64,000 nt of DNA from Bacteroidota bacterium (lineage in GTDB: Bacteria > Bacteroidota > Bacteroidia > Chitinophagales > BACL12). The position numbers and the translations under genes were made by a program. Below are positions 1 to 64,000 of this stretch, in pieces. Every line of letters begins with the position of its first letter. Position 1 is the stretch's first letter. The notes beneath the pieces were generated by a model. That model was given only the letters and a program-made list of their open reading frames with translations, was not told the DNA's origin and did no database searches. The stretch lies in assembly GCA_029571985.1 (NCBI GenBank), contig JAKQVC010000132.1, forward strand, positions 124,001-188,000. The letters run 5' to 3'.

Positions 1-308
1 ATCAGCATCAGGCTGATCATTAAATTGCCGATATGCCCTCCGATTACAGAATCACCAAAAATAGTATACCAGGTTGCCTGTAAAAAAGTATATAATAATG
101 GATGGCCTCGACTTAATTCAGGTGGCAGTGAAGACGGCAACATACTTAAAGTATGATCGTGCATATATAATCCTGCTGCACCATAAACACCCACTTCATC
201 CCAAAACAATGGAACAGATAATGCCGGAATTTTCACAGCTGTAAACACCGCCAAAATCACCCATATCCAATAAGAGCGAGGTCCGGATATTGGTGTTGTG
301 GTGGTCAT
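1..308 (-). CDS. membrane glycosyltransferase, GT39/ArnT-like (N-terminal part)
   Basis: The reading frame is open from an ATG at 308 to the left edge of the window, so only about the first 100 residues are visible. After a short polar N-terminus comes a hydrophobic segment (about residues 14-32), then an FWDEVGVY stretch and, further on, an SRGHPLLY stretch. An acidic pair just after the first membrane helix, followed by a HP(x)LY-type motif, is characteristic of the dolichyl-phosphate-mannose mannosyltransferase / ArnT superfamily, which moves sugars from polyprenyl-phosphate carriers on the outer face of the membrane. The family is inferred from these motifs; substrate and C-terminus cannot be seen. 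It lies just downstream of purL on the same strand with a 13-bp gap and may be co-transcribed with it. Confidence 0.65.
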   Translation of the reverse strand, partial: MTTTTPISGPRSYWIWVILAVFTAVKIPALSVPLFWDEVGVYGAAGLYMHDHTLSMLPSSLPPELSRGHPLLYTFLQATWYTIFGDSVIGGHIGNLMISLML

Positions 309-321
309 TTTAAACGACTAT

Positions 322-2550
322 TTACACAGTAACTTCCTGAGTCATGAAACTGCCGATGGCATTTTCATAGATGTGCTTATATTCGGCAATTCCGCCGTAA
401 CGCTCACGATCGATGATGATACTGCCCTGCGTTACAGTGCCCAGTACATTTACAGGGATTTGATGTTTTTTACACATGTTTTCAATTTCAAACACGCGGT
501 CAGCTGAAGTAGAAACTACTACACGGCTTTGACCTTCACCAAACAAATACGCATCGCGACGAATACTATGGTCTGTCTCAATTTCGAAACCAAGATTATT
601 CACCATGGCACTTTCCAGTAAGGTAACAAACAAACCACCCTCGCTTACATCATGTGCAGAGTAGATTAATTTTTTGCGAATGAGTTCTTTAATCGTTTGT
701 TGCAGGCGATATTCCTCATCCAGATCAAAACGTGGCGCCGGACTATGTTGCACGCCATGCATATCTTTCAGGTATTCGCTACAGGCCATATCGCCTGTTG
801 CGGTTCCAACCAATAAAATCACATTACCAGAATTAATAAAATCCATGGTCATTTGATGCGCATAACTTTCGAGCACACCTACCATACCAATTGTTGGTGT
901 CGGGTATACAGGTCCCTCTTCACTCTGGTTGTAAAATGAAACATTACCACCAGTAACCGGCGTGTCAAACTTACGACAGGCATCACCCATACCCCGAATA
1001 GCATTTGCAAATTGCCAATACACTTCCGGATTATAAGGATTACCAAAATTCAAACAATTGGTTACCGCTGCAGGCTCTGCGCCACTGCACACAATATTTC
1101 GTGCTGCTTCTGCAACTGCTATCATACAACCGGTATGTGGATTTGCATATACATATCTGGCATTACAATCTGTAGTTACGGCAAGACCTTTATCTTTTCC
1201 TGTGATGCGAATAAGTGCTGCATCACTTTTTAAATTAGTAGAAGTATTACGCACACCCACCATACTGTCGTACTGAGTCGTAATCCAACGCTTACTTGCA
1301 ATATTCGGATTTGCCGTGAGTCGTTTGGCTACATCAACCAAATCGGCAGGCACTTCTATGGCATTCGGATCAAAGGCTTCGATGTCCTTTTGATATTCTG
1401 GCACTTTTGTTTCGCGCTTGTAAATTGGCGCTCCACCACCCAACACAAGACTATCGGCGGGTACTTCTGCAACTAATTCATCGTGCATATAATAATACAA
1501 GGTATTACCTTCTATTACTTCACCGATGATTTCGCAATGTAAATCCCATTTATCAAATACAGCTTCAATTTCTTTTTCTCTGCCTTTTTTCACAACAACC
1601 AGCATGCGCTCCTGACTTTCGCTGAGCAGAATTTCCCAACCTTTCATGTTTTGCTGACGGGTAGGTACTTTATCCAGATGAATGCGCATACCGTGTTTGC
1701 CTTTTGCGCTCATTTCGGATGTTGAACATGTAATACCGGCAGCACCCATATCCTGCATACCAACAATGGCACCTGTTTTTATTGCTTCCAAGGTTGCTTC
1801 CAACAATAATTTTTCCTGGAAGGGGTCACCCACCTGAACAGAAGGCAGATCTTCATGACTTTCTTCATGTAAATCGCCACTCGCAAAACTGGCCCCATGT
1901 ATACCATCCTTTCCGGTAGCCGAACCAACGATATAAACCGGATTGCCCGCACCTTCCGCTATTGCTGAAACGGTTTCACCAACTTTTACGATACCCACGC
2001 TCATCGCATTCACGAGAATATTCGTATTGTAACAATCCTCATAATATACTTCCCCTGCCACTGTTGGCACGCCAAAGCAATTACCGTAATCGCCAATACC
2101 TTTTACAACACCTTTCATTAAGTGCTGAGTACGGGCCAGTGATAATTTTCCGAATCGCAAGGAATTTAAGGAGGCAATCGGACGTGCGCCCATGGTAAAG
2201 ATATCGCGGTGAATACCGCCAACACCGGTGGCAGCTCCCTGATAAGGTTCGATAGCCGACGGGTGGTTATGACTTTCAATCTTGAAAGCACAGGCCAAAC
2301 CATCTCCGATATCAATCAAACCGGCATTTTCCTCACCCGCTTCCACTAACATTTTTTTGCCACTGCGTGGAAGGGTCTTGAGCAGCGTAATGCTGTTTTT
2401 ATAGGAACAGTGCTCACTCCACATGACACTATAAATACTGAGTTCCGTAAAATTTGGGGTACGACCCAGAATAGACTTGATATGTTCAAATTCTTCGGGT
2501 AACAAACCCAGTTGCTTTGCCTGTTCTACGGTGGCTAATGGTTCTGCCAT
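322..2550 (-). CDS. purL: phosphoribosylformylglycinamidine synthase subunit PurL
   Basis: A 742-residue protein of the small (Bacillus-type) PurL class, the ATP-dependent subunit that converts formylglycinamide ribonucleotide to the amidine in purine synthesis. It normally works with PurQ and PurS, which are not in this window. Recognisable blocks are [22 protein letters not shown] near the N-terminus, [20 protein letters not shown], the [17 protein letters not shown] block in the middle, and SAHDVSEGG near the C-terminus. The frame is open a further 76 codons upstream, but that part is Phe/Tyr-rich and unlike the family; starting at [10 protein letters not shown] (2550) gives the usual length. 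A TAACTTTG -7 box on this strand (2576-2569) lies 18 bases before this ATG and inside the longer frame, which supports the shorter start. Confidence 0.95.
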
Positions 2551-2568
2551 GAAATGTTGATTGAATGA

Positions 2569-2576
2569 CAAAGTTA
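2569..2576 (-). promoter_or_regulatory. -7 box of the purL promoter
   Basis: TAACTTTG on the minus strand, a perfect match to the Bacteroidota -7 consensus TAnnTTTG, 18 bases upstream of the chosen purL start. No clear TTG element is visible 19-21 bases further upstream. Divergent promoters for purL and the gene at 2863 would share the 2551-2862 gap. Confidence 0.5.
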
Positions 2577-2849
2577 CAAGGAGATGCGCAAATACCTTAG
2601 TTGATATCTGGAAATGTTGATAAATGACTAAATACGTGAAAAACAGGCTAATCCGACACAATACTAATGGATACCCGCTTAATCGCAGTCTAGTAATATA
2701 ATTTGACAACCGGGAATGGGAAATTATTCGTCCGCGATAAAAATAAAAACTGAACAGACTATTCAGAAAATGTGACATGAAACCATCACCCTAAAAGCCC
2801 TATTGAAGTAATAAACAGGATACTTTCGACTACACAAAGGTGGATGTAT

Positions 2850-2857
2850 GTATCTTT
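2850..2857 (+). promoter_or_regulatory. -7-like box 5 bases before the start at 2863
   Basis: TATCTTTA matches TAnnTTTG except for the last base. Only a few bases separate it from the ATG, so transcription would begin at or next to the start codon. Confidence 0.35.
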
Positions 2858-2862
2858 ACTAC

Positions 2863-4143
2863 ATGAGCGAATGGATCATCACGTTTACGTATTGTGTGCT
2901 GATCAGTTTTCTTATTTGGAAGATTTCTTCCAATAATGCCTTGACAATTCTCCCAGGTTATCGTATAAGTACATTTCTCTTAAAGATAGTATTAGGTTTC
3001 CTGAACTACTATATCTGGATACAGGTAATAGGCCATGGCGATAGCCTGAGGTATGTGCATGATAGTCAGGTTGTCTATCAAAGCCTGTTCGATAATCCGA
3101 TGTATTTTTTGCAATTGCTAACCCGAACTTCTCTTGAACAGGTGCCTGAACATCTGGTCCCCTATCAACATGCCTTATTTATAGAATGGCATGTACCGGA
3201 ATATAATATGGTGCGCATATTGGCAGTCTTAAATGTGTTCACCTTCGGCAGCGCCTGGGCAAATATTGTTTTATTGTGTGGCTTGATATGGTGGGCACAA
3301 TGGTGGTTCTTCCGTCGGTTGTGCGGATTTATACCGGCGAAACCAATGGTACAACATATCTGGTTCGCGATCTTGTTTCTGCTCCCCTCAACCCTATTTT
3401 GGAGCAGCGGATTATTGAAAGAGGGGCCCATTTTAGCATTGCTGTGTATTTTATGCGGTTTGGCAATATCCTGGTTACAACACCCAAAAGAAAAAAGAGG
3501 CCGGATTGGTATCTGGATATGCCTCACGCTTTGGGGGATTTACATCATCCGCGATTATCTCGGAATTGTGATAGGCAGCAATATCCTCGCCTTAATCATA
3601 CTCCATCAACTGCCTGCTGCCGGTAAAAGACCTGTTTTATCGCTCACCATTTTTGCTGTGTGCGTTTCCGGTATCATCATCTTGCTGTCTGTTGCGGGTG
3701 TTATTCCGGATATTTTTATCCACCTCAAGAACGAACAAAGCTATTTTCTCCTTTCCGGCCCTGATCCCGATTATACTTTTCACACCCTCGATGGCACAGC
3801 AGGTTCATTTTTTTCATGCATCCCCTACGCCATCCAGAATAACCTGTTCAGACCTAACATCCTGCACAGCACCTCTCCCTACCGGATTTACCAGTCGCTC
3901 GAACTTCTGGCCGTCATTCTTTTCCTATTCTGGATATTGATACAATACCGACATCAACTGCGTTTCAACTGGCTTTCTGCCATGATTTTGCTGATGATTG
4001 TTGAACTCAGTTTCATTTTCGGCATCATGGTGACAGATGCCGATACCCTGAGCCGATACCGGTCAATTCCAACCCTGGCACTGGTTTTGCTTGCTTCAAT
4101 GGTATTGGCAAGGCGGGATGAGCATCCTTTGTCATCAACTTAA
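2863..4143 (+). CDS. polytopic membrane protein of unknown function
   Basis: About 426 residues, almost wholly hydrophobic, with roughly ten predicted membrane segments (for example around ILALLCILCGLAISWL and LSAMILLMIVELSFIFGIMV). A large extracytoplasmic loop near residues 280-330 carries mostly polar residues. It ends in a short basic tail. No family motif was recognised; the architecture resembles uncharacterised Bacteroidota inner-membrane proteins that sit near glycosyltransferase or exopolysaccharide genes, but that is only a resemblance. The frame also contains an ATG at 2848, but TATCTTTA, a -7-like box, occupies 2850-2857, so MSEWIITF at 2863 is the more likely start, giving a leader of almost zero length. 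Confidence 0.75.
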   Translation: MSEWIITFTYCVLISFLIWKISSNNALTILPGYRISTFLLKIVLGFLNYYIWIQVIGHGDSLRYVHDSQVVYQSLFDNPMYFLQLLTRTSLEQVPEHLVPYQHALFIEWHVPEYNMVRILAVLNVFTFGSAWANIVLLCGLIWWAQWWFFRRLCGFIPAKPMVQHIWFAILFLLPSTLFWSSGLLKEGPILALLCILCGLAISWLQHPKEKRGRIGIWICLTLWGIYIIRDYLGIVIGSNILALIILHQLPAAGKRPVLSLTIFAVCVSGIIILLSVAGVIPDIFIHLKNEQSYFLLSGPDPDYTFHTLDGTAGSFFSCIPYAIQNNLFRPNILHSTSPYRIYQSLELLAVILFLFWILIQYRHQLRFNWLSAMILLMIVELSFIFGIMVTDADTLSRYRSIPTLALVLLASMVLARRDEHPLSST

Positions 4144-4189
4144 CATTTTATATTTTTTTATATATGTTTAATTTTGATACTAAAAGTCG

Positions 4190-4246
4190 TTTTCCACAGG
4201 TTTCCACATAAAATTTTTACTTTTTTTGGTCGACTGCCTATCTTTG
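4190..4246 (+). promoter_or_regulatory. glnN control region: 10-bp direct repeat and -7 box
   Basis: Two direct copies of TTTCCACA begin at 4191 and 4201, exactly one helical turn apart. They are followed by a TATCTTTG -7 box at 4239-4246, 19 bases before the glnN ATG. The -7 box is a perfect Bacteroidota consensus match; no clear -33 TTG sits at the usual spacing. The repeats could be an activator or repressor site for nitrogen control; this is inference. Confidence 0.45.
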
Positions 4247-4265
4247 CACTCAAAATCCACCTAAA

Positions 4266-6464
4266 ATGTCGACCAACAGAACTGCAGCCATGACAGACGT
4301 GTTGCACCGCGAACCGGTTACCGTCAATTTACCAGACCCTAAAATCTCCGTTTTTTTCGGCTCAAATGTCTTTAGTGACGCTGAAATGCGCAATCACCTG
4401 AGTGAGGAAGCCTACAACAGCGTTCGGAATTCGATCGAGCACGGACAAAAGATTGACCGCAAAATTGCCGATCAGGTAGCGGCCAGTATGAAAGCATGGG
4501 CTATGGGAAAAGGGGCAACCCATTACACGCATTGGTTTCAGCCCTTGACAGGTGCAACTGCCGAAAAACACGATAGCTTTTTTACAGCCGTTGCCACAGC
4601 AGTTGGTGTAGAAACATTCAGTGGAAGCGCATTAGTGCAGCAGGAACCAGATGCTTCGAGCTTCCCTTCAGGAGGTATTCGCAGTACTTTTGAGGCAAGG
4701 GGCTATACAGCATGGGACCCGACCTCTCCGGCATTCATTATGGAAACCGGTAGCGGAAAAACCTTATGTATCCCAACCATCTTCGTATCCTACACAGGTG
4801 AAGCACTGGATTATAAAGCGCCGTTGCTGAAATCACTCAACTTATTACAGGATGCAGCCGTACCGGTTTGTCAGTATTTTGATAAGAACGTTACTAAAGT
4901 AAACGCCACCTTAGGCTGGGAGCAGGAATATTTTCTGGTGGATGAAGCATTGTTTTTAAGTCGCCCCGACCTAAGTATTTGCGGCAGAACACTGGTTGGA
5001 CATTATCCGGCAAAAGGGCAGCAGTTAGAAGACCATTACTTCGGTACAATCCCTGAACGCATTTTCAATTTCATGGTTGATTTCGAAACCGAATCGCATA
5101 AATTAGGTATTCCTTTACGCACACGTCATAATGAAGTTGCTCCTGGACAATATGAATGTGCTCCATTATTTGAAGAAGCATCTATCGCTGTTGACCATAA
5201 TTTATTATTGATGGATGTGATGGAAAAAGTTGCCCGTCGCCATAAATTACGTGTACTCTTCCATGAAAAACCATTTGCCGGTGTGAATGGCAGTGGTAAA
5301 CACAATAACTGGAGCATGGGTACCGATACCGGCAAAAACTTATTGAGTCCGGGAAAAACGCCACGCACCAACTTACAATTCCTTACCTTCTTCATCAATA
5401 CGATTAAAGCAGTTCACGACTACGCAGATTTATTACGTGTGTCGATTGCTGCAGCAGGAAATGATCACCGTTTAGGTGCCAATGAGGCTCCTCCGGCTAT
5501 TATTTCAGCCTTTATTGGTTCTGCCTTGCGTGAGGTTTTAAATGAAATAGAAAATCGGGTGAATGAAGATAATTTCGATGAAACCGATAAAACCGATTTA
5601 CGCTTAGACATTCACAATAAAATTCCGGATTTATTATTAGACAATACCGACCGTAACCGCACAAGTCCGTTTGCCTTTACCGGAAATAAATTTGAATTCA
5701 GGGCAGTAGGTTCAAGTGCTAATTGTTCAAAAGCCATGACTACACTGAACACCATTGTAGCCACACAATTACTGGCGTTCAGAACAGAAGTAGATGCTTT
5801 AATTAAAGGCGGAGAGAACAAAGACAGTGCTATTTTAAAAGTGCTGCGCAGATATATTACTGAAAGCAAGCACATCTTGTTTGAAGGTGATAACTATAGC
5901 GAAGAATGGGCCAAAGAAGCCACTGAAAAACGTGGATTGAGCAATGTAAAAACAACGCCGGAAGCTATTGAATTTTACGGCACAGAAAAGGCAAAAAAAG
6001 TATTCGTAAGCAATCACATCTTAAGCGAACGCGAATTACATGCCCGTCAGGAAATTGAATTCGAAGAATACGCTAAAAAAATCCAGATAGAGGCACGTAT
6101 TTATGGCGAGTTGGTGTACAACTATGTATTGCCTGCAGCCATTTCTTACCAAAACGAATTGCTGGATAATATTCTGAAATTAAAAGCAGTTGGTTTAAAA
6201 GAAGATCATTACAAGGAACAATTAGACCTTGCACAAACCATCACGCTGCATATCAACCATTTACGCAGCTCACTGGAAAGAATGGTTGAAGAACGCAAAC
6301 GCGCCAACCGCATCGATCATGCAAGAGAAAAAGCCTATGCTTATTGCAATGAAGTAAAACCGCTCTTCGACACCATCCGCGAACATGCCGATATGCTCGA
6401 ACGCTACATGCCCGACGCAACATGGCCATTGCCCAAATATCGTGAATTGCTGTTTGTGAAATAA
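4266..6464 (+). CDS. glnN: glutamine synthetase type III
   Basis: A 732-residue protein that makes glutamine from glutamate, ammonia and ATP in the cytoplasm, of the large type III class found in Bacteroidota and cyanobacteria. The N-terminal GSIII domain (FFGSNVFSDAEM onwards) precedes the catalytic domain. Visible blocks are THYTHWFQPLTG, GGIRSTFEARGYTAWDPTSPAF, GWEQEYFLVD (metal-binding Glu), RHNEVAPGQYECAPLFEE, FAGVNGSGKHNNWS (ATP/glutamate-binding His region) and NRTSPFAFTGNKFEFRAVGSSANC. Length and motif order are those of a complete functional GSIII. It is monocistronic, with its own promoter and a strong terminator directly after a small repeat. Confidence 0.97.
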   Translation: MSTNRTAAMTDVLHREPVTVNLPDPKISVFFGSNVFSDAEMRNHLSEEAYNSVRNSIEHGQKIDRKIADQVAASMKAWAMGKGATHYTHWFQPLTGATAEKHDSFFTAVATAVGVETFSGSALVQQEPDASSFPSGGIRSTFEARGYTAWDPTSPAFIMETGSGKTLCIPTIFVSYTGEALDYKAPLLKSLNLLQDAAVPVCQYFDKNVTKVNATLGWEQEYFLVDEALFLSRPDLSICGRTLVGHYPAKGQQLEDHYFGTIPERIFNFMVDFETESHKLGIPLRTRHNEVAPGQYECAPLFEEASIAVDHNLLLMDVMEKVARRHKLRVLFHEKPFAGVNGSGKHNNWSMGTDTGKNLLSPGKTPRTNLQFLTFFINTIKAVHDYADLLRVSIAAAGNDHRLGANEAPPAIISAFIGSALREVLNEIENRVNEDNFDETDKTDLRLDIHNKIPDLLLDNTDRNRTSPFAFTGNKFEFRAVGSSANCSKAMTTLNTIVATQLLAFRTEVDALIKGGENKDSAILKVLRRYITESKHILFEGDNYSEEWAKEATEKRGLSNVKTTPEAIEFYGTEKAKKVFVSNHILSERELHARQEIEFEEYAKKIQIEARIYGELVYNYVLPAAISYQNELLDNILKLKAVGLKEDHYKEQLDLAQTITLHINHLRSSLERMVEERKRANRIDHAREKAYAYCNEVKPLFDTIREHADMLERYMPDATWPLPKYRELLFVK

Positions 6465-6467
6465 TTT

Positions 6468-6530
6468 GGTGAGTGGTGAGTGGTGAATGGTGAATTTTTC
6501 CTTACCGTCTCCCAGTCTTCCCGGCTACTG
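6468..6530. repeat. heptamer tract plus CCGTCTCCCAGTCTTCCCGG module
   Basis: Four 7-bp units of the form GGTGAGT/GGTGAAT at 6468-6493 are followed by a short module ending in CAGTCTTCCCGGC. Both parts recur in other intergenic gaps of this window (about 9700, 25760, 28630, 36070, 37517 and 39516). Confidence 0.6.
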
Positions 6531-6551
6531 AATTAAAATTTCTATTGAACG

Positions 6552-6583
6552 AAAAGAGCCCTGAATTATCAGGGCTCTTTTTA
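6552..6583. terminator. strong hairpin terminator between glnN and the response regulator
   Basis: A 13-bp perfect stem (AAAAGAGCCCTGA with TCAGGGCTCTTTT) closes a 4-base loop. It has A- and T-runs on both sides, so it can terminate glnN on the plus strand and the convergent response regulator on the minus strand. Confidence 0.85.
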
Positions 6584-6620
6584 AAAGGTTGAAATGCGCA
6601 TATGCCATCAGCATAACAGC

Positions 6621-7361
6621 CTAATGCTCCAGCATACGCAAGACCACTTCCCTTTTTCGCTGAGATACAGGTATCGCATTACCTTCATCCAACAGTAACA
6701 TACCACCTTCCGATTTATCAAATAATTTAATTTTCTCCGGATTCACCAGAAAACTGTGGTGGGTGCGCACAAAACCCAATGACTCCAGCATGGATTCATA
6801 CTCTTTTAAATTTTTTGAAACCAAAATCTGCTGCTGTCCGGTCAGGTAAAAGCGCGTGTAAATACCCTCCGCTTCTAGATATAAGATTTCATCAATTTTT
6901 ACATAATAGGTTTTATGTAAATCGCGGAGCACAATTTTCTTCGGATGTTCATGTCGGTGTTGCATCTGCTCGAGCAATAAGGTAAGTTGCTTACCGGGAT
7001 CGTGCTGCACATTTTTGGAAGCGCGACCTACACTTTTCACCAGTTCATCCGGGTCAATGGGTTTCAGTAAAAAATCGAGTGCGCTGAATTTAAATGCATT
7101 AATGGCATACTTATCGTGCGCCGTGATAAATATCAACTGGAAATTATACGCAGGTAATTGCGTCAATAAATCGAAGCCGGTTCCCTCATCCAACTCAACA
7201 TCCAAAAAGACAATATCCGGATCATACCAGTGAATGGCATCCAATCCCATCTGAATGGTGCCTGCTTCTTTGATGGTTTTTATTTCCGGACAAAATGCGA
7301 TAAGCATCTGATGCAGCGACTCCCGGATGGGCGCTTCGTTATCAATTATTAACGCTTTCAT
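6621..7361 (-). CDS. LytTR-family DNA-binding response regulator
   Basis: A 246-residue cytoplasmic regulator. The receiver domain spans about residues 1-120, with the acidic pair near the N-terminus (IIDNEAPIRESL), phosphoacceptor Asp54 in PDIVFLDVELDEG, and the conserved Lys in FLLKPIDPDELV. The LytTR DNA-binding domain covers about residues 142-246 (IVLRDLHKTYYVKIDEILYLEAEGIYTRF and VRTHHSFLVNPEKI). It overlaps the 3' end of the upstream sensor kinase gene by 20 bases, so the two are co-transcribed and form a two-component pair. Target genes are not evident from the sequence. Confidence 0.93.
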   Translation of the reverse strand: MKALIIDNEAPIRESLHQMLIAFCPEIKTIKEAGTIQMGLDAIHWYDPDIVFLDVELDEGTGFDLLTQLPAYNFQLIFITAHDKYAINAFKFSALDFLLKPIDPDELVKSVGRASKNVQHDPGKQLTLLLEQMQHRHEHPKKIVLRDLHKTYYVKIDEILYLEAEGIYTRFYLTGQQQILVSKNLKEYESMLESLGFVRTHHSFLVNPEKIKLFDKSEGGMLLLDEGNAIPVSQRKREVVLRMLEH

Positions 7362-9237
7362 GCATAAACATTTTAGGTAAACGAATTTTTACTAATACAC
7401 CCTGACCTTCAGACTGATTAGCAATACTAAAGCTGGCATCCGATTTTAATTTCAGGTTTAATAAATAAATCCTGTCGCGTATAATCTGACTGGCCCGGCT
7501 GATATGCTCATTGTTTACAGATTCGGGGCCACCGAGACCTTTACCATTATCGAGGATGCTCACCACTACATGCGTTTCATCTTCATCAAATAAAATATCA
7601 ATTTCACCGGGATAGCTGATGCCTTTAAAACCATGCTCGATAGAATTTTCCACAAAGGGTTGAATAATCATACTGGGTATCAGCAACTGATCAGGTTCTT
7701 CAAGTGCGGCGGCCGACATCCTGAAATTAAAGGCATGCGGAAAACGCATTTTTTGCAGCTCCAGATATTCAGTTAGGAATTGCATTTCTTGTTCAATGGT
7801 GACATAGTCTTTATATGTACTTTCCAATGTTTCACGCATAATGTGTGAAAACTTACTCAGGTTACTTGCCAAAGCGCGACCATCATTTTCGCGCAAGGCA
7901 AATCCCTGCAAACTTGCCAAAGCATTAAAAAAGAAATGTGGATTCATGCGCGCACGGTTGAGGCGCTGCTCTGTTTCCATGATTAATTGCTTGTTGCGGA
8001 GATGTTTCTGTCGGTAAAACAAATAGATACTGATGGCTATTAGTACCATCGCCAAAATTCCGGCAACGAGAAAGCGGATTTTGAGTGTGCTGATTTCTTT
8101 TTCCTGACTAAGTTCTTTTATGGTACGCTCATTCTCAGCTTTATTATACTTTTGTTCTAACTCGTTAATCGTTGCTGATTTTTCGAGATTCTGCAAACTA
8201 TCCCGTATGGTAATATGTTGCTCATAATATTTCAATGCCTCTTCCGCATTGCCCATATCTCTGTTTGCCAGATAGAGTTGTTGGGTGATCAGACTTGAAA
8301 TACCTGCGTTCTTTAAAAATCCAGCCAGCTCCAGTGCTTCCTGAAGCAAAGGCATTGCAGGTTCCGGTTTATGCAGACCCAGATACGCCTGTGCCTTTCT
8401 GTACTTTGCCGATAACAACAATTGCTCTCCACCCTTTGGGGGTAGCATCATCATCACTGTATCGGTATATGCTAATGCCTTTTCAAACTGTTGCTTATCA
8501 ACCGACATACCGGCCAGGGTATTATATCCGCGCACCAGATACATCAGGTTGTTTGCGCGTTTGGCATAATCAATAGCAATGGGCGTATTGCGTTCAAGAC
8601 TGTCCATCCACTTCGGATCCTTTGTATTTTCAAATAACATCCCAAAGCAAACACCTAAATTCGCAAACATCATCGACGACAAGTTTAAATCGCCATAATC
8701 AACTGACATATTTGCACCCTTGCGCATATACTCCAGCGACTTTTCCGGTTGATTAATGGAAGCAAATGTTTTGGACAAGTCGTTACAAAAAATAATTGCA
8801 TACTGTATGTTCTTATGCTGCATGGATTGATCTAATCCTTTCAGGTAAAACTCTGCAGCCTTTTCAGGCGTTGTATTATTCTGAGCCAATTGACCCTGAA
8901 TGCGCAATATTTCCGGAGATACTAAGGTGTCATAATTTTTGCCCAGCAATCGCTGTGCTTCCAATACATGCACCTGCGCACTGTCAACTGCACGCATGCC
9001 CAAAAAATTATTTGCTTTAAGTATATGACTTACGGGTGCACAACATTTTCCTTCTACATCTAATTGCCGGGTTAATGCAAGTGCACTGTCAAATTTTTGT
9101 TGCTTGAAGAAGGCTTCGTGTGCCTGTTTAAACTCTGGTGTAAACGAAGTACAGGTGCATGACTGACCAAAAACCTGATGATTATTCGAATAAACAATAA
9201 CTAAACAAAAAAGTACATATCCTAAATACCGCAACAT
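7342..9237 (-). CDS. LytS-type sensor histidine kinase with TPR sensor region
   Basis: A 631-residue membrane kinase. A signal peptide (about 1-24) is followed by an extracytoplasmic region of TPR-like helical repeats to about residue 350, a coiled-coil stretch, one transmembrane helix at about 388-408, and a His_kinase (PF06580-type) domain. The phosphoacceptor is His434 in RMNPHFFFNALASLQ, and the N-box is IQPFVENSIEHGFKG. This TPR-TM-HisKA arrangement paired with a LytTR regulator is widespread in Bacteroidota. A further Cys-rich stretch (CTCT and CCAPV) follows the signal peptide. The signal it senses is unknown. Confidence 0.92.
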   Translation of the reverse strand: MLRYLGYVLFCLVIVYSNNHQVFGQSCTCTSFTPEFKQAHEAFFKQQKFDSALALTRQLDVEGKCCAPVSHILKANNFLGMRAVDSAQVHVLEAQRLLGKNYDTLVSPEILRIQGQLAQNNTTPEKAAEFYLKGLDQSMQHKNIQYAIIFCNDLSKTFASINQPEKSLEYMRKGANMSVDYGDLNLSSMMFANLGVCFGMLFENTKDPKWMDSLERNTPIAIDYAKRANNLMYLVRGYNTLAGMSVDKQQFEKALAYTDTVMMMLPPKGGEQLLLSAKYRKAQAYLGLHKPEPAMPLLQEALELAGFLKNAGISSLITQQLYLANRDMGNAEEALKYYEQHITIRDSLQNLEKSATINELEQKYNKAENERTIKELSQEKEISTLKIRFLVAGILAMVLIAISIYLFYRQKHLRNKQLIMETEQRLNRARMNPHFFFNALASLQGFALRENDGRALASNLSKFSHIMRETLESTYKDYVTIEQEMQFLTEYLELQKMRFPHAFNFRMSAAALEEPDQLLIPSMIIQPFVENSIEHGFKGISYPGEIDILFDEDETHVVVSILDNGKGLGGPESVNNEHISRASQIIRDRIYLLNLKLKSDASFSIANQSEGQGVLVKIRLPKMFMHESVNN

Positions 9238-9513
9238 GATTCAAATGGCTTTTCGCTAAAATTAAACCCGGTATCTGAGGCTTCAAAAAGAACCGGTTTG
9301 GGCACATGACTGTCAATTTGCACTTGTCTATTCAGCGCAATCAATTATCTAACCAAGTCATACAGTTATCCGCAAAATGCAGAAGTGTTAATTTTTTGTA
9401 AACGGCCATTCGTCCCCAAACCGCCGTAACCCCCGGAAATAGCGGCAAAATTGCACTTATCACGAAACTGCTTACACTTATCACAATCCTCCCGCAAGTG
9501 TCCCTCCCCTTCT
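9238..9513. other. intergenic region upstream of the sensor kinase
   Basis: About 275 bases with no coding potential. It must hold the promoter of the kinase/regulator operon, but I see no consensus -7 box close to the kinase start. From 9514 a separate transcription unit appears to begin on the plus strand. Confidence 0.4.
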
Positions 9514-9521
9514 TATCTTTG
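9514..9521 (+). promoter_or_regulatory. -7 box of an orphan transcription unit
   Basis: TATCTTTG is a perfect match to TAnnTTTG, facing a stretch that has no open reading frame but ends in an intrinsic terminator at 9593-9620. No -33 TTG is present at the usual spacing. Confidence 0.4.
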
Positions 9522-9525
9522 AATA

Positions 9526-9620
9526 CTCTGTTATCCTCAGAGGAACGTGAATCTAAGTTAACCCTGATCTCTTTTTACGTTTAACACACCCTTGGTCGCT
9601 TTTTGCGACCATTTTTTTTT
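9526..9620 (+). ncRNA. candidate small RNA of about 95 nt
   Basis: A transcript starting about five bases after the -7 box at 9514-9521 would begin almost at once with a hairpin (CTCTG, loop of seven, CAGAG, 9525-9541). It would continue through a pyrimidine-rich, unstructured middle and end with the stem TGGTCGC/GCGACCA (9593-9611) and a T-run. There is no start codon with a credible frame inside. It does not match an RNA family I recognise. The promoter, 5' hairpin and terminator together are what suggest a small RNA; expression has not been shown. Confidence 0.4.
9593..9620 (+). terminator. hairpin terminator of the candidate small RNA
   Basis: A 7-bp perfect stem TGGTCGC/GCGACCA with a five-T loop, followed by nine Ts on the plus strand. 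No annotated plus-strand gene lies upstream, so it is an orphan unless the small RNA is real. Confidence 0.6.
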
Positions 9621-9885
9621 GAAAAAAGGAATGAGGAAAAAGGAATGAGGAAAAAGGAATAAGGAATGAGGAATAACCAATAAGGAATTCACCACACGCC
9701 TTACCGCCTCCCAGTCTTCCCGGCCTCGTGCATTTATGGCCAACTTTTGATTAAGGAATAAGGAGTAACATCAAGGAAATAAAATTCGCTCCTATATGTC
9801 TTCCCGCATCTTACCGCCTCACCGCCTTACCTGTTCCCTGTATTGTCCCACTACTCACTACCCACTACTCACTACCTTTCTATTA
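9621..9885. repeat. short tandem repeat cluster (AGGAATG heptamers and others)
   Basis: The stretch 9629-9690 consists of degenerate 7-mers AGGAATG/AGGAATA/AGGAAAA. A CCTCCCAGTCTTCCCGGCC module follows at about 9707-9726, then a second one near 9799-9830. Four 7-mers of the ACTACTC/ACTACCC type are at 9849-9876. The 61-codon frame here is built from these repeats and is not a gene. Confidence 0.65.
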
Positions 9886-9925
9886 TGGAATGATCAATAA
9901 AATATTATTATTCAATTTTCCATTA

Positions 9926-9959
9926 AAAAAGAAAAGGCCACCATAAGGCAGCCTCTTCT
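9926..9959 (-). terminator. terminator of the T9SS protein gene at 9981
   Basis: On the minus strand an imperfect stem GAAGAGGC...GCCTTTTC, extended by CC/GG, closes a TTAT loop and is followed by a T-run. Confidence 0.65.
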
Positions 9960-9980
9960 TCAAGGTTCAACATTTGGTAA

Positions 9981-11384
9981 TTAACGGACAACAGCCAATT
10001 TATCCGTCATAATTTGTCCATCCTCAGTAAATACCATCACCTGATAAATACCGGAAGGAATATCTTGCACATTCAATTCATGTACCATTTCCTGACCAGC
10101 CATTCCCTGAACCGTAGCATTCGGAATGTCATAACGCTGACCATTCAAACTATATAATTCGATAGTTGCAATACCATCAACCGGCATAACAAATACGATA
10201 TCAGCCATTTGCGATGCAGGGTTAGGGAAGATATCAATCGGATTTTCGCTCATTGCAGTTTCATCATCCAAACGCATCCAGCAAGCACCTAACACCCAAC
10301 CAGCATTTAAATGCGCAACCACCTGACCTTGAGTAATACATTTCGTAACACCATATCGACACACATACACTTTATTCAGCGATGGTCCACAACGCACATC
10401 TTTCACCGTTACAACCGTATTATCGGTTACTACACATCCATTATAATCGGTTACCGTTAATGTATAAGTAGTAGTTGTACCTGGACAAACAGATGGGGTA
10501 GCAGAAGTAGAGCCATTGCTCCAGCTATAACTATACGGAGCGGATACACCGGTTGCAGAACCATTCAAGGTTACACACGTAGCACCATATCCCTTCGTAA
10601 TTAATTTATCAGGGCCTGCACTAACTGTAGGCAGTGTATGTACAATGACATTCACCACATCGGCATCCACATTACCCATAGCGTCAGTTACGGTAACGGT
10701 ATAATTGGCATTTGATGCCGGACTCACGGTAATATTCTGTGTTGTAGCACCAGTGCTCCAGCTATAAGTATAAGGCGCAGTACCACCGGTTGCAGAAGCA
10801 GATAATGTTGCAGAACTTCCTGCACAAATTGTAGCGGTTGAACCTGCGTCTGCTACTAATCCAAAATTAATTTCCATTTCAGGATTACCGTTACATCCGT
10901 AAGGTGCAACACCTACACCAGCTCCTTCAGCGCCCATTAAAATCATTTGTGTCGGCATGCCATTTGTAACAATGGTAAATGTGGTGCAGTACGCTCCATC
11001 TGGACCCCAACCACCATAAGTAGTAGTCCACCAATCAGCACCCCAACCTGTTCCAGGGTAGCTCAACACATCATAAATTAAATATTCAGGGCCATACATA
11101 AATGTATAATCTGCAATATATACTGCTCCGGTTTGAGGACTGGTTAATGTAGCCGGATAAGAAGCAAAAGTAGCCGGACCAACTAATTGGACACCCCAGG
11201 TATAAGTGCCTTGTTCAGCTCCAGTGGGACCACCGCCGGCACAGAATGTGACAACAAATTCATATTGTCCGCCACCGATATCTGTTGCAGATACCAATTC
11301 GAAATAAGAGTTGTCGCAAGCATGTGCGTACGAGGCACTGAATAACATCGCGAGGGCAACCATCATGTGTTTAAATGTTCGCAT
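9981..11384 (-). CDS. secreted PKD/Ig-like repeat protein with T9SS sorting domain
   Basis: A 467-residue protein with a signal peptide (MRTFKHMMVALAMLFSASYAHA). An N-terminal domain of about 160 residues follows, rich in Gly, Tyr and Trp. Two PKD/SprB-like repeats come next, recognisable by SATGGTAPYTYSWSTG and SATGVSAPYSYSWSNG, each followed by a TYTVTVTD-type strand. A short Cys-containing segment (VYVCRYGVTKCITQG) separates them from the C-terminal type A sorting domain (IDIFPNPASQMADIVF to the end), which directs export by the type IX secretion system and surface attachment or release. Its function is unknown; such repeats are usually adhesive. TAAATTTT, a -7-like box, lies five bases upstream of the ATG. 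Confidence 0.85.
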   Translation of the reverse strand: MRTFKHMMVALAMLFSASYAHACDNSYFELVSATDIGGGQYEFVVTFCAGGGPTGAEQGTYTWGVQLVGPATFASYPATLTSPQTGAVYIADYTFMYGPEYLIYDVLSYPGTGWGADWWTTTYGGWGPDGAYCTTFTIVTNGMPTQMILMGAEGAGVGVAPYGCNGNPEMEINFGLVADAGSTATICAGSSATLSASATGGTAPYTYSWSTGATTQNITVSPASNANYTVTVTDAMGNVDADVVNVIVHTLPTVSAGPDKLITKGYGATCVTLNGSATGVSAPYSYSWSNGSTSATPSVCPGTTTTYTLTVTDYNGCVVTDNTVVTVKDVRCGPSLNKVYVCRYGVTKCITQGQVVAHLNAGWVLGACWMRLDDETAMSENPIDIFPNPASQMADIVFVMPVDGIATIELYSLNGQRYDIPNATVQGMAGQEMVHELNVQDIPSGIYQVMVFTEDGQIMTDKLAVVR

Positions 11385-11588
11385 AGTGTAAAATTTAGGG
11401 TCAAAAAAAATAGATTAGATAATTGATGACCCAAAAGTAGACCGAGGCCTTGTGGAGATTTGGCCAAACTAATAAACGATATACGGCGACTAACAAGTGA
11501 AAACAGCGGAATATTCACCTGCAGCACACTGGCGCCAAGGTATAGGAGGCGTAAAAATCAGATAAATAAAGGGTTTCGGGGTGAAAAC

Positions 11589-12845
11589 CTAACTCAACTC
11601 AACGTAATTCAGGTCTTTACCGAAGGTCTCTTTGATACCTATTGTGGCAATAAGTGCAAGACCAATAGAAATAGCGCCAACCACCATAGCAGCCTGAATA
11701 TCGCCCGAAATTTCGCTCAGGGCGGTGAATCCAAGAGTGAGCGGCACCACAAATCCCCGTACAAAATTGGGCACGGTGGTAGTGGCTGTTGCGCGAATAT
11801 TTGTTCCAAATTGTTCTGATGCGATAGTCACAAACAATGCCCAATAACCTGTTGCACAACCAAGCAGGAAGCACATCACATTAAACAGGGTGAGTGAATC
11901 GCTTTTCATGTTGACATACAACACAGCTAAAGTGGCAGAGGCCAATAAATAGCCGATCACAATTTTTTTGCGACTTCTAAATACCTGACTTAAATATCCG
12001 CTCAATAAATCACCAACACATAAGCCGATATAACTCAACATAATAGCTGTGCGTCGAATCTGAATGCCTTTATCACCGGATACATCTATCCCCCACCCTT
12101 CTGCAAACTGCTCGCTGAATTTCATGAGTACACCAATGCAATACCACACCGGTACGCCAATTAAAATGCAAAATAAGTACTTGATAAATCGCTCCCGATT
12201 GGTGAATAGCGAAAGGAAATTCCCTCGGCTTACTTTTTCCGTTTTCACACTATCGAACATCGTACTTTCAAAGGTGCCGAACCTCAAGAGCAATAAAGCC
12301 AATCCCAATCCGCCACCTATATAATAGGATACCCGCCAATCGACATGCGATGTAATAAAAAATGCAGCTACAGCGCCAAGTGCACCAACACTTACAATCA
12401 GCATGGTACCATAACCACGATGCTCCTTACTCATAATTTCAGCAACGAGTGTAATAGCAGCCCCTAATTCGCCTGCCAATCCTAATCCGGCGAAAAAACG
12501 CACAATCTGATATTGCGTGGTATTATCTACCATGCCATTTAAAATATTGGCAATACTGTATAAGACAATACTGCCAAACAAGATTGATTTTCTTCCTTTT
12601 AAATCACCCATCACACCCCAGATAATGCCGCCAACCAGCATACCAATCATCTGCACATTGAACAAACGCACATCCCAATATTTAATGGCTGCTTCATCTG
12701 TAATACCAATACCTTTTAAGCTTGGTTTAGAAACCAGATTAAATAACTGCAAATCATAAATATCTACGAAATAGCCAAGTGCCGCAACGAGAACGGTTAG
12801 ATTAAAAATGGCTGATTTACTAGCGGAATGTGTGCCCTTATTCAT
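11589..12845 (-). CDS. major facilitator superfamily transporter
   Basis: A 418-residue protein with about 12 membrane segments. The MFS signature between helices 2 and 3 is visible as GVMGDLKGRKSILFGS, and RFFAGLGLAGELGAAITLVAE in helices 4-5 resembles the sugar/metabolite-proton symporter branch (an ExxG-type motif). The helix 1 Asp region YFVDIYDLQLF is also typical of that branch. Substrate is not predictable. It is the last gene of the thyA-folA operon, 11 bases after folA, though this does not by itself imply a folate or nucleoside substrate. Confidence 0.88.
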   Translation of the reverse strand: MNKGTHSASKSAIFNLTVLVAALGYFVDIYDLQLFNLVSKPSLKGIGITDEAAIKYWDVRLFNVQMIGMLVGGIIWGVMGDLKGRKSILFGSIVLYSIANILNGMVDNTTQYQIVRFFAGLGLAGELGAAITLVAEIMSKEHRGYGTMLIVSVGALGAVAAFFITSHVDWRVSYYIGGGLGLALLLLRFGTFESTMFDSVKTEKVSRGNFLSLFTNRERFIKYLFCILIGVPVWYCIGVLMKFSEQFAEGWGIDVSGDKGIQIRRTAIMLSYIGLCVGDLLSGYLSQVFRSRKKIVIGYLLASATLAVLYVNMKSDSLTLFNVMCFLLGCATGYWALFVTIASEQFGTNIRATATTTVPNFVRGFVVPLTLGFTALSEISGDIQAAMVVGAISIGLALIATIGIKETFGKDLNYVELS

Positions 12846-12856
12846 GGGCGATGAAA

Positions 12857-13357
12857 TTACGGCATTTTCTCGTAGGTAAGAAAATCGTGGTCGTAGGGAT
12901 TCTTTTCATCCTGCTTCCGCTCGTCTTTTTCAACCAGTTGCCAACCGGCTCCCGGCGTTCTGAACCAGGTATCACCCTCAAAAGATGCATGAATGCGCGT
13001 CAGATAAACCCTGTCTGTCATTGGCATCGCCTGACGGTAGATATCTCCCCCACCCAAAATGAACACTTCTTCTTCCTCCTGAATAGCGGGATGTTGCATG
13101 GCCTCCATAAGCGAATGCACAACTAGACTATCGTCGCTGGTAAAATTCGTATCGCGGGTAACAATGATAAATTTTCTATTCGGTAACACTTTATTGCCTA
13201 AGGCATTATATGTTTTTCGACCCAGAATACACCAGTGTCCGCTTGTTTTTTGTTTGAAGAACTTTAAATCGGAAGTCAGTTTTAACCACGGCATATCGCC
13301 ATGCATGCCAATTACTTCATTTTCTGCAGCAGCAACAATGATTGAAAATTTCGGCAT
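12857..13357 (-). CDS. folA: dihydrofolate reductase
   Basis: A 166-residue enzyme that reduces dihydrofolate to tetrahydrofolate with NADPH. Recognisable elements are the N-terminal strand SIIVAAAENEVIGMHGDMPW (substrate Trp), the catalytic acid Asp in LTSDLKFFK, the NADPH-binding GRKTYNALG and VTRD, and EVFILGGGDIYRQAM. Length is normal for bacterial DHFR. It starts one base after the thyA stop codon, so it is translationally coupled to thymidylate synthase, whose reaction generates the dihydrofolate it recycles. Confidence 0.95.
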   Translation of the reverse strand: MPKFSIIVAAAENEVIGMHGDMPWLKLTSDLKFFKQKTSGHWCILGRKTYNALGNKVLPNRKFIIVTRDTNFTSDDSLVVHSLMEAMQHPAIQEEEEVFILGGGDIYRQAMPMTDRVYLTRIHASFEGDTWFRTPGAGWQLVEKDERKQDEKNPYDHDFLTYEKMP

Positions 13358-13358
13358 G

Positions 13359-14153
13359 TTATACGCTTACGTTAGCTTTAATATGTGGATGTGGATCGTA
13401 GTTCACTAATTCGAAATCTTCGAATGTAAATCCAAAAATATCTTTAATGTCGGGATTGATGCGCATTTGCGGCAGTGGACGAAGCTCACGACTTAATTGC
13501 AATTTAGCTTGTTCGATGTGGTCGTTATAGAGATGTGCATCACCAAACGTATGAATAAATTCACCCGGTTGTAAATCACATACCTGTGCAACCATTAACG
13601 TGAGTAAGGCATAACTCGCAATATTAAATGGCACACCCAGAAAAGTATCTGCAGAACGTTGGTAAAGCTGACAACTCAATTTACCATCGGCCACATAAAA
13701 TTGGAATAAACAATGACAAGGTGGCAATGCCATATTTTCGATATCGCCCACATTCCAGGCACTTACAATATGGCGACGTGAATCCGGATTTTTTTTGATT
13801 TGATTAATCAGATTTGTGATCTGATCAATTTTGCGACCATCAGCTGTTGGCCAGGAGCGCCATTGATACCCGTAAACCGGGCCGAGGTTGCCATCTGCAT
13901 CTGCCCATTCATCCCAAATACTGACATTATTTTCTTTGAGGTAGGCAATATTACTATCCCCCTTTAAAAACCACAATAATTCATGAATGATACTGCGGAG
14001 GTGTAATTTCTTTGTGGTTACCAAAGGAAATCCTTTCGATAAATCGAAGCGCATCTGATGACCAAACACGCTGATTGTGCCGGTACCGGTGCGGTCTGAT
14101 TTACGGGTGCCCTCTTCGAGAATCCGCTTTAACAGGTCATGATACTGTTGCAT
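13359..14153 (-). CDS. thyA: thymidylate synthase
   Basis: A 264-residue enzyme that methylates dUMP to dTMP using methylenetetrahydrofolate. The length equals that of the Escherichia coli enzyme, and the catalytic cysteine falls at residue 146 ([12 protein letters not shown]) as in that protein. Further signatures are [22 protein letters not shown], the phosphate-binding arginines in [32 protein letters not shown] and [12 protein letters not shown]. First gene of the thyA-folA-MFS operon. A TATTTTTA -7-like sequence sits four bases before the ATG, again implying a very short leader. Confidence 0.97.
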
Positions 14154-14266
14154 GGTGTAAAAATACCGCTTTTTGGCAGAGGGCTTTTGGCCGAATTACC
14201 AAACTTTAACATTTAATACACATATGCCCGTTACGGAATTGGTAAATTCGTGCAAAACCCAAAACT

Positions 14267-14692
14267 ATGTTTCAATCACTACTTTCAGACCTCAACTGGC
14301 TTGCTGCGCTTGCCGGAGGTGTCAGTTACTTCATTTTTGGCGCTATTTGGTATGGAGTGCTCGGCAAGGGATGGATGGCCGCTGCCGGACTTACCTCTGA
14401 ACAAATCCAGAAAAACTTTAAAAAATCAAGCTATGGTATTACGATGGCCATGCAGTTGGTTATTGGTATCGTGCTTGCCGGTTTCATGCAACACATATGC
14501 ATGAGCGAAGCAGGACTTACCCTCGGAGATGCAGCTCAGCTCGGATTTATTATTGGTTTGGTATTCAGCGGACTCACCACCTGGGTGCATTACATTTACA
14601 GCATGCAAAAATCAAACCTCATCTGGTATGATTTAGGTTATACGACCATTGCTACCACCATTGCCGCTATAGTGATTTATTTAGTGAGCTAA
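14267..14692 (+). CDS. DUF1761 family membrane protein
   Basis: A 141-residue protein with four predicted membrane helices. The first carries the DUF1761-type pattern GGVSYFIFGAIWYGVLGKGWM and the last two the TTWVHYIYSMQKSNLIWYDLGY pattern. The family has no established function. TAAATTCG, a -7-like box, lies 16 bases before the ATG, divergent from thyA. The gene ends at a terminator shared with the convergent symporter gene. Confidence 0.8.
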   Translation: MFQSLLSDLNWLAALAGGVSYFIFGAIWYGVLGKGWMAAAGLTSEQIQKNFKKSSYGITMAMQLVIGIVLAGFMQHICMSEAGLTLGDAAQLGFIIGLVFSGLTTWVHYIYSMQKSNLIWYDLGYTTIATTIAAIVIYLVS

Positions 14693-14708
14693 ACTTATTT
14701 GTATGTTC

Positions 14709-14747
14709 AAAGAGGCAGTATACCCGTTATGCTGCCTCTTTTTTTTG
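14709..14747. terminator. bidirectional terminator overlapping the symporter stop codon
   Basis: Ten base pairs AAAGAGGCAG/CTGCCTCTTT close a 13-base loop, with a run of Ts on the plus strand and As on the other side. The symporter gene ends inside it: its last codons (Lys-Lys-Glu-Ala-Ala-stop) are encoded by one arm. Confidence 0.8.
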
Positions 14748-16457
14748 CGCCTGCGGGAAAGTAGTGCTAATGAGCCAGGCAATAATCATCACCAAACCAC
14801 AACCGATTACATTAAACCATAAATAACCAATTTCTATCGTGGGTAAGGGCCAATTAAACCGAACACTAAAATCAAGATATAAAATCACACACTCGCTGAT
14901 ACAAGCTGCCAGAAAAACCGCAGAACCATATGCTTTCCGCACTAAAAAAGCAGTTAAAAAAATACCGAGAATGGTACCATAAAATAAACTGCCTAATACA
15001 TTCACAGCTTCAATCAGGTTATCAAATTGCGCACTGATTAAAGCAAAGCCAATCGCCAACACACCAAATCCGGCAGTCAGCCAGCGACTCATCTGCAAAT
15101 GCTGATGATCAGATACATCGCGCCGGATTAATCTCTTATAGATATCTACGGAAAAAGTAGTGGATAATCCACTTAACGCCGAGGATGTTGAACTCATACT
15201 CGCACTAAAAATGACAGCAAAAATCAAACCGACTAAACCAATCGGTAAAAAATCAGTGACAAATCGGATAAATATATAATCATGATCATCGTCCGTTCCC
15301 GGATTTGCTTTTTTTATTACTTCCGTAATGGCAGTGCGTAAACTATCCGTTTTGGCATGTGCCAGTTGCAATTCCCGGATATGTGTTTCATCCTGCAAAT
15401 GATCAGCCGCACCCAACTGCCGCACTACAGCCTGCTGGTGGTCAAGCGCAATTGTGTATTGTGATTCCAACTGCTGCAATTGCGGTGCATAAGGCGATTC
15501 CTGTGCATGAGCGTAGCTGACAGTATCAAAATAAACAGGCGGTTTGTTCATCAGGTAAAATACAAACACACAAACACCGATCAGTAAAATAAAAAACTGA
15601 ACCGGAATTTTCACTAAACCATTAAACAATAATCCAAGCCGACTTTCGCGTATAGATGCTCCGCTGATATATCTGCCCACCTGACTCTGATCAGTACCAA
15701 AATAACTTAATTGCAAAAACAAACCACCGATGAGTCCGCTGATAATATTGTATCTGTCGCCCCAATCAAATTTTCCGCTTTCTGTTCCTGTGGTGATGCT
15801 ATTCATTTTATCGAGGGCACCTGCTACCTGCAGGGTTTCACTGAATGAAAAAGTATCGCTGATATAATATATCAGGTATCCGAATGCCGCAAACATACCG
15901 GTATAAATCACGAGCATTTGTTGCTTATGTGTTACGGCTACTGCATTACTGCCACCTGATAAAATATACATCGTAACAATGCCTCCAATAAAAATTACCG
16001 TGAGCGGCAATGACCAGCCCAATAACTGAGAAAGAATTATAGATGGCGCATAAATCGTGATGCCGGTAGAAAAAGCGCGTTGCACTAAAAAGAGTACTGC
16101 CGTAAGCGTACGGGTTTTTACATCAAAGCGCTGTTCCAGATATTCATAGGCCGTATATACTTTCCATTTATAAAACATGGGAATAAAAAAAATGGCAATC
16201 ACAATCATCGCCAACGGCAATCCAAAATAAAATTGGATGAAGCGTAATCCATCGTCGTACGCTTGTCCGGGCACGGATAAAAATGTAATGGCACTGGCCT
16301 GGGTAGCCATAACACTTAAACCAATTTCCCACCATTTTCTTTCACTATCTCCCCGCAAATAACTTTCTGCTGTATGCACCTTGCGCGTTTTATATAATCC
16401 ATACAGGGCTATAAACAACAAGGTGCCAAACATCACTATCCAGTCGACTAAACTCAT
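14727..16457 (-). CDS. sodium:solute symporter (SSS family)
   Basis: A 576-residue protein with about 13 membrane helices. SSS features include EIGLSVMATQASAITFLSVPGQAYDDG near the N-terminus, YEYLEQRFDVKTR, and the long block DYNIISGLIGGLFLQLSYFGTDQSQVGRY-like region in the middle, plus GLIFAVIFSASMSSTSSALSGLSTTFSVDIYKR, which holds the conserved Ser/Thr Na+-site helix. A charged helical insert of about 90 residues (between HAQESPYAPQLQQL and NPGTDDDHD) interrupts the helices in the second half. Start MSLVDWIVM at 16457 was chosen because it overlaps the stop of the upstream 42-codon gene as ATGA; the longer frame begins with a non-family sequence. Substrate unknown. Confidence 0.9.
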   Translation of the reverse strand: MSLVDWIVMFGTLLFIALYGLYKTRKVHTAESYLRGDSERKWWEIGLSVMATQASAITFLSVPGQAYDDGLRFIQFYFGLPLAMIVIAIFFIPMFYKWKVYTAYEYLEQRFDVKTRTLTAVLFLVQRAFSTGITIYAPSIILSQLLGWSLPLTVIFIGGIVTMYILSGGSNAVAVTHKQQMLVIYTGMFAAFGYLIYYISDTFSFSETLQVAGALDKMNSITTGTESGKFDWGDRYNIISGLIGGLFLQLSYFGTDQSQVGRYISGASIRESRLGLLFNGLVKIPVQFFILLIGVCVFVFYLMNKPPVYFDTVSYAHAQESPYAPQLQQLESQYTIALDHQQAVVRQLGAADHLQDETHIRELQLAHAKTDSLRTAITEVIKKANPGTDDDHDYIFIRFVTDFLPIGLVGLIFAVIFSASMSSTSSALSGLSTTFSVDIYKRLIRRDVSDHQHLQMSRWLTAGFGVLAIGFALISAQFDNLIEAVNVLGSLFYGTILGIFLTAFLVRKAYGSAVFLAACISECVILYLDFSVRFNWPLPTIEIGYLWFNVIGCGLVMIIAWLISTTFPQAQKKEAA

Positions 16458-16582
16458 TGATAGCGATTCGTGAGGTAAAATAATACAAGGATATCCACCA
16501 CCAGCATACCTGCAACAGCTAAGTACCACCACTTCCATGATGTAGCGTCTGCATGATCTGAAGCGGTCGGTTTTTTATGCAT
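16454..16582 (-). CDS. 42-residue single-pass membrane microprotein
   Basis: A 42-codon frame with a polar N-terminus (MHKKPTASDHADATSWK), one transmembrane helix (WWYLAVAGMLVVDILVLFYL) and a short TNRYQ tail. Its ATG overlaps the stop of the PIG-L gene (TAATG) and its own stop overlaps the symporter start (ATGA), so it is wedged between two real genes with translational coupling at both ends. Small one-helix accessory subunits are known for some secondary transporters, so a partner role for the symporter is plausible. That is inference; I recognise no named family. Confidence 0.7.
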   Translation of the reverse strand: MHKKPTASDHADATSWKWWYLAVAGMLVVDILVLFYLTNRYQ

Positions 16583-19119
16583 TATAGGCTTAATAAATTC
16601 ACAAATAAACGATAGGCTCCCGGCACGCCTGCTGGTAACTCGCGGAAGAAAGATATGCCGGTATACACATAATTTCCTTTGCCATATTGACAAATAATCG
16701 TTGAACCCGACTGCATACTTTCATTTGGGTCTTTAAAACTGATAGGCATCACATATTCGGGAGCTGTTTCACCTGCAAAATAAATACCTCTCTCCTGCAC
16801 CCAGCCTTCAAAATCTGCCGGCGTCAGTTGATTGGGATAAGTTAACGCCGGATGTTCGGGCAATGTAAATTCAACCGGTGAATATTCATCTGTAACCCTT
16901 GTGCGCGTCACTTTAAACGGATAAGGTCCCAATTGTTGCACATAGGCATCCCAACTGGTTGAATATTGCACAATCACCGTACCGCCAAGCTCAACAAACT
17001 GCATCAATATCGGTTGCTTTTCAATCATTGCTTTTTCAGTATTGTATGCACGTACACCCACTACCACCGCATCATAATTCTTTAATACCTCTGCCGAAAT
17101 ATCCGCTGCTTTCAATGTGGTTACCTGTAAGCCAAGTGTGCGCAAACTTTCATCCACCTTATCTCCCGCCCCTTCAATATACGCTACCTGAATATCCGGA
17201 ACAGTAGTTTCTACGCGCACTAATTTCACCTCAGCATGTTCTAAAATGTGTTGCACCGGAATATGATCATAGCTAATTGTCTGTAAGTAGCGATACAACC
17301 CATTACCTGATTGCTCAACATAAGCTTCAACAGCGTTATATGTATTCGTTTCACGGCGAAGTGAATCTAAAATCCGCTTGCCATCTCCCGGAATAAAATA
17401 ATATTTCAATACACCGGTTGGTTTTCCATTGGCACTGTTCACCGCGAATGTAAATGTCTGCGATTTTCCGGCTTCCAATCCTGAAATGGTATAGCCATCA
17501 CTTACCGTGAAACCATTGGAAGTCATGGCAAATATATATCCATTTAATTTTCCGGTATTGGATTGCACGGTTACCCCTACTTCAGTAGTTGGTTTTTGTG
17601 TAAATAACACTAAATCCTGTTGAGGTTGAATATAAGCAGACGGCGATATCGTTAAGGGCTGAATAATTTCACCTTTAACCGCATCGGTTTCTTTATATAC
17701 CACCCCGCGCGCATACATGATTTCCGTAGTGCCAATACGCAAATAGTATTGCACTAAAACTGCAGGCGAATTTTCGGCTTTTCCAATCAGCAATGGGTCT
17801 GTTACATTAAACATCTGGTCATAATCTTTTTCGAGCCAGTACGGATTCGAACTCGCTTTTTCAGGAACCGGAATGGTTAATGTATCCACCTGATTAATAT
17901 TTACCGGTAAAATTTCTCCCGCTTTATACGTTACGCCATTAATTGCGATGCGTTCGAGTGTAACCGGATAGGGTGTTCTGCGTATGACCGTGCTTACCAG
18001 CTGCAACGAATCTCCGGCAGCTACACTTTCTGTAATGGAAGCAGGTTCGAGGTATAAACCCAGACAAGCAGCAATAATTTGCTCTGTCTGCTCAATGCGT
18101 TTCACAACAATCGGATCGGCAGGCAGTGTGCGCAGGGCTTCTCGTAATTGTATCAAGGCATCAATACTATGTTCAGGATGCTCATAATTATAGGAATCCG
18201 TAATTTTTTTCGCAAGCGCTGCAACTGTCTGTCCGTTTGCATATTTTGTCCACGACAATTCCAGATCACTAAATATATTGCCATCTGAAAAGGGCTTACC
18301 TTTTTTTAATTCGAGATACTCCTTTTGTTCGCCGCGTACTGGTGTACTGCCAAAACCCTGGCTTTTATGATTCGTGCGACTTTCTGCAGCAATTTCACCA
18401 TAACTTTTTCCTAACAGCACATTAAATCCGCCGGTATCAAAAACACATAATGTGGAATCACCCTTGGCAATTTTTTCAGGTAATTGTTTATCCCACCACG
18501 GACTGTTATTCCAAAACAAACGTTGAGCCTGCCAAACAGAAACATATTGCAATTGCTCAGGAAATTTAGTCGGATCGGCAGCTGCTGTAAATGCTTCTTC
18601 TGCTAACATGGCGGAAGCCGTATGATGTCCATGACCCGCGCGTTCATCAGCCGGAAATCGGGTTATGATAATATCCGGTTGAAAATTCCGGATTACCCAA
18701 ACAACATCTTTCAGCAAACTATCTTTCGGCCATTTTGTAAATGTTTCATTTGCCGTTTTGCTATAACCAAAATCGACTGCACGTGTAAAATACTGTTCAC
18801 CACCATCCAATCGACGCGCTGCCAGTAATTCCTGTGTGCGAATAACGCCCAGATATGCTCCCTGCTCTTCGCCAACCAGATTTTGTCCACCATCTCCACG
18901 CGTGAGCGACAAATATCCGGTGCGCACTTTCTGTTCATTCGCAAGCCAGGTGATTAATCTTGTGTTTTCATCATCCGGATGCGCTGCGATATACAATACA
19001 CTGCCGGCCGACGACAGTTTATCAATTTCATGTTTAATCCGTGCACTTGACCAGGAGGTGTTTTGTGCACTTACACTGCAGGCAGTTGTTATACTTAATA
19101 AGATTAATAGTGTCCGCAT
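16582..19119 (-). CDS. secreted PIG-L/LmbE family deacetylase
   Basis: An 845-residue exported protein with signal peptide MRTLLILLSITTACSVSA. The PIG-L (LmbE-like) zinc hydrolase domain spans about residues 38-290, with the metal-binding AHPDDE at 46-51 and a second site ERAGHGHHTAS supplying His ligands. The remaining 550 residues form beta-rich domains and a C-terminal Rossmann/ThuA-like part (VVGVRAYNTEKAM, VQYSTSWDAY) typical of the large Bacteroidota members of this family. The family removes acetyl groups from N-acetylglucosaminyl compounds. The operon with a sodium symporter suggests it processes an external glycoconjugate whose product is imported; this is inference. Confidence 0.88.
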   Translation of the reverse strand: MRTLLILLSITTACSVSAQNTSWSSARIKHEIDKLSSAGSVLYIAAHPDDENTRLITWLANEQKVRTGYLSLTRGDGGQNLVGEEQGAYLGVIRTQELLAARRLDGGEQYFTRAVDFGYSKTANETFTKWPKDSLLKDVVWVIRNFQPDIIITRFPADERAGHGHHTASAMLAEEAFTAAADPTKFPEQLQYVSVWQAQRLFWNNSPWWDKQLPEKIAKGDSTLCVFDTGGFNVLLGKSYGEIAAESRTNHKSQGFGSTPVRGEQKEYLELKKGKPFSDGNIFSDLELSWTKYANGQTVAALAKKITDSYNYEHPEHSIDALIQLREALRTLPADPIVVKRIEQTEQIIAACLGLYLEPASITESVAAGDSLQLVSTVIRRTPYPVTLERIAINGVTYKAGEILPVNINQVDTLTIPVPEKASSNPYWLEKDYDQMFNVTDPLLIGKAENSPAVLVQYYLRIGTTEIMYARGVVYKETDAVKGEIIQPLTISPSAYIQPQQDLVLFTQKPTTEVGVTVQSNTGKLNGYIFAMTSNGFTVSDGYTISGLEAGKSQTFTFAVNSANGKPTGVLKYYFIPGDGKRILDSLRRETNTYNAVEAYVEQSGNGLYRYLQTISYDHIPVQHILEHAEVKLVRVETTVPDIQVAYIEGAGDKVDESLRTLGLQVTTLKAADISAEVLKNYDAVVVGVRAYNTEKAMIEKQPILMQFVELGGTVIVQYSTSWDAYVQQLGPYPFKVTRTRVTDEYSPVEFTLPEHPALTYPNQLTPADFEGWVQERGIYFAGETAPEYVMPISFKDPNESMQSGSTIICQYGKGNYVYTGISFFRELPAGVPGAYRLFVNLLSL

Positions 19120-19135
19120 TCAAATAGTTGGCTAA

Positions 19136-19817
19136 ACGATTAAATAAATCCCGCCTGATTATTCTTTACCAAATAATCAGATATCCAAGGTCAAAAATAT
19201 CAAAAAAAGGCATATCGGTTAAAAAACCCGGTATCCGGCATAAACTTACCGACTGAAATCTGTAATAAAAAGGAGTTATAACGCAAAAACCCTCGTTTAA
19301 ACATGCAACAAGCAAGTATGCAGTGTATTCAAAAGGCTTATTGCGGTTTGCAGTAAATCCAGACATGCCCAAGTGTTAAAACATACATAATTAATGTAAA
19401 CGACCAACACATATTAATTTCACCATTTTCTGGTTTTTCTATTTTATTGCTACTCAATTTCCTATTTCCTTATAAGGTTTACAGGTCGTATTTCAATAAC
19501 TTAGTTTGCAGTGAGTAAATTGTTAATGTTTTATGAGCAACTTATTAACTAAAACGGCCAACTCTGTATGATCCAGTGCAATAAATAGCAAGGTATTTAT
19601 ATCGTTACTGTTTAGCATGGAGTCGTACAACATAATAGAAAAAATATCTGGAACTGCCCCTGGCTGCCTTGAGGCTATTGCCATTATCTAGGCATTTTAG
19701 CTTTCAAAATGATAGGTTTTTATAAAAAATACCTATGTATTGAAAAGTTATCCAGTATTTTTGTAAATTGCAAGTATTATAGTAAAAATAATCTGTATTT
19801 CTTAACTTAACAATGTT
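19136..19817. other. AT-rich intergenic region
   Basis: About 680 bases, much richer in A and T than the flanking genes. No coding frame with family-like content was found on either strand. A TATTTTTG -7 box at 19756-19763 lies 54 bases upstream of the next gene and is the only signal recognised. Confidence 0.5.
19756..19763 (+). promoter_or_regulatory. -7 box of the MopE-repeat T9SS gene
   Basis: TATTTTTG matches TAnnTTTG exactly, giving a leader of about 50 bases. No TTG is present at the usual upstream spacing. Confidence 0.4.
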
Positions 19818-21998
19818 ATGTATTCTAGATTTACATGCAAGTTACCTAGTAATTTAATGGTGCATTTTTGTTGCCTTTTATTATGCATAACATGTTTTTC
19901 AATTAAAGTACAATGCCAGGCACCGGAAATACTTTGGGAGCATGGTTATGGAGGTGCAGAAGATGATAGAGCAATGCATATCCTTAAAACATTTGATCTA
20001 AATTATTTGATTGTCGGATACGGTAATTCAGTTGATGGAGATTTCACTGGTAACCATGGATCACTGGATATCAATATTGTTAAAACAAATACATATGGTG
20101 AAGTTATTTGGACCAGATCCTATGGTGGCAGCAATATTGAATATGCATATTCCGCTTGCCAGGCAATTGATAGTGGTTATATTATTGCAGGTAAGAGTTA
20201 CTCTTTTGATGGTGACCTTACAGGCAACAATGGGAATAGTGATATGTGGATATTTAAAATCAATGATAGTGGGGATATAATTTGGCAATTCAATTATGGA
20301 GGTTTGCATAACGAGACTCCTGGCTCTATAATTCAAACTGGCGATGGAGGCTATATGATTACTGGTAGCTCGCAGTCTAATGATGGAGATGTCATTGGCC
20401 ATCACGGAGCGAGTGGAGTTCGGGATATTTGGTTACTTAAACTTGATCAATCAGGAAATTTAGTGTGGAATAAATGTTTGGGTTCCACCGGAACTGACGA
20501 TTCAGAACAAATTATTTCAACACTTGATGGCAATTTTATCTTGATAGGTGATACTAACGGTTCAGACGGTGATATTAATTTTACTTATGGGGGCTACGAT
20601 ATATTAATATTAAAGATTTCACCCGATGGTGAACTTATATGGAGTAAGAATTTCGGAGGTTCTAATGCTGATTATGGATTACGAATAAAGGAGTTGCTTG
20701 ATGGGAGACTTGCCATTGTATCGGATACACAATCTGATGACGGGTTGGTTGTCACTAACCATGGCCTTACCGATTTATGGCTATTTTCAATTGATTCAGA
20801 AGGGAACTTTTTGTGGGGTAAAACCTATGGGGGTATTGGCATAGAAACTGCATCAGATTTGCTTATTATGAATGAAAATCAGTTTATTGTTTCCGCTTCA
20901 GCAACTCTAGAAAGTGGTGATGTTGACCTAGTTTTTGGAGAAGGAGATTATTGGATTTTAGGAATTGACACGGTTGGAGAAATTTTATGGCAAAAAACAA
21001 TAGGAGGGTCATTGACTGACTTCCCGGTTTCGAGTCTAAAAGTTAACGAAGAGGAAATTGTAATCTCAGGATATTCAAATTCATCTGATTATGATGTAAC
21101 CCCTACCTATGCATCCTATAACATGTGGACAGCCAAGTTGGCTTTTTGCAATACAACCTATTACGCAGATTATGATGAAGACGGTTACGGGAATATTGAT
21201 TGGCAGGTAATTGCCTGTTTGCCTCCTGATGGTTTTATTTTGGATAGCACGGATTGCAATGACTTCGATGCAGATATACATCCATTTGTTGCTGATGTAT
21301 GCAATACAATTGATGATAATTGCAATGGCCTGACTGATGAAGATGCTGTTTTTACAACTTACTATGCGGACGCAGATGGAGACACCTTCGGCGATGCACT
21401 AGTGGATACTTCAATATGTAGCATACTAGTTGGGTTTGTAGAGAATAATCTTGATTGTCAGGATGCTGATGCATTCATAAACCCCATCTCAACTGAAATA
21501 TGCAATGCCATTGATGATGATTGTAACACATTAATCGATGACGGGTTGTTATTTTATACGCTTTTTGCTGATGCGGATGGCGATACTTATGGCGATATAA
21601 ATACTGACACCATTGTATGTATGGATATAGCAGGATTTATTTCAGACTCTGCAGATTGCGATGACTCCAATCCCTACATTTTCCCGGGTGCTGCTGAATT
21701 ATTAAATGGCTTGGATGATGATTGTGATCAGTTAGCAGATGAAGGGTTAACCGTAGAAACCGCTGCATTAACTATTTCAATCTACCCAAATCCTACTCTT
21801 AATCAGGTTATGATTGCATACCCATTTGAAGCGCCCTATGAGATAATTCTCTTTGATGCTATCGGACAATTGATATTTAAAGAATTTGTGTATGATGCCA
21901 ATTGGCAATTGAGTATGGAAGGTTATGCGGCAGGTATATATACCATCAGTATAACATCAGAGCAGATTAGTTTTGTAACACAATTAATCAAGCACTGA
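19818..21998 (+). CDS. secreted beta-repeat and MopE-type Ca-binding protein with T9SS sorting domain
   Basis: A 726-residue protein with a hydrophobic export signal (about residues 14-34; an alternative start MVHFCC is at 19857). Residues 35-440 hold about seven repeats of roughly 55 residues of the type WExxYGG...DGGYIITGSS...DGDxxGxHG...DIWLLKLDxxG, as in beta-propeller-like surface proteins. Residues 450-640 hold three MopE-type putative metal-binding repeats: YYADYDEDGYGN, DSTDCNDFDADIHP and DNCNGLTDED, then variants. These Asp-rich loops resemble EF-hand/thrombospondin type 3 calcium sites. The C-terminus is a type A sorting domain starting ISIYPNPTLNQVMI. The gene is clearly AT-richer than its neighbours. 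Confidence 0.85.
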   Translation: MYSRFTCKLPSNLMVHFCCLLLCITCFSIKVQCQAPEILWEHGYGGAEDDRAMHILKTFDLNYLIVGYGNSVDGDFTGNHGSLDINIVKTNTYGEVIWTRSYGGSNIEYAYSACQAIDSGYIIAGKSYSFDGDLTGNNGNSDMWIFKINDSGDIIWQFNYGGLHNETPGSIIQTGDGGYMITGSSQSNDGDVIGHHGASGVRDIWLLKLDQSGNLVWNKCLGSTGTDDSEQIISTLDGNFILIGDTNGSDGDINFTYGGYDILILKISPDGELIWSKNFGGSNADYGLRIKELLDGRLAIVSDTQSDDGLVVTNHGLTDLWLFSIDSEGNFLWGKTYGGIGIETASDLLIMNENQFIVSASATLESGDVDLVFGEGDYWILGIDTVGEILWQKTIGGSLTDFPVSSLKVNEEEIVISGYSNSSDYDVTPTYASYNMWTAKLAFCNTTYYADYDEDGYGNIDWQVIACLPPDGFILDSTDCNDFDADIHPFVADVCNTIDDNCNGLTDEDAVFTTYYADADGDTFGDALVDTSICSILVGFVENNLDCQDADAFINPISTEICNAIDDDCNTLIDDGLLFYTLFADADGDTYGDINTDTIVCMDIAGFISDSADCDDSNPYIFPGAAELLNGLDDDCDQLADEGLTVETAALTISIYPNPTLNQVMIAYPFEAPYEIILFDAIGQLIFKEFVYDANWQLSMEGYAAGIYTISITSEQISFVTQLIKH

Positions 21999-22073
21999 AA
22001 TCTCAGAAATAAGTGTAATATCTAATGTACCAAATGGCAAAAGATTCGAACTTGTCAGCATAAATACATCATA

Positions 22074-22457
22074 TTACGCTGACGCCGGCAACTTAATCGC
22101 CATCACATATTGAATACCCGGCAACGCACTTTCAGCCTTAATGGCTTTTCCTTCGAGAGAGGATTTGATGTATAAATTGATGTACGCATATCCACCTTTT
22201 ACATCCAATACATGAATTTTATTTAATTCATCAACCGTAAAGGTGATAATCACATTATTGGCATCCGGTTGGGGTAAAATTTCTGCTATAGACGCTTTGC
22301 GCTCAGCTTCTTTACCGGAATACTGTTGTTTAGCTGTTTCATCCACAATCAATTGAGCCTTGCGCACTAAATCTTCACCATCACAATCAGGTCCGGCGGC
22401 GAATACTGACAAGCTGCCGATGCTTAGGAGGAGGAGTAAAAGGGTCAGTTTACGCAT
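22074..22457 (-). CDS. small exported protein of unknown function
   Basis: A 127-residue protein with a clear signal peptide (MRKLTLLLLLLSIGSLSVFA) and a mature part with alternating beta-strand character (NNVIITFTVDELNKIHVLDVKGG, YAYINLYIKSSLEGKAI). No family was recognised. Bacteroidota encode many such single-domain periplasmic proteins; similarity of strand pattern to a TonB C-terminal-like fold is possible but not supported by motifs. It is convergent with the preceding T9SS gene and divergent from the GNAT gene. Confidence 0.75.
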   Translation of the reverse strand: MRKLTLLLLLLSIGSLSVFAAGPDCDGEDLVRKAQLIVDETAKQQYSGKEAERKASIAEILPQPDANNVIITFTVDELNKIHVLDVKGGYAYINLYIKSSLEGKAIKAESALPGIQYVMAIKLPASA

Positions 22458-22635
22458 ATCGTGGTTTTGGGCTATGTGAAATTAACAGTTTTATGATACA
22501 GTGCTAAGGAATTAACGCTATTTAACCATTAGTCGTATAACAAGTCATAAAGTTACAGGCAGTTCAACATTTTTTTTCAGGGGAATCGACAAACAGGGTA
22601 TATTTCCCGACGAATTGTTAAAATTGTGAGGTATC

Positions 22636-23157
22636 ATGGCACAGGAGCATGTTTTTATCAGACCGGCAAATGGCAACGACGCTGCCCAACTTGCACTTCT
22701 GGCTGCTCAAACCTTCCACAAAACCTATGCCGATTTTAACACATCAGCCGACATGGATTTTTACCTGTCGACCCATTTCACCCCGGAGGCCATTGCAAAA
22801 GACCTTGAAACCCCTGACGTTAACTACTATTTACTATTCGCCGGCACACAATTAGCGGGATACATAAAACTACAAGTGGCAGATACACCGTATATAGAGG
22901 CAAACACCGGCCTTGAGGTGTCGCGATTCTATGTTGATCAGGCACACCAGGGGGCGGGCTATGGAAGAATGCTGATGAATCAGGCTGAGGTAAATGCACG
23001 CATGCTAAACAAGCAGGTTATCTGGTTGAGTGTCTGGAAGCGAAACCCCCGCTCGGTTAACATTTATACCAGCCTCGGTTATACTATTGTCGGGGAAACC
23101 ATTTTTCAGCTTGGCTCTGATGCCCAGGAGGATTATATCATGATAAAAAGGCTTTAA
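22636..23157 (+). CDS. GNAT family N-acetyltransferase
   Basis: A 173-residue cytoplasmic acetyltransferase. The GNAT core is visible: FIRPANGNDAAQLALLA (strand 1), YYLLFAGTQLAGYIKL, the acetyl-CoA binding motif A VSRFYVDQAHQGAGYGRMLMNQAE (Q/RxxGxG/A as HQGAGYG), and motif B LSVWKRNPRSVNIYTSLGYTIVGE. The substrate is not predictable. It begins an apparent run of plus-strand genes; the glycosyltransferase ATG follows its stop by one base, so the two are co-translated. Confidence 0.9.
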   Translation: MAQEHVFIRPANGNDAAQLALLAAQTFHKTYADFNTSADMDFYLSTHFTPEAIAKDLETPDVNYYLLFAGTQLAGYIKLQVADTPYIEANTGLEVSRFYVDQAHQGAGYGRMLMNQAEVNARMLNKQVIWLSVWKRNPRSVNIYTSLGYTIVGETIFQLGSDAQEDYIMIKRL

Positions 23158-23158
23158 C

Positions 23159-23860
23159 ATGCACCTCAGCATCATCATACCTACATTGAATGAGAGTGGA
23201 TTTCTGGATAGAACCCTGAAATGCCTTACCGCCCAGGCGCACCACCCTGTAGAAATCATTGTAGTAGATGGTGGCAGTACTGATGCTACGGAATCGATTG
23301 CCAAACAGTTTCCGGTTACCTGGCTGGTAGCACCCCGAAAAGGCAGGGCCATACAAATGAATTTTGGAGCAGCCCGTGCCTCCGGCGATGTGCTCTTCTT
23401 TTTGCATGCAGATTGTATACCGCCCGAACATTTTTACAGGCATATTCAGCAAGCTATTGATGCAGGGAGTCAGGCGGGTTCATTCCGCTATCGATTCGAT
23501 AAACCGGGACTATTGTTGCGCCTGCAAACCTGGTTTATCCGATTTCCGGGACTGGTATTCCGGGGTGGAGATCAGGGACTTTTTATTACGAAAAACCTGT
23601 TTCAGACAATCGGCGGCTACCGGGAAGAGTTTGTGGTGATGGAGGATTATGATATCATCCGGCGCATTAAAAAACACGCAAAACCCGCACTTTTGCCACA
23701 ACACGCCATAGTTTCCGCGCGAAAATATGCCTGTAACAACTGGCTGCAGGTGCAAATTGCCAATGCTGTCGCGATGACCATGTTTTTGAGCGGGCGATAT
23801 TCACCGGTGCGGATACAATCAACCTACTACCGACTTATCCGCCATCCGAAAGCCGATTAG
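23159..23860 (+). CDS. family 2 glycosyltransferase, TIGR04283 type
   Basis: A 233-residue GT-A glycosyltransferase. The N-terminal IIIPTLNESGFLDRTLKCL and VDGGSTDAT (nucleotide-binding Asp) are followed by GRAIQMNFGAARASGDVLFFLHADC with the metal-binding DxD-like HADC, and by GGDQGLFITKNLFQTIGGYRE. The GRAxQMNxGA and LHADC pattern is characteristic of TIGR04283, the rSAM/selenodomain-associated transferase 2 family. The usual rSAM partner and transferase 1 are not in this window. No membrane helix is seen, so it is probably cytoplasmic or peripheral. Confidence 0.88.
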   Translation: MHLSIIIPTLNESGFLDRTLKCLTAQAHHPVEIIVVDGGSTDATESIAKQFPVTWLVAPRKGRAIQMNFGAARASGDVLFFLHADCIPPEHFYRHIQQAIDAGSQAGSFRYRFDKPGLLLRLQTWFIRFPGLVFRGGDQGLFITKNLFQTIGGYREEFVVMEDYDIIRRIKKHAKPALLPQHAIVSARKYACNNWLQVQIANAVAMTMFLSGRYSPVRIQSTYYRLIRHPKAD

Positions 23861-23869
23861 GGATTTATC

Positions 23870-23877
23870 TATCTTTG
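23870..23877 (+). promoter_or_regulatory. -7 box five bases before the SDR start
   Basis: TATCTTTG, a perfect TAnnTTTG match, in the 22-base gap after the glycosyltransferase, ending five bases before the ATG at 23883. It implies separate, almost leaderless transcription of the SDR gene. Confidence 0.5.
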
Positions 23878-23882
23878 CGCCC

Positions 23883-24680
23883 ATGTTTGCGGGTAAAGTC
23901 ATTTGGATAACCGGAGCCTCATCGGGCATTGGTGAAGAACTGGCCTATCAGCTTGCGGCAAAAAAAGCAAGTCTGATTCTGAGTGCCCGTCGCGCTGTAG
24001 AACTGGAACGTGTGCGCGAACAATGTAAAACCCTCACCCAACAAGTTGCGATCTTACCACTTGATTTAGCCGATAATGCAAGTCTCCCGCAAAAAGCATT
24101 AGAAGCAGAAGCCATATTTGGTCGAATAGATATATTAATTAACAGCGGCGGCATCAGTCAGCGCGATACTATGCTCAACACCATTCCCGAAGCCGAAGCG
24201 CGACTCATGCAGGTTAATTTTACCAGTGTGACTACTTTAACCAGAGCTGTTCTGCCGGGAATGATTGCCCGTAAAGAAGGACGCATTGTATTGATGAGCA
24301 GCGTAGCCGGAAAAATCGGCGTACCCAACCGAACAACTTATAGTGCTACAAAGCACGCACTCATAGGCTATTTTGATGCTTTGCGTGCGGAATTAAAAAT
24401 TGCAGGACACCCGATTTATATTCACATCATGGTACCCGGATTTATTCACACCAATATTTCAGTGCATGCCGTAAAGGGCGATGGCAATCCGCAGGGTGTT
24501 ATGGATCCGGGACAAGAAAAAGGAATGCCCGTTGAAAAATGTGTACAACAGATGATTCGCGGCATGGAGAAAAATAAAAAAGAAATACTCATTGGCGGAA
24601 AAGAAATTCTGATGACCTATTTCCGTCGGTTTATTCCGGGCTTGTATTATTATCTCATTACACGCGTTGCAACTAAATAA
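23883..24680 (+). CDS. SDR family oxidoreductase (DHRS7-like)
   Basis: A 265-residue classical short-chain dehydrogenase. The NAD(P)-binding TGASSGIG is at residues 10-17, a basic residue follows the second strand (LSARRAVEL, suggesting NADP), NSGG near 87-90 replaces the usual NAG, and the catalytic Ser139/140, Tyr153 and Lys157 lie in LMSSVAGKIG and TTYSATKHA. The C-terminal part after PGFIHTNIS resembles the DHRS7/DHRS7B-type enzymes with a hydrophobic tail (FIPGLYYYLITR). Substrate unknown. Followed 17 bases later by the VOC gene. Confidence 0.92.
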   Translation: MFAGKVIWITGASSGIGEELAYQLAAKKASLILSARRAVELERVREQCKTLTQQVAILPLDLADNASLPQKALEAEAIFGRIDILINSGGISQRDTMLNTIPEAEARLMQVNFTSVTTLTRAVLPGMIARKEGRIVLMSSVAGKIGVPNRTTYSATKHALIGYFDALRAELKIAGHPIYIHIMVPGFIHTNISVHAVKGDGNPQGVMDPGQEKGMPVEKCVQQMIRGMEKNKKEILIGGKEILMTYFRRFIPGLYYYLITRVATK

Positions 24681-24697
24681 GTAAAAGAAACAGCAGT

Positions 24698-25759
24698 ATG
24701 TCTAACAAACCCATTATTTCAGGTATTCAGCAAATTGGTATTGGAAATCCATATGTACACGAAGCATGGAGATGGTATCGTGAAAAATTCGGTATGGATG
24801 TAAAAATATTTGAAGAAGCTGCTGAAGCAAATTTAATGCTACCTTATACAGGCGGCATGCCACATAAACGACATGCCGTACTAGCCATCAATATGAATGG
24901 CGGTGGTGGATTCGAAATCTGGCAATATACTTCACGCAAACCTGTAGCTCCTGCATTTCAAATTCAATATGGCGATTTGGGTATTTATGCATGTAAAATG
25001 AAAAGTCGCGACGTACAAGCTACTTATCAGTTCTTGCAAAAAAAAGGTGTTGAATTACTGGGCACCGTAACAAACGACCCAATAGGTAAACCACATTTTT
25101 ATTTGAAAGATTTATACGGCAATGTATTTGAAATAGTAGAAGGCGATAGCTGGTTTGGAAAAACACCCTACACAACAGGCGGCGCATTTGGCGCGGTAAT
25201 GGGTGTTACGGATATCGAACGTTCTAAAAAATTCTACGGAGATATTTTAGGTTTTGATACGGTTGTTTATGATAAAACCGACACCTTTGCAGATACTGCT
25301 GTATTAGACGGCGGCCATGTGCGTTCTCGTCGCGTATTGTTAGCGCAATCTCAAAATCGTCGCGGTCCCTTCAGCAAATTATTAGGCAACGGCACGATTG
25401 AATTAGTTCAAATTTTTGACCGCACGCCAAACAAAATTTTCAAAGACCGTTTCTGGGGCGACCTTGGATTTATTCATATGTGTTTTGATATCCAGGGCAT
25501 GGATAAAATGAAAGCTCTGTGCACAGAAAAAGGTTATCCATTTACGGTAGATAGCGGCAATCATTTCGACATGGGCGAAGCCGCAGGACATTTCTCCTAC
25601 ATCGAAGACCCGGATGGTGCACTCATCGAATTTGTTGAAACACATAAAGTACCCATCCTAAAAAAATTCGGCTGGTACCTCAACCTCAAAAAACGCAACC
25701 CCGAACAACCTCTACCCAATTGGATGCTGAAAGCGATGGGCTTGAATAGGGTGAAATAG
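24698..25759 (+). CDS. VOC superfamily protein with two glyoxalase/dioxygenase domains
   Basis: A 353-residue protein made of two vicinal-oxygen-chelate domains. The first runs from GIQQIGIGNPYVHEAWRWYREKFGMD to GKPHFYLKDLYGNVFEIVEG, the second from FGAVMGVTDIERSKKFYGDILGFD to FSYIEDPDGALIEFVETHKVPIL. The His and Glu positions typical of VOC metal sites are present in the second domain (HMCFD, LIEFVE). Such proteins include glyoxalases, extradiol dioxygenases and fosfomycin-resistance enzymes; the exact activity cannot be told. Co-transcription with the upstream SDR is likely from the short gap. Confidence 0.85.
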   Translation: MSNKPIISGIQQIGIGNPYVHEAWRWYREKFGMDVKIFEEAAEANLMLPYTGGMPHKRHAVLAINMNGGGGFEIWQYTSRKPVAPAFQIQYGDLGIYACKMKSRDVQATYQFLQKKGVELLGTVTNDPIGKPHFYLKDLYGNVFEIVEGDSWFGKTPYTTGGAFGAVMGVTDIERSKKFYGDILGFDTVVYDKTDTFADTAVLDGGHVRSRRVLLAQSQNRRGPFSKLLGNGTIELVQIFDRTPNKIFKDRFWGDLGFIHMCFDIQGMDKMKALCTEKGYPFTVDSGNHFDMGEAAGHFSYIEDPDGALIEFVETHKVPILKKFGWYLNLKKRNPEQPLPNWMLKAMGLNRVK

Positions 25760-25942
25760 TGAGTGGTGAGAGGAGGAATAAGGAATGAGGAATGAGGAAT
25801 AAGGCTATACTTACCGTCTCACAGTCTTACCGGCCTCGTGCATTTAATTGCCACTACATGGAGAAACAATTAAAATAAAAGTTAACTCCCTGGGTATTTT
25901 CCACACCTGCATTTCACGTCGACACCTCGACACGTCGACACC
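25760..25942. repeat. intergenic repeat cluster (heptamers, CAGTCTT module, GTCGACAC octamers)
   Basis: Three families seen elsewhere meet in this 183-base convergent gap: AGGAATA/AGGAATG heptamers (25773-25803), a CTTACCGTCTCACAGTCTTA module (about 25810-25829), and CGTCGACA/CCTCGACA octamers just before the stop of the next gene (25917-25942). Confidence 0.6.
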
Positions 25943-27016
25943 TTAATTCAATTTCACCTGCATTAAAACCGGCTGATGATCAGAGTAATCGAATCCCATA
26001 TTCATTGTTTTTATTTTTTGCAATTCGATATTGGGAGATATCAGATAGAAATCGATAATGGTGCGGAAGGTATTTTCATCCAATGGCGTTTCGAGATGTC
26101 GGTTCGTTGGCACATCCGGATCATAGGGCCATAACCATCCTTCTGAGGCATAGTCAAACGACATGGCGGGCGGCATAAATCCATCATAACCATTTACCGG
26201 TTTAAATTTATCAAATTGAAAATTCGGCGGACATTGATTCCAGTCGCCACCGGCAATTACATAATTGCCTTTTGCATACTCAGCATCCACAAATTTTTTC
26301 AGGAATTGCATTTCACCATCCTTAATTTCACCTGTTTCATCGTAGGCTGAATTATGCGTATTAATTAATACAAGCTCTTTACCATCAGCCAACGGATAAC
26401 GCTGGGCCAAAAAACATCTGTCGAGGAAAAAAATACGTGTCGGCCACGGAAATGAACCCGGATATTGGTGGCGCATTGACTCAGTTGGAGTATATTTCGA
26501 ATAGGTGGCCACACCGCCATACACTTTTCCCATTGGTCTGGTATACGGAACCGGCACAAAATTGACATCATAATTTAATCCGAAGGATGCACTGTATCCT
26601 TTTAGCACATGATTTAATTCACGGTACATATCCACCTCATAACTGCGACGGGAGTTTCGGTCTATTTCCTGGATAAGTATAAAATCGATGGAATCATTAT
26701 TCGCAATAAAACCACTGATGCCGGCAAAATAAGATTTCCATTTATCCTCCGGTGCGCGCACGGTTTTACCGCCGTCGTAAAAGAAATCCATTTCCTTTCC
26801 TAAGCCGCCATAACCGATATTCCAGGTTAATAAGGTTACCACAGAATCCATCGTGGAAGATGCGGCTGCCTTGCCTTTTATTTCAGCGTTTTCCGACGAC
26901 CCCGGTTCCGGTTTATACTCAGTAACCGTACCATAAATGATGACACCGGCCAAATACAAAACGACTGCTAAAACCAGCCAGCCTGCAATTTTTAAAAATG
27001 GTTTGATGCGCTTCAT
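25943..27016 (-). CDS. membrane-anchored endonuclease/exonuclease/phosphatase family protein
   Basis: A 357-residue protein with an N-terminal membrane anchor (about residues 8-28) and an EEP domain from about residue 58. The core motifs are all present: TWNIGYGG, the metal-binding Glu in ILIQEIDRNSRRS, VLINTHNSAYDE, the GGDWNQ Asp/Asn pair, and the C-terminal SDHQPVLMQVKL (SDH general base). The family includes DNase I-like nucleases, sphingomyelinases and inositol phosphatases. Location outside the cytoplasmic membrane makes a phosphodiesterase acting on external substrates more likely than DNA repair, but the substrate is not known. Confidence 0.88.
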   Translation of the reverse strand: MKRIKPFLKIAGWLVLAVVLYLAGVIIYGTVTEYKPEPGSSENAEIKGKAAASSTMDSVVTLLTWNIGYGGLGKEMDFFYDGGKTVRAPEDKWKSYFAGISGFIANNDSIDFILIQEIDRNSRRSYEVDMYRELNHVLKGYSASFGLNYDVNFVPVPYTRPMGKVYGGVATYSKYTPTESMRHQYPGSFPWPTRIFFLDRCFLAQRYPLADGKELVLINTHNSAYDETGEIKDGEMQFLKKFVDAEYAKGNYVIAGGDWNQCPPNFQFDKFKPVNGYDGFMPPAMSFDYASEGWLWPYDPDVPTNRHLETPLDENTFRTIIDFYLISPNIELQKIKTMNMGFDYSDHQPVLMQVKLN

Positions 27017-27085
27017 GCGGTGAAGATAAAAGGATTGTCGGGAGCTTCCTTAATCAGTCCGTATTAAATTTGTATTTTCGGCACC

Positions 27086-27916
27086 ATGCAACACCAAACC
27101 TATAGCTGGAAACAGCGGGCAGGACAGGAAATTTTCGCCCAATCATGGCATGCAGATGCACCTGCAAAGGCCATTTTTGTCATCATCCACGGACAAAGCG
27201 ATCACAGCGGCCGTTTCACCACAATGGCCGAATGGATGACACAAAAAGGCTATGCCGTTTATGCGGCCGACCTGATTGGTCACGGCAAATCAGGGGGGAA
27301 ACGCGGACACATGTTGCATTTTGAGGAATATCTGGAAACCGTTGAGGCGCTTATCGATAAGGCTAAATCTGCACATCCCGACTTGCCTGTGTTTTTATAT
27401 GGTCAGAGTATGGGCGGTAATGTGGTGATTAATTATGCCTTTACCAACAAACAAGGTATTCGCGCCTGTATTGCCTCATCACCCTGGGTGCGATTGGCTT
27501 TTGAACCACCGGCTTGGAAAGTATTATTAGGTAAATGGATGCGCTCCATTTATCCGGCACTTGCACAACCTACCGGATTAAATGCTGCACATTTATCGCA
27601 TGATGCACAAATTGTTCAGGCGTATCAACAGGATCCGCTGGTGCATGGTAAAATTACGGCATCCGCCTTCTTCGAAACCCTGCAAGCCGGTATTCATATT
27701 CCGGATAAAGCATCATCCTTGCAAGTGCCCATGCTTATTATGCACGGCTCCGCCGATCAACTTACCAGCAGCGTCGCATCCAAAGCTTTTGCCGATTTGC
27801 GTCCCGACCTCATTACCCATATCCTGTTTACCGATTGGTTTCATGAATTACACAATGAACCGGAAAAAGAAAAAGTATTTAATACAATAGAACAATTTAT
27901 TCAACAAAACCTGTAA
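27086..27916 (+). CDS. alpha/beta hydrolase, lysophospholipase/monoacylglycerol lipase type
   Basis: A 276-residue soluble serine hydrolase. The oxyanion region IIHGQSDHSGRF, the GHGKSGGKRGH segment typical of monoacylglycerol lipase-like enzymes, the nucleophile elbow GQSMGG (Ser108), the acid in MHGSADQLTS and the final His in DWFHELHNEPEKE make a complete triad. A TATTTTCG -7-like box lies five bases before the ATG. One base separates its stop from the next start, so the downstream membrane protein is co-translated with it. Confidence 0.88.
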   Translation: MQHQTYSWKQRAGQEIFAQSWHADAPAKAIFVIIHGQSDHSGRFTTMAEWMTQKGYAVYAADLIGHGKSGGKRGHMLHFEEYLETVEALIDKAKSAHPDLPVFLYGQSMGGNVVINYAFTNKQGIRACIASSPWVRLAFEPPAWKVLLGKWMRSIYPALAQPTGLNAAHLSHDAQIVQAYQQDPLVHGKITASAFFETLQAGIHIPDKASSLQVPMLIMHGSADQLTSSVASKAFADLRPDLITHILFTDWFHELHNEPEKEKVFNTIEQFIQQNL

Positions 27917-27917
27917 T

Positions 27918-28346
27918 ATGGATAATAAGTTTTTGCTTTCCATCCGCATAGTTTTTTTAGGTGTATTTATCGCACCCGTAATTTTTTTATGCGTAGTGCT
28001 CGCCATGCAAAAAGATATTGCCCGACCACTCACCCGTGCAGATGATCCTTTTTTGTATATAGTCATCATTGTAGCCACCATGGCCGTGATCAGTTCTAAC
28101 ATGCTGTATCGCCTGCGACTACCTGCTGTAAAGGCCCTGACATCAAATTCCGAAAAATTGGCGGGATGGCGCACCCTCTTTATTGTCAGGCTGGCAATGA
28201 TAGAAGGTGCCACCCTGTTTGCTATTGTGGCATTACTTTTGCAGGAGTGTCAGATATACCTCTATATTGCTGCGGCATTGATAGGTGTACAAACATTGAA
28301 TTTTCCTAAACCTTCTTCTATTCAAAACGATATAGAATTAAATTAA
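27918..28346 (+). CDS. four-helix membrane protein of unknown function
   Basis: A 142-residue protein with four predicted membrane helices (around 8-30, 46-65, 90-112 and 115-130) and a short polar tail. No family motif recognised beyond a resemblance to small uncharacterised Bacteroidota inner-membrane proteins. It is in an operon with the upstream lysophospholipase-like hydrolase (one-base gap) and the downstream small lipoprotein (five-base gap), which suggests a shared envelope role. Confidence 0.75.
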   Translation: MDNKFLLSIRIVFLGVFIAPVIFLCVVLAMQKDIARPLTRADDPFLYIVIIVATMAVISSNMLYRLRLPAVKALTSNSEKLAGWRTLFIVRLAMIEGATLFAIVALLLQECQIYLYIAAALIGVQTLNFPKPSSIQNDIELN

Positions 28347-28351
28347 ATCGC

Positions 28352-28597
28352 ATGCAAAAATTTACCTGGGTATTATTTCTTTTCAGCTTAATTGCGCTGA
28401 GCTCTTGTGATGATAAAACATTATCATGCGGAGAAACACTCATTGAAATATCCGATGCAGCGCAAAATTGGAATTCTTCAACTGCGGATTGTGAGACGTA
28501 TTTAAATGCGATGCAGCGTTATATTGATGATGATTGTGCGGGTACTTCTTCTTTGGATGATTATCAGTCGATTATTGATACTTTGAATTGTCCTTGA
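28352..28597 (+). CDS. small lipoprotein
   Basis: An 81-residue protein whose N-terminus (MQKFTWVLFLFSLIALSSC) is a lipoprotein signal with the lipobox LSSC at 16-19. The mature part is acidic and has five further cysteines (SCGETL, DCETYL, DDCAGT, NCP among them), which suggests disulfides in the periplasm or at the outer membrane. Function unknown. It is the last gene of the hydrolase operon. Confidence 0.75.
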   Translation: MQKFTWVLFLFSLIALSSCDDKTLSCGETLIEISDAAQNWNSSTADCETYLNAMQRYIDDDCAGTSSLDDYQSIIDTLNCP

Positions 28598-28610
28598 TTG
28601 AATGCGAACA

Positions 28611-28745
28611 AATGTTGTATGTAAATGCAGGGGCCGGGAAGACTCGAAGACGGTAAGGGGTAATACGATTTAAATTGCATTTAACTTGACCGAAGGTCAT
28701 TTGCATTTGTCCCACTACTCACTACCCACTACTCACTACCATCCC
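28611..28745. repeat. intergenic repeat cluster before glpK
   Basis: A CCGGGAAGACTCGAAGACGG module (28634-28653; the reverse complement of the element at 6503 and 9707) is followed by an inverted GACCGAAGGTC hexamer pair and then four heptamers ACTACTC/ACTACCC at 28711-28738. The 178-base gap holds nothing else that I recognise. Confidence 0.6.
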
Positions 28746-28776
28746 TCCCGAAGCCAAACACCCAATCCCCAAATCA

Positions 28777-30228
28777 ATGCTAAATAAATTCATCTTATCA
28801 ATTGATCAAGGCACAACCAGCTCCCGAAGCATTGTGTTTGATGCGCAGTTTAATGCTGTTGCTGCGAGTCAGCGGGAGTTTGCGCAGTATTTTCCGCAGC
28901 CGGGGTGGGTGGAGCATGATGCGGAGGAGATTTGGGCGAGTCAGTGGGAGACGATTTTGAAAGTTGTTAGTGAGGTGGGTGCGGAGCAGATATCAGCCAT
29001 TGGTATTACGAATCAGCGGGAGACCGTTGTGGTGTGGGAAAAGGCAACAGGAAAACCTATTCATAATGCAATAGTGTGGCAGGATAGAAGAACGGCGGAG
29101 ATATGTGAGCAGATTAAACAACAAGGGCACGAAGCCTATATCAGAGAAAATACGGGATTGGTTATTGACGCCTACTTTTCGGGCACAAAAATTAAATGGA
29201 TTTTAGATCATGTTGCAGGTGCGCGCGAAAAAGCAGAGCGCGGCGAATTATTATGCGGCACGATAGATACCTGGTTGATATGGAAATTAACAAATGGCAA
29301 AGTGCATGCAACAGATGCTTCCAATGCATCGCGCACGATGTTATTCAATATTCAAACAGGTGCTTGGGATAAACAGTTATTAGATATACTCCATATTCCG
29401 GCATCGCTTCTGCCGGTGGTTAAAAATTCGCATGATGATTATGGTGGCGCGGTGATTAATGATATTGCAATTCCCATTCGCGGTGTTGCAGGCGATCAGC
29501 AGGCAGCTTTATTCGGTCAACAATGCGTGCAACCCGGTATGGTGAAAAATACTTATGGCACCGGATGCTTTATGCTCATGCATATTGGCGATATGCCTGT
29601 CATCAGCAAAACAGGATTATTAACAACGGTTGCCTGGCAATTAAACGGAAAATTAACGTACGCTTTAGAAGGTTCGGTATTTATTGCCGGTGCTGCCATT
29701 CAATGGTTGCGCGATAGTTTGCAAATTATTCAGGATAGTGCGGAAACTGAGGCGCTTGCCAAATCCTTGTTTTCAAATGATGGTGTATATTTTGTTCCGG
29801 CATTTACAGGATTAGGTGCGCCGCATTGGGATATGTATGCACGCGGCACAATTACAGGCTTAACACGAGGTACCGGAAAAGCACATATTGCACGTGCCGC
29901 CTTAGAAGCCATCGCCTACCAAACCCGCGATATTCTGGATGCCATGCAACGCGATACCGGCATATCCATTAAAACATTAAAAGTTGATGGTGGTGCAACA
30001 GCAAATAACTGGCTGATGCAATTTCAAAGTGATATTTTACAAACGGCAGTAATTCGTCCGGCCAACCTCGAAAGCACTGCCCTAGGCGCGGCATTATTGG
30101 CAGCCAACACCAGTAATTTTACTGCACAGGAAAGCACACAATTCCATCCACTTATTTCGTTGACGACTGCAGATGATTTGTATTTTGCATGGAATGCTGC
30201 GGTGCAGAAATGTAAGTCGATAGATTAA
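28777..30228 (+). CDS. glpK: glycerol kinase
   Basis: A 483-residue cytoplasmic FGGY-family kinase that phosphorylates glycerol to glycerol 3-phosphate. The N-terminal phosphate loop [17 protein letters not shown], the glycerol-binding [30 protein letters not shown], the catalytic-site [13 protein letters not shown] with its Asp, and [21 protein letters not shown] are all characteristic. It is slightly shorter than the E. coli enzyme (about 500 residues) because of a short C-terminus, but no motif is missing. No glycerol facilitator or glycerol-3-phosphate dehydrogenase gene lies nearby. Confidence 0.96.
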
Positions 30229-30240
30229 TCTATAGAGATT

Positions 30241-31173
30241 TCATTCAATCACAATCGACTTAGTTTGAATCGACGTTTTGCCAACTTCAACACTTACCCA
30301 ATAAAGTCCGGGAGCGAACAGTTCTGTATTTATCGTAATGTGCTCTGTGCCTGAAGTCACTTGTTGTTCCAAAATAATTGCACCCAAATGATTTAGTACA
30401 CGAACTACATCAATTGTATTTACAGGAAACTGGAGGGTAACAAACGCATCAGCAGGATTTGGAAAAATATTGATGGATATGTGTTCAGTTTCTACAATTG
30501 CCGTTTCCAGAAAATCGCAATCTTCCTCAATAAACTTAACGAGCCCTAATTGATCGTCTTCATAACATTTTAAGAGTCCGGGAAAATTACCGTCAAAAGC
30601 GCCTGGGTTAAACCATTGGGTAGGATATCCTAAAAAACCGATTTCTTCAATAAACTCATTGCTGTTCCAGAAAAATGCATATTCATCAGAGCAATTATAG
30701 GTAACAGGATTCAAGAAAAAGTGCTTTAATAGCACGCCTGCTATTGTAGTATCTGAAAGACTGTCGACCACAAAATATCTATATTGATCGCAGTCCACAA
30801 AACCTGCCGCCGGATAAACCACCGATGCAATGGTATCCCCCACCGTGGCATTCTGGTCAAAATACTCGTATCCTGTGTGCGTAGTAACATCGTAAAAAGT
30901 TATCACCCCGTCTAATTCATGAAAACAGCCAATAAATTTTGTCTCGGTGTCATCCAGTGTGATATATATTTTATCACGCATCATTTTGGTATAGGTGAGT
31001 CCGTCGATGATAGTATCCTCTTCCACATAAATACGGTAGTTTGCAATTGGCGGACCATTGGCGTTGTATTCGGTAATCCAGGATTCTGCCCCGATTGGGA
31101 AGAAAGGTTCGAATTGAGCGAAAACGCCTGTTGATGATACAACGAAGCATACAATCAAAGCCGGAATTCTCAT
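30241..31173 (-). CDS. secreted protein with T9SS sorting domain
   Basis: About 310 residues starting at MRIPALIVCFVVSSTGVFAQ, a typical signal peptide; the frame is open upstream to 31212 but that part is not signal-like. The mature part has no recognised domain: it is rich in Asp, Tyr and Phe with paired cysteines (FIGCFHEL, FVDCDQYRY, TYNCSDEY, LKCYEDD, EEDCDFLE). The C-terminal 75 residues form a type A sorting domain (INIFPNPADAFVTLQF, LGAIILEQQV, LFAPGLYWVSVE). It is convergent with glpK with a 12-base gap. Function unknown. Confidence 0.8.
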   Translation of the reverse strand: MRIPALIVCFVVSSTGVFAQFEPFFPIGAESWITEYNANGPPIANYRIYVEEDTIIDGLTYTKMMRDKIYITLDDTETKFIGCFHELDGVITFYDVTTHTGYEYFDQNATVGDTIASVVYPAAGFVDCDQYRYFVVDSLSDTTIAGVLLKHFFLNPVTYNCSDEYAFFWNSNEFIEEIGFLGYPTQWFNPGAFDGNFPGLLKCYEDDQLGLVKFIEEDCDFLETAIVETEHISINIFPNPADAFVTLQFPVNTIDVVRVLNHLGAIILEQQVTSGTEHITINTELFAPGLYWVSVEVGKTSIQTKSIVIE

Positions 31174-31237
31174 GGTTAAATTTAGCATATTTTGACTTGA
31201 TCTGCAAGGCAATGCACATATTCAAAGCGCCTGAATG

Positions 31238-32713
31238 CTAATTCAACTCTTTTTCCAGCCATTCGATATAGTTAAAATACATGTGCAGAACCCTCCCCTC
31301 ACCTGTCTGCATAGCAATACCTTTTAATTCCGCATGTAAATCAAGAAAGCGCCTTTCAATTGTTTGTTTATCCACTTGCAACAGCAATTGTTTGAAGAAG
31401 TGCAGGATGCTCACTTCGACTTTATATTTCAAATTCTGCTTGCGCATATACCTATAGGTCTGACGCACTAATGATGGCAGCAGGACAGCATGTTGCAGCT
31501 TATAATGAATAAGTATATGCAACAGTCTGACATGCACCTGCATGGAAACCTGACTATGTAAATAAGGTGCATTCAGCAAATCGAAAGCCATATCCTGTGC
31601 TTTTTCATATTCGGCATGTTGCAGGGCATACACTAACAAGGCAAAATTCGTATCAAAGTATAATGAAGGTATTACCATTTCGACTCCTAACTCATCCTTA
31701 ATTTTTGAAAACGCCTGATGGTTAAACACAGTAGGTGACTCAAAACGCAAAAGCACTGCCTTAATAAAGCATATTACCGCATGCATGAATTTTTTCTCGT
31801 ATTCAGATTTTGGTGCCAACGTGGCGATGATATCCAGGATATTTCTAACGTTTTCCGGCTTACCGGCCTGAATCATTAAAGATGCCAGATTATACAATGC
31901 AGCAACATAACTCAGCAATTTGTTCATAGCCCGCAGGTCCAGGCTTTCCATTAATTTAATCGTAGATTCCTGATACACGATGGCATTTTCAATCTCATCA
32001 TGCATGAGATAAATATTCGAAATGGCCGCGTATAATAAATTCCTCTCCGCAAAATCTGTAATGGCTTCCTCACCGACTGTAAGTAATTCATTCAAAAGCA
32101 GTCTGCTTTCTGCAGCAATAAATGCATCCCGCAGTGGCATAAAAACATTCGACCAATAAATTGATTTTACATGCGCTTTTCTGATTTTTTCTTTTCGTTG
32201 CATATTATGCAATACGGTCAACACTTTATCCGAGACCGCAGTGGTTTCGAAAAATCTTTTCTCCTCCGGTAGTCCTTTGTTAAGCTGATCCCATTTATGC
32301 AATAAAAGAATTTGGTAGGGATGCATTTGATGTTGTTCAGCCTTTAACAATGACTTTTGCAAGAGTGCAAGACTTTGATTCCGCAATCCTTTTTCATGTA
32401 ACAATTCAATAGTATCTAGGGCAGATCTCAACTGTTTACCAATATTGTTATCGCCCCGAAAAGCATGCAAACTATTCATCAGCTGCCTGCTTAAATGCGT
32501 CCTCACGCTTTTTAATTGATTCGGTTGTTGATTAAATTTCTGATAAATCAGTTCTTCGTTTAATACCGGCATTTTAACCAATGTATCAAACAGGGCTATC
32601 ATACCGGATTGTTCTTTGTCGCGAAAGCCCGCCACATATTTTTTGAAGTAGCCCCTTTCAGCCGGGTCCATTGCCTGAACCAGTTCATGGATATTTCGCC
32701 AACCTTTTCCCAT
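31238..32713 (-). CDS. helical-repeat protein of unknown function
   Basis: A 491-residue protein with no signal peptide. It is almost entirely alpha-helical by composition: the N-terminal WRNIHELVQAMDPAERGYFKKYVAGF is followed by TPR-like helix pairs (for example ALYNLASLMIQAGKPENVRNILDI and LLALVYALQHAEYEKAQDMAFDLL-like segments). It resembles a group of Bacteroidota-specific cytoplasmic TPR-like proteins with no assigned role. It lies upstream of, and on the same strand as, the T9SS gene at 30241, 64 bases apart; the functional link is unknown. Confidence 0.75.
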   Translation of the reverse strand: MGKGWRNIHELVQAMDPAERGYFKKYVAGFRDKEQSGMIALFDTLVKMPVLNEELIYQKFNQQPNQLKSVRTHLSRQLMNSLHAFRGDNNIGKQLRSALDTIELLHEKGLRNQSLALLQKSLLKAEQHQMHPYQILLLHKWDQLNKGLPEEKRFFETTAVSDKVLTVLHNMQRKEKIRKAHVKSIYWSNVFMPLRDAFIAAESRLLLNELLTVGEEAITDFAERNLLYAAISNIYLMHDEIENAIVYQESTIKLMESLDLRAMNKLLSYVAALYNLASLMIQAGKPENVRNILDIIATLAPKSEYEKKFMHAVICFIKAVLLRFESPTVFNHQAFSKIKDELGVEMVIPSLYFDTNFALLVYALQHAEYEKAQDMAFDLLNAPYLHSQVSMQVHVRLLHILIHYKLQHAVLLPSLVRQTYRYMRKQNLKYKVEVSILHFFKQLLLQVDKQTIERRFLDLHAELKGIAMQTGEGRVLHMYFNYIEWLEKELN

Positions 32714-32864
32714 TCCGAAATATACGTTTTTTATACTATAAATGCATATTTATAAGCTATTTATTTGGTTTTAGGCAATTCCGTAATATACTTTCTAAGG
32801 TTAATTAGGATTGCTACAGCCACCTCTAAACCTGATTTTTGGCCTTCAACTAAAAGCAAAACCA

Positions 32865-34463
32865 ATGAAAAACTTCATGTATTTAACCGGGCTGTTTTTG
32901 CTGATTACCGTACAAACGGCCACCGCACAAGGCATTGCTCCTGAAATCGACTGGGAAGCGCATTATGACGTTCCTACAGGAGGAGTTGGATTTATGGACT
33001 ATACCGACGATTTTATTGTCGGACTTTCTTCCGTTCCAGGGGGAAGTGCCGCCAATTTTTTTGATGATGCAGGAGTTGAAATAATAATGCCTGAATTATA
33101 TGGTGTTGAATGGGTTGAACCTGTTTCAGTTAATACACAATCTTTATCACACACCTATTTTGTTAGCCTACAGGCTACTTCAAATTTGCTTACATATACT
33201 GCTTTAGAAAACGCAACACATTTGTTTGACGGGGACAGTCTTTGGTTGCCCGCAACCAATTCGTGGATACAAACTATAGAATTTGCAGTAATCCCCGGAG
33301 AAACTGTTGATCAATTATATATCACAGGCATGGCATTTAATCATGTGCTGAATAAAAATGTTTGTGTAGTTAAACGCCTGGATTATGACAAGTCAATCCA
33401 GTCATTTGCAGAATATGAAGAAATTGCATTTATTTTTTCATCTAAAAACACCTATCCCACCGACATGCTCATATCACCTTCCGGGCATATATTTATATGG
33501 GGATATTATGATAAAAATCCGGCAGGAACAACTCACGATTTATTCCTAACCAAAATGAGCACAGGTGGCGATATCATTTTCTCCAAAACATTCGCCAGTT
33601 ATAGCGGACAGGATGATATAGCGTCACATCTTGTAATCGACAATAGCGGTTATGTGTATGGTCTTTCACAATCAACAGACAATGTTGCACCATTTTCTCA
33701 GCACATTGCCGCATTCCGAATAAATCCGAATAACGGAAAATCAGTTTGGGTAAAACGCTTTGGCGTTGGATCGGAGGGATCTGAAGTTGCCTACTGTGCG
33801 GATGGAAACAATGCCGGTACCGGGCTGGCATTCGGTGGTAATGTTTCTGATGGCGCAGGTGGCAGAAATGCAAAGGTTTGGCGATTGGATCAGAATGGTA
33901 ACACCATCTGGAATAAAACAATCAGTTTTGGTCCAACCGGAACTACCGAAGCATGCAGAGGTGTCGCTTTCAGTCCATATTCGGGTGATGTATATATCAC
34001 TGGTATTAGCGGCCCGCATTATTTCATCGCCTGTATGGCCTCAACCGTAAATACGTATATATGGGCTCCAGAAACAAGAAACATAACCGGCGATGCAATT
34101 GACGCACCCATGCAAATCGGGTTTAACGACAGCGCAGTATTTACTATTGGTGGAAATTGCGATAATGGCGGATCAACCGAGGGCGCTATCTTATATTACA
34201 ATGAGGTTCCGGAAAAAATCGGAGCGACTGAACCAGGTGCTATTAAGCTTTTCCCAAATCCAACCTCCGATATCGTACACATTCAAACAAATGAAAAAGT
34301 TGGAACTGTATTCGTTTTCGATGTTTATGGAAACTGTGTGCAAACCGTGCAAATTAATGCAGAGGTAACACAAATTAATCTGCACGATGTTCCTTCCGGC
34401 ACCTATTATTTTAAAATAGAAACGAATGGCACACTTCAACAATTAAAGTGCGTCAAATTGTAA
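32865..34463 (+). CDS. secreted beta-repeat protein with T9SS sorting domain
   Basis: About 532 residues, starting at MKNFMYLTGLFLLITVQTATA, a signal peptide; the frame is open upstream from a TTG at 32811 but this lies before the signal. The mature part contains degenerate beta-propeller-like repeats (GHIFIWGYYDKNPAGTTHDLFLTKM, GYVYGLSQSTDNVAPFSQHIAAFRI, GLAFGGNVSDGAGGRNAKVWRL, GDVYITGISGPHYFIACM). These recall the repeats of the protein encoded at 19818. The C-terminus is a type A sorting domain (IKLFPNPTSDIVHIQTN to the end). Probably a cell-surface or released protein; function unknown. Confidence 0.82.
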   Translation: MKNFMYLTGLFLLITVQTATAQGIAPEIDWEAHYDVPTGGVGFMDYTDDFIVGLSSVPGGSAANFFDDAGVEIIMPELYGVEWVEPVSVNTQSLSHTYFVSLQATSNLLTYTALENATHLFDGDSLWLPATNSWIQTIEFAVIPGETVDQLYITGMAFNHVLNKNVCVVKRLDYDKSIQSFAEYEEIAFIFSSKNTYPTDMLISPSGHIFIWGYYDKNPAGTTHDLFLTKMSTGGDIIFSKTFASYSGQDDIASHLVIDNSGYVYGLSQSTDNVAPFSQHIAAFRINPNNGKSVWVKRFGVGSEGSEVAYCADGNNAGTGLAFGGNVSDGAGGRNAKVWRLDQNGNTIWNKTISFGPTGTTEACRGVAFSPYSGDVYITGISGPHYFIACMASTVNTYIWAPETRNITGDAIDAPMQIGFNDSAVFTIGGNCDNGGSTEGAILYYNEVPEKIGATEPGAIKLFPNPTSDIVHIQTNEKVGTVFVFDVYGNCVQTVQINAEVTQINLHDVPSGTYYFKIETNGTLQQLKCVKL

Positions 34464-34491
34464 ACTATACCCATGTAAGTATACATGAAGT

Positions 34492-34523
34492 ACCGGTGAG
34501 ACCCTTGTCCACCGGTTTTTTTA
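34492..34523 (+). terminator. terminator of the T9SS gene at 32865
   Basis: A 7-bp stem ACCGGTG/CACCGGT with an 11-base loop, followed by seven Ts. Confidence 0.7.
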
Positions 34524-34571
34524 TGCTGAAAAGGAGGGAAACTGTCTCTACCGGTTGAAACAGATTGAATA

Positions 34572-34602
34572 TTGCCCTTTCCCACCCTGTACCGTATCTT
34601 TG
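34572..34602 (+). promoter_or_regulatory. lpdA promoter
   Basis: TTG at 34572-34574, a 20-base spacer, and TATCTTTG at 34595-34602: a full match to the Bacteroidota sigma-ABfr-type consensus (TTG-N19-21-TAnnTTTG). The leader to the ATG at 34622 would be about 15 bases. Confidence 0.75.
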
Positions 34603-34621
34603 CACCCGCAAATTGACAATT

Positions 34622-36010
34622 ATGAACTACGATGTAATAGTATTGGGCAGTGGCCCGGGAGGATATGTAACTGCTATCAGGGCTTCACAACTGGGTTTGA
34701 AAACAGCTATCGTGGAGCGCGCTGAGCTGGGCGGCATCTGTCTGAACTGGGGTTGTATCCCTACCAAAGCGCTTTTGAAAAGTGCCCAGGTATTCGAATA
34801 CATGAAACACGCTGCTGATTACGGTATCACCGTTTCTGATGCAAAAGCAGATTTCGGGGCGATGGTAAAACGGAGTCGCGACGTAGCAGGCGGCATGAGC
34901 AAAGGCGTACAGTTTCTGATGAAGAAGAATAAAATTGAGGTGATTGAAGGAAACGGCGTAGTGAAAGCAGGCAAATCTGTTGAAGTAACAAAAGCAGATG
35001 GCACAAAACAAACCATCTCTGCAAAACATATCATTATTGCTACCGGTGCACGTAGTAAAGATTTACCAACCATGAAACAGGATGGTAAAAAAATTATTGG
35101 ATACCGCGAAGCCATGACATTACCTATGCAGCCAAAGAAAATGGTTATTGTAGGTGCAGGTGCTATCGGTGTTGAATTTGCCTATTTCTATCATTCTATC
35201 GGAACAGAAGTGACCATCGTAGAATTTATGGATCGTTTGGTTCCTGTTGAAGATGAAGAAGTATCAAAAGAATTAGCACGTCAGTTCAAAAAGAACGGCA
35301 TCAATATTATGACCAGCTCAGCAGTTGAATCAGTAGATACTTCAGGCGCAGGTTGTAAAGTGCAGGTGAAAACAGCAAAAGGTGTTGAAATATTGGAATG
35401 CGATATCGTGTTGAGTGCAGCAGGTGTAGTTGCCAATATCGAAAACATCGGCCTTGAGCAGGTAGGTATTAAAACAGATAAAGGTAAAATCGTTGTAGAT
35501 AAATATTATCGCACGAATATTGATGGCTATTACGCCATTGGTGATGTTACCCCTGGACCAGCATTAGCGCACGTTGCGAGTGCAGAAGGTATTACTTGTG
35601 TTGAAGCAATTGCGGGACATCATCCTGAAGCCATCGACTACGGTAATATTCCGGGATGCACCTATTGCTTCCCTGAGATTGCGAGCGTGGGTATGACAGA
35701 AGCGGCAGCCAAAGCAGCAGGTCACGAAATAAAAGTTGGCAAATTTCCATTTACCGCATCCGGAAAAGCAAAAGCCGGTGGTACACCTGAAGGTTTTGTG
35801 AAAGTAATTTTCGATGCCAAATACGGTGAATTCCTCGGCGCACATTTAATCGGTGCAAACGTAACGGAAATGATTGCTGAAGTAGTTGCAGCACGCAAAC
35901 TCGAAACAACAGGTCACGAAATCATCAAAACCATCCACCCACATCCAACCATGTCAGAAGCCATCATGGAAGCTGCAGCAGCGGCGTACGGCGAAGTGAT
36001 TCATTTGTGA
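34622..36010 (+). CDS. lpdA: dihydrolipoyl dehydrogenase
   Basis: A 462-residue flavoenzyme, the E3 component of pyruvate and 2-oxoglutarate dehydrogenase complexes, re-oxidising dihydrolipoamide with NAD. The FAD motif VIVLGSGPGGYVTAIRASQLG is at the N-terminus, the redox disulfide is in GGICLNWGCIPTKALL, the NAD motif VIVGAGAIGVEFAYFYHSIGTEVT follows, and the active-site His-Glu pair is in IHPHPTMSEAIMEA. The frame is open 19 codons upstream, but that stretch contains the promoter at 34572-34602, so MNYDVIVLGSG is the correct start. No E1 or E2 gene lies next to it. Confidence 0.96.
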   Translation: MNYDVIVLGSGPGGYVTAIRASQLGLKTAIVERAELGGICLNWGCIPTKALLKSAQVFEYMKHAADYGITVSDAKADFGAMVKRSRDVAGGMSKGVQFLMKKNKIEVIEGNGVVKAGKSVEVTKADGTKQTISAKHIIIATGARSKDLPTMKQDGKKIIGYREAMTLPMQPKKMVIVGAGAIGVEFAYFYHSIGTEVTIVEFMDRLVPVEDEEVSKELARQFKKNGINIMTSSAVESVDTSGAGCKVQVKTAKGVEILECDIVLSAAGVVANIENIGLEQVGIKTDKGKIVVDKYYRTNIDGYYAIGDVTPGPALAHVASAEGITCVEAIAGHHPEAIDYGNIPGCTYCFPEIASVGMTEAAAKAAGHEIKVGKFPFTASGKAKAGGTPEGFVKVIFDAKYGEFLGAHLIGANVTEMIAEVVAARKLETTGHEIIKTIHPHPTMSEAIMEAAAAAYGEVIHL

Positions 36011-36446
36011 TGGTATCGTAAAGCAAGTATCGAGACCTGGATTTCGCTCCGGAGGGTAATTTTCGAATTGGTAGTGAGTAGTGGGTAGTGAGTAGTGAGT
36101 AGTGAGACAATGCAAATCGACTTCGTCGAGGGGGTATGCTGTTAAATTATTAATCGTTTTCCAGGATGCTCATATAATTGTTGGATGCTGTTTAATTTGA
36201 TGAATCCATTTTCTGGCAACTCAGAATACTTATCTCTTACCTAAATATATTGCCTCAAAAAAACTAATTCTCCCCCAAAAAGGCCAAAGGCCAGCCCTGC
36301 ATTAGTCCCACTACTCACTACCCACTACCCACTACCTTTTGATAGAGGAGTGAGGTATGATGCATTTAATCCATATCACAGAGGACAAAATCGCTCACTT
36401 GCATTCGCACATGAACACCTGAACACATGAGCACCCGAACACTTTG
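36011..36446. repeat. repeat-rich intergenic region with inverted heptamer tracts
   Basis: A tract of five or six AGTGAGT/AGTGGGT heptamers at 36069-36103 faces an inverted tract ACTACTC/ACTACCC at 36307-36334, about 200 bases away. The sequences just outside the inner edges also match as inverted copies (GAC-ATGCA type). AACACCTG/AACACATG octamers lie at 36402-36438. No gene or RNA signal recognised. Confidence 0.6.
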
Positions 36447-37487
36447 TTATTTGTTGGAAGCTTTTACTCCTTTCACAAAATCAGTAATCAGGTAAGCGAC
36501 TAATTTTCCGGTTTTATTATCTACTTGTTTGTGTGCCAGAACCGGGGCGCCTTCTGCTATGTGGAGGTAGGCGGCATCGAGATTTTCGGCACAATGCCAA
36601 ACAAATTTGCGCACATCTACGGGTAACATACCACTAGGTGTACGTGCGCTTACGGGGACGTTTTGGATACTATCTAAATCTACTTCAATACCACATGGTG
36701 CCTGTGCAACGAAATCGATGCATCGTTTCAGCGCATCAAAATAATTTACAGATTCACGTACAAAAATATCATCATAGGTTTCAAATAGCAGCGCTTCCGG
36801 AAACCGATTAAATAATTCGAGCGCAGAATAAATATTATACGCCTCATGCATGCCAAAAACCGCATACTTTTTTAATGCACCCTCTTGCCAGGCATAGTGA
36901 AATCCGTTGCCACTATGTCGCCCCTGCAGCGGGCGCATATCGCTGTGCGGATCACAATTAATGACATGCACAGGTTGTTGTTTTGCTTGTGCTGTGGCTT
37001 TAATTAATGGGTAAGCATTATTATGTCCACCCCCAACCACAATAGGAATTTTCCCGGCAGCCACAATCACTTCAATAACAGCTTGCACCCGGATATCCAC
37101 TTCCGAAACCAATGCTCTTGCCTGATGTACATCCGCCTCTGATTTAAAATCCAATACTGCCGCACGTTCCATCAGGTCAGTCATTTGGATATGCCCCAAT
37201 ACCAATAATTCATGACCATCGAGGAAGGTATTACTTTGCATATTCACCAGAAAGTCGAGACTCGGCTTCCAGGCTGCATAAGCACCACCTCTACCGAAAT
37301 TGGCACGTACACCGATATCTTCCGGAATTCCTAATACCACAAATTTTGCTGTTGCATCAGCGAGTCCGCTCGGCCACGATGCCGCATCGGCAAGGGTTTG
37401 CACGCGTTCACCGATTTTTGTTTCACCATGACGGCGCTTGGTGCGCGATAGGATTTCCTGTGCGGAGTATACCTGAACGTAAGACAT
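36447..37487 (-). CDS. formimidoylglutamase-like ureohydrolase
   Basis: A 346-residue member of the arginase/agmatinase superfamily. The metal-binding signatures are modified in the manner of the Bacteroidota formimidoylglutamase group: VVGGGHNNAYPLI (His ligand), VINCDPHSDMRPL (Asp, His and Asp ligands) and IEVDLDSIQNVP (Asp-x-Asp). The N-terminal GIPEDIGVRANFGRGGA also fits. Formimidoylglutamase releases formamide from formiminoglutamate in histidine breakdown; arginase-like activity cannot be excluded from motifs alone. The frame has an earlier ATG at 37502, but a perfect -7 box (TACCTTTG) lies between it and MSYVQVY, so 37487 is preferred. No hut genes nearby. Confidence 0.85.
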   Translation of the reverse strand: MSYVQVYSAQEILSRTKRRHGETKIGERVQTLADAASWPSGLADATAKFVVLGIPEDIGVRANFGRGGAYAAWKPSLDFLVNMQSNTFLDGHELLVLGHIQMTDLMERAAVLDFKSEADVHQARALVSEVDIRVQAVIEVIVAAGKIPIVVGGGHNNAYPLIKATAQAKQQPVHVINCDPHSDMRPLQGRHSGNGFHYAWQEGALKKYAVFGMHEAYNIYSALELFNRFPEALLFETYDDIFVRESVNYFDALKRCIDFVAQAPCGIEVDLDSIQNVPVSARTPSGMLPVDVRKFVWHCAENLDAAYLHIAEGAPVLAHKQVDNKTGKLVAYLITDFVKGVKASNK

Positions 37488-37491
37488 GTAA

Positions 37492-37499
37492 CAAAGGTA
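37492..37499 (-). promoter_or_regulatory. -7 box four bases before the formimidoylglutamase start
   Basis: TACCTTTG on the minus strand, a perfect TAnnTTTG match, separated by only four bases from the ATG at 37487; the transcript would be nearly leaderless. Confidence 0.5.
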
Positions 37500-37512
37500 C
37501 ATTATTCATTTT

Positions 37513-37975
37513 TTGCCGGGAAGACTGTAAGACGGGAAGAAATTCAAAGTGTCGATGTGTCGACGTGTCGACGTGTCGACGTGCCGACGTGTCAATGTGT
37601 AAAATAAATAAGCCCCATCGGGGCGACACACCCACTAACAAACACGCAGCATAAAAAAACAGCCCCAGGGGGGGCGACATGCCCACTAACAAACACGGAG
37701 CACAAAAAACAGCCTCATCGTGGCGACACATCCATTAACAATCACACAGCAATAATAAAAAACAGCCCCATCGGGGCGACACATCCATTAACAAGAACAC
37801 AGCAATGATAAAAAATAGCCCCAGGGGGGCGACACACCCACTAACAAGCACAAAGCAATAGAAAAACAGCCCCATCGGGGCGACACAACGGCCGATACAG
37901 AAACTCCACTTCCTATTCCTTGTAAAATGCAGGAACAGGTAAGTCGGTAAGCCGGGAAGTTGCGGTAAGAAATTC
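37513..37975. repeat. left composite repeat array flanking tetR-hydrolase
   Basis: In order: a GCCGGGAAGACTGTAAGACG module (37515-37534), about six 8-bp units of the GTCGACGT type (37551-37600), then six 50-53 bp units starting at 37611, 37661, 37711, 37764, 37817 and 37868. Each unit centres on a palindromic CCCCATCGGGG or variant followed by CGACACA. The array ends with a ~80-base tail (GGCCGATACAGAAACTCC onwards, to a GTAAG/GGAAG-rich stretch). The same modules in the same order and orientation occur at 39512-39760. Frames crossing this array are repeat translations, not genes. Confidence 0.8.
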
Positions 37976-38007
37976 AAACGCGCATTCCGGCTTCTCGTAA
38001 ACAGGAA

Positions 38008-38040
38008 TTTGGAAATATGGGACAAGTGGCATTACCTTTG
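38008..38040 (+). promoter_or_regulatory. tetR-hydrolase promoter
   Basis: TTTG at 38008-38011, a 21-base spacer and TACCTTTG at 38033-38040: a complete Bacteroidota promoter. The operator palindrome begins at the very next base. Confidence 0.75.
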
Positions 38041-38058
38041 TGAATGAACGTTCATTCA
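38041..38058. promoter_or_regulatory. TetR operator, perfect 18-bp palindrome
   Basis: TGAATGAACGTTCATTCA is its own reverse complement, lies immediately after the -7 box and ends one base before the tetR ATG. Position and symmetry are what an autoregulating TetR repressor would need; binding by this TetR is inferred. The TGAATGAnnnTCATTCA pattern is common for TetR-family sites. Confidence 0.75.
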
Positions 38059-38059
38059 T

Positions 38060-38596
38060 ATGAATCAAAAAGCACATATCACTCAAACAGCCTTGAGCCT
38101 GTTTGCTGAACAAGGTTACGGGAATACTTCTATTTCTATGATTGCACGCAAAGCCGGCGTTGCACAGGGATTGATGTACAATTTTTATCCTTCGAAGGAA
38201 GCACTCCTTACCGCAATCCTGATGGAAGGCATGGCTGATGTGCAGGAAAGCATGGTCGCTTATATACAAACACGAGATCCTAAAGCAGCTCTGCGCCATC
38301 ATATTCAAAGCACGGTGCGCACAGTGGTTGCGCGACAGGAATTCTGGCGACTTTTTCACGCTATTCGCACGCAAAAAATAGTGCAGGATATTTTAGGCGA
38401 GCCTTTCCGTGCGGCATCGGCTTCCATTGTAAAAACACTCGCCACTAACCTCCGCAAATTACAGTATCCGAATCCAACTCAGGAAGCGCGTTTACTTTTC
38501 GCTCAAATTGATGGTATGGTCGGATTATATCTGCTCGATCCAAAAGGATTTGATTTACATAAAATGCAAAAACAACTTTTAAAAAAATACGCGTGA
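38060..38596 (+). CDS. TetR/AcrR family transcriptional regulator
   Basis: A 178-residue repressor. The N-terminal helix-turn-helix is complete: ITQTALSLFAEQGYGNTSISMIARKAGVAQGLMYNFYPSKEALLTAIL, with the usual GxxxTSxxxIAxxAGVxxGxxYxxFxSKExL pattern. The ligand-binding domain from residue 55 onwards is variable, as usual. An 18-bp palindrome at its own transcription start suggests autorepression relieved by a small molecule. Its stop overlaps the start of the downstream alpha/beta hydrolase, so the two form one regulated unit; the ligand may be the hydrolase substrate, which is inference. Confidence 0.92.
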   Translation: MNQKAHITQTALSLFAEQGYGNTSISMIARKAGVAQGLMYNFYPSKEALLTAILMEGMADVQESMVAYIQTRDPKAALRHHIQSTVRTVVARQEFWRLFHAIRTQKIVQDILGEPFRAASASIVKTLATNLRKLQYPNPTQEARLLFAQIDGMVGLYLLDPKGFDLHKMQKQLLKKYA

Positions 38597-39459
38597 TGAA
38601 AAACTACTGGCTGGATACCCACCTCTACCCTTTCGAACCACATCATATAGTATGTAACGGACATCGCTATCATTATGTCGACACCGGCACAGGACCCGTA
38701 CTGCTTTTTGTGCATGGTACACCCTCCTGGAGTTTTGAATTCAGGACGGCTATTCAACAACTATCTTCAAGCTACCGATGCATTGCCGTTGATCATATCG
38801 GCTTTGGGTTATCGGATAAACCGGAGCAGTATGCATATAGTTTAGACAATCATGTCGCAAATCTCAAACAACTGATGGATGAGTTACACATCGCATCCTT
38901 TACCGTAATTGCACATGATTTTGGAGGACCAATCGGGTTGCGATTAGCGTGCTCGATGCCGGAACGTGTGCAGCATATTATCCTGGCTAATACCTGGTGT
39001 TTTAGTGCAGAGCATGAACCTGAGTTTAAAAAACTGCGCCGCGTACTAAAGAGTCCGTTGTTGCCTTTTCTGTATCGTCAGCTTAATTTTTCTGCGAGGT
39101 TCTTGTTGCCTGCAGCATTTGGTAATAAAAAACATTTAACGGCTGCCATACATAAACACTATACAGCTCCCTTTTCGCGTGCATCCGAACGCAATGGAAC
39201 TTTGGCTTTTGCAAAATCTTTGTTACATGACCAACGGTGGTTTGCAGAAACAGGAGAACAATGTGCGGTGCTGCGCGATAAGCGTGTTTTGCTTTTATGG
39301 GGGATGAAAGACTCTTTTATTACGCCTAAATACGCTGACAAATTAATGCAGATGTTTCCACATGCTGAGCGCATATATTATCCGGAGGCAGGGCATTTTG
39401 TTTTTGAGGAAAAGGGTGAGGAGGTAAGCAGAGAGATATTGAAATTTCTTTCCTCTTGA
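38596..39459 (+). CDS. alpha/beta hydrolase, haloalkane dehalogenase/epoxide hydrolase-like
   Basis: A 287-residue soluble hydrolase. The HGTPSWSFEFR segment and the nucleophile elbow AHDFGGPIG, with Asp108 in place of Ser, place it in the Asp-nucleophile branch that includes haloalkane dehalogenases and epoxide hydrolases. The residue after the nucleophile is Phe109; dehalogenases normally have a halide-binding Trp there. The acid (LLWGMKDSFITPK) and base (EAGHFVFEE) are present. The ATG at 38596 overlaps the tetR stop (TGATG). Exact reaction unknown; an alpha/beta hydrolase acting on an aliphatic epoxide or ester is as likely as dehalogenation. Confidence 0.85.
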   Translation: MKNYWLDTHLYPFEPHHIVCNGHRYHYVDTGTGPVLLFVHGTPSWSFEFRTAIQQLSSSYRCIAVDHIGFGLSDKPEQYAYSLDNHVANLKQLMDELHIASFTVIAHDFGGPIGLRLACSMPERVQHIILANTWCFSAEHEPEFKKLRRVLKSPLLPFLYRQLNFSARFLLPAAFGNKKHLTAAIHKHYTAPFSRASERNGTLAFAKSLLHDQRWFAETGEQCAVLRDKRVLLLWGMKDSFITPKYADKLMQMFPHAERIYYPEAGHFVFEEKGEEVSREILKFLSS

Positions 39460-39511
39460 ATGGGGCTTTATTTAAGTTCAGGGAATAGTGGTCTTTTATT
39501 GGCTTTTTTTA

Positions 39512-39760
39512 AGGCCGGGAAGACTGTAAGACGGGAAGAAATTCGAAGTGTCGACGTGCCGACGTGTCGATGTGTCGATGTGTTGACGTGTAAAATAAAT
39601 AAGCCCCATAGGGGCGACACATCCACTAACAAGCAAACAGCACAAAAAAACAGCCCCATCGGGGCGACACAACGGCTGATACAGAAACTCCAAATCCTAT
39701 TCCTTGTAAAATGCAGGAACAGGTAAGGCGGGAAGTCGGTAAGGTTCGGGAAGAATTTTA
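39512..39760. repeat. right composite repeat array flanking tetR-hydrolase
   Basis: Same module order and orientation as at 37513-37975: GCCGGGAAGACTGTAAGACG (39514-39533), five or so GTCGACGT/GTCGATGT octamers (39549-39590), two 50-bp palindromic units starting at 39602 and 39652, and the tail with GGCTGATACAGAAACTCC and a GGAAG/GTAAG-rich end. It has two palindromic units where the left array has six. Confidence 0.8.
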
Positions 39761-39831
39761 AACCTGCATTCCTCTGTGTAGCTGCGCCTCTATGCGAAAT
39801 CTAACAACATATATTATTCATCCATCCAAAA

Positions 39832-39862
39832 AAAAAGAGATGCAATAGTTGCATCTCTTTTT
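39832..39862. terminator. terminator of the dcw operon after ftsZ
   Basis: A 14-bp perfect stem AAAAAGAGATGCAA/TTGCATCTCTTTTT with a three-base loop, A/T-flanked on both sides, about 20 bases after the ftsZ stop on the minus strand. Confidence 0.85.
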
Positions 39863-39882
39863 AATTGATTTGGAGGTGGAGA

Positions 39883-41799
39883 TTAATCCACGTTATCGTG
39901 TAAAAACGTATTGTTCTTTTTGAGTTCGGGGCCGTTTTCGCCTTCTACTATATTGTATTTGGATACGTTTATTTCGCGGGCGTTTGGCGTTTCTTCCAAC
40001 TCGATATTACGGCGCATGAAGGCAGGCACTTTTTCGATTTCATCCAAGCCGCCATTATTGAGTTTCATACTCATACTTTTTAAGCGACTGATGCGGTCGT
40101 TACCTGCACTATTTACTACCTGAATCTTATCATCGTTGGTAATAAATGTAGAGGCATCCTGACGTTGCATAGTTGATGGACGCACTTCTTCTTTGCGCAG
40201 ATATATTTCTTCCTGCTCTTCTTCTTCCTCCTCCTCACGAACGAAGGTTACCGGTTCTTTTTTCAGCTCAATAACGGGCTCTTCCTGTTTTTCTGCTTCC
40301 ATGATGGGTTCAGAAACTTCAGGCTGTGCTTCTGCTACCGGCTCCTCAACAATCGGTTCTATCACAGCAATCGGACGCATGTGCATTTCGATGGGCGACA
40401 TGATTTCCGTTGTTTCTTCTTCCTCAGCTTCGGCAACAATTTCCACTTCGGCCACCGGCTCAATCACCGGTTCGAAAGATTTCAGGATAATTTCCGGCTC
40501 AATTTTTTTTTCGACCTCTTCAACCTGCTTTTCAGCAACCGGTTCCGCTGTTTGTGCAAACAAGCCGAAGTCAAAACTAAATTGTGCAGGATCTTCTTTC
40601 TTTACTTTTTTCTCTTCCGGTTTAGCTTCTTCTTTGCGATCGGTCAACTCGGAGTTAACAATCACTTTAGCTTCCGGACGGCTTTCTTCCTTTTTTATGG
40701 AAATGGTTTCTTCTGCCTCCTTCAGCGTTGGTTCTTCAACCGGTTTTTCGTCGAGTAACACATGCTTTTTTTGCAATAAGGCGTGTGTATCGATATGTGT
40801 GATTTTTACATTCTGACTTTTCAACCGTACAGAACGTTGTTCTTCTGTTTCGAAGCCGGTGGCAATTACGGTTACCATAATTTGATCGCCCAGCGATTCA
40901 TCATTACAGTTACCCCAGATAATATCACAATCATTTCCGGCAGCTTCCTGCACGAATTCAGTAATTTCTGCGATTTCATCCATTAATACCGGTAAAGTAC
41001 CACTGGTGATATTGAGCAAAATACTTCTTGCACCTGTAATATCATTATCACTCAGCAGCGGAGATTCCAATGCCGCACGAACTGCTTGCAGCGCACGATC
41101 TTCACCGCTTGCTTTTCCGGAGCCCATAATAGCAAGACCACTTCCGCGCAATACTGTTTTAACGTCTTCAAAGTCAACGTTCACATATCCCGGAACGGTA
41201 ATAATTTCAGCGATACCTTTTGCTGCTGTAGCTAATACATCATCAGCGTGAGCAAAGGCTTCATTCCATGCCAGGTTACCGCACATATCGCGCAGCTTAT
41301 CATTACTGATCACGAGAATGGCATCAACATAATGCTTCATCATTTCAAGCCCTTCATGCGCCTGAGATTTACGGCGCTTACCTTCAAAACCGAAAGGCAC
41401 GGTAACAATACCGATGGTGAGAATGCCCATGTCTTTTGCGAGTTTCGCAATAACAGGTGCACCACCCGTTCCGGTTCCACCGCCCATACCGGCAGTGATA
41501 AATACCATTTCGGTATTTTTTTCGAGAATAGATTTTATCTCCTGCATGCTTTCCAAAGTAGCCTGCTGGCCAACACTTGGATGCGATCCGGCTCCGCGAC
41601 CTTTGGTCAAAGTAGGTCCGAGTTGGATTTTATTTGGAACAGGGCTCATTTCAAGAGCCTGCTGATCTGTATTGCAGATGACAAAATTTACATCTTTAAT
41701 ACCCTGCAAAAACATCTGATTCACCGCGTTGGAGCCACCGCCGCCGACGCCGATTACTTTGATGATGCTGGATTGTTCTTTTGGAATATCGAAATACAT
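39883..41799 (-). CDS. ftsZ: cell division protein FtsZ with long acidic C-terminal extension
   Basis: A 638-residue tubulin-like GTPase that forms the Z-ring at midcell. The globular domain (about residues 10-320) has the N-terminal KVIGVGGGGSNAVNQM and the tubulin signature GGGTGTGGAP at 106-115. The linker (about 340-590) is unusually long and rich in Glu, Val and Ala. The conserved C-terminal peptide region EIEKVPAFMRRNIELEE is present, followed by about 40 residues. Long, Glu-rich linkers are usual in Bacteroidota FtsZ. Last gene of the dcw operon, 31 bases after ftsA, followed by a strong terminator. Confidence 0.97.
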   Translation of the reverse strand: MYFDIPKEQSSIIKVIGVGGGGSNAVNQMFLQGIKDVNFVICNTDQQALEMSPVPNKIQLGPTLTKGRGAGSHPSVGQQATLESMQEIKSILEKNTEMVFITAGMGGGTGTGGAPVIAKLAKDMGILTIGIVTVPFGFEGKRRKSQAHEGLEMMKHYVDAILVISNDKLRDMCGNLAWNEAFAHADDVLATAAKGIAEIITVPGYVNVDFEDVKTVLRGSGLAIMGSGKASGEDRALQAVRAALESPLLSDNDITGARSILLNITSGTLPVLMDEIAEITEFVQEAAGNDCDIIWGNCNDESLGDQIMVTVIATGFETEEQRSVRLKSQNVKITHIDTHALLQKKHVLLDEKPVEEPTLKEAEETISIKKEESRPEAKVIVNSELTDRKEEAKPEEKKVKKEDPAQFSFDFGLFAQTAEPVAEKQVEEVEKKIEPEIILKSFEPVIEPVAEVEIVAEAEEEETTEIMSPIEMHMRPIAVIEPIVEEPVAEAQPEVSEPIMEAEKQEEPVIELKKEPVTFVREEEEEEEQEEIYLRKEEVRPSTMQRQDASTFITNDDKIQVVNSAGNDRISRLKSMSMKLNNGGLDEIEKVPAFMRRNIELEETPNAREINVSKYNIVEGENGPELKKNNTFLHDNVD

Positions 41800-41830
41800 A
41801 GCGCTTGTTTCGTATTAGGTAATCATTCGG

Positions 41831-43225
41831 TTATTGGAAATCAGATACATCATCTTCTTCAAACCACTTGCGTGTAGAAGACAACATATTTTTTAACCAA
41901 CCCGGTTTAGTATGTTTTTTATCATTTTCTTCGGTATCTACATCCACCGAATCAGATACATTTGCCTGTTGCAATTCCGGTTCCTGGAATTCAACAATCG
42001 GTTGACGTTGTTCTGTAACCGGTGCTTCTGATTTTACTTCAGGTTGCACGTGGGTATGTTCAACATATTTGCGGTCTTCATGACCTTTCAATATCAACCC
42101 AACAGCCGTTGCATACATTGGATGGCGAATATCCTCTACGGTTGATTTGCCGAGGTATTCTGTCGGATAACCAATACGTGCATCCATGCCGGTTGAATAA
42201 GACACCAATTGCACCAAATGCTTTAATTGTGCACCACCGCCGGTAACCACGATACCGCCGATGAGTTTTTTATGAAAACCGGAGAGTTTAATTTCGTAGT
42301 AAACATGCTCCAGTATTTCTTCCACACGCGCCTGAATGATGCGTGCAAGATTTTCAACTTTAATTTCTTTCGGTTCGCGACCTTTTAATCCACTGATAGA
42401 AATGATTTCATTTTCTTCTGTTTCAGTGGCCAGTGCAGAACCAAATTTTACTTTCAGAATTTCCGCCTGGTTGCGCATAATCATGCAACCTTCTTTGATA
42501 TCTTCCGTGATAATATTTCCACCCAGTGGAATAACTGCGGTATGACGAATGATGCCATCCTGGAAAATAGCAATATCGGTAGTACCACCACCAATATCCA
42601 CCAATGCCACACCGGCTTCTTTTTCTTCATCGCTCAATACGGATGCGGAAGAAGCAAGTGGTTCAAGGATGAGGTCGATTACATTCAATCCGGCTTTTTC
42701 CACGCATTTGAAAATATTTCTGGCAGCGGAAATCTGACCGGTGATGATGTGGAAGTTAGCTTCCAGACGCACCCCGCTCATACCGATTGGGTCTTTGATA
42801 CCCTGTTCACCATCCACAATAAATTCCTGTGGCAATACGTGAATAATGCGATCGCCCGGAGGCAATACGAGGCGATGCATATTTTCTACCATGCGGTCGA
42901 TATCATCCATATCGATTTCGCTATCGGCATCATTACGGGTGAAGATGTCGCGGTGCTGTAAACTTTTGATATGCTGACCGGCGATACCCACGTATACATC
43001 GCGGATTTCAACGCCACTTTTTTCCTGTGCTTCGCTTACTGCCTTGCGAATAGCCTCTACGGTTTTATCGATATTCGCAACCACGCCACGCATAACGCCA
43101 AAAGAATCGGCCTTACCCATTCCGAGTATGTCGATTTTTCCATGATCGTTAATCCTGCCCACAATAGCACAAATCTTTGTGGTGCCGATGTCAAGTCCGG
43201 TAATGATTCGATTATTGTTGTTCAT
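41831..43225 (-). CDS. ftsA: cell division protein FtsA
   Basis: A 464-residue actin-like protein that tethers FtsZ to the membrane. Nucleotide-binding blocks are ITGLDIGTTKICAIVGR, ALVDIGGGTTDIAIFQDG and IVVTGGGAQLKHLVQL, and the 1C-type region RDVYVGIAGQHIKSLQHRD is present. A Glu/Gln/Asp-rich linker of about 60 residues precedes a C-terminal amphipathic segment PGWLKNMLSSTRKWFEED, the membrane-targeting sequence. Its start overlaps the end of ftsQ by 14 bases. Confidence 0.96.
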   Translation of the reverse strand: MNNNNRIITGLDIGTTKICAIVGRINDHGKIDILGMGKADSFGVMRGVVANIDKTVEAIRKAVSEAQEKSGVEIRDVYVGIAGQHIKSLQHRDIFTRNDADSEIDMDDIDRMVENMHRLVLPPGDRIIHVLPQEFIVDGEQGIKDPIGMSGVRLEANFHIITGQISAARNIFKCVEKAGLNVIDLILEPLASSASVLSDEEKEAGVALVDIGGGTTDIAIFQDGIIRHTAVIPLGGNIITEDIKEGCMIMRNQAEILKVKFGSALATETEENEIISISGLKGREPKEIKVENLARIIQARVEEILEHVYYEIKLSGFHKKLIGGIVVTGGGAQLKHLVQLVSYSTGMDARIGYPTEYLGKSTVEDIRHPMYATAVGLILKGHEDRKYVEHTHVQPEVKSEAPVTEQRQPIVEFQEPELQQANVSDSVDVDTEENDKKHTKPGWLKNMLSSTRKWFEEDDVSDFQ

Positions 43226-44009
43226 AGTTACTTTTTAATTCGCATACAATCTGACCGTTGAAGTCGAGTTTGAAGCTTTCATATTTTTCCCATCCCGTAT
43301 GGCTGAGACCTTCTTTGTAGAAGATCTTCATTTTATTTAATTTTTCTTCCATGTTAGCGATACTGCCAAACAGAATCTTGTGATCGCCGAGTTTGGGTAT
43401 CAGAGTGAAGGTGCCGTTAGGTGCTATGGCGATTTGTTCAATCTGGGCGTTCCAGAACGGGTCTAACCGAAAATAGTTGACCAATTTTAATGTGTTTTGT
43501 AGCGCCCGGGATGTTGCCATGTCTGTGTTAAAACTGCCTTCTTCTATGCTGCCTGTAACAACAGGTACACGGGCTGTAAATTTATCGCTGATTGGTATCT
43601 TATTACCTATTTTATCCAGATAGTAATGCACACCATACTTGTTAATAACACGCACGACTGGTTGTTTTTGTACAATTTCGATATGCATATTCCCATTTGC
43701 ATCTAACCAGGTTTCCGCATCTTCAACATAAGCCTGTTCCTCCAGCAAGGATTCTATACGACCTACACGAATCGATTTGAGTGCATCGCCTTTCACAGAA
43801 TCGCCATAGGCAGTGCCTAAGATTTGCATGATATCCGAGCGTTCGAGGAAAAACATACCCTGTTCATGGTCAATATGAATATCTACTGAAGCACATCGTG
43901 TTTCCTGCTGCAAATCGGCATTGAATGAGGTAAGCATGATGAGTCCTATTGCACATGCGAACAGCAGTACAATCCCAAAAATGCGCAGGAGTTTCGATTT
44001 GAGTTTCAT
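43212..44009 (-). CDS. ftsQ: cell division protein FtsQ/DivIB
   Basis: A 265-residue bitopic membrane protein with a short basic cytoplasmic N-terminus, one transmembrane helix (about residues 10-28), and an extracytoplasmic POTRA-like region. Recognisable elements are FLERSDIMQILG, VEDAETWLDANGNMHIEIVQKQPVVRVINKYGVHYYLDKIGNKIPISD and VVTGSIEEG. Position between murC and ftsA and length agree with the FtsQ subunit of the FtsQLB divisome complex. Overlaps murC by four bases (ATGA) and ftsA by 14. Confidence 0.88.
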   Translation of the reverse strand: MKLKSKLLRIFGIVLLFACAIGLIMLTSFNADLQQETRCASVDIHIDHEQGMFFLERSDIMQILGTAYGDSVKGDALKSIRVGRIESLLEEQAYVEDAETWLDANGNMHIEIVQKQPVVRVINKYGVHYYLDKIGNKIPISDKFTARVPVVTGSIEEGSFNTDMATSRALQNTLKLVNYFRLDPFWNAQIEQIAIAPNGTFTLIPKLGDHKILFGSIANMEEKLNKMKIFYKEGLSHTGWEKYESFKLDFNGQIVCELKSNYEQQ

Positions 44010-45352
44010 CCTTTGTCTTTCAGGATTTGAGCAATGGGTTTCACCAGTTTATCAATATCGCCTGCACCAATTGTGCAGATCACCTCGAATTCTCCCTGGC
44101 GCATATAGTCAAGTAATGCATTTTTTTCCAGGATACGATGGCTGGCATTGGTCATCTTGTCGAGAATAACTGAGGCAGTTACCCCGGGAATAGGTTCCTC
44201 ACGCGCCGGATAAATCGGCAGCAGAATAGTTTCGTCAGCTAAATCAAGGCTTGCTGCAAAACCATCGGCTAAATCACGAGTACGGGTGAATAAATGCGGC
44301 TGAAAAATAGCCGTGACCTTACTGCCCGGGTATAATAATTTTATACTGGAAAGAAACATGCGGATTTCTTCCGGGTGATGGGCATAATCATCGTAAAATA
44401 CCACCTTGCCCTCAAACGAACTGACTAATTCAAATCTCCTGTGAATGCCACTGTACGCAATCAAACCATTATAGATGAGGTCCGGATTTATGTTTAAATG
44501 CAGACAAACCGAAATGGCAGCAATCGCATTTTCAATATTATGCACACCCGGATACAGCATACGAAACTGCATCCCATTATTTAATGCAAAGGTGCAGGCA
44601 CCATCATAGGCATAACTGGTCGCATACAAATCGGCATGCGCATCCGATAAATCGTAACCTCTTTTGGCTGCCGGATATTTTTGAAATACACCTAATTTAG
44701 GTTTTGAAATCAGCAGTCCTCCTGGTTTAATTTGCTGTGCGAAAGCCAAAAAGGCTTCCTCAATTGCCTCCTGTGTGCCATATACTTCCAGGTGATCAGA
44801 ATCTGTCGCCGTTATGATGGCGATGTTTGGATGTAATTGCATAAAGCTGCGGTCATATTCATCCGCCTCTACCACAAAAACATCATTAAATCCGGTTATA
44901 TAATTCGAATTAAAATTGGTGGAAATACCTCCTAAAATGGCGGTGCAATCGTAGCCACTATATTTCAACAACCAGGCAATCATGCCGGAAACAGTTGTTT
45001 TGCCATGTGAACCTGCCACTGCAATTACAAATTTATCCTGCGTAATCAAACCCAGCACCTGACTGCGTTTCAGCACTTGATATCCATTGGCTTTGAAGTA
45101 CACTAATTCTGTATGTGCAGCAGGAACGGCGGGCGTATATACAATTAAATCTGCGTCTGTATCAGCTAACGCGATATTATCTTCAAAGTGAATGTCGATA
45201 CCTTCATTGATTAAGGCATCGGTAATTTCAGTTTCCGTTTTATCATATCCGGAAACGATACAGTTTTGCTTCTTAAAATAACGGGCAAGCGCGCTCATAC
45301 CGATACCACCGATACCAATAAAATACACGCGTTTTACCTGATTCATATCCAT
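44006..45352 (-). CDS. murC: UDP-N-acetylmuramate--L-alanine ligase
   Basis: A Mur ligase of about 448 residues that adds L-alanine to UDP-MurNAc in the cytoplasm. The N-terminal Rossmann segment YFIGIGGIGMSALARYF, the ATP loop VAGSHGKTTVSGMIA, the VEADEYDRSF block and FYDDYAHHPEEI are all those of MurC. The frame is open to a TTG at 45361; the first ATG is 45352 and a second is 45346 (MNQVKRVYF), either of which would suit. The gene follows murG by about ten bases and overlaps ftsQ by four. Confidence 0.95.
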   Translation of the reverse strand: MDMNQVKRVYFIGIGGIGMSALARYFKKQNCIVSGYDKTETEITDALINEGIDIHFEDNIALADTDADLIVYTPAVPAAHTELVYFKANGYQVLKRSQVLGLITQDKFVIAVAGSHGKTTVSGMIAWLLKYSGYDCTAILGGISTNFNSNYITGFNDVFVVEADEYDRSFMQLHPNIAIITATDSDHLEVYGTQEAIEEAFLAFAQQIKPGGLLISKPKLGVFQKYPAAKRGYDLSDAHADLYATSYAYDGACTFALNNGMQFRMLYPGVHNIENAIAAISVCLHLNINPDLIYNGLIAYSGIHRRFELVSSFEGKVVFYDDYAHHPEEIRMFLSSIKLLYPGSKVTAIFQPHLFTRTRDLADGFAASLDLADETILLPIYPAREEPIPGVTASVILDKMTNASHRILEKNALLDYMRQGEFEVICTIGAGDIDKLVKPIAQILKDKG

Positions 45353-45362
45353 AGGTAGCAAA

Positions 45363-46463
45363 CTAAGGGTTTAGATGTTTAAATACTTCATCTACAATAC
45401 GCTCTGCTGCATCTTCGATGGCAAATGGTTTAATATTATCTGACATGGTTTGTCTGCGCGCAGTGTCTGACATTAAACTGATAGCTGCCGGAATCATTTC
45501 AACGGGCGCATTTTTATCAGCTATGCTGATGGCAGCCTGTGCTTTCACCAGTGCCAGTGCATTTTTGGTCTGATGATCTTCGGCAGCAAATGGGAAAGGC
45601 ACCAGAATGACTGGTTTGCCTACCAGACATAATTCTGATATAGCAATAGCCCCTGCGCGCGAAACAATAATATCTGCTGCAGCATACGCGTGATCGATAT
45701 TTGCAATAAAATCAAATACACGCACATTGTCATACCCTTTTGCCGCGTGCTTGCATACTTCATACATTGTAGTACCGGTTTGCCAAATCACCTGAATACC
45801 GGCATCTTTTAATTCCTGCAAACCGCCAATCATACAATTATTCAGTGTTCTGGAACCGAGACTACCACCCACAATCAACAAGACTTTGCTATCGCTGTCG
45901 AAGTCAAAATCCATACGTGCTTTTTCCGGCTTCACATTGCAGAGTACAATGTTTTGTCGAACGGGGTTTCCTGTTTTCACGATTTTATTTGGCGGGAAAT
46001 AGGCTTCCATACCATCATAAGCCACACATACTGCTTTTGCTTTACGTGCTAATATTTTATTGGTTACGCCGGGATAGGAATTTTGCTCCTGAATAATAGC
46101 CGGCACACGATTTCTGATAGCTGCATTCAAGGCAGGACCACTGGCAAAACCACCGGTGCCAATGGCAATATGCGGCTTAAAGTTGCGGACAATTTTTCCT
46201 GCTTTAAAATAACTGGAAATCAGTTTGAACGGAAAGCTTAAATTACGCATATCCAGACTTCGATGAAATCCGCTTATCCATAATCCTTCAATAGGATAAC
46301 CTGCTTTAGGCACTTTTTCCATTTCCATTTTATCCTGAGCACCCACAAATAATATCTGGGCATCCGGTTTTCTGCGCTTGATCTCATTGGCAATAGCAAT
46401 TGCCGGGAAAATATGACCTCCCGTGCCGCCGCCGCTGATTAACACATGTAATGGTTTTGACAT
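45363..46463 (-). CDS. murG: UDP-N-acetylglucosamine--lipid I transferase MurG
   Basis: A 366-residue membrane-associated GT-B glycosyltransferase that converts lipid I to lipid II. Characteristic blocks are the Gly-rich N-terminal loop VLISGGGTGGHIFPAIAIANEI, IGTGGFASGPALNAAI, QEQNSYPGVTNKILAR, LLIVGGSLGSRTLN, and the donor-binding VSRAGAIAISELCLVGKPVILVPFPFAAEDHQTKNA. Length and motif order normal. Lies 29 bases after ftsW in the dcw operon. Confidence 0.96.
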   Translation of the reverse strand: MSKPLHVLISGGGTGGHIFPAIAIANEIKRRKPDAQILFVGAQDKMEMEKVPKAGYPIEGLWISGFHRSLDMRNLSFPFKLISSYFKAGKIVRNFKPHIAIGTGGFASGPALNAAIRNRVPAIIQEQNSYPGVTNKILARKAKAVCVAYDGMEAYFPPNKIVKTGNPVRQNIVLCNVKPEKARMDFDFDSDSKVLLIVGGSLGSRTLNNCMIGGLQELKDAGIQVIWQTGTTMYEVCKHAAKGYDNVRVFDFIANIDHAYAAADIIVSRAGAIAISELCLVGKPVILVPFPFAAEDHQTKNALALVKAQAAISIADKNAPVEMIPAAISLMSDTARRQTMSDNIKPFAIEDAAERIVDEVFKHLNP

Positions 46464-46492
46464 ATTGCTCGATTATCCGAAATACAAAATAG

Positions 46493-47701
46493 TTATGTTG
46501 TTACCGGATTGGAATCAGTTTCTTCTATTTCAGCTGCTGGTTCTTCTTCCTCTTCTAATTCTTCCGGCATCTCGATTTCTCTGCTTACACTTAAAATAAT
46601 ACCTATACTGATACTGGTAAACCATAAGCTGGTTCCACCCATGCTGACTAATGGCAGTGTTAAACCGGTTGTTGGCAATAAATGCACGGCAACACCCATA
46701 TTGATAAAGGCTTGTATGCACAAACTCAATCCTAAACCTACTGCCAATAAGGCTCCAAAGCTGGTTGGCGCCTTAAGAACAATGCGAATACACCGATATA
46801 AAAAGGTGAGATATAAAAAAATCATAATTAATCCACCCACTAATCCGTACTCCTCTAAAATAGTTGCGAAAATAAAATCGGCATATGGATACGGCAGAAA
46901 TTCTTTTTGAGTTGAATTTCCGGGTCCAACGCCTAAAACACCACCTTTTGCAATAGCAATTTTAGCCTGATTGGTTTGATATAAATCATCTGAATCGCCT
47001 CCATCCACAAAAGAATCCACACGTGCTTTCCAGGTACCTAAACGACCGACATTTGGGAAGGCATACGCCATGGCAATAATGACACTAATTAACACCATAC
47101 CGGCTAATATGGTGAGGGCGATATATTTAAAATTCACGCGACCGACAAACATGAGCACAATGCATGTAAAAAACAATACGCTGGCTGTTGACAGGTTTTC
47201 CGGCAAAATGAGTGCGCAAATAATGGCGATAGGTAAAATAACCGGAACGAAAGCCTCTTTGAAACTATGCACCTTATCCTGCTTCTTTGACAACACACGT
47301 GCGGTATACATAATCAATGCAAACCGCGCCAAATCTGAAGTCTGGAAGGTTAAATTAATTACAGGCAAAGTAATCCATCGCGAAGCATCATTTACTTCGG
47401 GCGCTAAAAACATGGTATACAATAATGCCGGTACGCTGAGCCATAATAATATTTGTGCGATGCGACTATAATAGCGATAAGGTATCAGGTGACTTAAATA
47501 CATCAACACAATACCAAACAATAAAATCACACTGTGTTTTACCAGATAATATTCTGTATTTCCACCTGCTGATTTATAAGCCAGGGTTTCGGTTGAGCTA
47601 TACACCGCTAAAATGGAAAATACAGACAACAGAAATACCACCAACCAGATATACCGGTCGCCGCGCACCCTGTTAAACACATATTGTATGGACTCAGACA
47701 T
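46493..47701 (-). CDS. ftsW: peptidoglycan polymerase FtsW (SEDS family)
   Basis: A 402-residue SEDS-family membrane protein with about ten helices; family members polymerise lipid II and pair with a class B penicillin-binding protein, here FtsI in the same operon. Visible elements are YKSAGGNTEYYLVKH, EVNDASRWITLPVINLTFQTSDLARFALIMYTAR, GGVLGVGPGNSTQKEFLPYPYADFIFATILEEYGLVGGL (with the conserved Asp and Glu), and LLPTTGLTLPLVSMGGTSLW. The C-terminus is a Glu-rich cytoplasmic tail. Assigned FtsW rather than RodA from its place in the dcw cluster. Confidence 0.94.
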   Translation of the reverse strand: MSESIQYVFNRVRGDRYIWLVVFLLSVFSILAVYSSTETLAYKSAGGNTEYYLVKHSVILLFGIVLMYLSHLIPYRYYSRIAQILLWLSVPALLYTMFLAPEVNDASRWITLPVINLTFQTSDLARFALIMYTARVLSKKQDKVHSFKEAFVPVILPIAIICALILPENLSTASVLFFTCIVLMFVGRVNFKYIALTILAGMVLISVIIAMAYAFPNVGRLGTWKARVDSFVDGGDSDDLYQTNQAKIAIAKGGVLGVGPGNSTQKEFLPYPYADFIFATILEEYGLVGGLIMIFLYLTFLYRCIRIVLKAPTSFGALLAVGLGLSLCIQAFINMGVAVHLLPTTGLTLPLVSMGGTSLWFTSISIGIILSVSREIEMPEELEEEEEPAAEIEETDSNPVTT

Positions 47702-47717
47702 AATGTATGACTAAACC

Positions 47718-49070
47718 TTATAATTGACGCACTTGATTTTTAAACTGGTCACCGCGATCTTCGAAGTTTTCAAATAAATCGAAAGATGCGCATGCAGGCG
47801 ACAATAATACCACATCGCCATTTTTACCCAAGCGATAGGCCATTTCCACACAGTCTTTCATGTTATCGGTATTTACCAATATATCGACAGATTTACCGAA
47901 TGCTTCGTGAATACGAGTATTGTCTTTTCCCAGACAAACAATTGCCTTCACTTTTTTCTTTACTAAATCGGTAATGAGTGAATAATCATTTCCTTTATCA
48001 ATACCACCCACAATCCAGATCACCGGATCTGTCTGGCTTTCCAATGCATACCAGGTGCTGTTGATGTTGGTTGCTTTTGAATCGTTGATAAATGAAATAC
48101 CGTGCACCTTAGCCACGAATTCGAGGCGGTGTTCGAGTCCATTGAAATCGGAGAAACTCTCGCGGATGTTTTCATTTTTTAATCCAAGCACCTTACCCAC
48201 AATGCCTGCGGCCATAGAGTTGTACTGGTTGTGTTTTCCTTGTAGCGCTAATTCGTTAATGGTCATTTCAAAAAGGTTTTGTTTAAATTGAATATGTATG
48301 GAATCATCAGCCACCCATGCACCTTCATGCGGTCGGTCATCCAGCGTGAAAGTGAGTATGTTGGCTGCGTTTTGTAAAAAAGGTGAGGTGCGTTTTGACA
48401 TTTCATCTGACAGCACAGGGTCATCTGCACAATAGATAAAATAATCGCCATCTGTCTGATTCATGGTTATCCGAAACTTAGAATCGATATAGCGTTCGAA
48501 CTGATAATTATAACTGTCGAGATGATCAGGTGTGATATTCAGTATGACAGATATGTAAGGTTTGAATGTAACACTGTCATCCAATTGAAAATTACTGATT
48601 TCCAATACGTACCATTCGTGTTGAGTGCGGGCCACCAACTCGGCAAAACTTTTTCCGATATTGCCGCCAATAGCCACATCCAACCCTGCATGCTTCAGCA
48701 TATGATAGGTGAGTGAAGTGCAGGTAGATTTTCCATTACTGCCGGTGATGGCAATCACTTTACCCTGGCAATATCTCCATGCAAATTCGATTTCGCCTAC
48801 TACCGGTTTATTGGCAGCGCGAATGGCCTGCATGACCGGATATTTTTCCTGAATACCGGGACTTTTAATTATTTCATCAGCACCCAAAATAATATCCATC
48901 GAATGTGTTCCTTCTTCAAATGGAATGTGATGTTGCTGTAGTACTGTTTTGTATTGCGCACGTATGGTTCCTTTGTCAGACACAAATACTTCATATCCCT
49001 GCTGTTGAGCAAGAATTGCAGCACCTGTGCCACTTTCTCCGGAACCTAATATGACAATACGTTTGCTCAT
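47718..49070 (-). CDS. murD: UDP-N-acetylmuramoylalanine--D-glutamate ligase
   Basis: A Mur ligase of 450 residues that adds D-glutamate. It begins [21 protein letters not shown] and carries the ATP loop VIAITGSNGKSTCTSLTYH, ISNFQLDDSVTFKPYISVILNITPDHLDSYNYQFERY, and GGIDKGNDYSLITDLVKKKVKAIVCLG, the last typical of MurD. The start at 49070 overlaps the mraY stop (TAATG); the frame is open upstream but that part overlaps mraY coding sequence and is not family-like. 16 bases separate it from ftsW. Confidence 0.95.
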   Translation of the reverse strand: MSKRIVILGSGESGTGAAILAQQQGYEVFVSDKGTIRAQYKTVLQQHHIPFEEGTHSMDIILGADEIIKSPGIQEKYPVMQAIRAANKPVVGEIEFAWRYCQGKVIAITGSNGKSTCTSLTYHMLKHAGLDVAIGGNIGKSFAELVARTQHEWYVLEISNFQLDDSVTFKPYISVILNITPDHLDSYNYQFERYIDSKFRITMNQTDGDYFIYCADDPVLSDEMSKRTSPFLQNAANILTFTLDDRPHEGAWVADDSIHIQFKQNLFEMTINELALQGKHNQYNSMAAGIVGKVLGLKNENIRESFSDFNGLEHRLEFVAKVHGISFINDSKATNINSTWYALESQTDPVIWIVGGIDKGNDYSLITDLVKKKVKAIVCLGKDNTRIHEAFGKSVDILVNTDNMKDCVEMAYRLGKNGDVVLLSPACASFDLFENFEDRGDQFKNQVRQL

Positions 49071-50374
49071 TATCTGACTTTCAATGTCACGATGGAAACA
49101 ATAGCTAATAATATAGTGATGATCCAAAAACGCGTTACGATTTTGGTTTCAAACATGCCTTTCTTCTGATAATGGTGATGGAGCGGACTCATCAGAAAAA
49201 TGCGACGTCCTTCACCATACTTTTTGCGTGTGTATTTAAAATAACTAACCTGAATCATAACGCTGAGATTTTCAACCAGGAAAATCCCGCACAACACAGG
49301 AATTAATAATTCTTTGCGGATAACAATAGCCAGCGATGCGATGATACCGCCAATGGTTAAGCTTCCGGTATCGCCCATAAATACTTGTGCAGGAAAAGCA
49401 TTATACCACAAAAATCCGATACAGGCTCCGATTAATGCCGCGCTGAATACAACGAGCTCACCTGAATCCGGTATGTACATAATATTCAGGTAGTCGCTCA
49501 ATATCGAGTTACCGGCTACGTATGCAAAAATCAACAGCGTGATAACAATAATGGTGGATGTTCCTGCAGCCAATCCATCCAAACCATCCGTGAGGTTCGC
49601 TCCATTGGATACTGCCGTAATTATGATAATAATGATAGCAATAAATACTAATGGGAATAACCATTTTTGCGTATCATCACTTGCCCATCCGGTTAACCAG
49701 GTATAATCAAACTCATTATTTTTTACGAGTGGAATTGTTGATTTCGTAGAACGCGTATCGTGACTTAAAAAATGGAGGCCGGTTGAATCTAACTGACCAT
49801 CGCCTTCAAGACGAATCCCTTGTGCAGCGTAGGTTTCAAGTGGTCTTCCGACAGGCTCACCCTTGTCTACTGCATACACATAAATATTATCGTAATCGCG
49901 CAATTTTACATCATCTGAAAAATATAATACTGCGCCAACTATACCACCCAATACTACCTGACCCAGCAATTTAAACTTCGCACGTAATCCTTCTTTATTT
50001 TTTCTGAATACTTTAATATAATCATCCAGAAATCCAATAAAGCCCATCCAAACTGTTACAATTAACATCAACAACACATAAATATTGCGCAGGTCGGCAA
50101 GCAATAATACAGGGATGAGTAAAGCCAGAATGATAATAATACCACCCATGGTTGGTGTTCCTTTTTTACTCAATTGACCTTCCAGACCTAAATCGCGAAC
50201 GGTTTCGCCGATTTGCATGCGCTGCAGTATCTTAATAATGCGCTTGCCTATGATGATCGAGATAATCAGCGATAATAATACAGCTATGCCTGCGCGGAAA
50301 GAGATGTATTGAAATACACCTGCTCCCGGAACATCATATTGTTCATCAAGCCATTGAAAGAGATAGTATAACAT
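49070..50374 (-). CDS. mraY: phospho-N-acetylmuramoyl-pentapeptide-transferase MraY
   Basis: A 434-residue polytopic membrane enzyme that makes lipid I. The signatures are [38 protein letters not shown] (catalytic Asp pair), [53 protein letters not shown] and [18 protein letters not shown]. It is about 70 residues longer than the E. coli enzyme because of an extra loop between helices ([20 protein letters not shown] to [11 protein letters not shown]), an insertion that is usual in Bacteroidota MraY. Its start overlaps the murE stop by one base (TAATG). Confidence 0.96.
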
Positions 50375-51843
50375 TAGTGAACGAGGGTTTTGAATGTGTC
50401 TCTTAATACTGCTTTATCATCAAAAGGATGTTTTACTCCTTTAATTTCCTGATACTTTTCATGTCCTTTTCCAACAACACAAATCACATCACCGGTTTTA
50501 GCCAGCATAACTGCAGTGCGGATTGCTTCACGACGATCGGTTATGGAAAGACAATTTGACTTACTCTCATCCGTTAATCCGGCTTCCATTTCGCGAATAA
50601 TAGATTCCGGTTCTTCGCTGCGCGGATTATCACTGGTAAGTACCACTTTATCGCTGAGCTTTGCAGCTACAGCAGCCATCAGCGGACGTTTTGTTTTGTC
50701 GCGATCACCACCACAACCTACTACGGTTAGCATGTGCTGGTTTTTGCCTAACATCGATTTCACCGTACTCAATAATTTTTCAACTGCATCCGGTGTGTGG
50801 GCATAATCTACAATTCCGGTAATTTTTTGACCGGTAGCATATAGTACATCAAACCGGCCTTCAACAGGCTGTTGCGCGCTTAATATCGTGAGCACACTTT
50901 CTTTATCGAACCCCAGCAGGCGTCCTATCGCATACACACACAATACATTCCAGGCATTGAATTCACCTAACAGCAGCGAGTGAAATTCTGCACCATCTAA
51001 ATTGAGTACCAAACCTGTGATGGCATTTTCACGAATACGTGCCGTAAAATCGGCGCTGCCTTTTACACTATATGTATATGTTTGCGCCTTACAATTTTGC
51101 ACCATCACCATACCTCTGCGATCGTCGGTATTAATTAAGGCAAATGCTGATTTCGGCAGCATATCAAAAAACATTTTTTTCGCTGCGATATATTGATCAA
51201 ATGTTTTATGATAATCTAAATGATCATGCGTGATATTGGTAAATACACCTCCGGCAAATCTCAAACCACCAATGCGATGTTGATGAGCGGCATGCGAGCT
51301 CACTTCCATGCACACATGCGTACAACCGGCTTCAACCATCCGCGCCAATAATGCATTTAATTGTACCGGATCAGGTGTTGTATGTGTACTGGGCACTATG
51401 GTATCGCCAATGCGATTCTCAACAGTAGATATTAATCCTGTTTTCTCACCCAATCCATTTAATACATGATAACATAAGGTTGCTGTAGTCGTTTTCCCAT
51501 TGGTACCAGTGATACCGACTAATTTTAATTGATGAGAAGGGTTACCATAAAAAGCGTGCGCTAATTGAGCCAAAGCCAGACCAGCATGTTGCACGCGTAT
51601 ATAAGTAATGTGTTCAGGCAATTGCATCTCATCCTCACCCACAATTACAGTCGCACCTGAATCAATTGCTTTCGGAATAAAAGTATGTCCGTCGACAGTT
51701 GTTCCTCTAACGGCAACAAAAATACTGCCCTGCGCAACCTGTCTGCTGTCGGCAGTAATACCACTTACCTGCACTGCATGGGCATCCTTACCGTACATCT
51801 GTACGATATCTACTGCAGACAATATGGTATGTAAGGCGATCAT
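50374..51843 (-). CDS. murE: UDP-MurNAc-tripeptide synthetase MurE
   Basis: A 489-residue Mur ligase that adds the third residue of the stem peptide. ATP loop [50 protein letters not shown] (carbamylated Lys region nearby), [12 protein letters not shown] and [16 protein letters not shown] are present. The DNPR motif is the accepted marker for meso-diaminopimelate specificity, so the peptidoglycan is predicted to be of the DAP type. Start overlaps ftsI stop by four bases (ATGA). Confidence 0.96.
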
Positions 51844-53927
51844 TCTAATGTAATCAGTATTAACTCTTTAGGCTTGATAGCATTTCCGGCAGGGATACTT
51901 TGCAAACTAACTTTTCCGGTGCCTTGCACGGATACTGTTAAATCATATTCTTCCAACAGATACAATGCATCGCGTAAACCCATACCCCGCACATCCGGCA
52001 TGGTATACTTATATGTTTTTATTTCGGTATGGTCAGCAGTTTTACCTTGTGCATCCACTGCAACCCATTCTTCATTATCATTGAATCCTTCGGATACCTG
52101 CAATTCGGCAAATAAGGTGCGGTAGTCATAAGCATATCCTTTACTAAAAGCCTGAACACCCATTACAGGCGCATTTTTAGCATTTACAGGTTCACGCATA
52201 TTAATGAAATGCGAATACACCTTGTCGGCGATTTCTCTAAACACAGGTGCGGCAACCGCACCACCGTAATACACATGATTGCTGGGTGCATTCACCATTA
52301 CCACGATAGAATATTTTGGATCATCGTAAGGAAAATACCCTGCAAAGGAGGCCAGGTATTTATCGGCATACACACCATTTTCTAATAATTTTGCTGTACC
52401 TGTTTTGCCGGCGAACTGGTAATAATCATTTTTCAAATGCTTAGCTGTTCCACTATCCACTACAGCCAATAAACACTCCTGTAATTGTTCAAGTGTTTTA
52501 TTCGAGCAGAGTTTATTATTCAGCACTTCCGGTTTAAATTTTTCGATAGACACACCGGACTGACGAATTTCATTCACGAGGTATGGTTTCATCATCACGC
52601 CATCGTTAGCAATACCATTGTAATAGGTGAGCAATTGCAAAGGAGTTATTTGCAATTCGTAACCCACACTCATCCAGGGCACTGTAGTACCATACCAATG
52701 TTCTTTATCCTTTGGGTCTTTTTTAAAATAAGGTTTTGGTTCACCCGGTAATTCTATTCCGGTAACTTCAGCTACACCTGATTCCAATACATGGTCAATA
52801 TATTTTTGCGGATCTTTCTGATAATAATCGTAAGCCAAACGGGATATACCCACATTGGATGAAAGTGCAAATGCCGTTTTAACTGTTACATCGCGACGGT
52901 GGTGTGGTTCAGAGTCGTACATGATACGATTAGCAAAAGGAAACTGACCGTATTGTAAATCCACATGATCATTAATATTTAATCCATCTTCAAACAGACA
53001 CATTAAGGAAAATAATTTCCAGGTTGAACCCGGTTCTACTTTTTCGAGGATGGCGTAATTGTAGGTTTCTTTATATACACCTTCATCCACTTTGGTGAGG
53101 TTGGAGATGGCTTTGATTTTTCCGGTTTTTACTTCCATCACGATGGCAGTTCCCCATTTCGCATTGTTTTTTACCAATGATTTGCGGAGGGCCGCTTCAG
53201 TTAAATCCTGCATGTTTACATCCAGTGTTGTAATCACATCCATGCCATCAACCGGATCTATCTCATTGCTTTCACTGATACGCACCCATGAACCTCCTGC
53301 CACTTTACGCATGGAAGCCAAACCCGATTTACCGCGCAACAAAGTATCATATGCACCTTCGAGACCAATGCGACGGCCATTTTGTACATAACCTATTGTG
53401 CGCACCGCCAAACTTCCATACGGATATTCGCGCTTCTCATATTGATTGATGATGAGTCCGCCACCATTTTGTCCACGTCTGAATAATGGAAAATTTTCCA
53501 GCATCTCTTTTTGCGGCATGGTAACTTTTTTTTGTATTTCGATATATCGTTTACCTTGCTTGCGTGCTGTTGTAATTTTTTGTTTGTATTGGGCTGCTGT
53601 TTTATCCTTGAATAAGTAAGCCAGTGAGTAACACAATGAATCGATGTCGGCACTGAAATGCACTGGTGAAGGCGCAACCGGATCCATATAAATATCGAAA
53701 TAGGGGAAAGAAGTTGCGAGCACTTCGCCTTTTTCAGAATAAATAGAACCGCGGGCCGGGTCGATAATTTCTTTTTTAGTGCGCACACTATCTGCCATAG
53801 CGCGATACGACTCGCCATGTACAAACGACACATTTACAATCTGACCTACAATTGCCGCGCATAATACAATCATGCCTGCGTAAGTCACATATAGACGCCA
53901 TAATATGTCTTTCTTAGTATTCTCCAT
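51840..53927 (-). CDS. ftsI: division-specific penicillin-binding protein FtsI (PBP3-like) with PASTA domain
   Basis: A 695-residue class B transpeptidase. An N-terminal membrane helix (about residues 12-34) is followed by the pedestal domain (DPARGSIYSEKGEVLATS) and the transpeptidase domain with Ser301-Thr-Trp-Lys304, Ser356-Ser-Asn358 and Lys508-Thr-Gly-Thr511 as the three penicillin-binding motifs. The C-terminal 65 residues (YKYTMPDVRGMGLRDALYLLEEYDLTVSVQG) are a PASTA domain. It is paired with FtsW of the same operon for septal peptidoglycan synthesis. Start overlaps the end of the ftsL-like gene by 14 bases. Confidence 0.96.
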   Translation of the reverse strand: MENTKKDILWRLYVTYAGMIVLCAAIVGQIVNVSFVHGESYRAMADSVRTKKEIIDPARGSIYSEKGEVLATSFPYFDIYMDPVAPSPVHFSADIDSLCYSLAYLFKDKTAAQYKQKITTARKQGKRYIEIQKKVTMPQKEMLENFPLFRRGQNGGGLIINQYEKREYPYGSLAVRTIGYVQNGRRIGLEGAYDTLLRGKSGLASMRKVAGGSWVRISESNEIDPVDGMDVITTLDVNMQDLTEAALRKSLVKNNAKWGTAIVMEVKTGKIKAISNLTKVDEGVYKETYNYAILEKVEPGSTWKLFSLMCLFEDGLNINDHVDLQYGQFPFANRIMYDSEPHHRRDVTVKTAFALSSNVGISRLAYDYYQKDPQKYIDHVLESGVAEVTGIELPGEPKPYFKKDPKDKEHWYGTTVPWMSVGYELQITPLQLLTYYNGIANDGVMMKPYLVNEIRQSGVSIEKFKPEVLNNKLCSNKTLEQLQECLLAVVDSGTAKHLKNDYYQFAGKTGTAKLLENGVYADKYLASFAGYFPYDDPKYSIVVMVNAPSNHVYYGGAVAAPVFREIADKVYSHFINMREPVNAKNAPVMGVQAFSKGYAYDYRTLFAELQVSEGFNDNEEWVAVDAQGKTADHTEIKTYKYTMPDVRGMGLRDALYLLEEYDLTVSVQGTGKVSLQSIPAGNAIKPKELILITLE

Positions 53928-54276
53928 CCTCTACCTGAATTGTATATGGTGGGTGAGATAATTCCTGCATCTGCAGGGTGTCTACTAAATCAGCAATATT
54001 GCTTTGGCGACTGGCGCGTGTCAGCGAATCGCGGGTTGCGTTGTAATAATATTGTTTCTCGAGCAGGTGCGTATTGAGGTCGCGGATTTCGCGGTCCATG
54101 CGTACACTGCGATGATTATTCCATATATAAAATATGCCGATGATAACGAGAAATAAAAAATACGGCATATTGGCAACGATATTTTCCCAGCGGAAAAAGG
54201 CCACATCATCGAATGCTTTCAACATCGATGCGAGATTTTTCTTCCCGTTTTTTGTGGTTTGTTTTTCGGTTGCCAT
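53914..54276 (-). CDS. ftsL: FtsL-like divisome protein
   Basis: About 120 residues from MATEKQTTKNGKKNL. A basic N-terminus of about 35 residues precedes one transmembrane helix (MPYFLFLVIIGIFYIWNNH) and a short coiled-coil-like extracytoplasmic segment (REIRDLNTHLLEKQYYYNATRDSLTRAS). It is poorly conserved, as FtsL proteins are, and the assignment rests on topology and on position between rsmH and ftsI. An ATG at 54300 is possible but overlaps rsmH; 54276 leaves a four-base gap. FtsL stabilises the FtsQLB complex and activates FtsWI. Confidence 0.82.
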   Translation of the reverse strand: MATEKQTTKNGKKNLASMLKAFDDVAFFRWENIVANMPYFLFLVIIGIFYIWNNHRSVRMDREIRDLNTHLLEKQYYYNATRDSLTRASRQSNIADLVDTLQMQELSHPPYTIQVEDGEY

Positions 54277-54280
54277 TGAT

Positions 54281-55204
54281 TTATATTTTTTCTGCCACAC
54301 GCAATTTTGCGCTGCGTGATCGCGGATTTTGTCTGAGCTCTTCGAGTTCGGGTGTGATAGGTTTTTTGGTTACGAGTTTGTATGGAAATGATTTTCTGCC
54401 CATCATATCCTCTATAATTTCTCCGTCGGGACGTCCGGTTTTCATTACGTTTTTTACCATGCGGTCTTCCAGGCTGTGATAACTGATTACCACTAATCGT
54501 CCTCCGGGATGCAATACAGAAGCTGCCTGTGTCAGCATTTCTTCCAATGCAAGCATTTCGTCATTTACAGCAATGCGAATAGCCTGAAAAACCTGTGCGA
54601 GATACGTAGGCAATTCACCTTTCACCACTGAGGAAGCCACCTGTTTTAATTGGCCGGTTGTCTGGATACCTCCGCTTGCTGCGTATAGTTGTCGGAAGCT
54701 CACAATAGCCTGCGCTAATTGGCGGGCGTTGCGCACTTCTCCATATAATCCAAACAGGTGTTGTAATTCCGCTTCTGAAGAAGTATTAATTATCTGATAG
54801 GCATTTGCTGTTCCCTGTTTCGACATACGCATATCTAATGGCGCGTCGAAGCGTGTTGAAAATCCTCTGGCTGCTTCATCAAACTGATGAGAGCTCACCC
54901 CGAGGTCGGCTAAAATGCCGTTTACTTTCTGAACACCAGCCACCCGCAGAAACTTCTGCATATAGCGGAAGTTCTGCGGAATGAAGGTTGCGTTTGTAGC
55001 GCTAAACGCCTGTTGAAAATTCTGTGCAGCATCCGGATCCTGATCGAAACAGAATAATTTTCCGTTTGCCGACAGCCTCTTCACTATTTCTTTGCTATGC
55101 CCCCCACCGCCAAACGTAACATCTACATAGATGCCGTCGGGGTCGGTGATGAGTGCCTGTATACTCGCATGTAAAAGAACTGGTATATGATACGGTGAAC
55201 TCAT
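54281..55204 (-). CDS. rsmH: 16S rRNA (cytosine-1402-N4)-methyltransferase RsmH
   Basis: A 307-residue SAM-dependent methyltransferase (formerly MraW) acting on C1402 of 16S rRNA. It starts YHIPVLLHASIQALITDPDGIYVDVTFGGGGHSKEIVKRL (SAM motif), and contains GILADLGVSSHQFDEAARGFSTRFDAPLDMRM, RIAVNDEMLALEEML, and GGRLVVISYHSLEDRMVKNVM. Length and motifs are standard. Its start overlaps the mraZ stop by four bases (ATGA). Confidence 0.97.
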   Translation of the reverse strand: MSSPYHIPVLLHASIQALITDPDGIYVDVTFGGGGHSKEIVKRLSANGKLFCFDQDPDAAQNFQQAFSATNATFIPQNFRYMQKFLRVAGVQKVNGILADLGVSSHQFDEAARGFSTRFDAPLDMRMSKQGTANAYQIINTSSEAELQHLFGLYGEVRNARQLAQAIVSFRQLYAASGGIQTTGQLKQVASSVVKGELPTYLAQVFQAIRIAVNDEMLALEEMLTQAASVLHPGGRLVVISYHSLEDRMVKNVMKTGRPDGEIIEDMMGRKSFPYKLVTKKPITPELEELRQNPRSRSAKLRVAEKI

Positions 55205-55656
55205 ATATTGTACTTACCCCGTACCTTTTCTGCTAATGTTTGTTTTTGATTATCCGGACTATCGATAAATCTCTCCTTGAACTGCGCTTCAGACCAAACG
55301 ATGATGCGATTCATCTGACAATTCAGAACTATACCTTTCGTAATGCCGGCATCCTGTAAATGCATTTTTGGAAAGAGGATGCGATCGGCAGAATCGATAG
55401 GCAGCACGGCAGTGCCGCTGAAGAACATGTTTTTGTAAGCCCTGTCCTCCGGGTCATAATCGGGAATCCTGGCAACTTTTTCGGCCTCCACCTTGAAATC
55501 AGTATAGGCAAACAGGTAGAAACATGGGTCTATACCTCTGGCAATTACAAGCTTACCGGCATCCTCACCGGTAAGTTGCGCAAGCAAGCCGGCAGGCACA
55601 CGAATCCGCTGCTTCGAATCCAGGGTGCAGTCATATGTGCCGAAAAGTATTGCCAT
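55201..55656 (-). CDS. mraZ: transcriptional regulator MraZ
   Basis: A 151-residue protein of the AbrB-like MraZ family. The two repeats are visible as LFGTYDCTLDSKQRIRVPAGLLAQL near the N-terminus and SGTAVLPIDSADRILFPKMHLQDAGI in the second half. MraZ proteins bind short direct repeats upstream of the dcw operon and control it, often as repressors. Three 10-bp repeats lie upstream at 55702-55732. First gene of the operon that runs to ftsZ at 39883. Confidence 0.96.
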   Translation of the reverse strand: MAILFGTYDCTLDSKQRIRVPAGLLAQLTGEDAGKLVIARGIDPCFYLFAYTDFKVEAEKVARIPDYDPEDRAYKNMFFSGTAVLPIDSADRILFPKMHLQDAGITKGIVLNCQMNRIIVWSEAQFKERFIDSPDNQKQTLAEKVRGKYNI

Positions 55657-55701
55657 TTTTTAGGTCCTGAGGCTAAATTGAACGTAAACTTAGGCCAATT
55701 A

Positions 55702-55732
55702 TTACACTTTTGTACACTTTTGTACACTTCCG
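55702..55732 (-). promoter_or_regulatory. candidate MraZ boxes: three 10-bp direct repeats
   Basis: On the coding strand of mraZ the core AAGTGTA occurs three times at exact 10-bp spacing, the first two units reading AAAAGTGTAC/AAAAGTGTAA and the third diverging at its 5' end. It lies 46-76 bases upstream of the mraZ ATG, next to a TAAGTTTA -7-like sequence at 55685-55692. Direct repeats with an AAAGTG(T/G) core and 10-bp period have been described as MraZ sites in Mollicutes. Confidence 0.6.
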
Positions 55733-55911
55733 CGACTTGAAAATTTTTGCACACAAAATGCACAAGGGTTTTACACAAATGTTAGGATCGCTGAAATACC
55801 TGACTACAAAGGATTAGACGCCCATTGTTAAGGCTATTTACACAGGGTGTTGATAACCGTGGAACATCTCATGTCACACCACTGGAAAACAGCCCTTAGC
55901 TCCGTAAAAGG

Positions 55912-58077
55912 CTATTTCTCTAGCACAAAGGCCCCGGATTGGTCCAAAGTGTACACTTCGAACCCGTTTTTAGCCCCTGCGGAGGCATAAAAGCGTTTAC
56001 GACGATAGTTTCCTGTGTTATCCGGCACCAAAACTGCTTTCGGAAAGCGCTTTTTCAGGTCACTCAGGTTGAGGAAGGGATCGCCCAGGATGTAGAGATA
56101 ATCAACTTCAGGCGATAAGTCGGGCAATTGCTGCAGGGAGGCGGGATGGAGCATAAACAACACCTCATCCCCCAAAATAACCCATGGAAACCGCACAGCC
56201 CAACCCTCCCCTGAACGGCCTAAAGTGTCCAGGAGTGAAACCTCCTTCTCAGGCGCACCTGCATGGTCAACCAGATCGGCTTGTACGGAGAATTGATAAT
56301 CGCTTAATGTGGTTATGGGGATGGTATCTGAGAACAGTACCGTTTTCCCCCGGTATTGAAAGCTGATAACCGGATGTTCCTTTGTGGTGTAGATGACCAT
56401 CCGTTCAGATTGCCATTCGGTTAGATTATGCAATTGTCGTTCTGCTATCACACCCACCAAGAACAATAAGGCAGCAATCCCCCACCGAATATTGCGCAAG
56501 GCTAACCATCCCCCGAAAGCAAATACACAGGCATACACCAAACACAAGGACCCAATTGAAAAATAAATATCATCTGTAACTGCATATGGCAAACGGTCAA
56601 CCGCTAAAATGGAACCATTCATGAGCGACATACTCCAGCCAAAACATGCGGCAATAAAAGGCGCAATAACAGAAATACTGCCAAAGGCAAATAAAGCCAA
56701 TCCGGCCACGAGTACAACAAATGAAATCGGAATGGCTAACAGATTGCTAACTAAAAAATAATTTGGGAACTGATGAAAATAAAATAAGGTAAGCGGCAAG
56801 GTGGCCACTTGCGCAGAAATACTCACCGTTAATAATTCATACACATATTTGATAATGCGCCATTTCGGTCGATACAAACGCATAAAAAAAGGTTGGAAAA
56901 ATAAAATACCGCCAACTGCCAAATAGGATAATTGAAAACCGGCCTGTGTAACACAGAAAGGGTCGGCTACGATTAACACGAACATAGAAGCGAACAATAC
57001 ATTAAATGTATTGCTATCGCGTTCCCACAATTTACCGAGCGATAAAAAACTAAACATCACAGCACTTCGATTTACGCTTGCCGACAAACCGGCGAGGCAT
57101 GCATACCACCAAATAATGATTAATAACAGGAGGCACATTACTTTTCTGCCATTTTTATTTTTGTGCAGCCATGTGACGGGACGCAGGAGGAAAACCAAAA
57201 CAGCATATAAAATACCCACATGTAATCCGCTCACCGCCAGAATATGCATGGTGCCTGTATTAGCGTATGCTTGTCGCATATCTGCATCAATAGCGGTTTT
57301 GCTGCCAATTACCATCGCCTCCCCTACCGTTTTAATATCCGCATCCTGAAAATATTGGTCTAACACCCGATGAAAATACAGACGTGCATTATATATGCAT
57401 TTCCATTGCCATTTTGCTTCCCGTTGATGCGTTGGCACCATGTCATTTGCTTTAGCAAAAGCAATATGGTGAATGCCCAGTTGCTGTAAGTACCGGGAAA
57501 AATTAAATGCGCCCGGATTTTTTGGAGGATCAGGTTCCTGAAAAATATGCCGGATTAAAAATACATCTCCGTACACCATGTTAAATGGCAACACAGCATC
57601 TTTTCTCACATAAATAATGGATTTTCCATTTACCGCTGTAACAGATCCATTTTGGAGACAAAATTGCATCTGCACATTTAATCGTATACTGCGTTCACTT
57701 TCTAATGGAGGAGCTGTTAGTCGGCATTGAAAAACAGCAGTACTATCTGCATGATGCATAAAATACTGCGACTGATTTATAGGATTGTGTAAATTGATTA
57801 ATACATGTCCGAATGCAAACAGCGGAATATGCAACACCATTCCAAAAATCCATTGCGCATGAAAATGTTTTGCGAGTCGCCTGGTGTTCGCTAAAATAAA
57901 ATACACCGTCATACTGCCTAAAATCAGCGCACAGGCTACTGACAATGACAATGGAAAAAACAGTGCAGACCCGACGCCCAGCAGCAGGGGCAGCAGTAGT
58001 CGGAGCATAGGAATATGGTGCCAGGTAATTGGCATAAGGGATAAACAAGTGATTAAAAATACCTGCTTTATCCGCAT
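55912..58077 (-). CDS. ComEC/Rec2 family competence protein
   Basis: A 721-residue membrane protein. After several N-terminal helices comes a DUF4131-like extracytoplasmic domain (about residues 115-215) and the Competence domain (from GEAMVIGSKTAIDADMRQAYANTGTMHILAVSGLHVGILY, with the family HxLAVSGLHVG motif). About eight further helices follow. ComEC forms the channel through which single-stranded DNA enters the cell. The last 170 residues are where many homologues have a metallo-beta-lactamase domain; here the HxHxDH signature is absent, though VDYLYILGDPFLNLSDLKKRFP resembles its C-terminal half. It lies after a terminator that ends pgk; an internal start (58035) is possible. Confidence 0.85.
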   Translation of the reverse strand: MRIKQVFLITCLSLMPITWHHIPMLRLLLPLLLGVGSALFFPLSLSVACALILGSMTVYFILANTRRLAKHFHAQWIFGMVLHIPLFAFGHVLINLHNPINQSQYFMHHADSTAVFQCRLTAPPLESERSIRLNVQMQFCLQNGSVTAVNGKSIIYVRKDAVLPFNMVYGDVFLIRHIFQEPDPPKNPGAFNFSRYLQQLGIHHIAFAKANDMVPTHQREAKWQWKCIYNARLYFHRVLDQYFQDADIKTVGEAMVIGSKTAIDADMRQAYANTGTMHILAVSGLHVGILYAVLVFLLRPVTWLHKNKNGRKVMCLLLLIIIWWYACLAGLSASVNRSAVMFSFLSLGKLWERDSNTFNVLFASMFVLIVADPFCVTQAGFQLSYLAVGGILFFQPFFMRLYRPKWRIIKYVYELLTVSISAQVATLPLTLFYFHQFPNYFLVSNLLAIPISFVVLVAGLALFAFGSISVIAPFIAACFGWSMSLMNGSILAVDRLPYAVTDDIYFSIGSLCLVYACVFAFGGWLALRNIRWGIAALLFLVGVIAERQLHNLTEWQSERMVIYTTKEHPVISFQYRGKTVLFSDTIPITTLSDYQFSVQADLVDHAGAPEKEVSLLDTLGRSGEGWAVRFPWVILGDEVLFMLHPASLQQLPDLSPEVDYLYILGDPFLNLSDLKKRFPKAVLVPDNTGNYRRKRFYASAGAKNGFEVYTLDQSGAFVLEK

Positions 58078-58100
58078 AAAAAAACCTCCCGAAGGAGGTG
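58076..58100 (-). terminator. terminator of gapA-pgk
   Basis: On the minus strand a CACCTCC/GGAGGT stem with a TTCG tetraloop, followed by seven Ts. The comEC start codon lies directly after the T-run. Confidence 0.75.
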
Positions 58101-58155
58101 AATATTAAAATCGTTTACCGGCTTAAGGGTAAGCGCTTACAAAGTTTTTAGGCTG

Positions 58156-59352
58156 TCAATCTGCTATAGCTGCAACACCCGGTAAAGTCTTTCCTTCAAA
58201 AAACTCCAACATCGCACCGCCACCGGTTGATACATAACTCACTTTATCAGCAAGATGATATTTATTAACTGCAGCAACACTATCGCCACCACCTACAAGT
58301 GAATACGCACCATTGGCAGTTGCTTTTGCCACCGCATGTGCAATATCCTGCGTGCCGATGCTGAAATTTTCCATTTCGAATACACCCATCGGACCATTCC
58401 ATAAAATGGTTTTCGATTGCATGATGACAGCAGTGAATTCCTGTATGGCTGCCGCACCAATATCTAATCCCATCCAACCATCCGGTATGGCATTGCTATT
58501 TGCAGATTTTATTTGTGCATCATTATTAAACGCATCCGCAATTAAAGAATCCTGCGGTAATAAAATGCGCACACCTGAAGCCTTTGCTTTATCGAGTAAT
58601 TGTTTAGCCATTTCTAAACGATCCTCCTCACACAGTGAGCTTCCGATATTTCCGCCCATAGCTTTAAAGAAGGTGTAGGCCATCCCGCCACCGATAATCA
58701 CGTTATCTGCTTTCTCCAATAATTTTTCTAAAATCAAAATTTTATCCGACACCTTAGCGCCACCGATGATGGCCGTAAATGGTTTTTCATGTTGATGCAG
58801 TACTTTATTACCTGCAGCCACCTCAGCCGCCATTAAAGCGCCGAACATTTTATATGGCGCATCAAAATAATTTGCAATGATGGTTGTTGAGGCATGTGCA
58901 CGATGCGCAGTACCAAATGCATCATTTACATATACATCACCCAATTTAGATAATTGTTCTGCAAACGCTGCATCACCTTTTTCTTCTTCGGGATGAAAAC
59001 GCAAATTTTCCAATAATACAACCTCACCGGCTTTCAGCGATTGCGCCGCTGTTAAAGCCATGTCGCCGATGCAGTCATTTACAAATTGCACTTCTCTACC
59101 CAATAACTGACTCAGATGCGCAACTATATGACGCAAAGAATATTTATCCTCCGGACCACCTTTTGGTCGACCGAGGTGCGATATCAAAACAACACTGCCC
59201 CCATCGTTTAATATTTTATTGATAGTCGACAATGCGGCGCGTAAACGTGTATCATCAGTAACGGCAAATGTTTGTTTATCGAGTGGCACATTAAAATCTA
59301 CCCGAATAACGGCACGTTTACCGGAAAAATTAAAATCAGCTATTGTTCTCAT
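58156..59352 (-). CDS. pgk: phosphoglycerate kinase
   Basis: A 398-residue glycolytic enzyme that transfers phosphate from 1,3-bisphosphoglycerate to ADP. Visible blocks are [121 protein letters not shown] and [42 protein letters not shown]. Nothing is missing. It lies 32 bases after the glyceraldehyde-3-phosphate dehydrogenase gene, whose product supplies its substrate. Confidence 0.98.
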
Positions 59353-59384
59353 CAGCTTAGTTTATTTGAATCAGTTATACATCC

Positions 59385-60455
<1,071 letters not shown>

Positions 60456-60458
60456 TTA

Positions 60459-60466
60459 TACTTTTG
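60459..60466 (+). promoter_or_regulatory. -7 box upstream of the tRNA-Glu array
   Basis: TACTTTTG, exact TAnnTTTG match, 20 bases before the first tRNA-like copy. It would drive a transcript through both defective copies and the intact tRNA. TTTC rather than TTTG lies at the -33 position with a 20-base spacer. Confidence 0.5.
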
Positions 60467-60485
60467 CACTCTCTTTTACGGACAA

Positions 60486-60622
60486 GGCCCGTTCAGAAGG
60501 AGGTTAGGGAACAAAATAAACGTTCTCAGAACAGGGGTTCCCCGCCTGCTCGACGCAGGAGGGCAGGGATTCCCGGAGTACACCTCCGAAATAAAAACGT
60601 TCTTACACTGCGCAAAAAATAT
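60486..60622 (+). repeat. degenerate tRNA-Glu 5' copy A (137-bp unit)
   Basis: It starts GGCCCGTTC like the intact tRNA, then diverges in the D-arm and anticodon region, and regains identity at GAACAGGGGTTC. A 27-bp palindromic insertion follows at the T-loop, then GATTCCC and a 55-base spacer with a GGAG/CTCC hairpin that leads into the next copy. The 3' acceptor strand is absent, so no tRNA can be made from it. Confidence 0.8.
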
Positions 60623-60759
60623 GGCCCGTTCGTCTAGGGGTTAGGACACGAGATTTTCATTCTCGGAACAGGGGTTCCCCGCCTGCTCGACGCAGGAGGG
60701 CAGGGATTCCCGGAGTACAGCTCCGAAATAAAAATGTTCTTACACTGCGCAAAAAATTT
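60623..60759 (+). pseudogene. tRNA-Glu 5' copy B, interrupted in the T-loop (137-bp unit)
   Basis: Identical to the functional tRNA-Glu from its first base to GGGGTTC of the T-arm (60623-60677), including a TTC anticodon. The T-loop is then interrupted by the same 27-bp palindrome as in copy A. After GATTCCC the sequence switches to the 55-base spacer instead of the acceptor 3' strand. Copies A, B and the intact tRNA start exactly 137 bp apart. Confidence 0.85.
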
Positions 60760-60831
60760 GGCCCGTTCGTCTAGGGGTTAGGACACGAGATTTTCATTCT
60801 CGGAACAGGGGTTCGATTCCCCTACGGGCTA
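60760..60831 (+). tRNA. tRNA-Glu (UUC)
   Basis: A complete 72-nt cloverleaf. The acceptor stem is GGCCCGT/ACGGGCT (first pair G-U), the D-arm follows TC with GGGGTTAGGAC, the anticodon stem is CGAGA/TCTCG with loop TTTTCAT giving anticodon TTC, and the T-stem is AGGGG/CCCCT with an uninterrupted TTCGATT loop. The discriminator is A; no CCA is encoded (AC-TC follows). It is the only uninterrupted copy at this locus and the only tRNA gene found in the window. Confidence 0.95.
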
Positions 60832-60840
60832 CTCGAACAA

Positions 60841-60880
60841 AAAAGACCGACCAGCAGATCGCTGGTCGGTCTTTTTTTTA
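60841..60880 (+). terminator. terminator after tRNA-Glu (unit 1)
   Basis: An 11-bp perfect stem GACCGACCAGC/GCTGGTCGGTC with loop AGATC, flanked by an A-run and nine Ts. The same stem recurs at 61222 and, slightly changed, at 61594. Confidence 0.85.
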
Positions 60881-60896
60881 CCCTTAATTCAACAAC

Positions 60897-61133
60897 ATGA
60901 AAACGTACGTTTACGCCCTTAAAAACAAAATCAACAATGAAATTTATGTAGGTATTGCCTTAGATCCACAAATAAGATTACTGGAACACAATCGTGGAAA
61001 AAACAGATACACAAAAGCATTTATGCCATGGCAAATTTTCTACACTGAAGAATGCAATGGTTGGGCAGAAGCTAGAAAAAGAGAAATTTATTTGAAATCT
61101 GGCGCCGGAAAAAGGTTTCTTAAAAACTTGTGA
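60897..61133 (+). CDS. mini GIY-YIG nuclease, copy 1
   Basis: A 78-residue single-domain protein of the GIY-YIG nuclease superfamily. The signature is TYVYALKN...EIYVG at residues 3-19 (YVY/YVG as the GIY/YIG pair). The conserved Arg lies in LDPQIRLLEHNRG with the following His-Asn, then KNRYTKAFMPWQIFY, and the catalytic Glu region is ARKREIYLKSGAGKRFLKNL. Small GIY-YIG proteins of this kind are abundant in Bacteroidota and often sit beside tRNA genes. It lies 16 bases after a terminator, and a tRNA-Glu 3' fragment starts two bases after its stop. Copy 2 differs at three residues. Role as a homing nuclease is inferred. Confidence 0.9.
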   Translation: MKTYVYALKNKINNEIYVGIALDPQIRLLEHNRGKNRYTKAFMPWQIFYTEECNGWAEARKREIYLKSGAGKRFLKNL

Positions 61134-61134
61134 T

Positions 61135-61204
61135 ATTTTCATTCTCGGAACAGGGGTTCCCCGCCTGCTCGACGCAGGAGGGCAGGGATTCCCCTTCGGG
61201 CTAC
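61135..61204 (+). pseudogene. tRNA-Glu 3' fragment D with T-loop insertion
   Basis: Identity to the tRNA begins inside the anticodon loop (ATTTTCATTCTCGGAACAGG), continues to GGGGTTC, is interrupted by the 27-bp palindrome, and resumes as GATTCCCCTTCGGGCTAC, which is the T-stem and acceptor 3' strand with one change. The 5' half is missing. It starts two bases after the stop codon of the GIY-YIG gene. Confidence 0.88.
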
Positions 61205-61221
61205 TCAAAAAAAATCAAAAA

Positions 61222-61256
61222 GACCGACCAGCGATCTGCTGGTCGGTCTTTTTTTT
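61222..61256 (+). terminator. terminator of unit 1/2 (GACCGACCAGC stem)
   Basis: The same 11-bp stem as after the tRNA, but the five-base loop reads GATCT, the reverse complement of AGATC at 60856. Eight Ts follow. Confidence 0.85.
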
Positions 61257-61273
61257 ACCCTTAATTCAACAAC

Positions 61274-61510
61274 ATGAAAACATACGTTTACGCCCTTAAA
61301 AACAACATCAACTATGAAATTTATGTAGGTATTGCCTTAGATCCACAAATAAGATTACTGGAACATAATCGTGGAAAAAACAGATACACAAAAGCATTTA
61401 TGCCATGGCAAATTTTCTACTCTGAAGAATGCAATGGTTGGGCAGAAGCTAGAAAAAGAGAAATTTATTTGAAATCTGGCGCCGGAAAAAGGTTTCTTAA
61501 AAACTTGTAA
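61274..61510 (+). CDS. mini GIY-YIG nuclease, copy 2
   Basis: A second 78-residue GIY-YIG protein, differing from copy 1 by Lys11Asn, Asn14Tyr and Thr50Ser only. All signature residues are kept, so it should be equally active. The start lies 377 bp after that of copy 1 and the leader (CCCTTAATTCAACAAC before the ATG) is identical. Both copies are intact, which argues for recent duplication or selection. Preceded by a terminator and followed at once by a second tRNA-Glu 3' fragment. Confidence 0.9.
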   Translation: MKTYVYALKNNINYEIYVGIALDPQIRLLEHNRGKNRYTKAFMPWQIFYSEECNGWAEARKREIYLKSGAGKRFLKNL

Positions 61511-61511
61511 T

Positions 61512-61582
61512 ATTTTCATTCTCGGAACAGGGGTTCCCCGCCTGCTCGACGCAGGAGGGCAGGGATTCCCCTACGGGCAACT
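61512..61582 (+). pseudogene. tRNA-Glu 3' fragment E with T-loop insertion
   Basis: Same as fragment D: begins in the anticodon loop, carries the identical 27-bp palindrome in the T-loop, and ends GATTCCCCTACGGGCAAC (one acceptor change, CT to CA). The 5' half is missing. Confidence 0.88.
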
Positions 61583-61593
61583 CGAACAAAAAA

Positions 61594-61645
61594 GGCCGAC
61601 CAGCGATCTACTGGTCGGCCTTTTTGTTCCCTTAAATCAACATCA
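61594..61645 (+). repeat. terminator and truncated third unit leader
   Basis: A third hairpin (GGCCGACCAG/CTGGTCGGCC, T-run at 61621) is followed by CCCTTAAATCAACATCAT, which matches the leader of the two GIY-YIG genes (CCCTTAATTCAACAACAT). The match stops where the ATG would be; the next bases are the end of the neighbouring minus-strand gene. Confidence 0.75.
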
Positions 61646-63169
61646 TTATTCAATATAAACTACAAACGTAATTCTTACATCTTCAGGATTGTCAGAAGGC
61701 CAAGTCGGACAATCCCATTTAATCTCAAGGTAATCTCCCTGTGAGACAGGCTGACTTAATCCTGTTGCACTTATTAAACTTGTAGAACTAGTATTTGTAA
61801 TAGTACCAAGGTTTACAAAAATGCTGGAATTAATTTTTAAATATATTGTCGACACATCAGTTTCTGTACTTGGGTTTCCGGTATTGAAATACACATAAGC
61901 TACTCTTACTATTCCTGATTTAGGAATGTATACTTTATTTAAATCAGGTGTTGTTCCGGATATTTGCGGAATAGCACCAACATAATAATTTTCATTATCA
62001 GCGGGATCAATATCATTGGAAACACCTTGTAACGTTATTCCTAAAGATAGATTTGAAGTTTTAGTTTTGTCAATTGTACCCGCAGATGCATCATAAATGG
62101 CAACGTAATCTGAATTTCTATCAACACTGGTTTCTTCTGCGAGGCCGTTAATATCCATGGAGAGCACATCAGAACTTAGTGACAATCCAGAACCTAAGGT
62201 TCCTGAGATTAAATTTTTACCGGAATTAAAAACAGCAATTCTGGAAGCAGTTTGTTTATTGAAAGTAACCTGTCCCGCATCCAGTGTGAGCACATCATCA
62301 ATAGAAGTTCCTGCACTATTATAAACGCCAAAATGCAATCCTCCTTTACTTGGGTTAGCAGTGCGAACAAAGCTAATGTATCCCCCAATGGTGCTTTTAG
62401 TATTATCAACTCCAAACCCTATAGAAGCTGATTCGCCATTGATATCAGAATGATTCTGAACTGTGCTTTGATAATTTATCCAACTTGTATTTCCATCCGA
62501 ATAATCCTGAGCTCCAACAACTTTAAACTGTGGGTTATCGGAATCGTTTGCATTGTCGCCAACAATAAAATGATTCTTAATAAACGAAACCTCGTTAGAC
62601 CTTAACTTTATAGTAGTTTCATCTTCACCATTAATTAAACTCCAATTGATATGACTATCCTGAAAGTCGATCAAAAGCGCAATGGGGTCAGGGCCCTCAA
62701 CAACCAGTCTCCGATGCACATAATATTGACCTGTTGTGGAGGGAGCAACCAGGTCAAACAAATAAGAAGGTGATGCATTATTTAAGCCAATTCGATTATT
62801 AGAAGCATCGTAAACAAAACCACTTGGACCCAAAGTAAACGTGTTGCCGGAAGTTCCGGAAATTGATAAGCTAGTAGAAAACTCCTTTGCACCTGAAAAT
62901 GTTTGAATAGTTGTATTAACGACTCCACTTGTGCTTATATTTGCTTCAGGAACATCAGAAATAATACTCCAATCTATACCAGTTAGCCAAACCGGCTCGA
63001 AGTAGGATCCTGTAGACACCAAATTACCTACAGACCATGTTCTGTTTGCAGATAAATCATAAGTAGTTCCATTTATCGTAAGTGTGCGAGTGTCCGGAAC
63101 AAATTGAGCATTAATTGTGGTCGAATAAAAATTAATACAAAATAATATCAAAATATAGGTTAGTTTCAT
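61646..63169 (-). CDS. secreted tail-fibre-like protein
   Basis: About 507 residues starting at MKLTYILILFCINFYSTTINAQ, a signal peptide. The opening TLTINGTTYDLSANRTWSVG is the motif seen at the start of many Bacteroidota phage-tail-fibre-like and hypothetical secreted proteins. The middle is rich in Ser, Thr, Asn and Gly with beta-strand repeats (SGNTFTLGPSGFVYDASNNRIGLNNASP) and the C-terminus forms a beta-sandwich-like domain (KVYIPKSGIVRVAYVYFN, STIYLKINSSIFVNLGTI). There is no T9SS sorting domain. The gene is AT-rich. Function unknown; a surface adhesin or tail-like fibre are possibilities. Confidence 0.75.
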   Translation of the reverse strand: MKLTYILILFCINFYSTTINAQFVPDTRTLTINGTTYDLSANRTWSVGNLVSTGSYFEPVWLTGIDWSIISDVPEANISTSGVVNTTIQTFSGAKEFSTSLSISGTSGNTFTLGPSGFVYDASNNRIGLNNASPSYLFDLVAPSTTGQYYVHRRLVVEGPDPIALLIDFQDSHINWSLINGEDETTIKLRSNEVSFIKNHFIVGDNANDSDNPQFKVVGAQDYSDGNTSWINYQSTVQNHSDINGESASIGFGVDNTKSTIGGYISFVRTANPSKGGLHFGVYNSAGTSIDDVLTLDAGQVTFNKQTASRIAVFNSGKNLISGTLGSGLSLSSDVLSMDINGLAEETSVDRNSDYVAIYDASAGTIDKTKTSNLSLGITLQGVSNDIDPADNENYYVGAIPQISGTTPDLNKVYIPKSGIVRVAYVYFNTGNPSTETDVSTIYLKINSSIFVNLGTITNTSSTSLISATGLSQPVSQGDYLEIKWDCPTWPSDNPEDVRITFVVYIE

Positions 63170-63201
63170 AACTGCGGATTTAGATAAAATCAAAGTAGTA
63201 A

Positions 63202-64000
63202 TTAATTACTTAGGATAGTAATTCTTTTATAATATATGAACCCTGCTAATTCAATTGAGACAACACCTAATCCAGAAAAACTATCCGGCAGGGATATGGA
63301 TAAAGTATTTCCAAAACCTACCTCTTTTGCTATAATATTTCCATATATATCATAAAAAGAAACGAATGTTTCACCTACAATATCGAAGCCGATTTTAATT
63401 TCGAAAATGCCATAATTGGGATTAGGATAAATAGCAATTTGGCTCTGATAATTGGTATTTATTGTTACAAAACCTTCGTCAATAGTCATATTGCAATTAT
63501 CATCAAAACCATTTTCTACTTCAATAGCACCGGGGTATATTTCAGGATTTAAATCATTACAATCAGTTGAATCAAAAACATACCCATCCATCTCATCCAA
63601 ACAAGTGACTGTATCAAAATTCCCATCGCCAAAATTGTCATTGTCTAAATCTAGAAAAAAGGTTTGAAAAGTTAACCCGTCATCAATCATTCCGTTACAA
63701 TTGTCATCTAAGGCATTACAAATTTCATTAGAGGATGGGTTAATAAAATAAGCAGAGTCATTACAATCTAAAGAATTAGTAACAAATCCATCAGGTGTAA
63801 CAATCTCACATAGTAATTCAGAATTGAGAACATCTCCGTACGAATCTCCATCTGCATCTGTATAAACTGTCAAAAACTCATATACCAATTCATTTGTATC
63901 GTTGCAATCGGTGCTATCTGTAACAAACCCGAAAGGTGGCAATTCCAAGCAACTCATTGTCGAAAAAATTGCATTCCCATAGCCGTCAAGGTCAACATCT
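63202..64000 (-). CDS. MopE-repeat protein with T9SS sorting domain (N-terminus outside window)
   Basis: The frame is open to the right edge, so only the last ~265 residues are seen. They consist of MopE-type putative metal-binding repeats (DVDLDGYGN, YTDADGDSYGD, FLDLDNDNFGDG; DSTDCNDTNE, NSLDCNDSAYFIN, DSTDCNDLNPEIYPG; DDNCNGMIDDG, DDNCNMTIDEG), then a type A sorting domain (IAIYPNPNYGIFEI to YKRITILSN). The repeats are closely related to those of the protein at 19818. Probably a large secreted, calcium-binding surface protein; upstream domains are unknown. AT-rich like the other MopE gene. Confidence 0.85.
   Translation of the reverse strand, partial: DVDLDGYGNAIFSTMSCLELPPFGFVTDSTDCNDTNELVYEFLTVYTDADGDSYGDVLNSELLCEIVTPDGFVTNSLDCNDSAYFINPSSNEICNALDDNCNGMIDDGLTFQTFFLDLDNDNFGDGNFDTVTCLDEMDGYVFDSTDCNDLNPEIYPGAIEVENGFDDNCNMTIDEGFVTINTNYQSQIAIYPNPNYGIFEIKIGFDIVGETFVSFYDIYGNIIAKEVGFGNTLSISLPDSFSGLGVVSIELAGFIYYKRITILSN

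Follow-up and report, generated by a model that had tools for sequence, protein, structure and literature searches.

Organisation of the tRNA-Glu array

The window analysed here, a stretch of 64,000 nucleotides from the genome of a Bacteroidota bacterium, carries a tRNA-Glu(TTC) gene on its forward strand (60760-60832), the sole intact copy found in the genome. On its 3' side the gene is followed by two units of 377 bp, each composed of a terminator-like hairpin, a short leader, a gene of the GIY-YIG nuclease family and a 3' fragment of tRNA-Glu; over their 300-bp repeat the units are 96% identical. The two ORFs (60897-61133 and 61274-61510) encode proteins of 78 amino acids, which differ at three residues and match PF01541 (E=1.8e-14 and 4.2e-13, respectively), and the tRNA fragments start in the anticodon arm, right after the stop codons, at 61135 and 61512. 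The original prediction, made from the letters of the window, had described the intact tRNA, two repeat units and two 78-codon GIY-YIG genes with three amino-acid differences, and all of this, coordinates included, was confirmed. It had also placed tRNA-Glu 3' fragments behind the stop codons, which is correct as to their position; however, they are not plain 3' ends, since each is interrupted by a hairpin at TTC|GA. The supposed third unit, cut off at its start codon (61626-61645), consists of the last terminator and a leader remnant.

Two more broken copies of tRNA-Glu, in the form of 137-bp units (60486-60759), lie upstream of the intact gene. All four broken copies are split in the T-loop, exactly at TTC|GA, by an identical 27-bp hairpin, CCCGCCTGCTCGACGCAGGAGGGCAGG. 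The parts of the array are as follows (hairpins, terminators and leader remnant recognised by their sequence, nuclease genes by PF01541):

60486-60622 (+): 137-bp unit 1, degenerate tRNA-Glu copy by the native promoter, 73% identical to tRNA positions 1-55, T-loop hairpin-split, no 3' end
60541-60567 (+): 27-bp hairpin at TTC|GA, copy 1
60623-60759 (+): 137-bp unit 2, tRNA-Glu positions 1-55 (100% identical), hairpin, no acceptor 3' strand, then spacer to the intact tRNA
60678-60704 (+): 27-bp hairpin at TTC|GA, copy 2
60760-60832 (+): intact tRNA-Glu(TTC)
60845-60879 (+): terminator-like hairpin and T-run, copy 1
60897-61133 (+): GIY-YIG nuclease gene 1, 78 aa, catalytic domain only
61135-61204 (+): tRNA-Glu 3' fragment 1, anticodon arm to 3' end, hairpin-split
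61160-61186 (+): 27-bp hairpin at TTC|GA, copy 3
61222-61256 (+): terminator-like hairpin and T-run, copy 2; hairpin exactly reverse-complementary to the one in copy 1
61274-61510 (+): GIY-YIG nuclease gene 2, 78 aa
61512-61581 (+): tRNA-Glu 3' fragment 2, hairpin-split
61537-61563 (+): 27-bp hairpin at TTC|GA, copy 4
61594-61625 (+): terminator-like hairpin and T-run, copy 3
61626-61647 (+): leader-like remnant, not followed by an ORF; the array ends here

The terminator hairpins of the neighbouring units (60845-60871 and 61222-61248) look as if one had been flipped, and the third terminator has a different hairpin. A decayed third nuclease ORF, containing one TGA, is located about 4.3 kb after the array and about 1.9 kb past the end of the window (C50:189900-190133), and is accompanied by a truncated tRNA-Glu fragment without a hairpin. 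Two genes lie on the minus strand beyond the array (61646-63957); the second contains metal-binding motifs resembling those of MopE and weakly matches a sorting domain of type IX secretion.

The unit holds a single gene, that of PF01541: neither a tyrosine or serine integrase (unit ORF list and Pfam) nor a Y1 (HUH) transposase is present in it, the tRNA-Glu gene is uninterrupted, and an Rfam scan shows no intron family. A group I intron, a tyrosine integrase and a Y1 transposase were thus rejected as the agent, as the unit lacks any such gene or RNA. An assembly artefact is ruled out by the same anatomy in single-contig genomes such as G519.

The arrangement extends to other tRNA genes of the same genome. 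A search with a variable-gap pattern, GGTTC-hairpin-GGGAWYCC, gave 14 sites, whereas its reversed control gave 0, a difference far beyond chance. These sites belong to tRNA-Glu (4), Ser-GGA (2), Ser-TGA (1), Phe (4), Pro (1) and Arg (2), and in this genome the hairpin form is found at tRNA fragments only. Six tRNA loci are split at the same T-loop site, and the nuclease gene is present at the Glu locus only; the remaining five are ORF-less arrays, in which the 3' ends of the respective tRNAs are hairpin-split at TTC|GA (L021, Ser(TGA); L022, Ser(GGA); L023, Pro(TGG); L025, Phe(GAA); L331, Arg(CCG)). A single T-loop-specific activity acting on several tRNAs would explain the ORF-less arrays; alternatively, they might have lost the ORF from once complete units. 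Since this strict pattern was matched in just 4 of 98 further genomes of the class, the lineage of the window is unusually rich in the GGTTC-hairpin form.

A family of small nucleases at tRNA genes

The protein has the GIY-YIG domain with the catalytic Y, Y, R, H and E residues that define the superfamily, and no region past the catalytic domain; members of the family are 75-80 residues long. Across 27 homologues Y17, G19, R27, H31, E63 and K67 are invariant and Y6 is conserved in at least 90%. By sequence, the nearest solved structures are those of UPF0213 proteins and SLX1 (PDB 1ywl, 1zg2, 7cq2 and 4xlg; E down to 3e-14).

Differences between tandem copies of the gene are mostly synonymous (synonymous:nonsynonymous, e.g. 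40:16, 12:2 and 8:2), while about 80% nonsynonymous and 20% synonymous changes would be expected without selection. The ratio is 3:3 for the two copies in the window, and 6:3 in the comparison with the decayed third copy. This does not hold for some loci with few changes (3:4, 2:2) or for the array of G247, whose ten near-identical copies show 18 nonsynonymous and 0 synonymous differences over all pairs. This array (L126, G247:C9:905046-911389) comprises ten 457-bp units behind tRNA-Met and is probably the product of a very recent amplification. The counts point to purifying selection on most of the ORFs.

A profile of the 27 homologues matched 264 of 396 genomes of the class. We inspected 139 loci and counted the 124 flanked on each side by 500 bp or more: at 109 of these a tRNA gene lies on the same strand no more than 400 bp away, a figure that describes this nuclease subfamily and not all small GIY-YIG proteins, as the sample was seeded by a tRNA-linked protein and ranked by score. 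No antisense tRNA was seen near the nuclease loci, and control loci of Y1 transposases from the same class had a tRNA in 0 of 30 cases. For 104 of 123 tRNA-adjacent ORFs a further copy of the same tRNA, usually hairpin-split, lies across the ORF. Two checks proposed in the original prediction, whether homologues adjoin tRNA genes and whether these come with matching fragments of the same tRNA, thus came out as a tRNA-targeting cassette predicts.

Two mirror-image architectures were observed: an intact tRNA followed by the ORF and a broken 3' end, or a broken 5' end followed by the ORF and an intact tRNA, the stop codon of the ORF sometimes lying inside the tRNA in the latter. The isotypes include Arg, Met, Leu, Ala, Ser, Asp, Phe, Asn, Lys, Val, Gln, Glu and Pro, the host families number 40, and tandem arrays of 2-10 units are common. 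Among named loci, 35 of 38 in Bacteroidota and 23 of 30 in other phyla (summed over the table) are tRNA-adjacent, the latter set including Patescibacteria groups, Omnitrophota, Chlorobiota, Verrucomicrobiota, Acidobacteriota and Elusimicrobiota; in the scan of genome contigs the window protein gave no confirmed relative, while the consensus protein did.

A minority of close relatives is located away from tRNAs. At four loci (L104, L112, L118 and L140) a related GIY-YIG ORF lies, not at a tRNA, but between the arms of a different palindrome (e.g. CCCGTAGGAT...ATCCAACGGG). At L106, tmRNA was considered as the target and rejected, its Rfam score being far under the gathering threshold. Homologues are often found near contig ends (G001:C129:91-315, G041:C82, G054:C225, G019:C158), as expected if the repeats break short-read assemblies, so that copy numbers in draft genomes are probably underestimates.

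Split sites, empty sites and dispersed hairpins

The broken tRNA copies are split by a GC-rich hairpin, or have an arm replaced by it, in the T-loop, the D-loop or the anticodon arm. In 112 fragment-bearing cases these sites account for 24, 30 and 25, respectively; 13 others fall outside the ranges of these sites and 20 have no net insert, most of the 20 being, by eye, replacements of the anticodon arm. T-loop splits lie mostly at exactly TTC|RA. The anticodon loop, near which the original prediction had placed the cleavage, is not where the tRNA is split in the lineage of the window, which uses the T-loop (TTC|GA); the D-loop and the anticodon arm are used in other lineages.

The site is inherited together with the nuclease. 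With labels partly assigned by hand, the site class changes 19 times on the nuclease tree, against a mean of 42.5 after shuffling (0/300 shuffles as low), and 7 times against 12.6 (0/300) within the Arg and Leu loci alone. Isotype changes 37 times, against 79.0 when shuffled. The tree, built from 80 columns, is weakly resolved, which works against detecting either signal. When each nuclease is compared with its nearest relative from a different host family, the isotype agrees for 67 of 120 (16.7 expected from shuffling) and the site for 46 of 67 (22.0 expected). Identical 20-bp hairpins occur in tRNA-Arg D-loops of Bacteroidota, Chlorobiota and Omnitrophota.

The side of the duplication depends on the site: the 3' end is duplicated in 24 of 26 T-loop splits and the 5' end in 22 of 27 D-loop splits (Fisher p = 4e-8). 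Such geometry is expected if the element must rebuild the shorter tRNA end beyond a cut made at the split site.

Empty sites, proposed as a check by the original prediction, were found in close relatives of two carriers. In G001, a genome of the same genus, the locus shows the same GAPDH gene and promoter and a tRNA-Glu identical at 73/73 positions, and there is no array and no nuclease at that place. G519, which represents another genus, has five units behind tRNA-Met, while in seven congeners the locus consists of the bare tRNA and its terminator; in three of them (L309, L310 and L313) the tRNA-Met is identical to that of G519. It follows that the cassette has been gained or lost at a conserved tRNA, with the intact tRNA left unaltered.

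These observations bear on two explanations in which the nuclease is not a mobilising agent. In the first, tRNA 3' ends and terminators would be copied by slippage or unequal exchange, and the small nuclease gene would hitch-hike at recombination-prone tRNA loci. The frequency of tandem arrays and the existence of ORF-less ones fit this explanation; nevertheless, it does not account for the same gene family at many isotypes in 40 host families, for split sites that track the nuclease tree, for nearest foreign relatives that share both target and site, for empty sites in close relatives or for purifying selection on most ORFs. Passive duplication is already largely disfavoured, and we consider it highly improbable. 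In the second, the nuclease would be a resident tRNA-linked effector with a host function (in RNA cleavage, as a toxin or in phage defence), while the broken tRNAs would serve as decoys or regulatory RNAs. The gene lies close behind the tRNA terminator, so that read-through from the tRNA promoter may drive its expression, and tRNA-Glu is single-copy. On the other hand, presence is patchy within a genus, copy number is variable and the protein belongs to a DNA nuclease family, and a host role appears the most improbable of the explanations weighed here.

A third explanation arises from hairpins found elsewhere. A hairpin of the same family (CCTGCCTGCCGGCAGGCAGG; CCTGYCTGNCGRCAGGCAGG) is dispersed in 28 of 149 genomes (loci L200-L226), a single genome having as many as 45 copies and the reversed control giving 0; some of the copies lie inside broken tRNAs, and the hairpin recurs in broken tRNAs of different phyla. 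The palindrome itself might thus be the mobile unit, and the GIY-YIG enzyme might recognise hairpins or cruciforms, perhaps in single-stranded DNA at forks, and insert or excise them; tRNA loops would be favoured since tRNA genes fold, and the system would correspond to REP sequences and their Y1 transposases, with a GIY-YIG protein as the enzyme. Such transposition would suit the TTC enrichment in the flanks of dispersed hairpins (8/56 versus 2.2%, p=3e-5), which recalls the T-loop context, the location of the splits in cloverleaf loops, the presence of the branched-DNA nuclease SLX1 among the solved relatives and the sister set of ORFs between the arms of another palindrome. The nuclease is present in 25 of 28 hairpin genomes and in 74 of 121 others (Fisher 0.004), an association which is weak at the genome level and uncorrected for phylogeny. 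However, only 1 of 27 dispersed-hairpin loci is near a nuclease gene and most copies are also away from tRNAs, whereas the nuclease gene itself adjoins tRNAs; moreover, the pairing of T-loop splits with 3' ends and of D-loop splits with 5' ends is better matched by repair via tRNA homology. Transposition of the hairpin is therefore, in our opinion, rather unlikely.

Known systems and a candidate mechanism

Several known systems share individual features with the cassette. Tyrosine-integrase integrative elements insert at tRNA 3' ends, restoring the tRNA end and leaving a partial copy, and are in this respect similar; unlike them, the cassette is without an integrase, its unit is about 0.4 kb, the partial copy is hairpin-split and 5' versions exist. 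The rtT repeats of the E. coli tyrT operon are tandem repeats holding tRNA 3' ends behind an intact tRNA, as in the array, but they have no nuclease gene or loop hairpin, and no Rfam match to rtT was obtained in the array. REP sequences are short dispersed palindromes linked to RAYT (Y1, HUH) transposases, and thus likewise tied to a small enzyme gene; the enzyme here is a GIY-YIG protein instead of an HUH Y1 one, and both the gene and the split copies are at tRNA genes. UPF0213 proteins, with SLX1 the closest in solved structure, also consist of a single catalytic domain, and we know of no described linkage of them to tRNA. SLX1 acts in a complex on branched DNA. Fungal double-hairpin elements are GC-rich hairpins inserted at many sites, and to our knowledge no nuclease is linked to these or to the hairpin elements of sponge mitochondria. 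The latter, described as repetitive and hairpin-forming in PMC2800124, are again GC-rich hairpins at many sites, but both groups, fungal and sponge, are organellar.

The nearest analogue, and a precedent for the cutting of tRNA genes proposed here, is SegB, a free-standing GIY-YIG homing endonuclease of T-even phages, which cuts inside tRNA genes with a preference for RAWTSGAAC and drives tandem amplification; association with tRNAs is enriched across phages (PMC13096335). The reverse complement of its motif, GTTCSAWTY, appears to be T-loop sequence, as supported by tRNA-Thr and tRNA-Gly of T4. Both systems have a GIY-YIG gene beside tRNA genes and tandem amplification, and the T-loop class of split sites described here coincides with the SegB motif, while other lineages are split in other loops. 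SegB differs in being a phage protein of 221 aa with a C-terminal region that is absent from the cassette protein. No hairpin-split partial tRNA is described for it, and it amplifies intact tRNA, whereas the present arrays amplify the gene and a broken tRNA end. Instead of full-length similarity including the C-terminal region, as shared by members of the SegB family, comparison with the window nuclease gave a 17-residue local match, and 5.7 bits with the family profile.

Based on these observations, we suggest, at a probability of about two in three, that the array is a homing-like mobile cassette which restores its tRNA and belongs to a widespread minimal family invading tRNA genes. The cassette combines a gene for a GIY-YIG protein of 75-80 residues with a GC-rich hairpin and a second, incomplete copy of its target tRNA. 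The nuclease is predicted to break tRNA genes that are still unoccupied, in each lineage at a single place (TTC|GA of the T-loop in the window, the D-loop or anticodon arm in others), and repair of the break from an occupied copy would insert the cassette, leaving a complete tRNA on one side. The duplicated shorter end on the other side would remain hairpin-split at the cut position, so that the target is lost there and the hairpin protects the copy. Tandem arrays could result from repeated events of this kind or from unequal exchange, and the derivatives without an ORF that a genome carries at further tRNAs may have been moved in trans, or may have lost their gene.

The comparative checks fit the tRNA-targeting cassette put forward in the original prediction, but its plain homing picture is not sufficient, as it explains neither the survival of the intact carrier tRNA nor the role of the hairpin. 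Occupied and empty alleles exist at the same site in close relatives (tRNA-Glu with respect to G001, tRNA-Met with respect to the congeners of G519), as in homing. However, classical homing removes the target, and here the split affects the second copy only: in both cases the carrier still has an intact tRNA that equals the empty-site one, therefore we do not class the element with the classical homing cassettes. The main objection is that, given this identity, a nuclease recognising the tRNA alone should also cut its own locus. Sparing of the carrier tRNA could be due to low expression behind the terminator, to recognition of the flanks or to recognition of folded DNA, and the tandem arrays could be a trace of self-cutting. 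The hairpins at non-tRNA places in 28 of 149 genomes also count against homing, which does not predict them. So do the minority of close relatives away from tRNAs and the make-up of the protein, a bare catalytic domain that lacks the additional region of SegB.

A bolder interpretation, which we put forward only tentatively, is that a bare GIY-YIG domain and a mobile hairpin together recognise loops in tRNA genes, perhaps by their folded form and not by linear sequence, and form a cross-phylum class of mobile element that propagates tRNA-restoring cassettes as well as ORF-less satellites in trans, being neither a homing endonuclease, an integrase nor an HUH transposon. For the present we file the element as a nuclease-driven, target-restoring cassette, outside both the SegB family and the classical homing cassettes.

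The cassette is real, widespread and undescribed in the open literature searched. The search, which combined GIY-YIG with tRNA, palindromes, pseudo-tRNA, Bacteroidetes, Patescibacteria and the hairpin sequence, covered open papers, subscription journals being outside its scope, and returned no description, in line with the earlier statement that no described system was known to have such a layout. With close relatives in 264 of 396 genomes, mostly in tRNA genes where examined, the cassettes may be one of the most common kinds of small selfish element in Bacteroidota, and they would show a route by which an essential single-copy gene can be parasitised without harm to it. The lineage-specific split sites in the T-loop, D-loop and anticodon arm map out where nucleases of about 78 residues are predicted to cut, and false or broken tRNA annotations arise from the arrays themselves.
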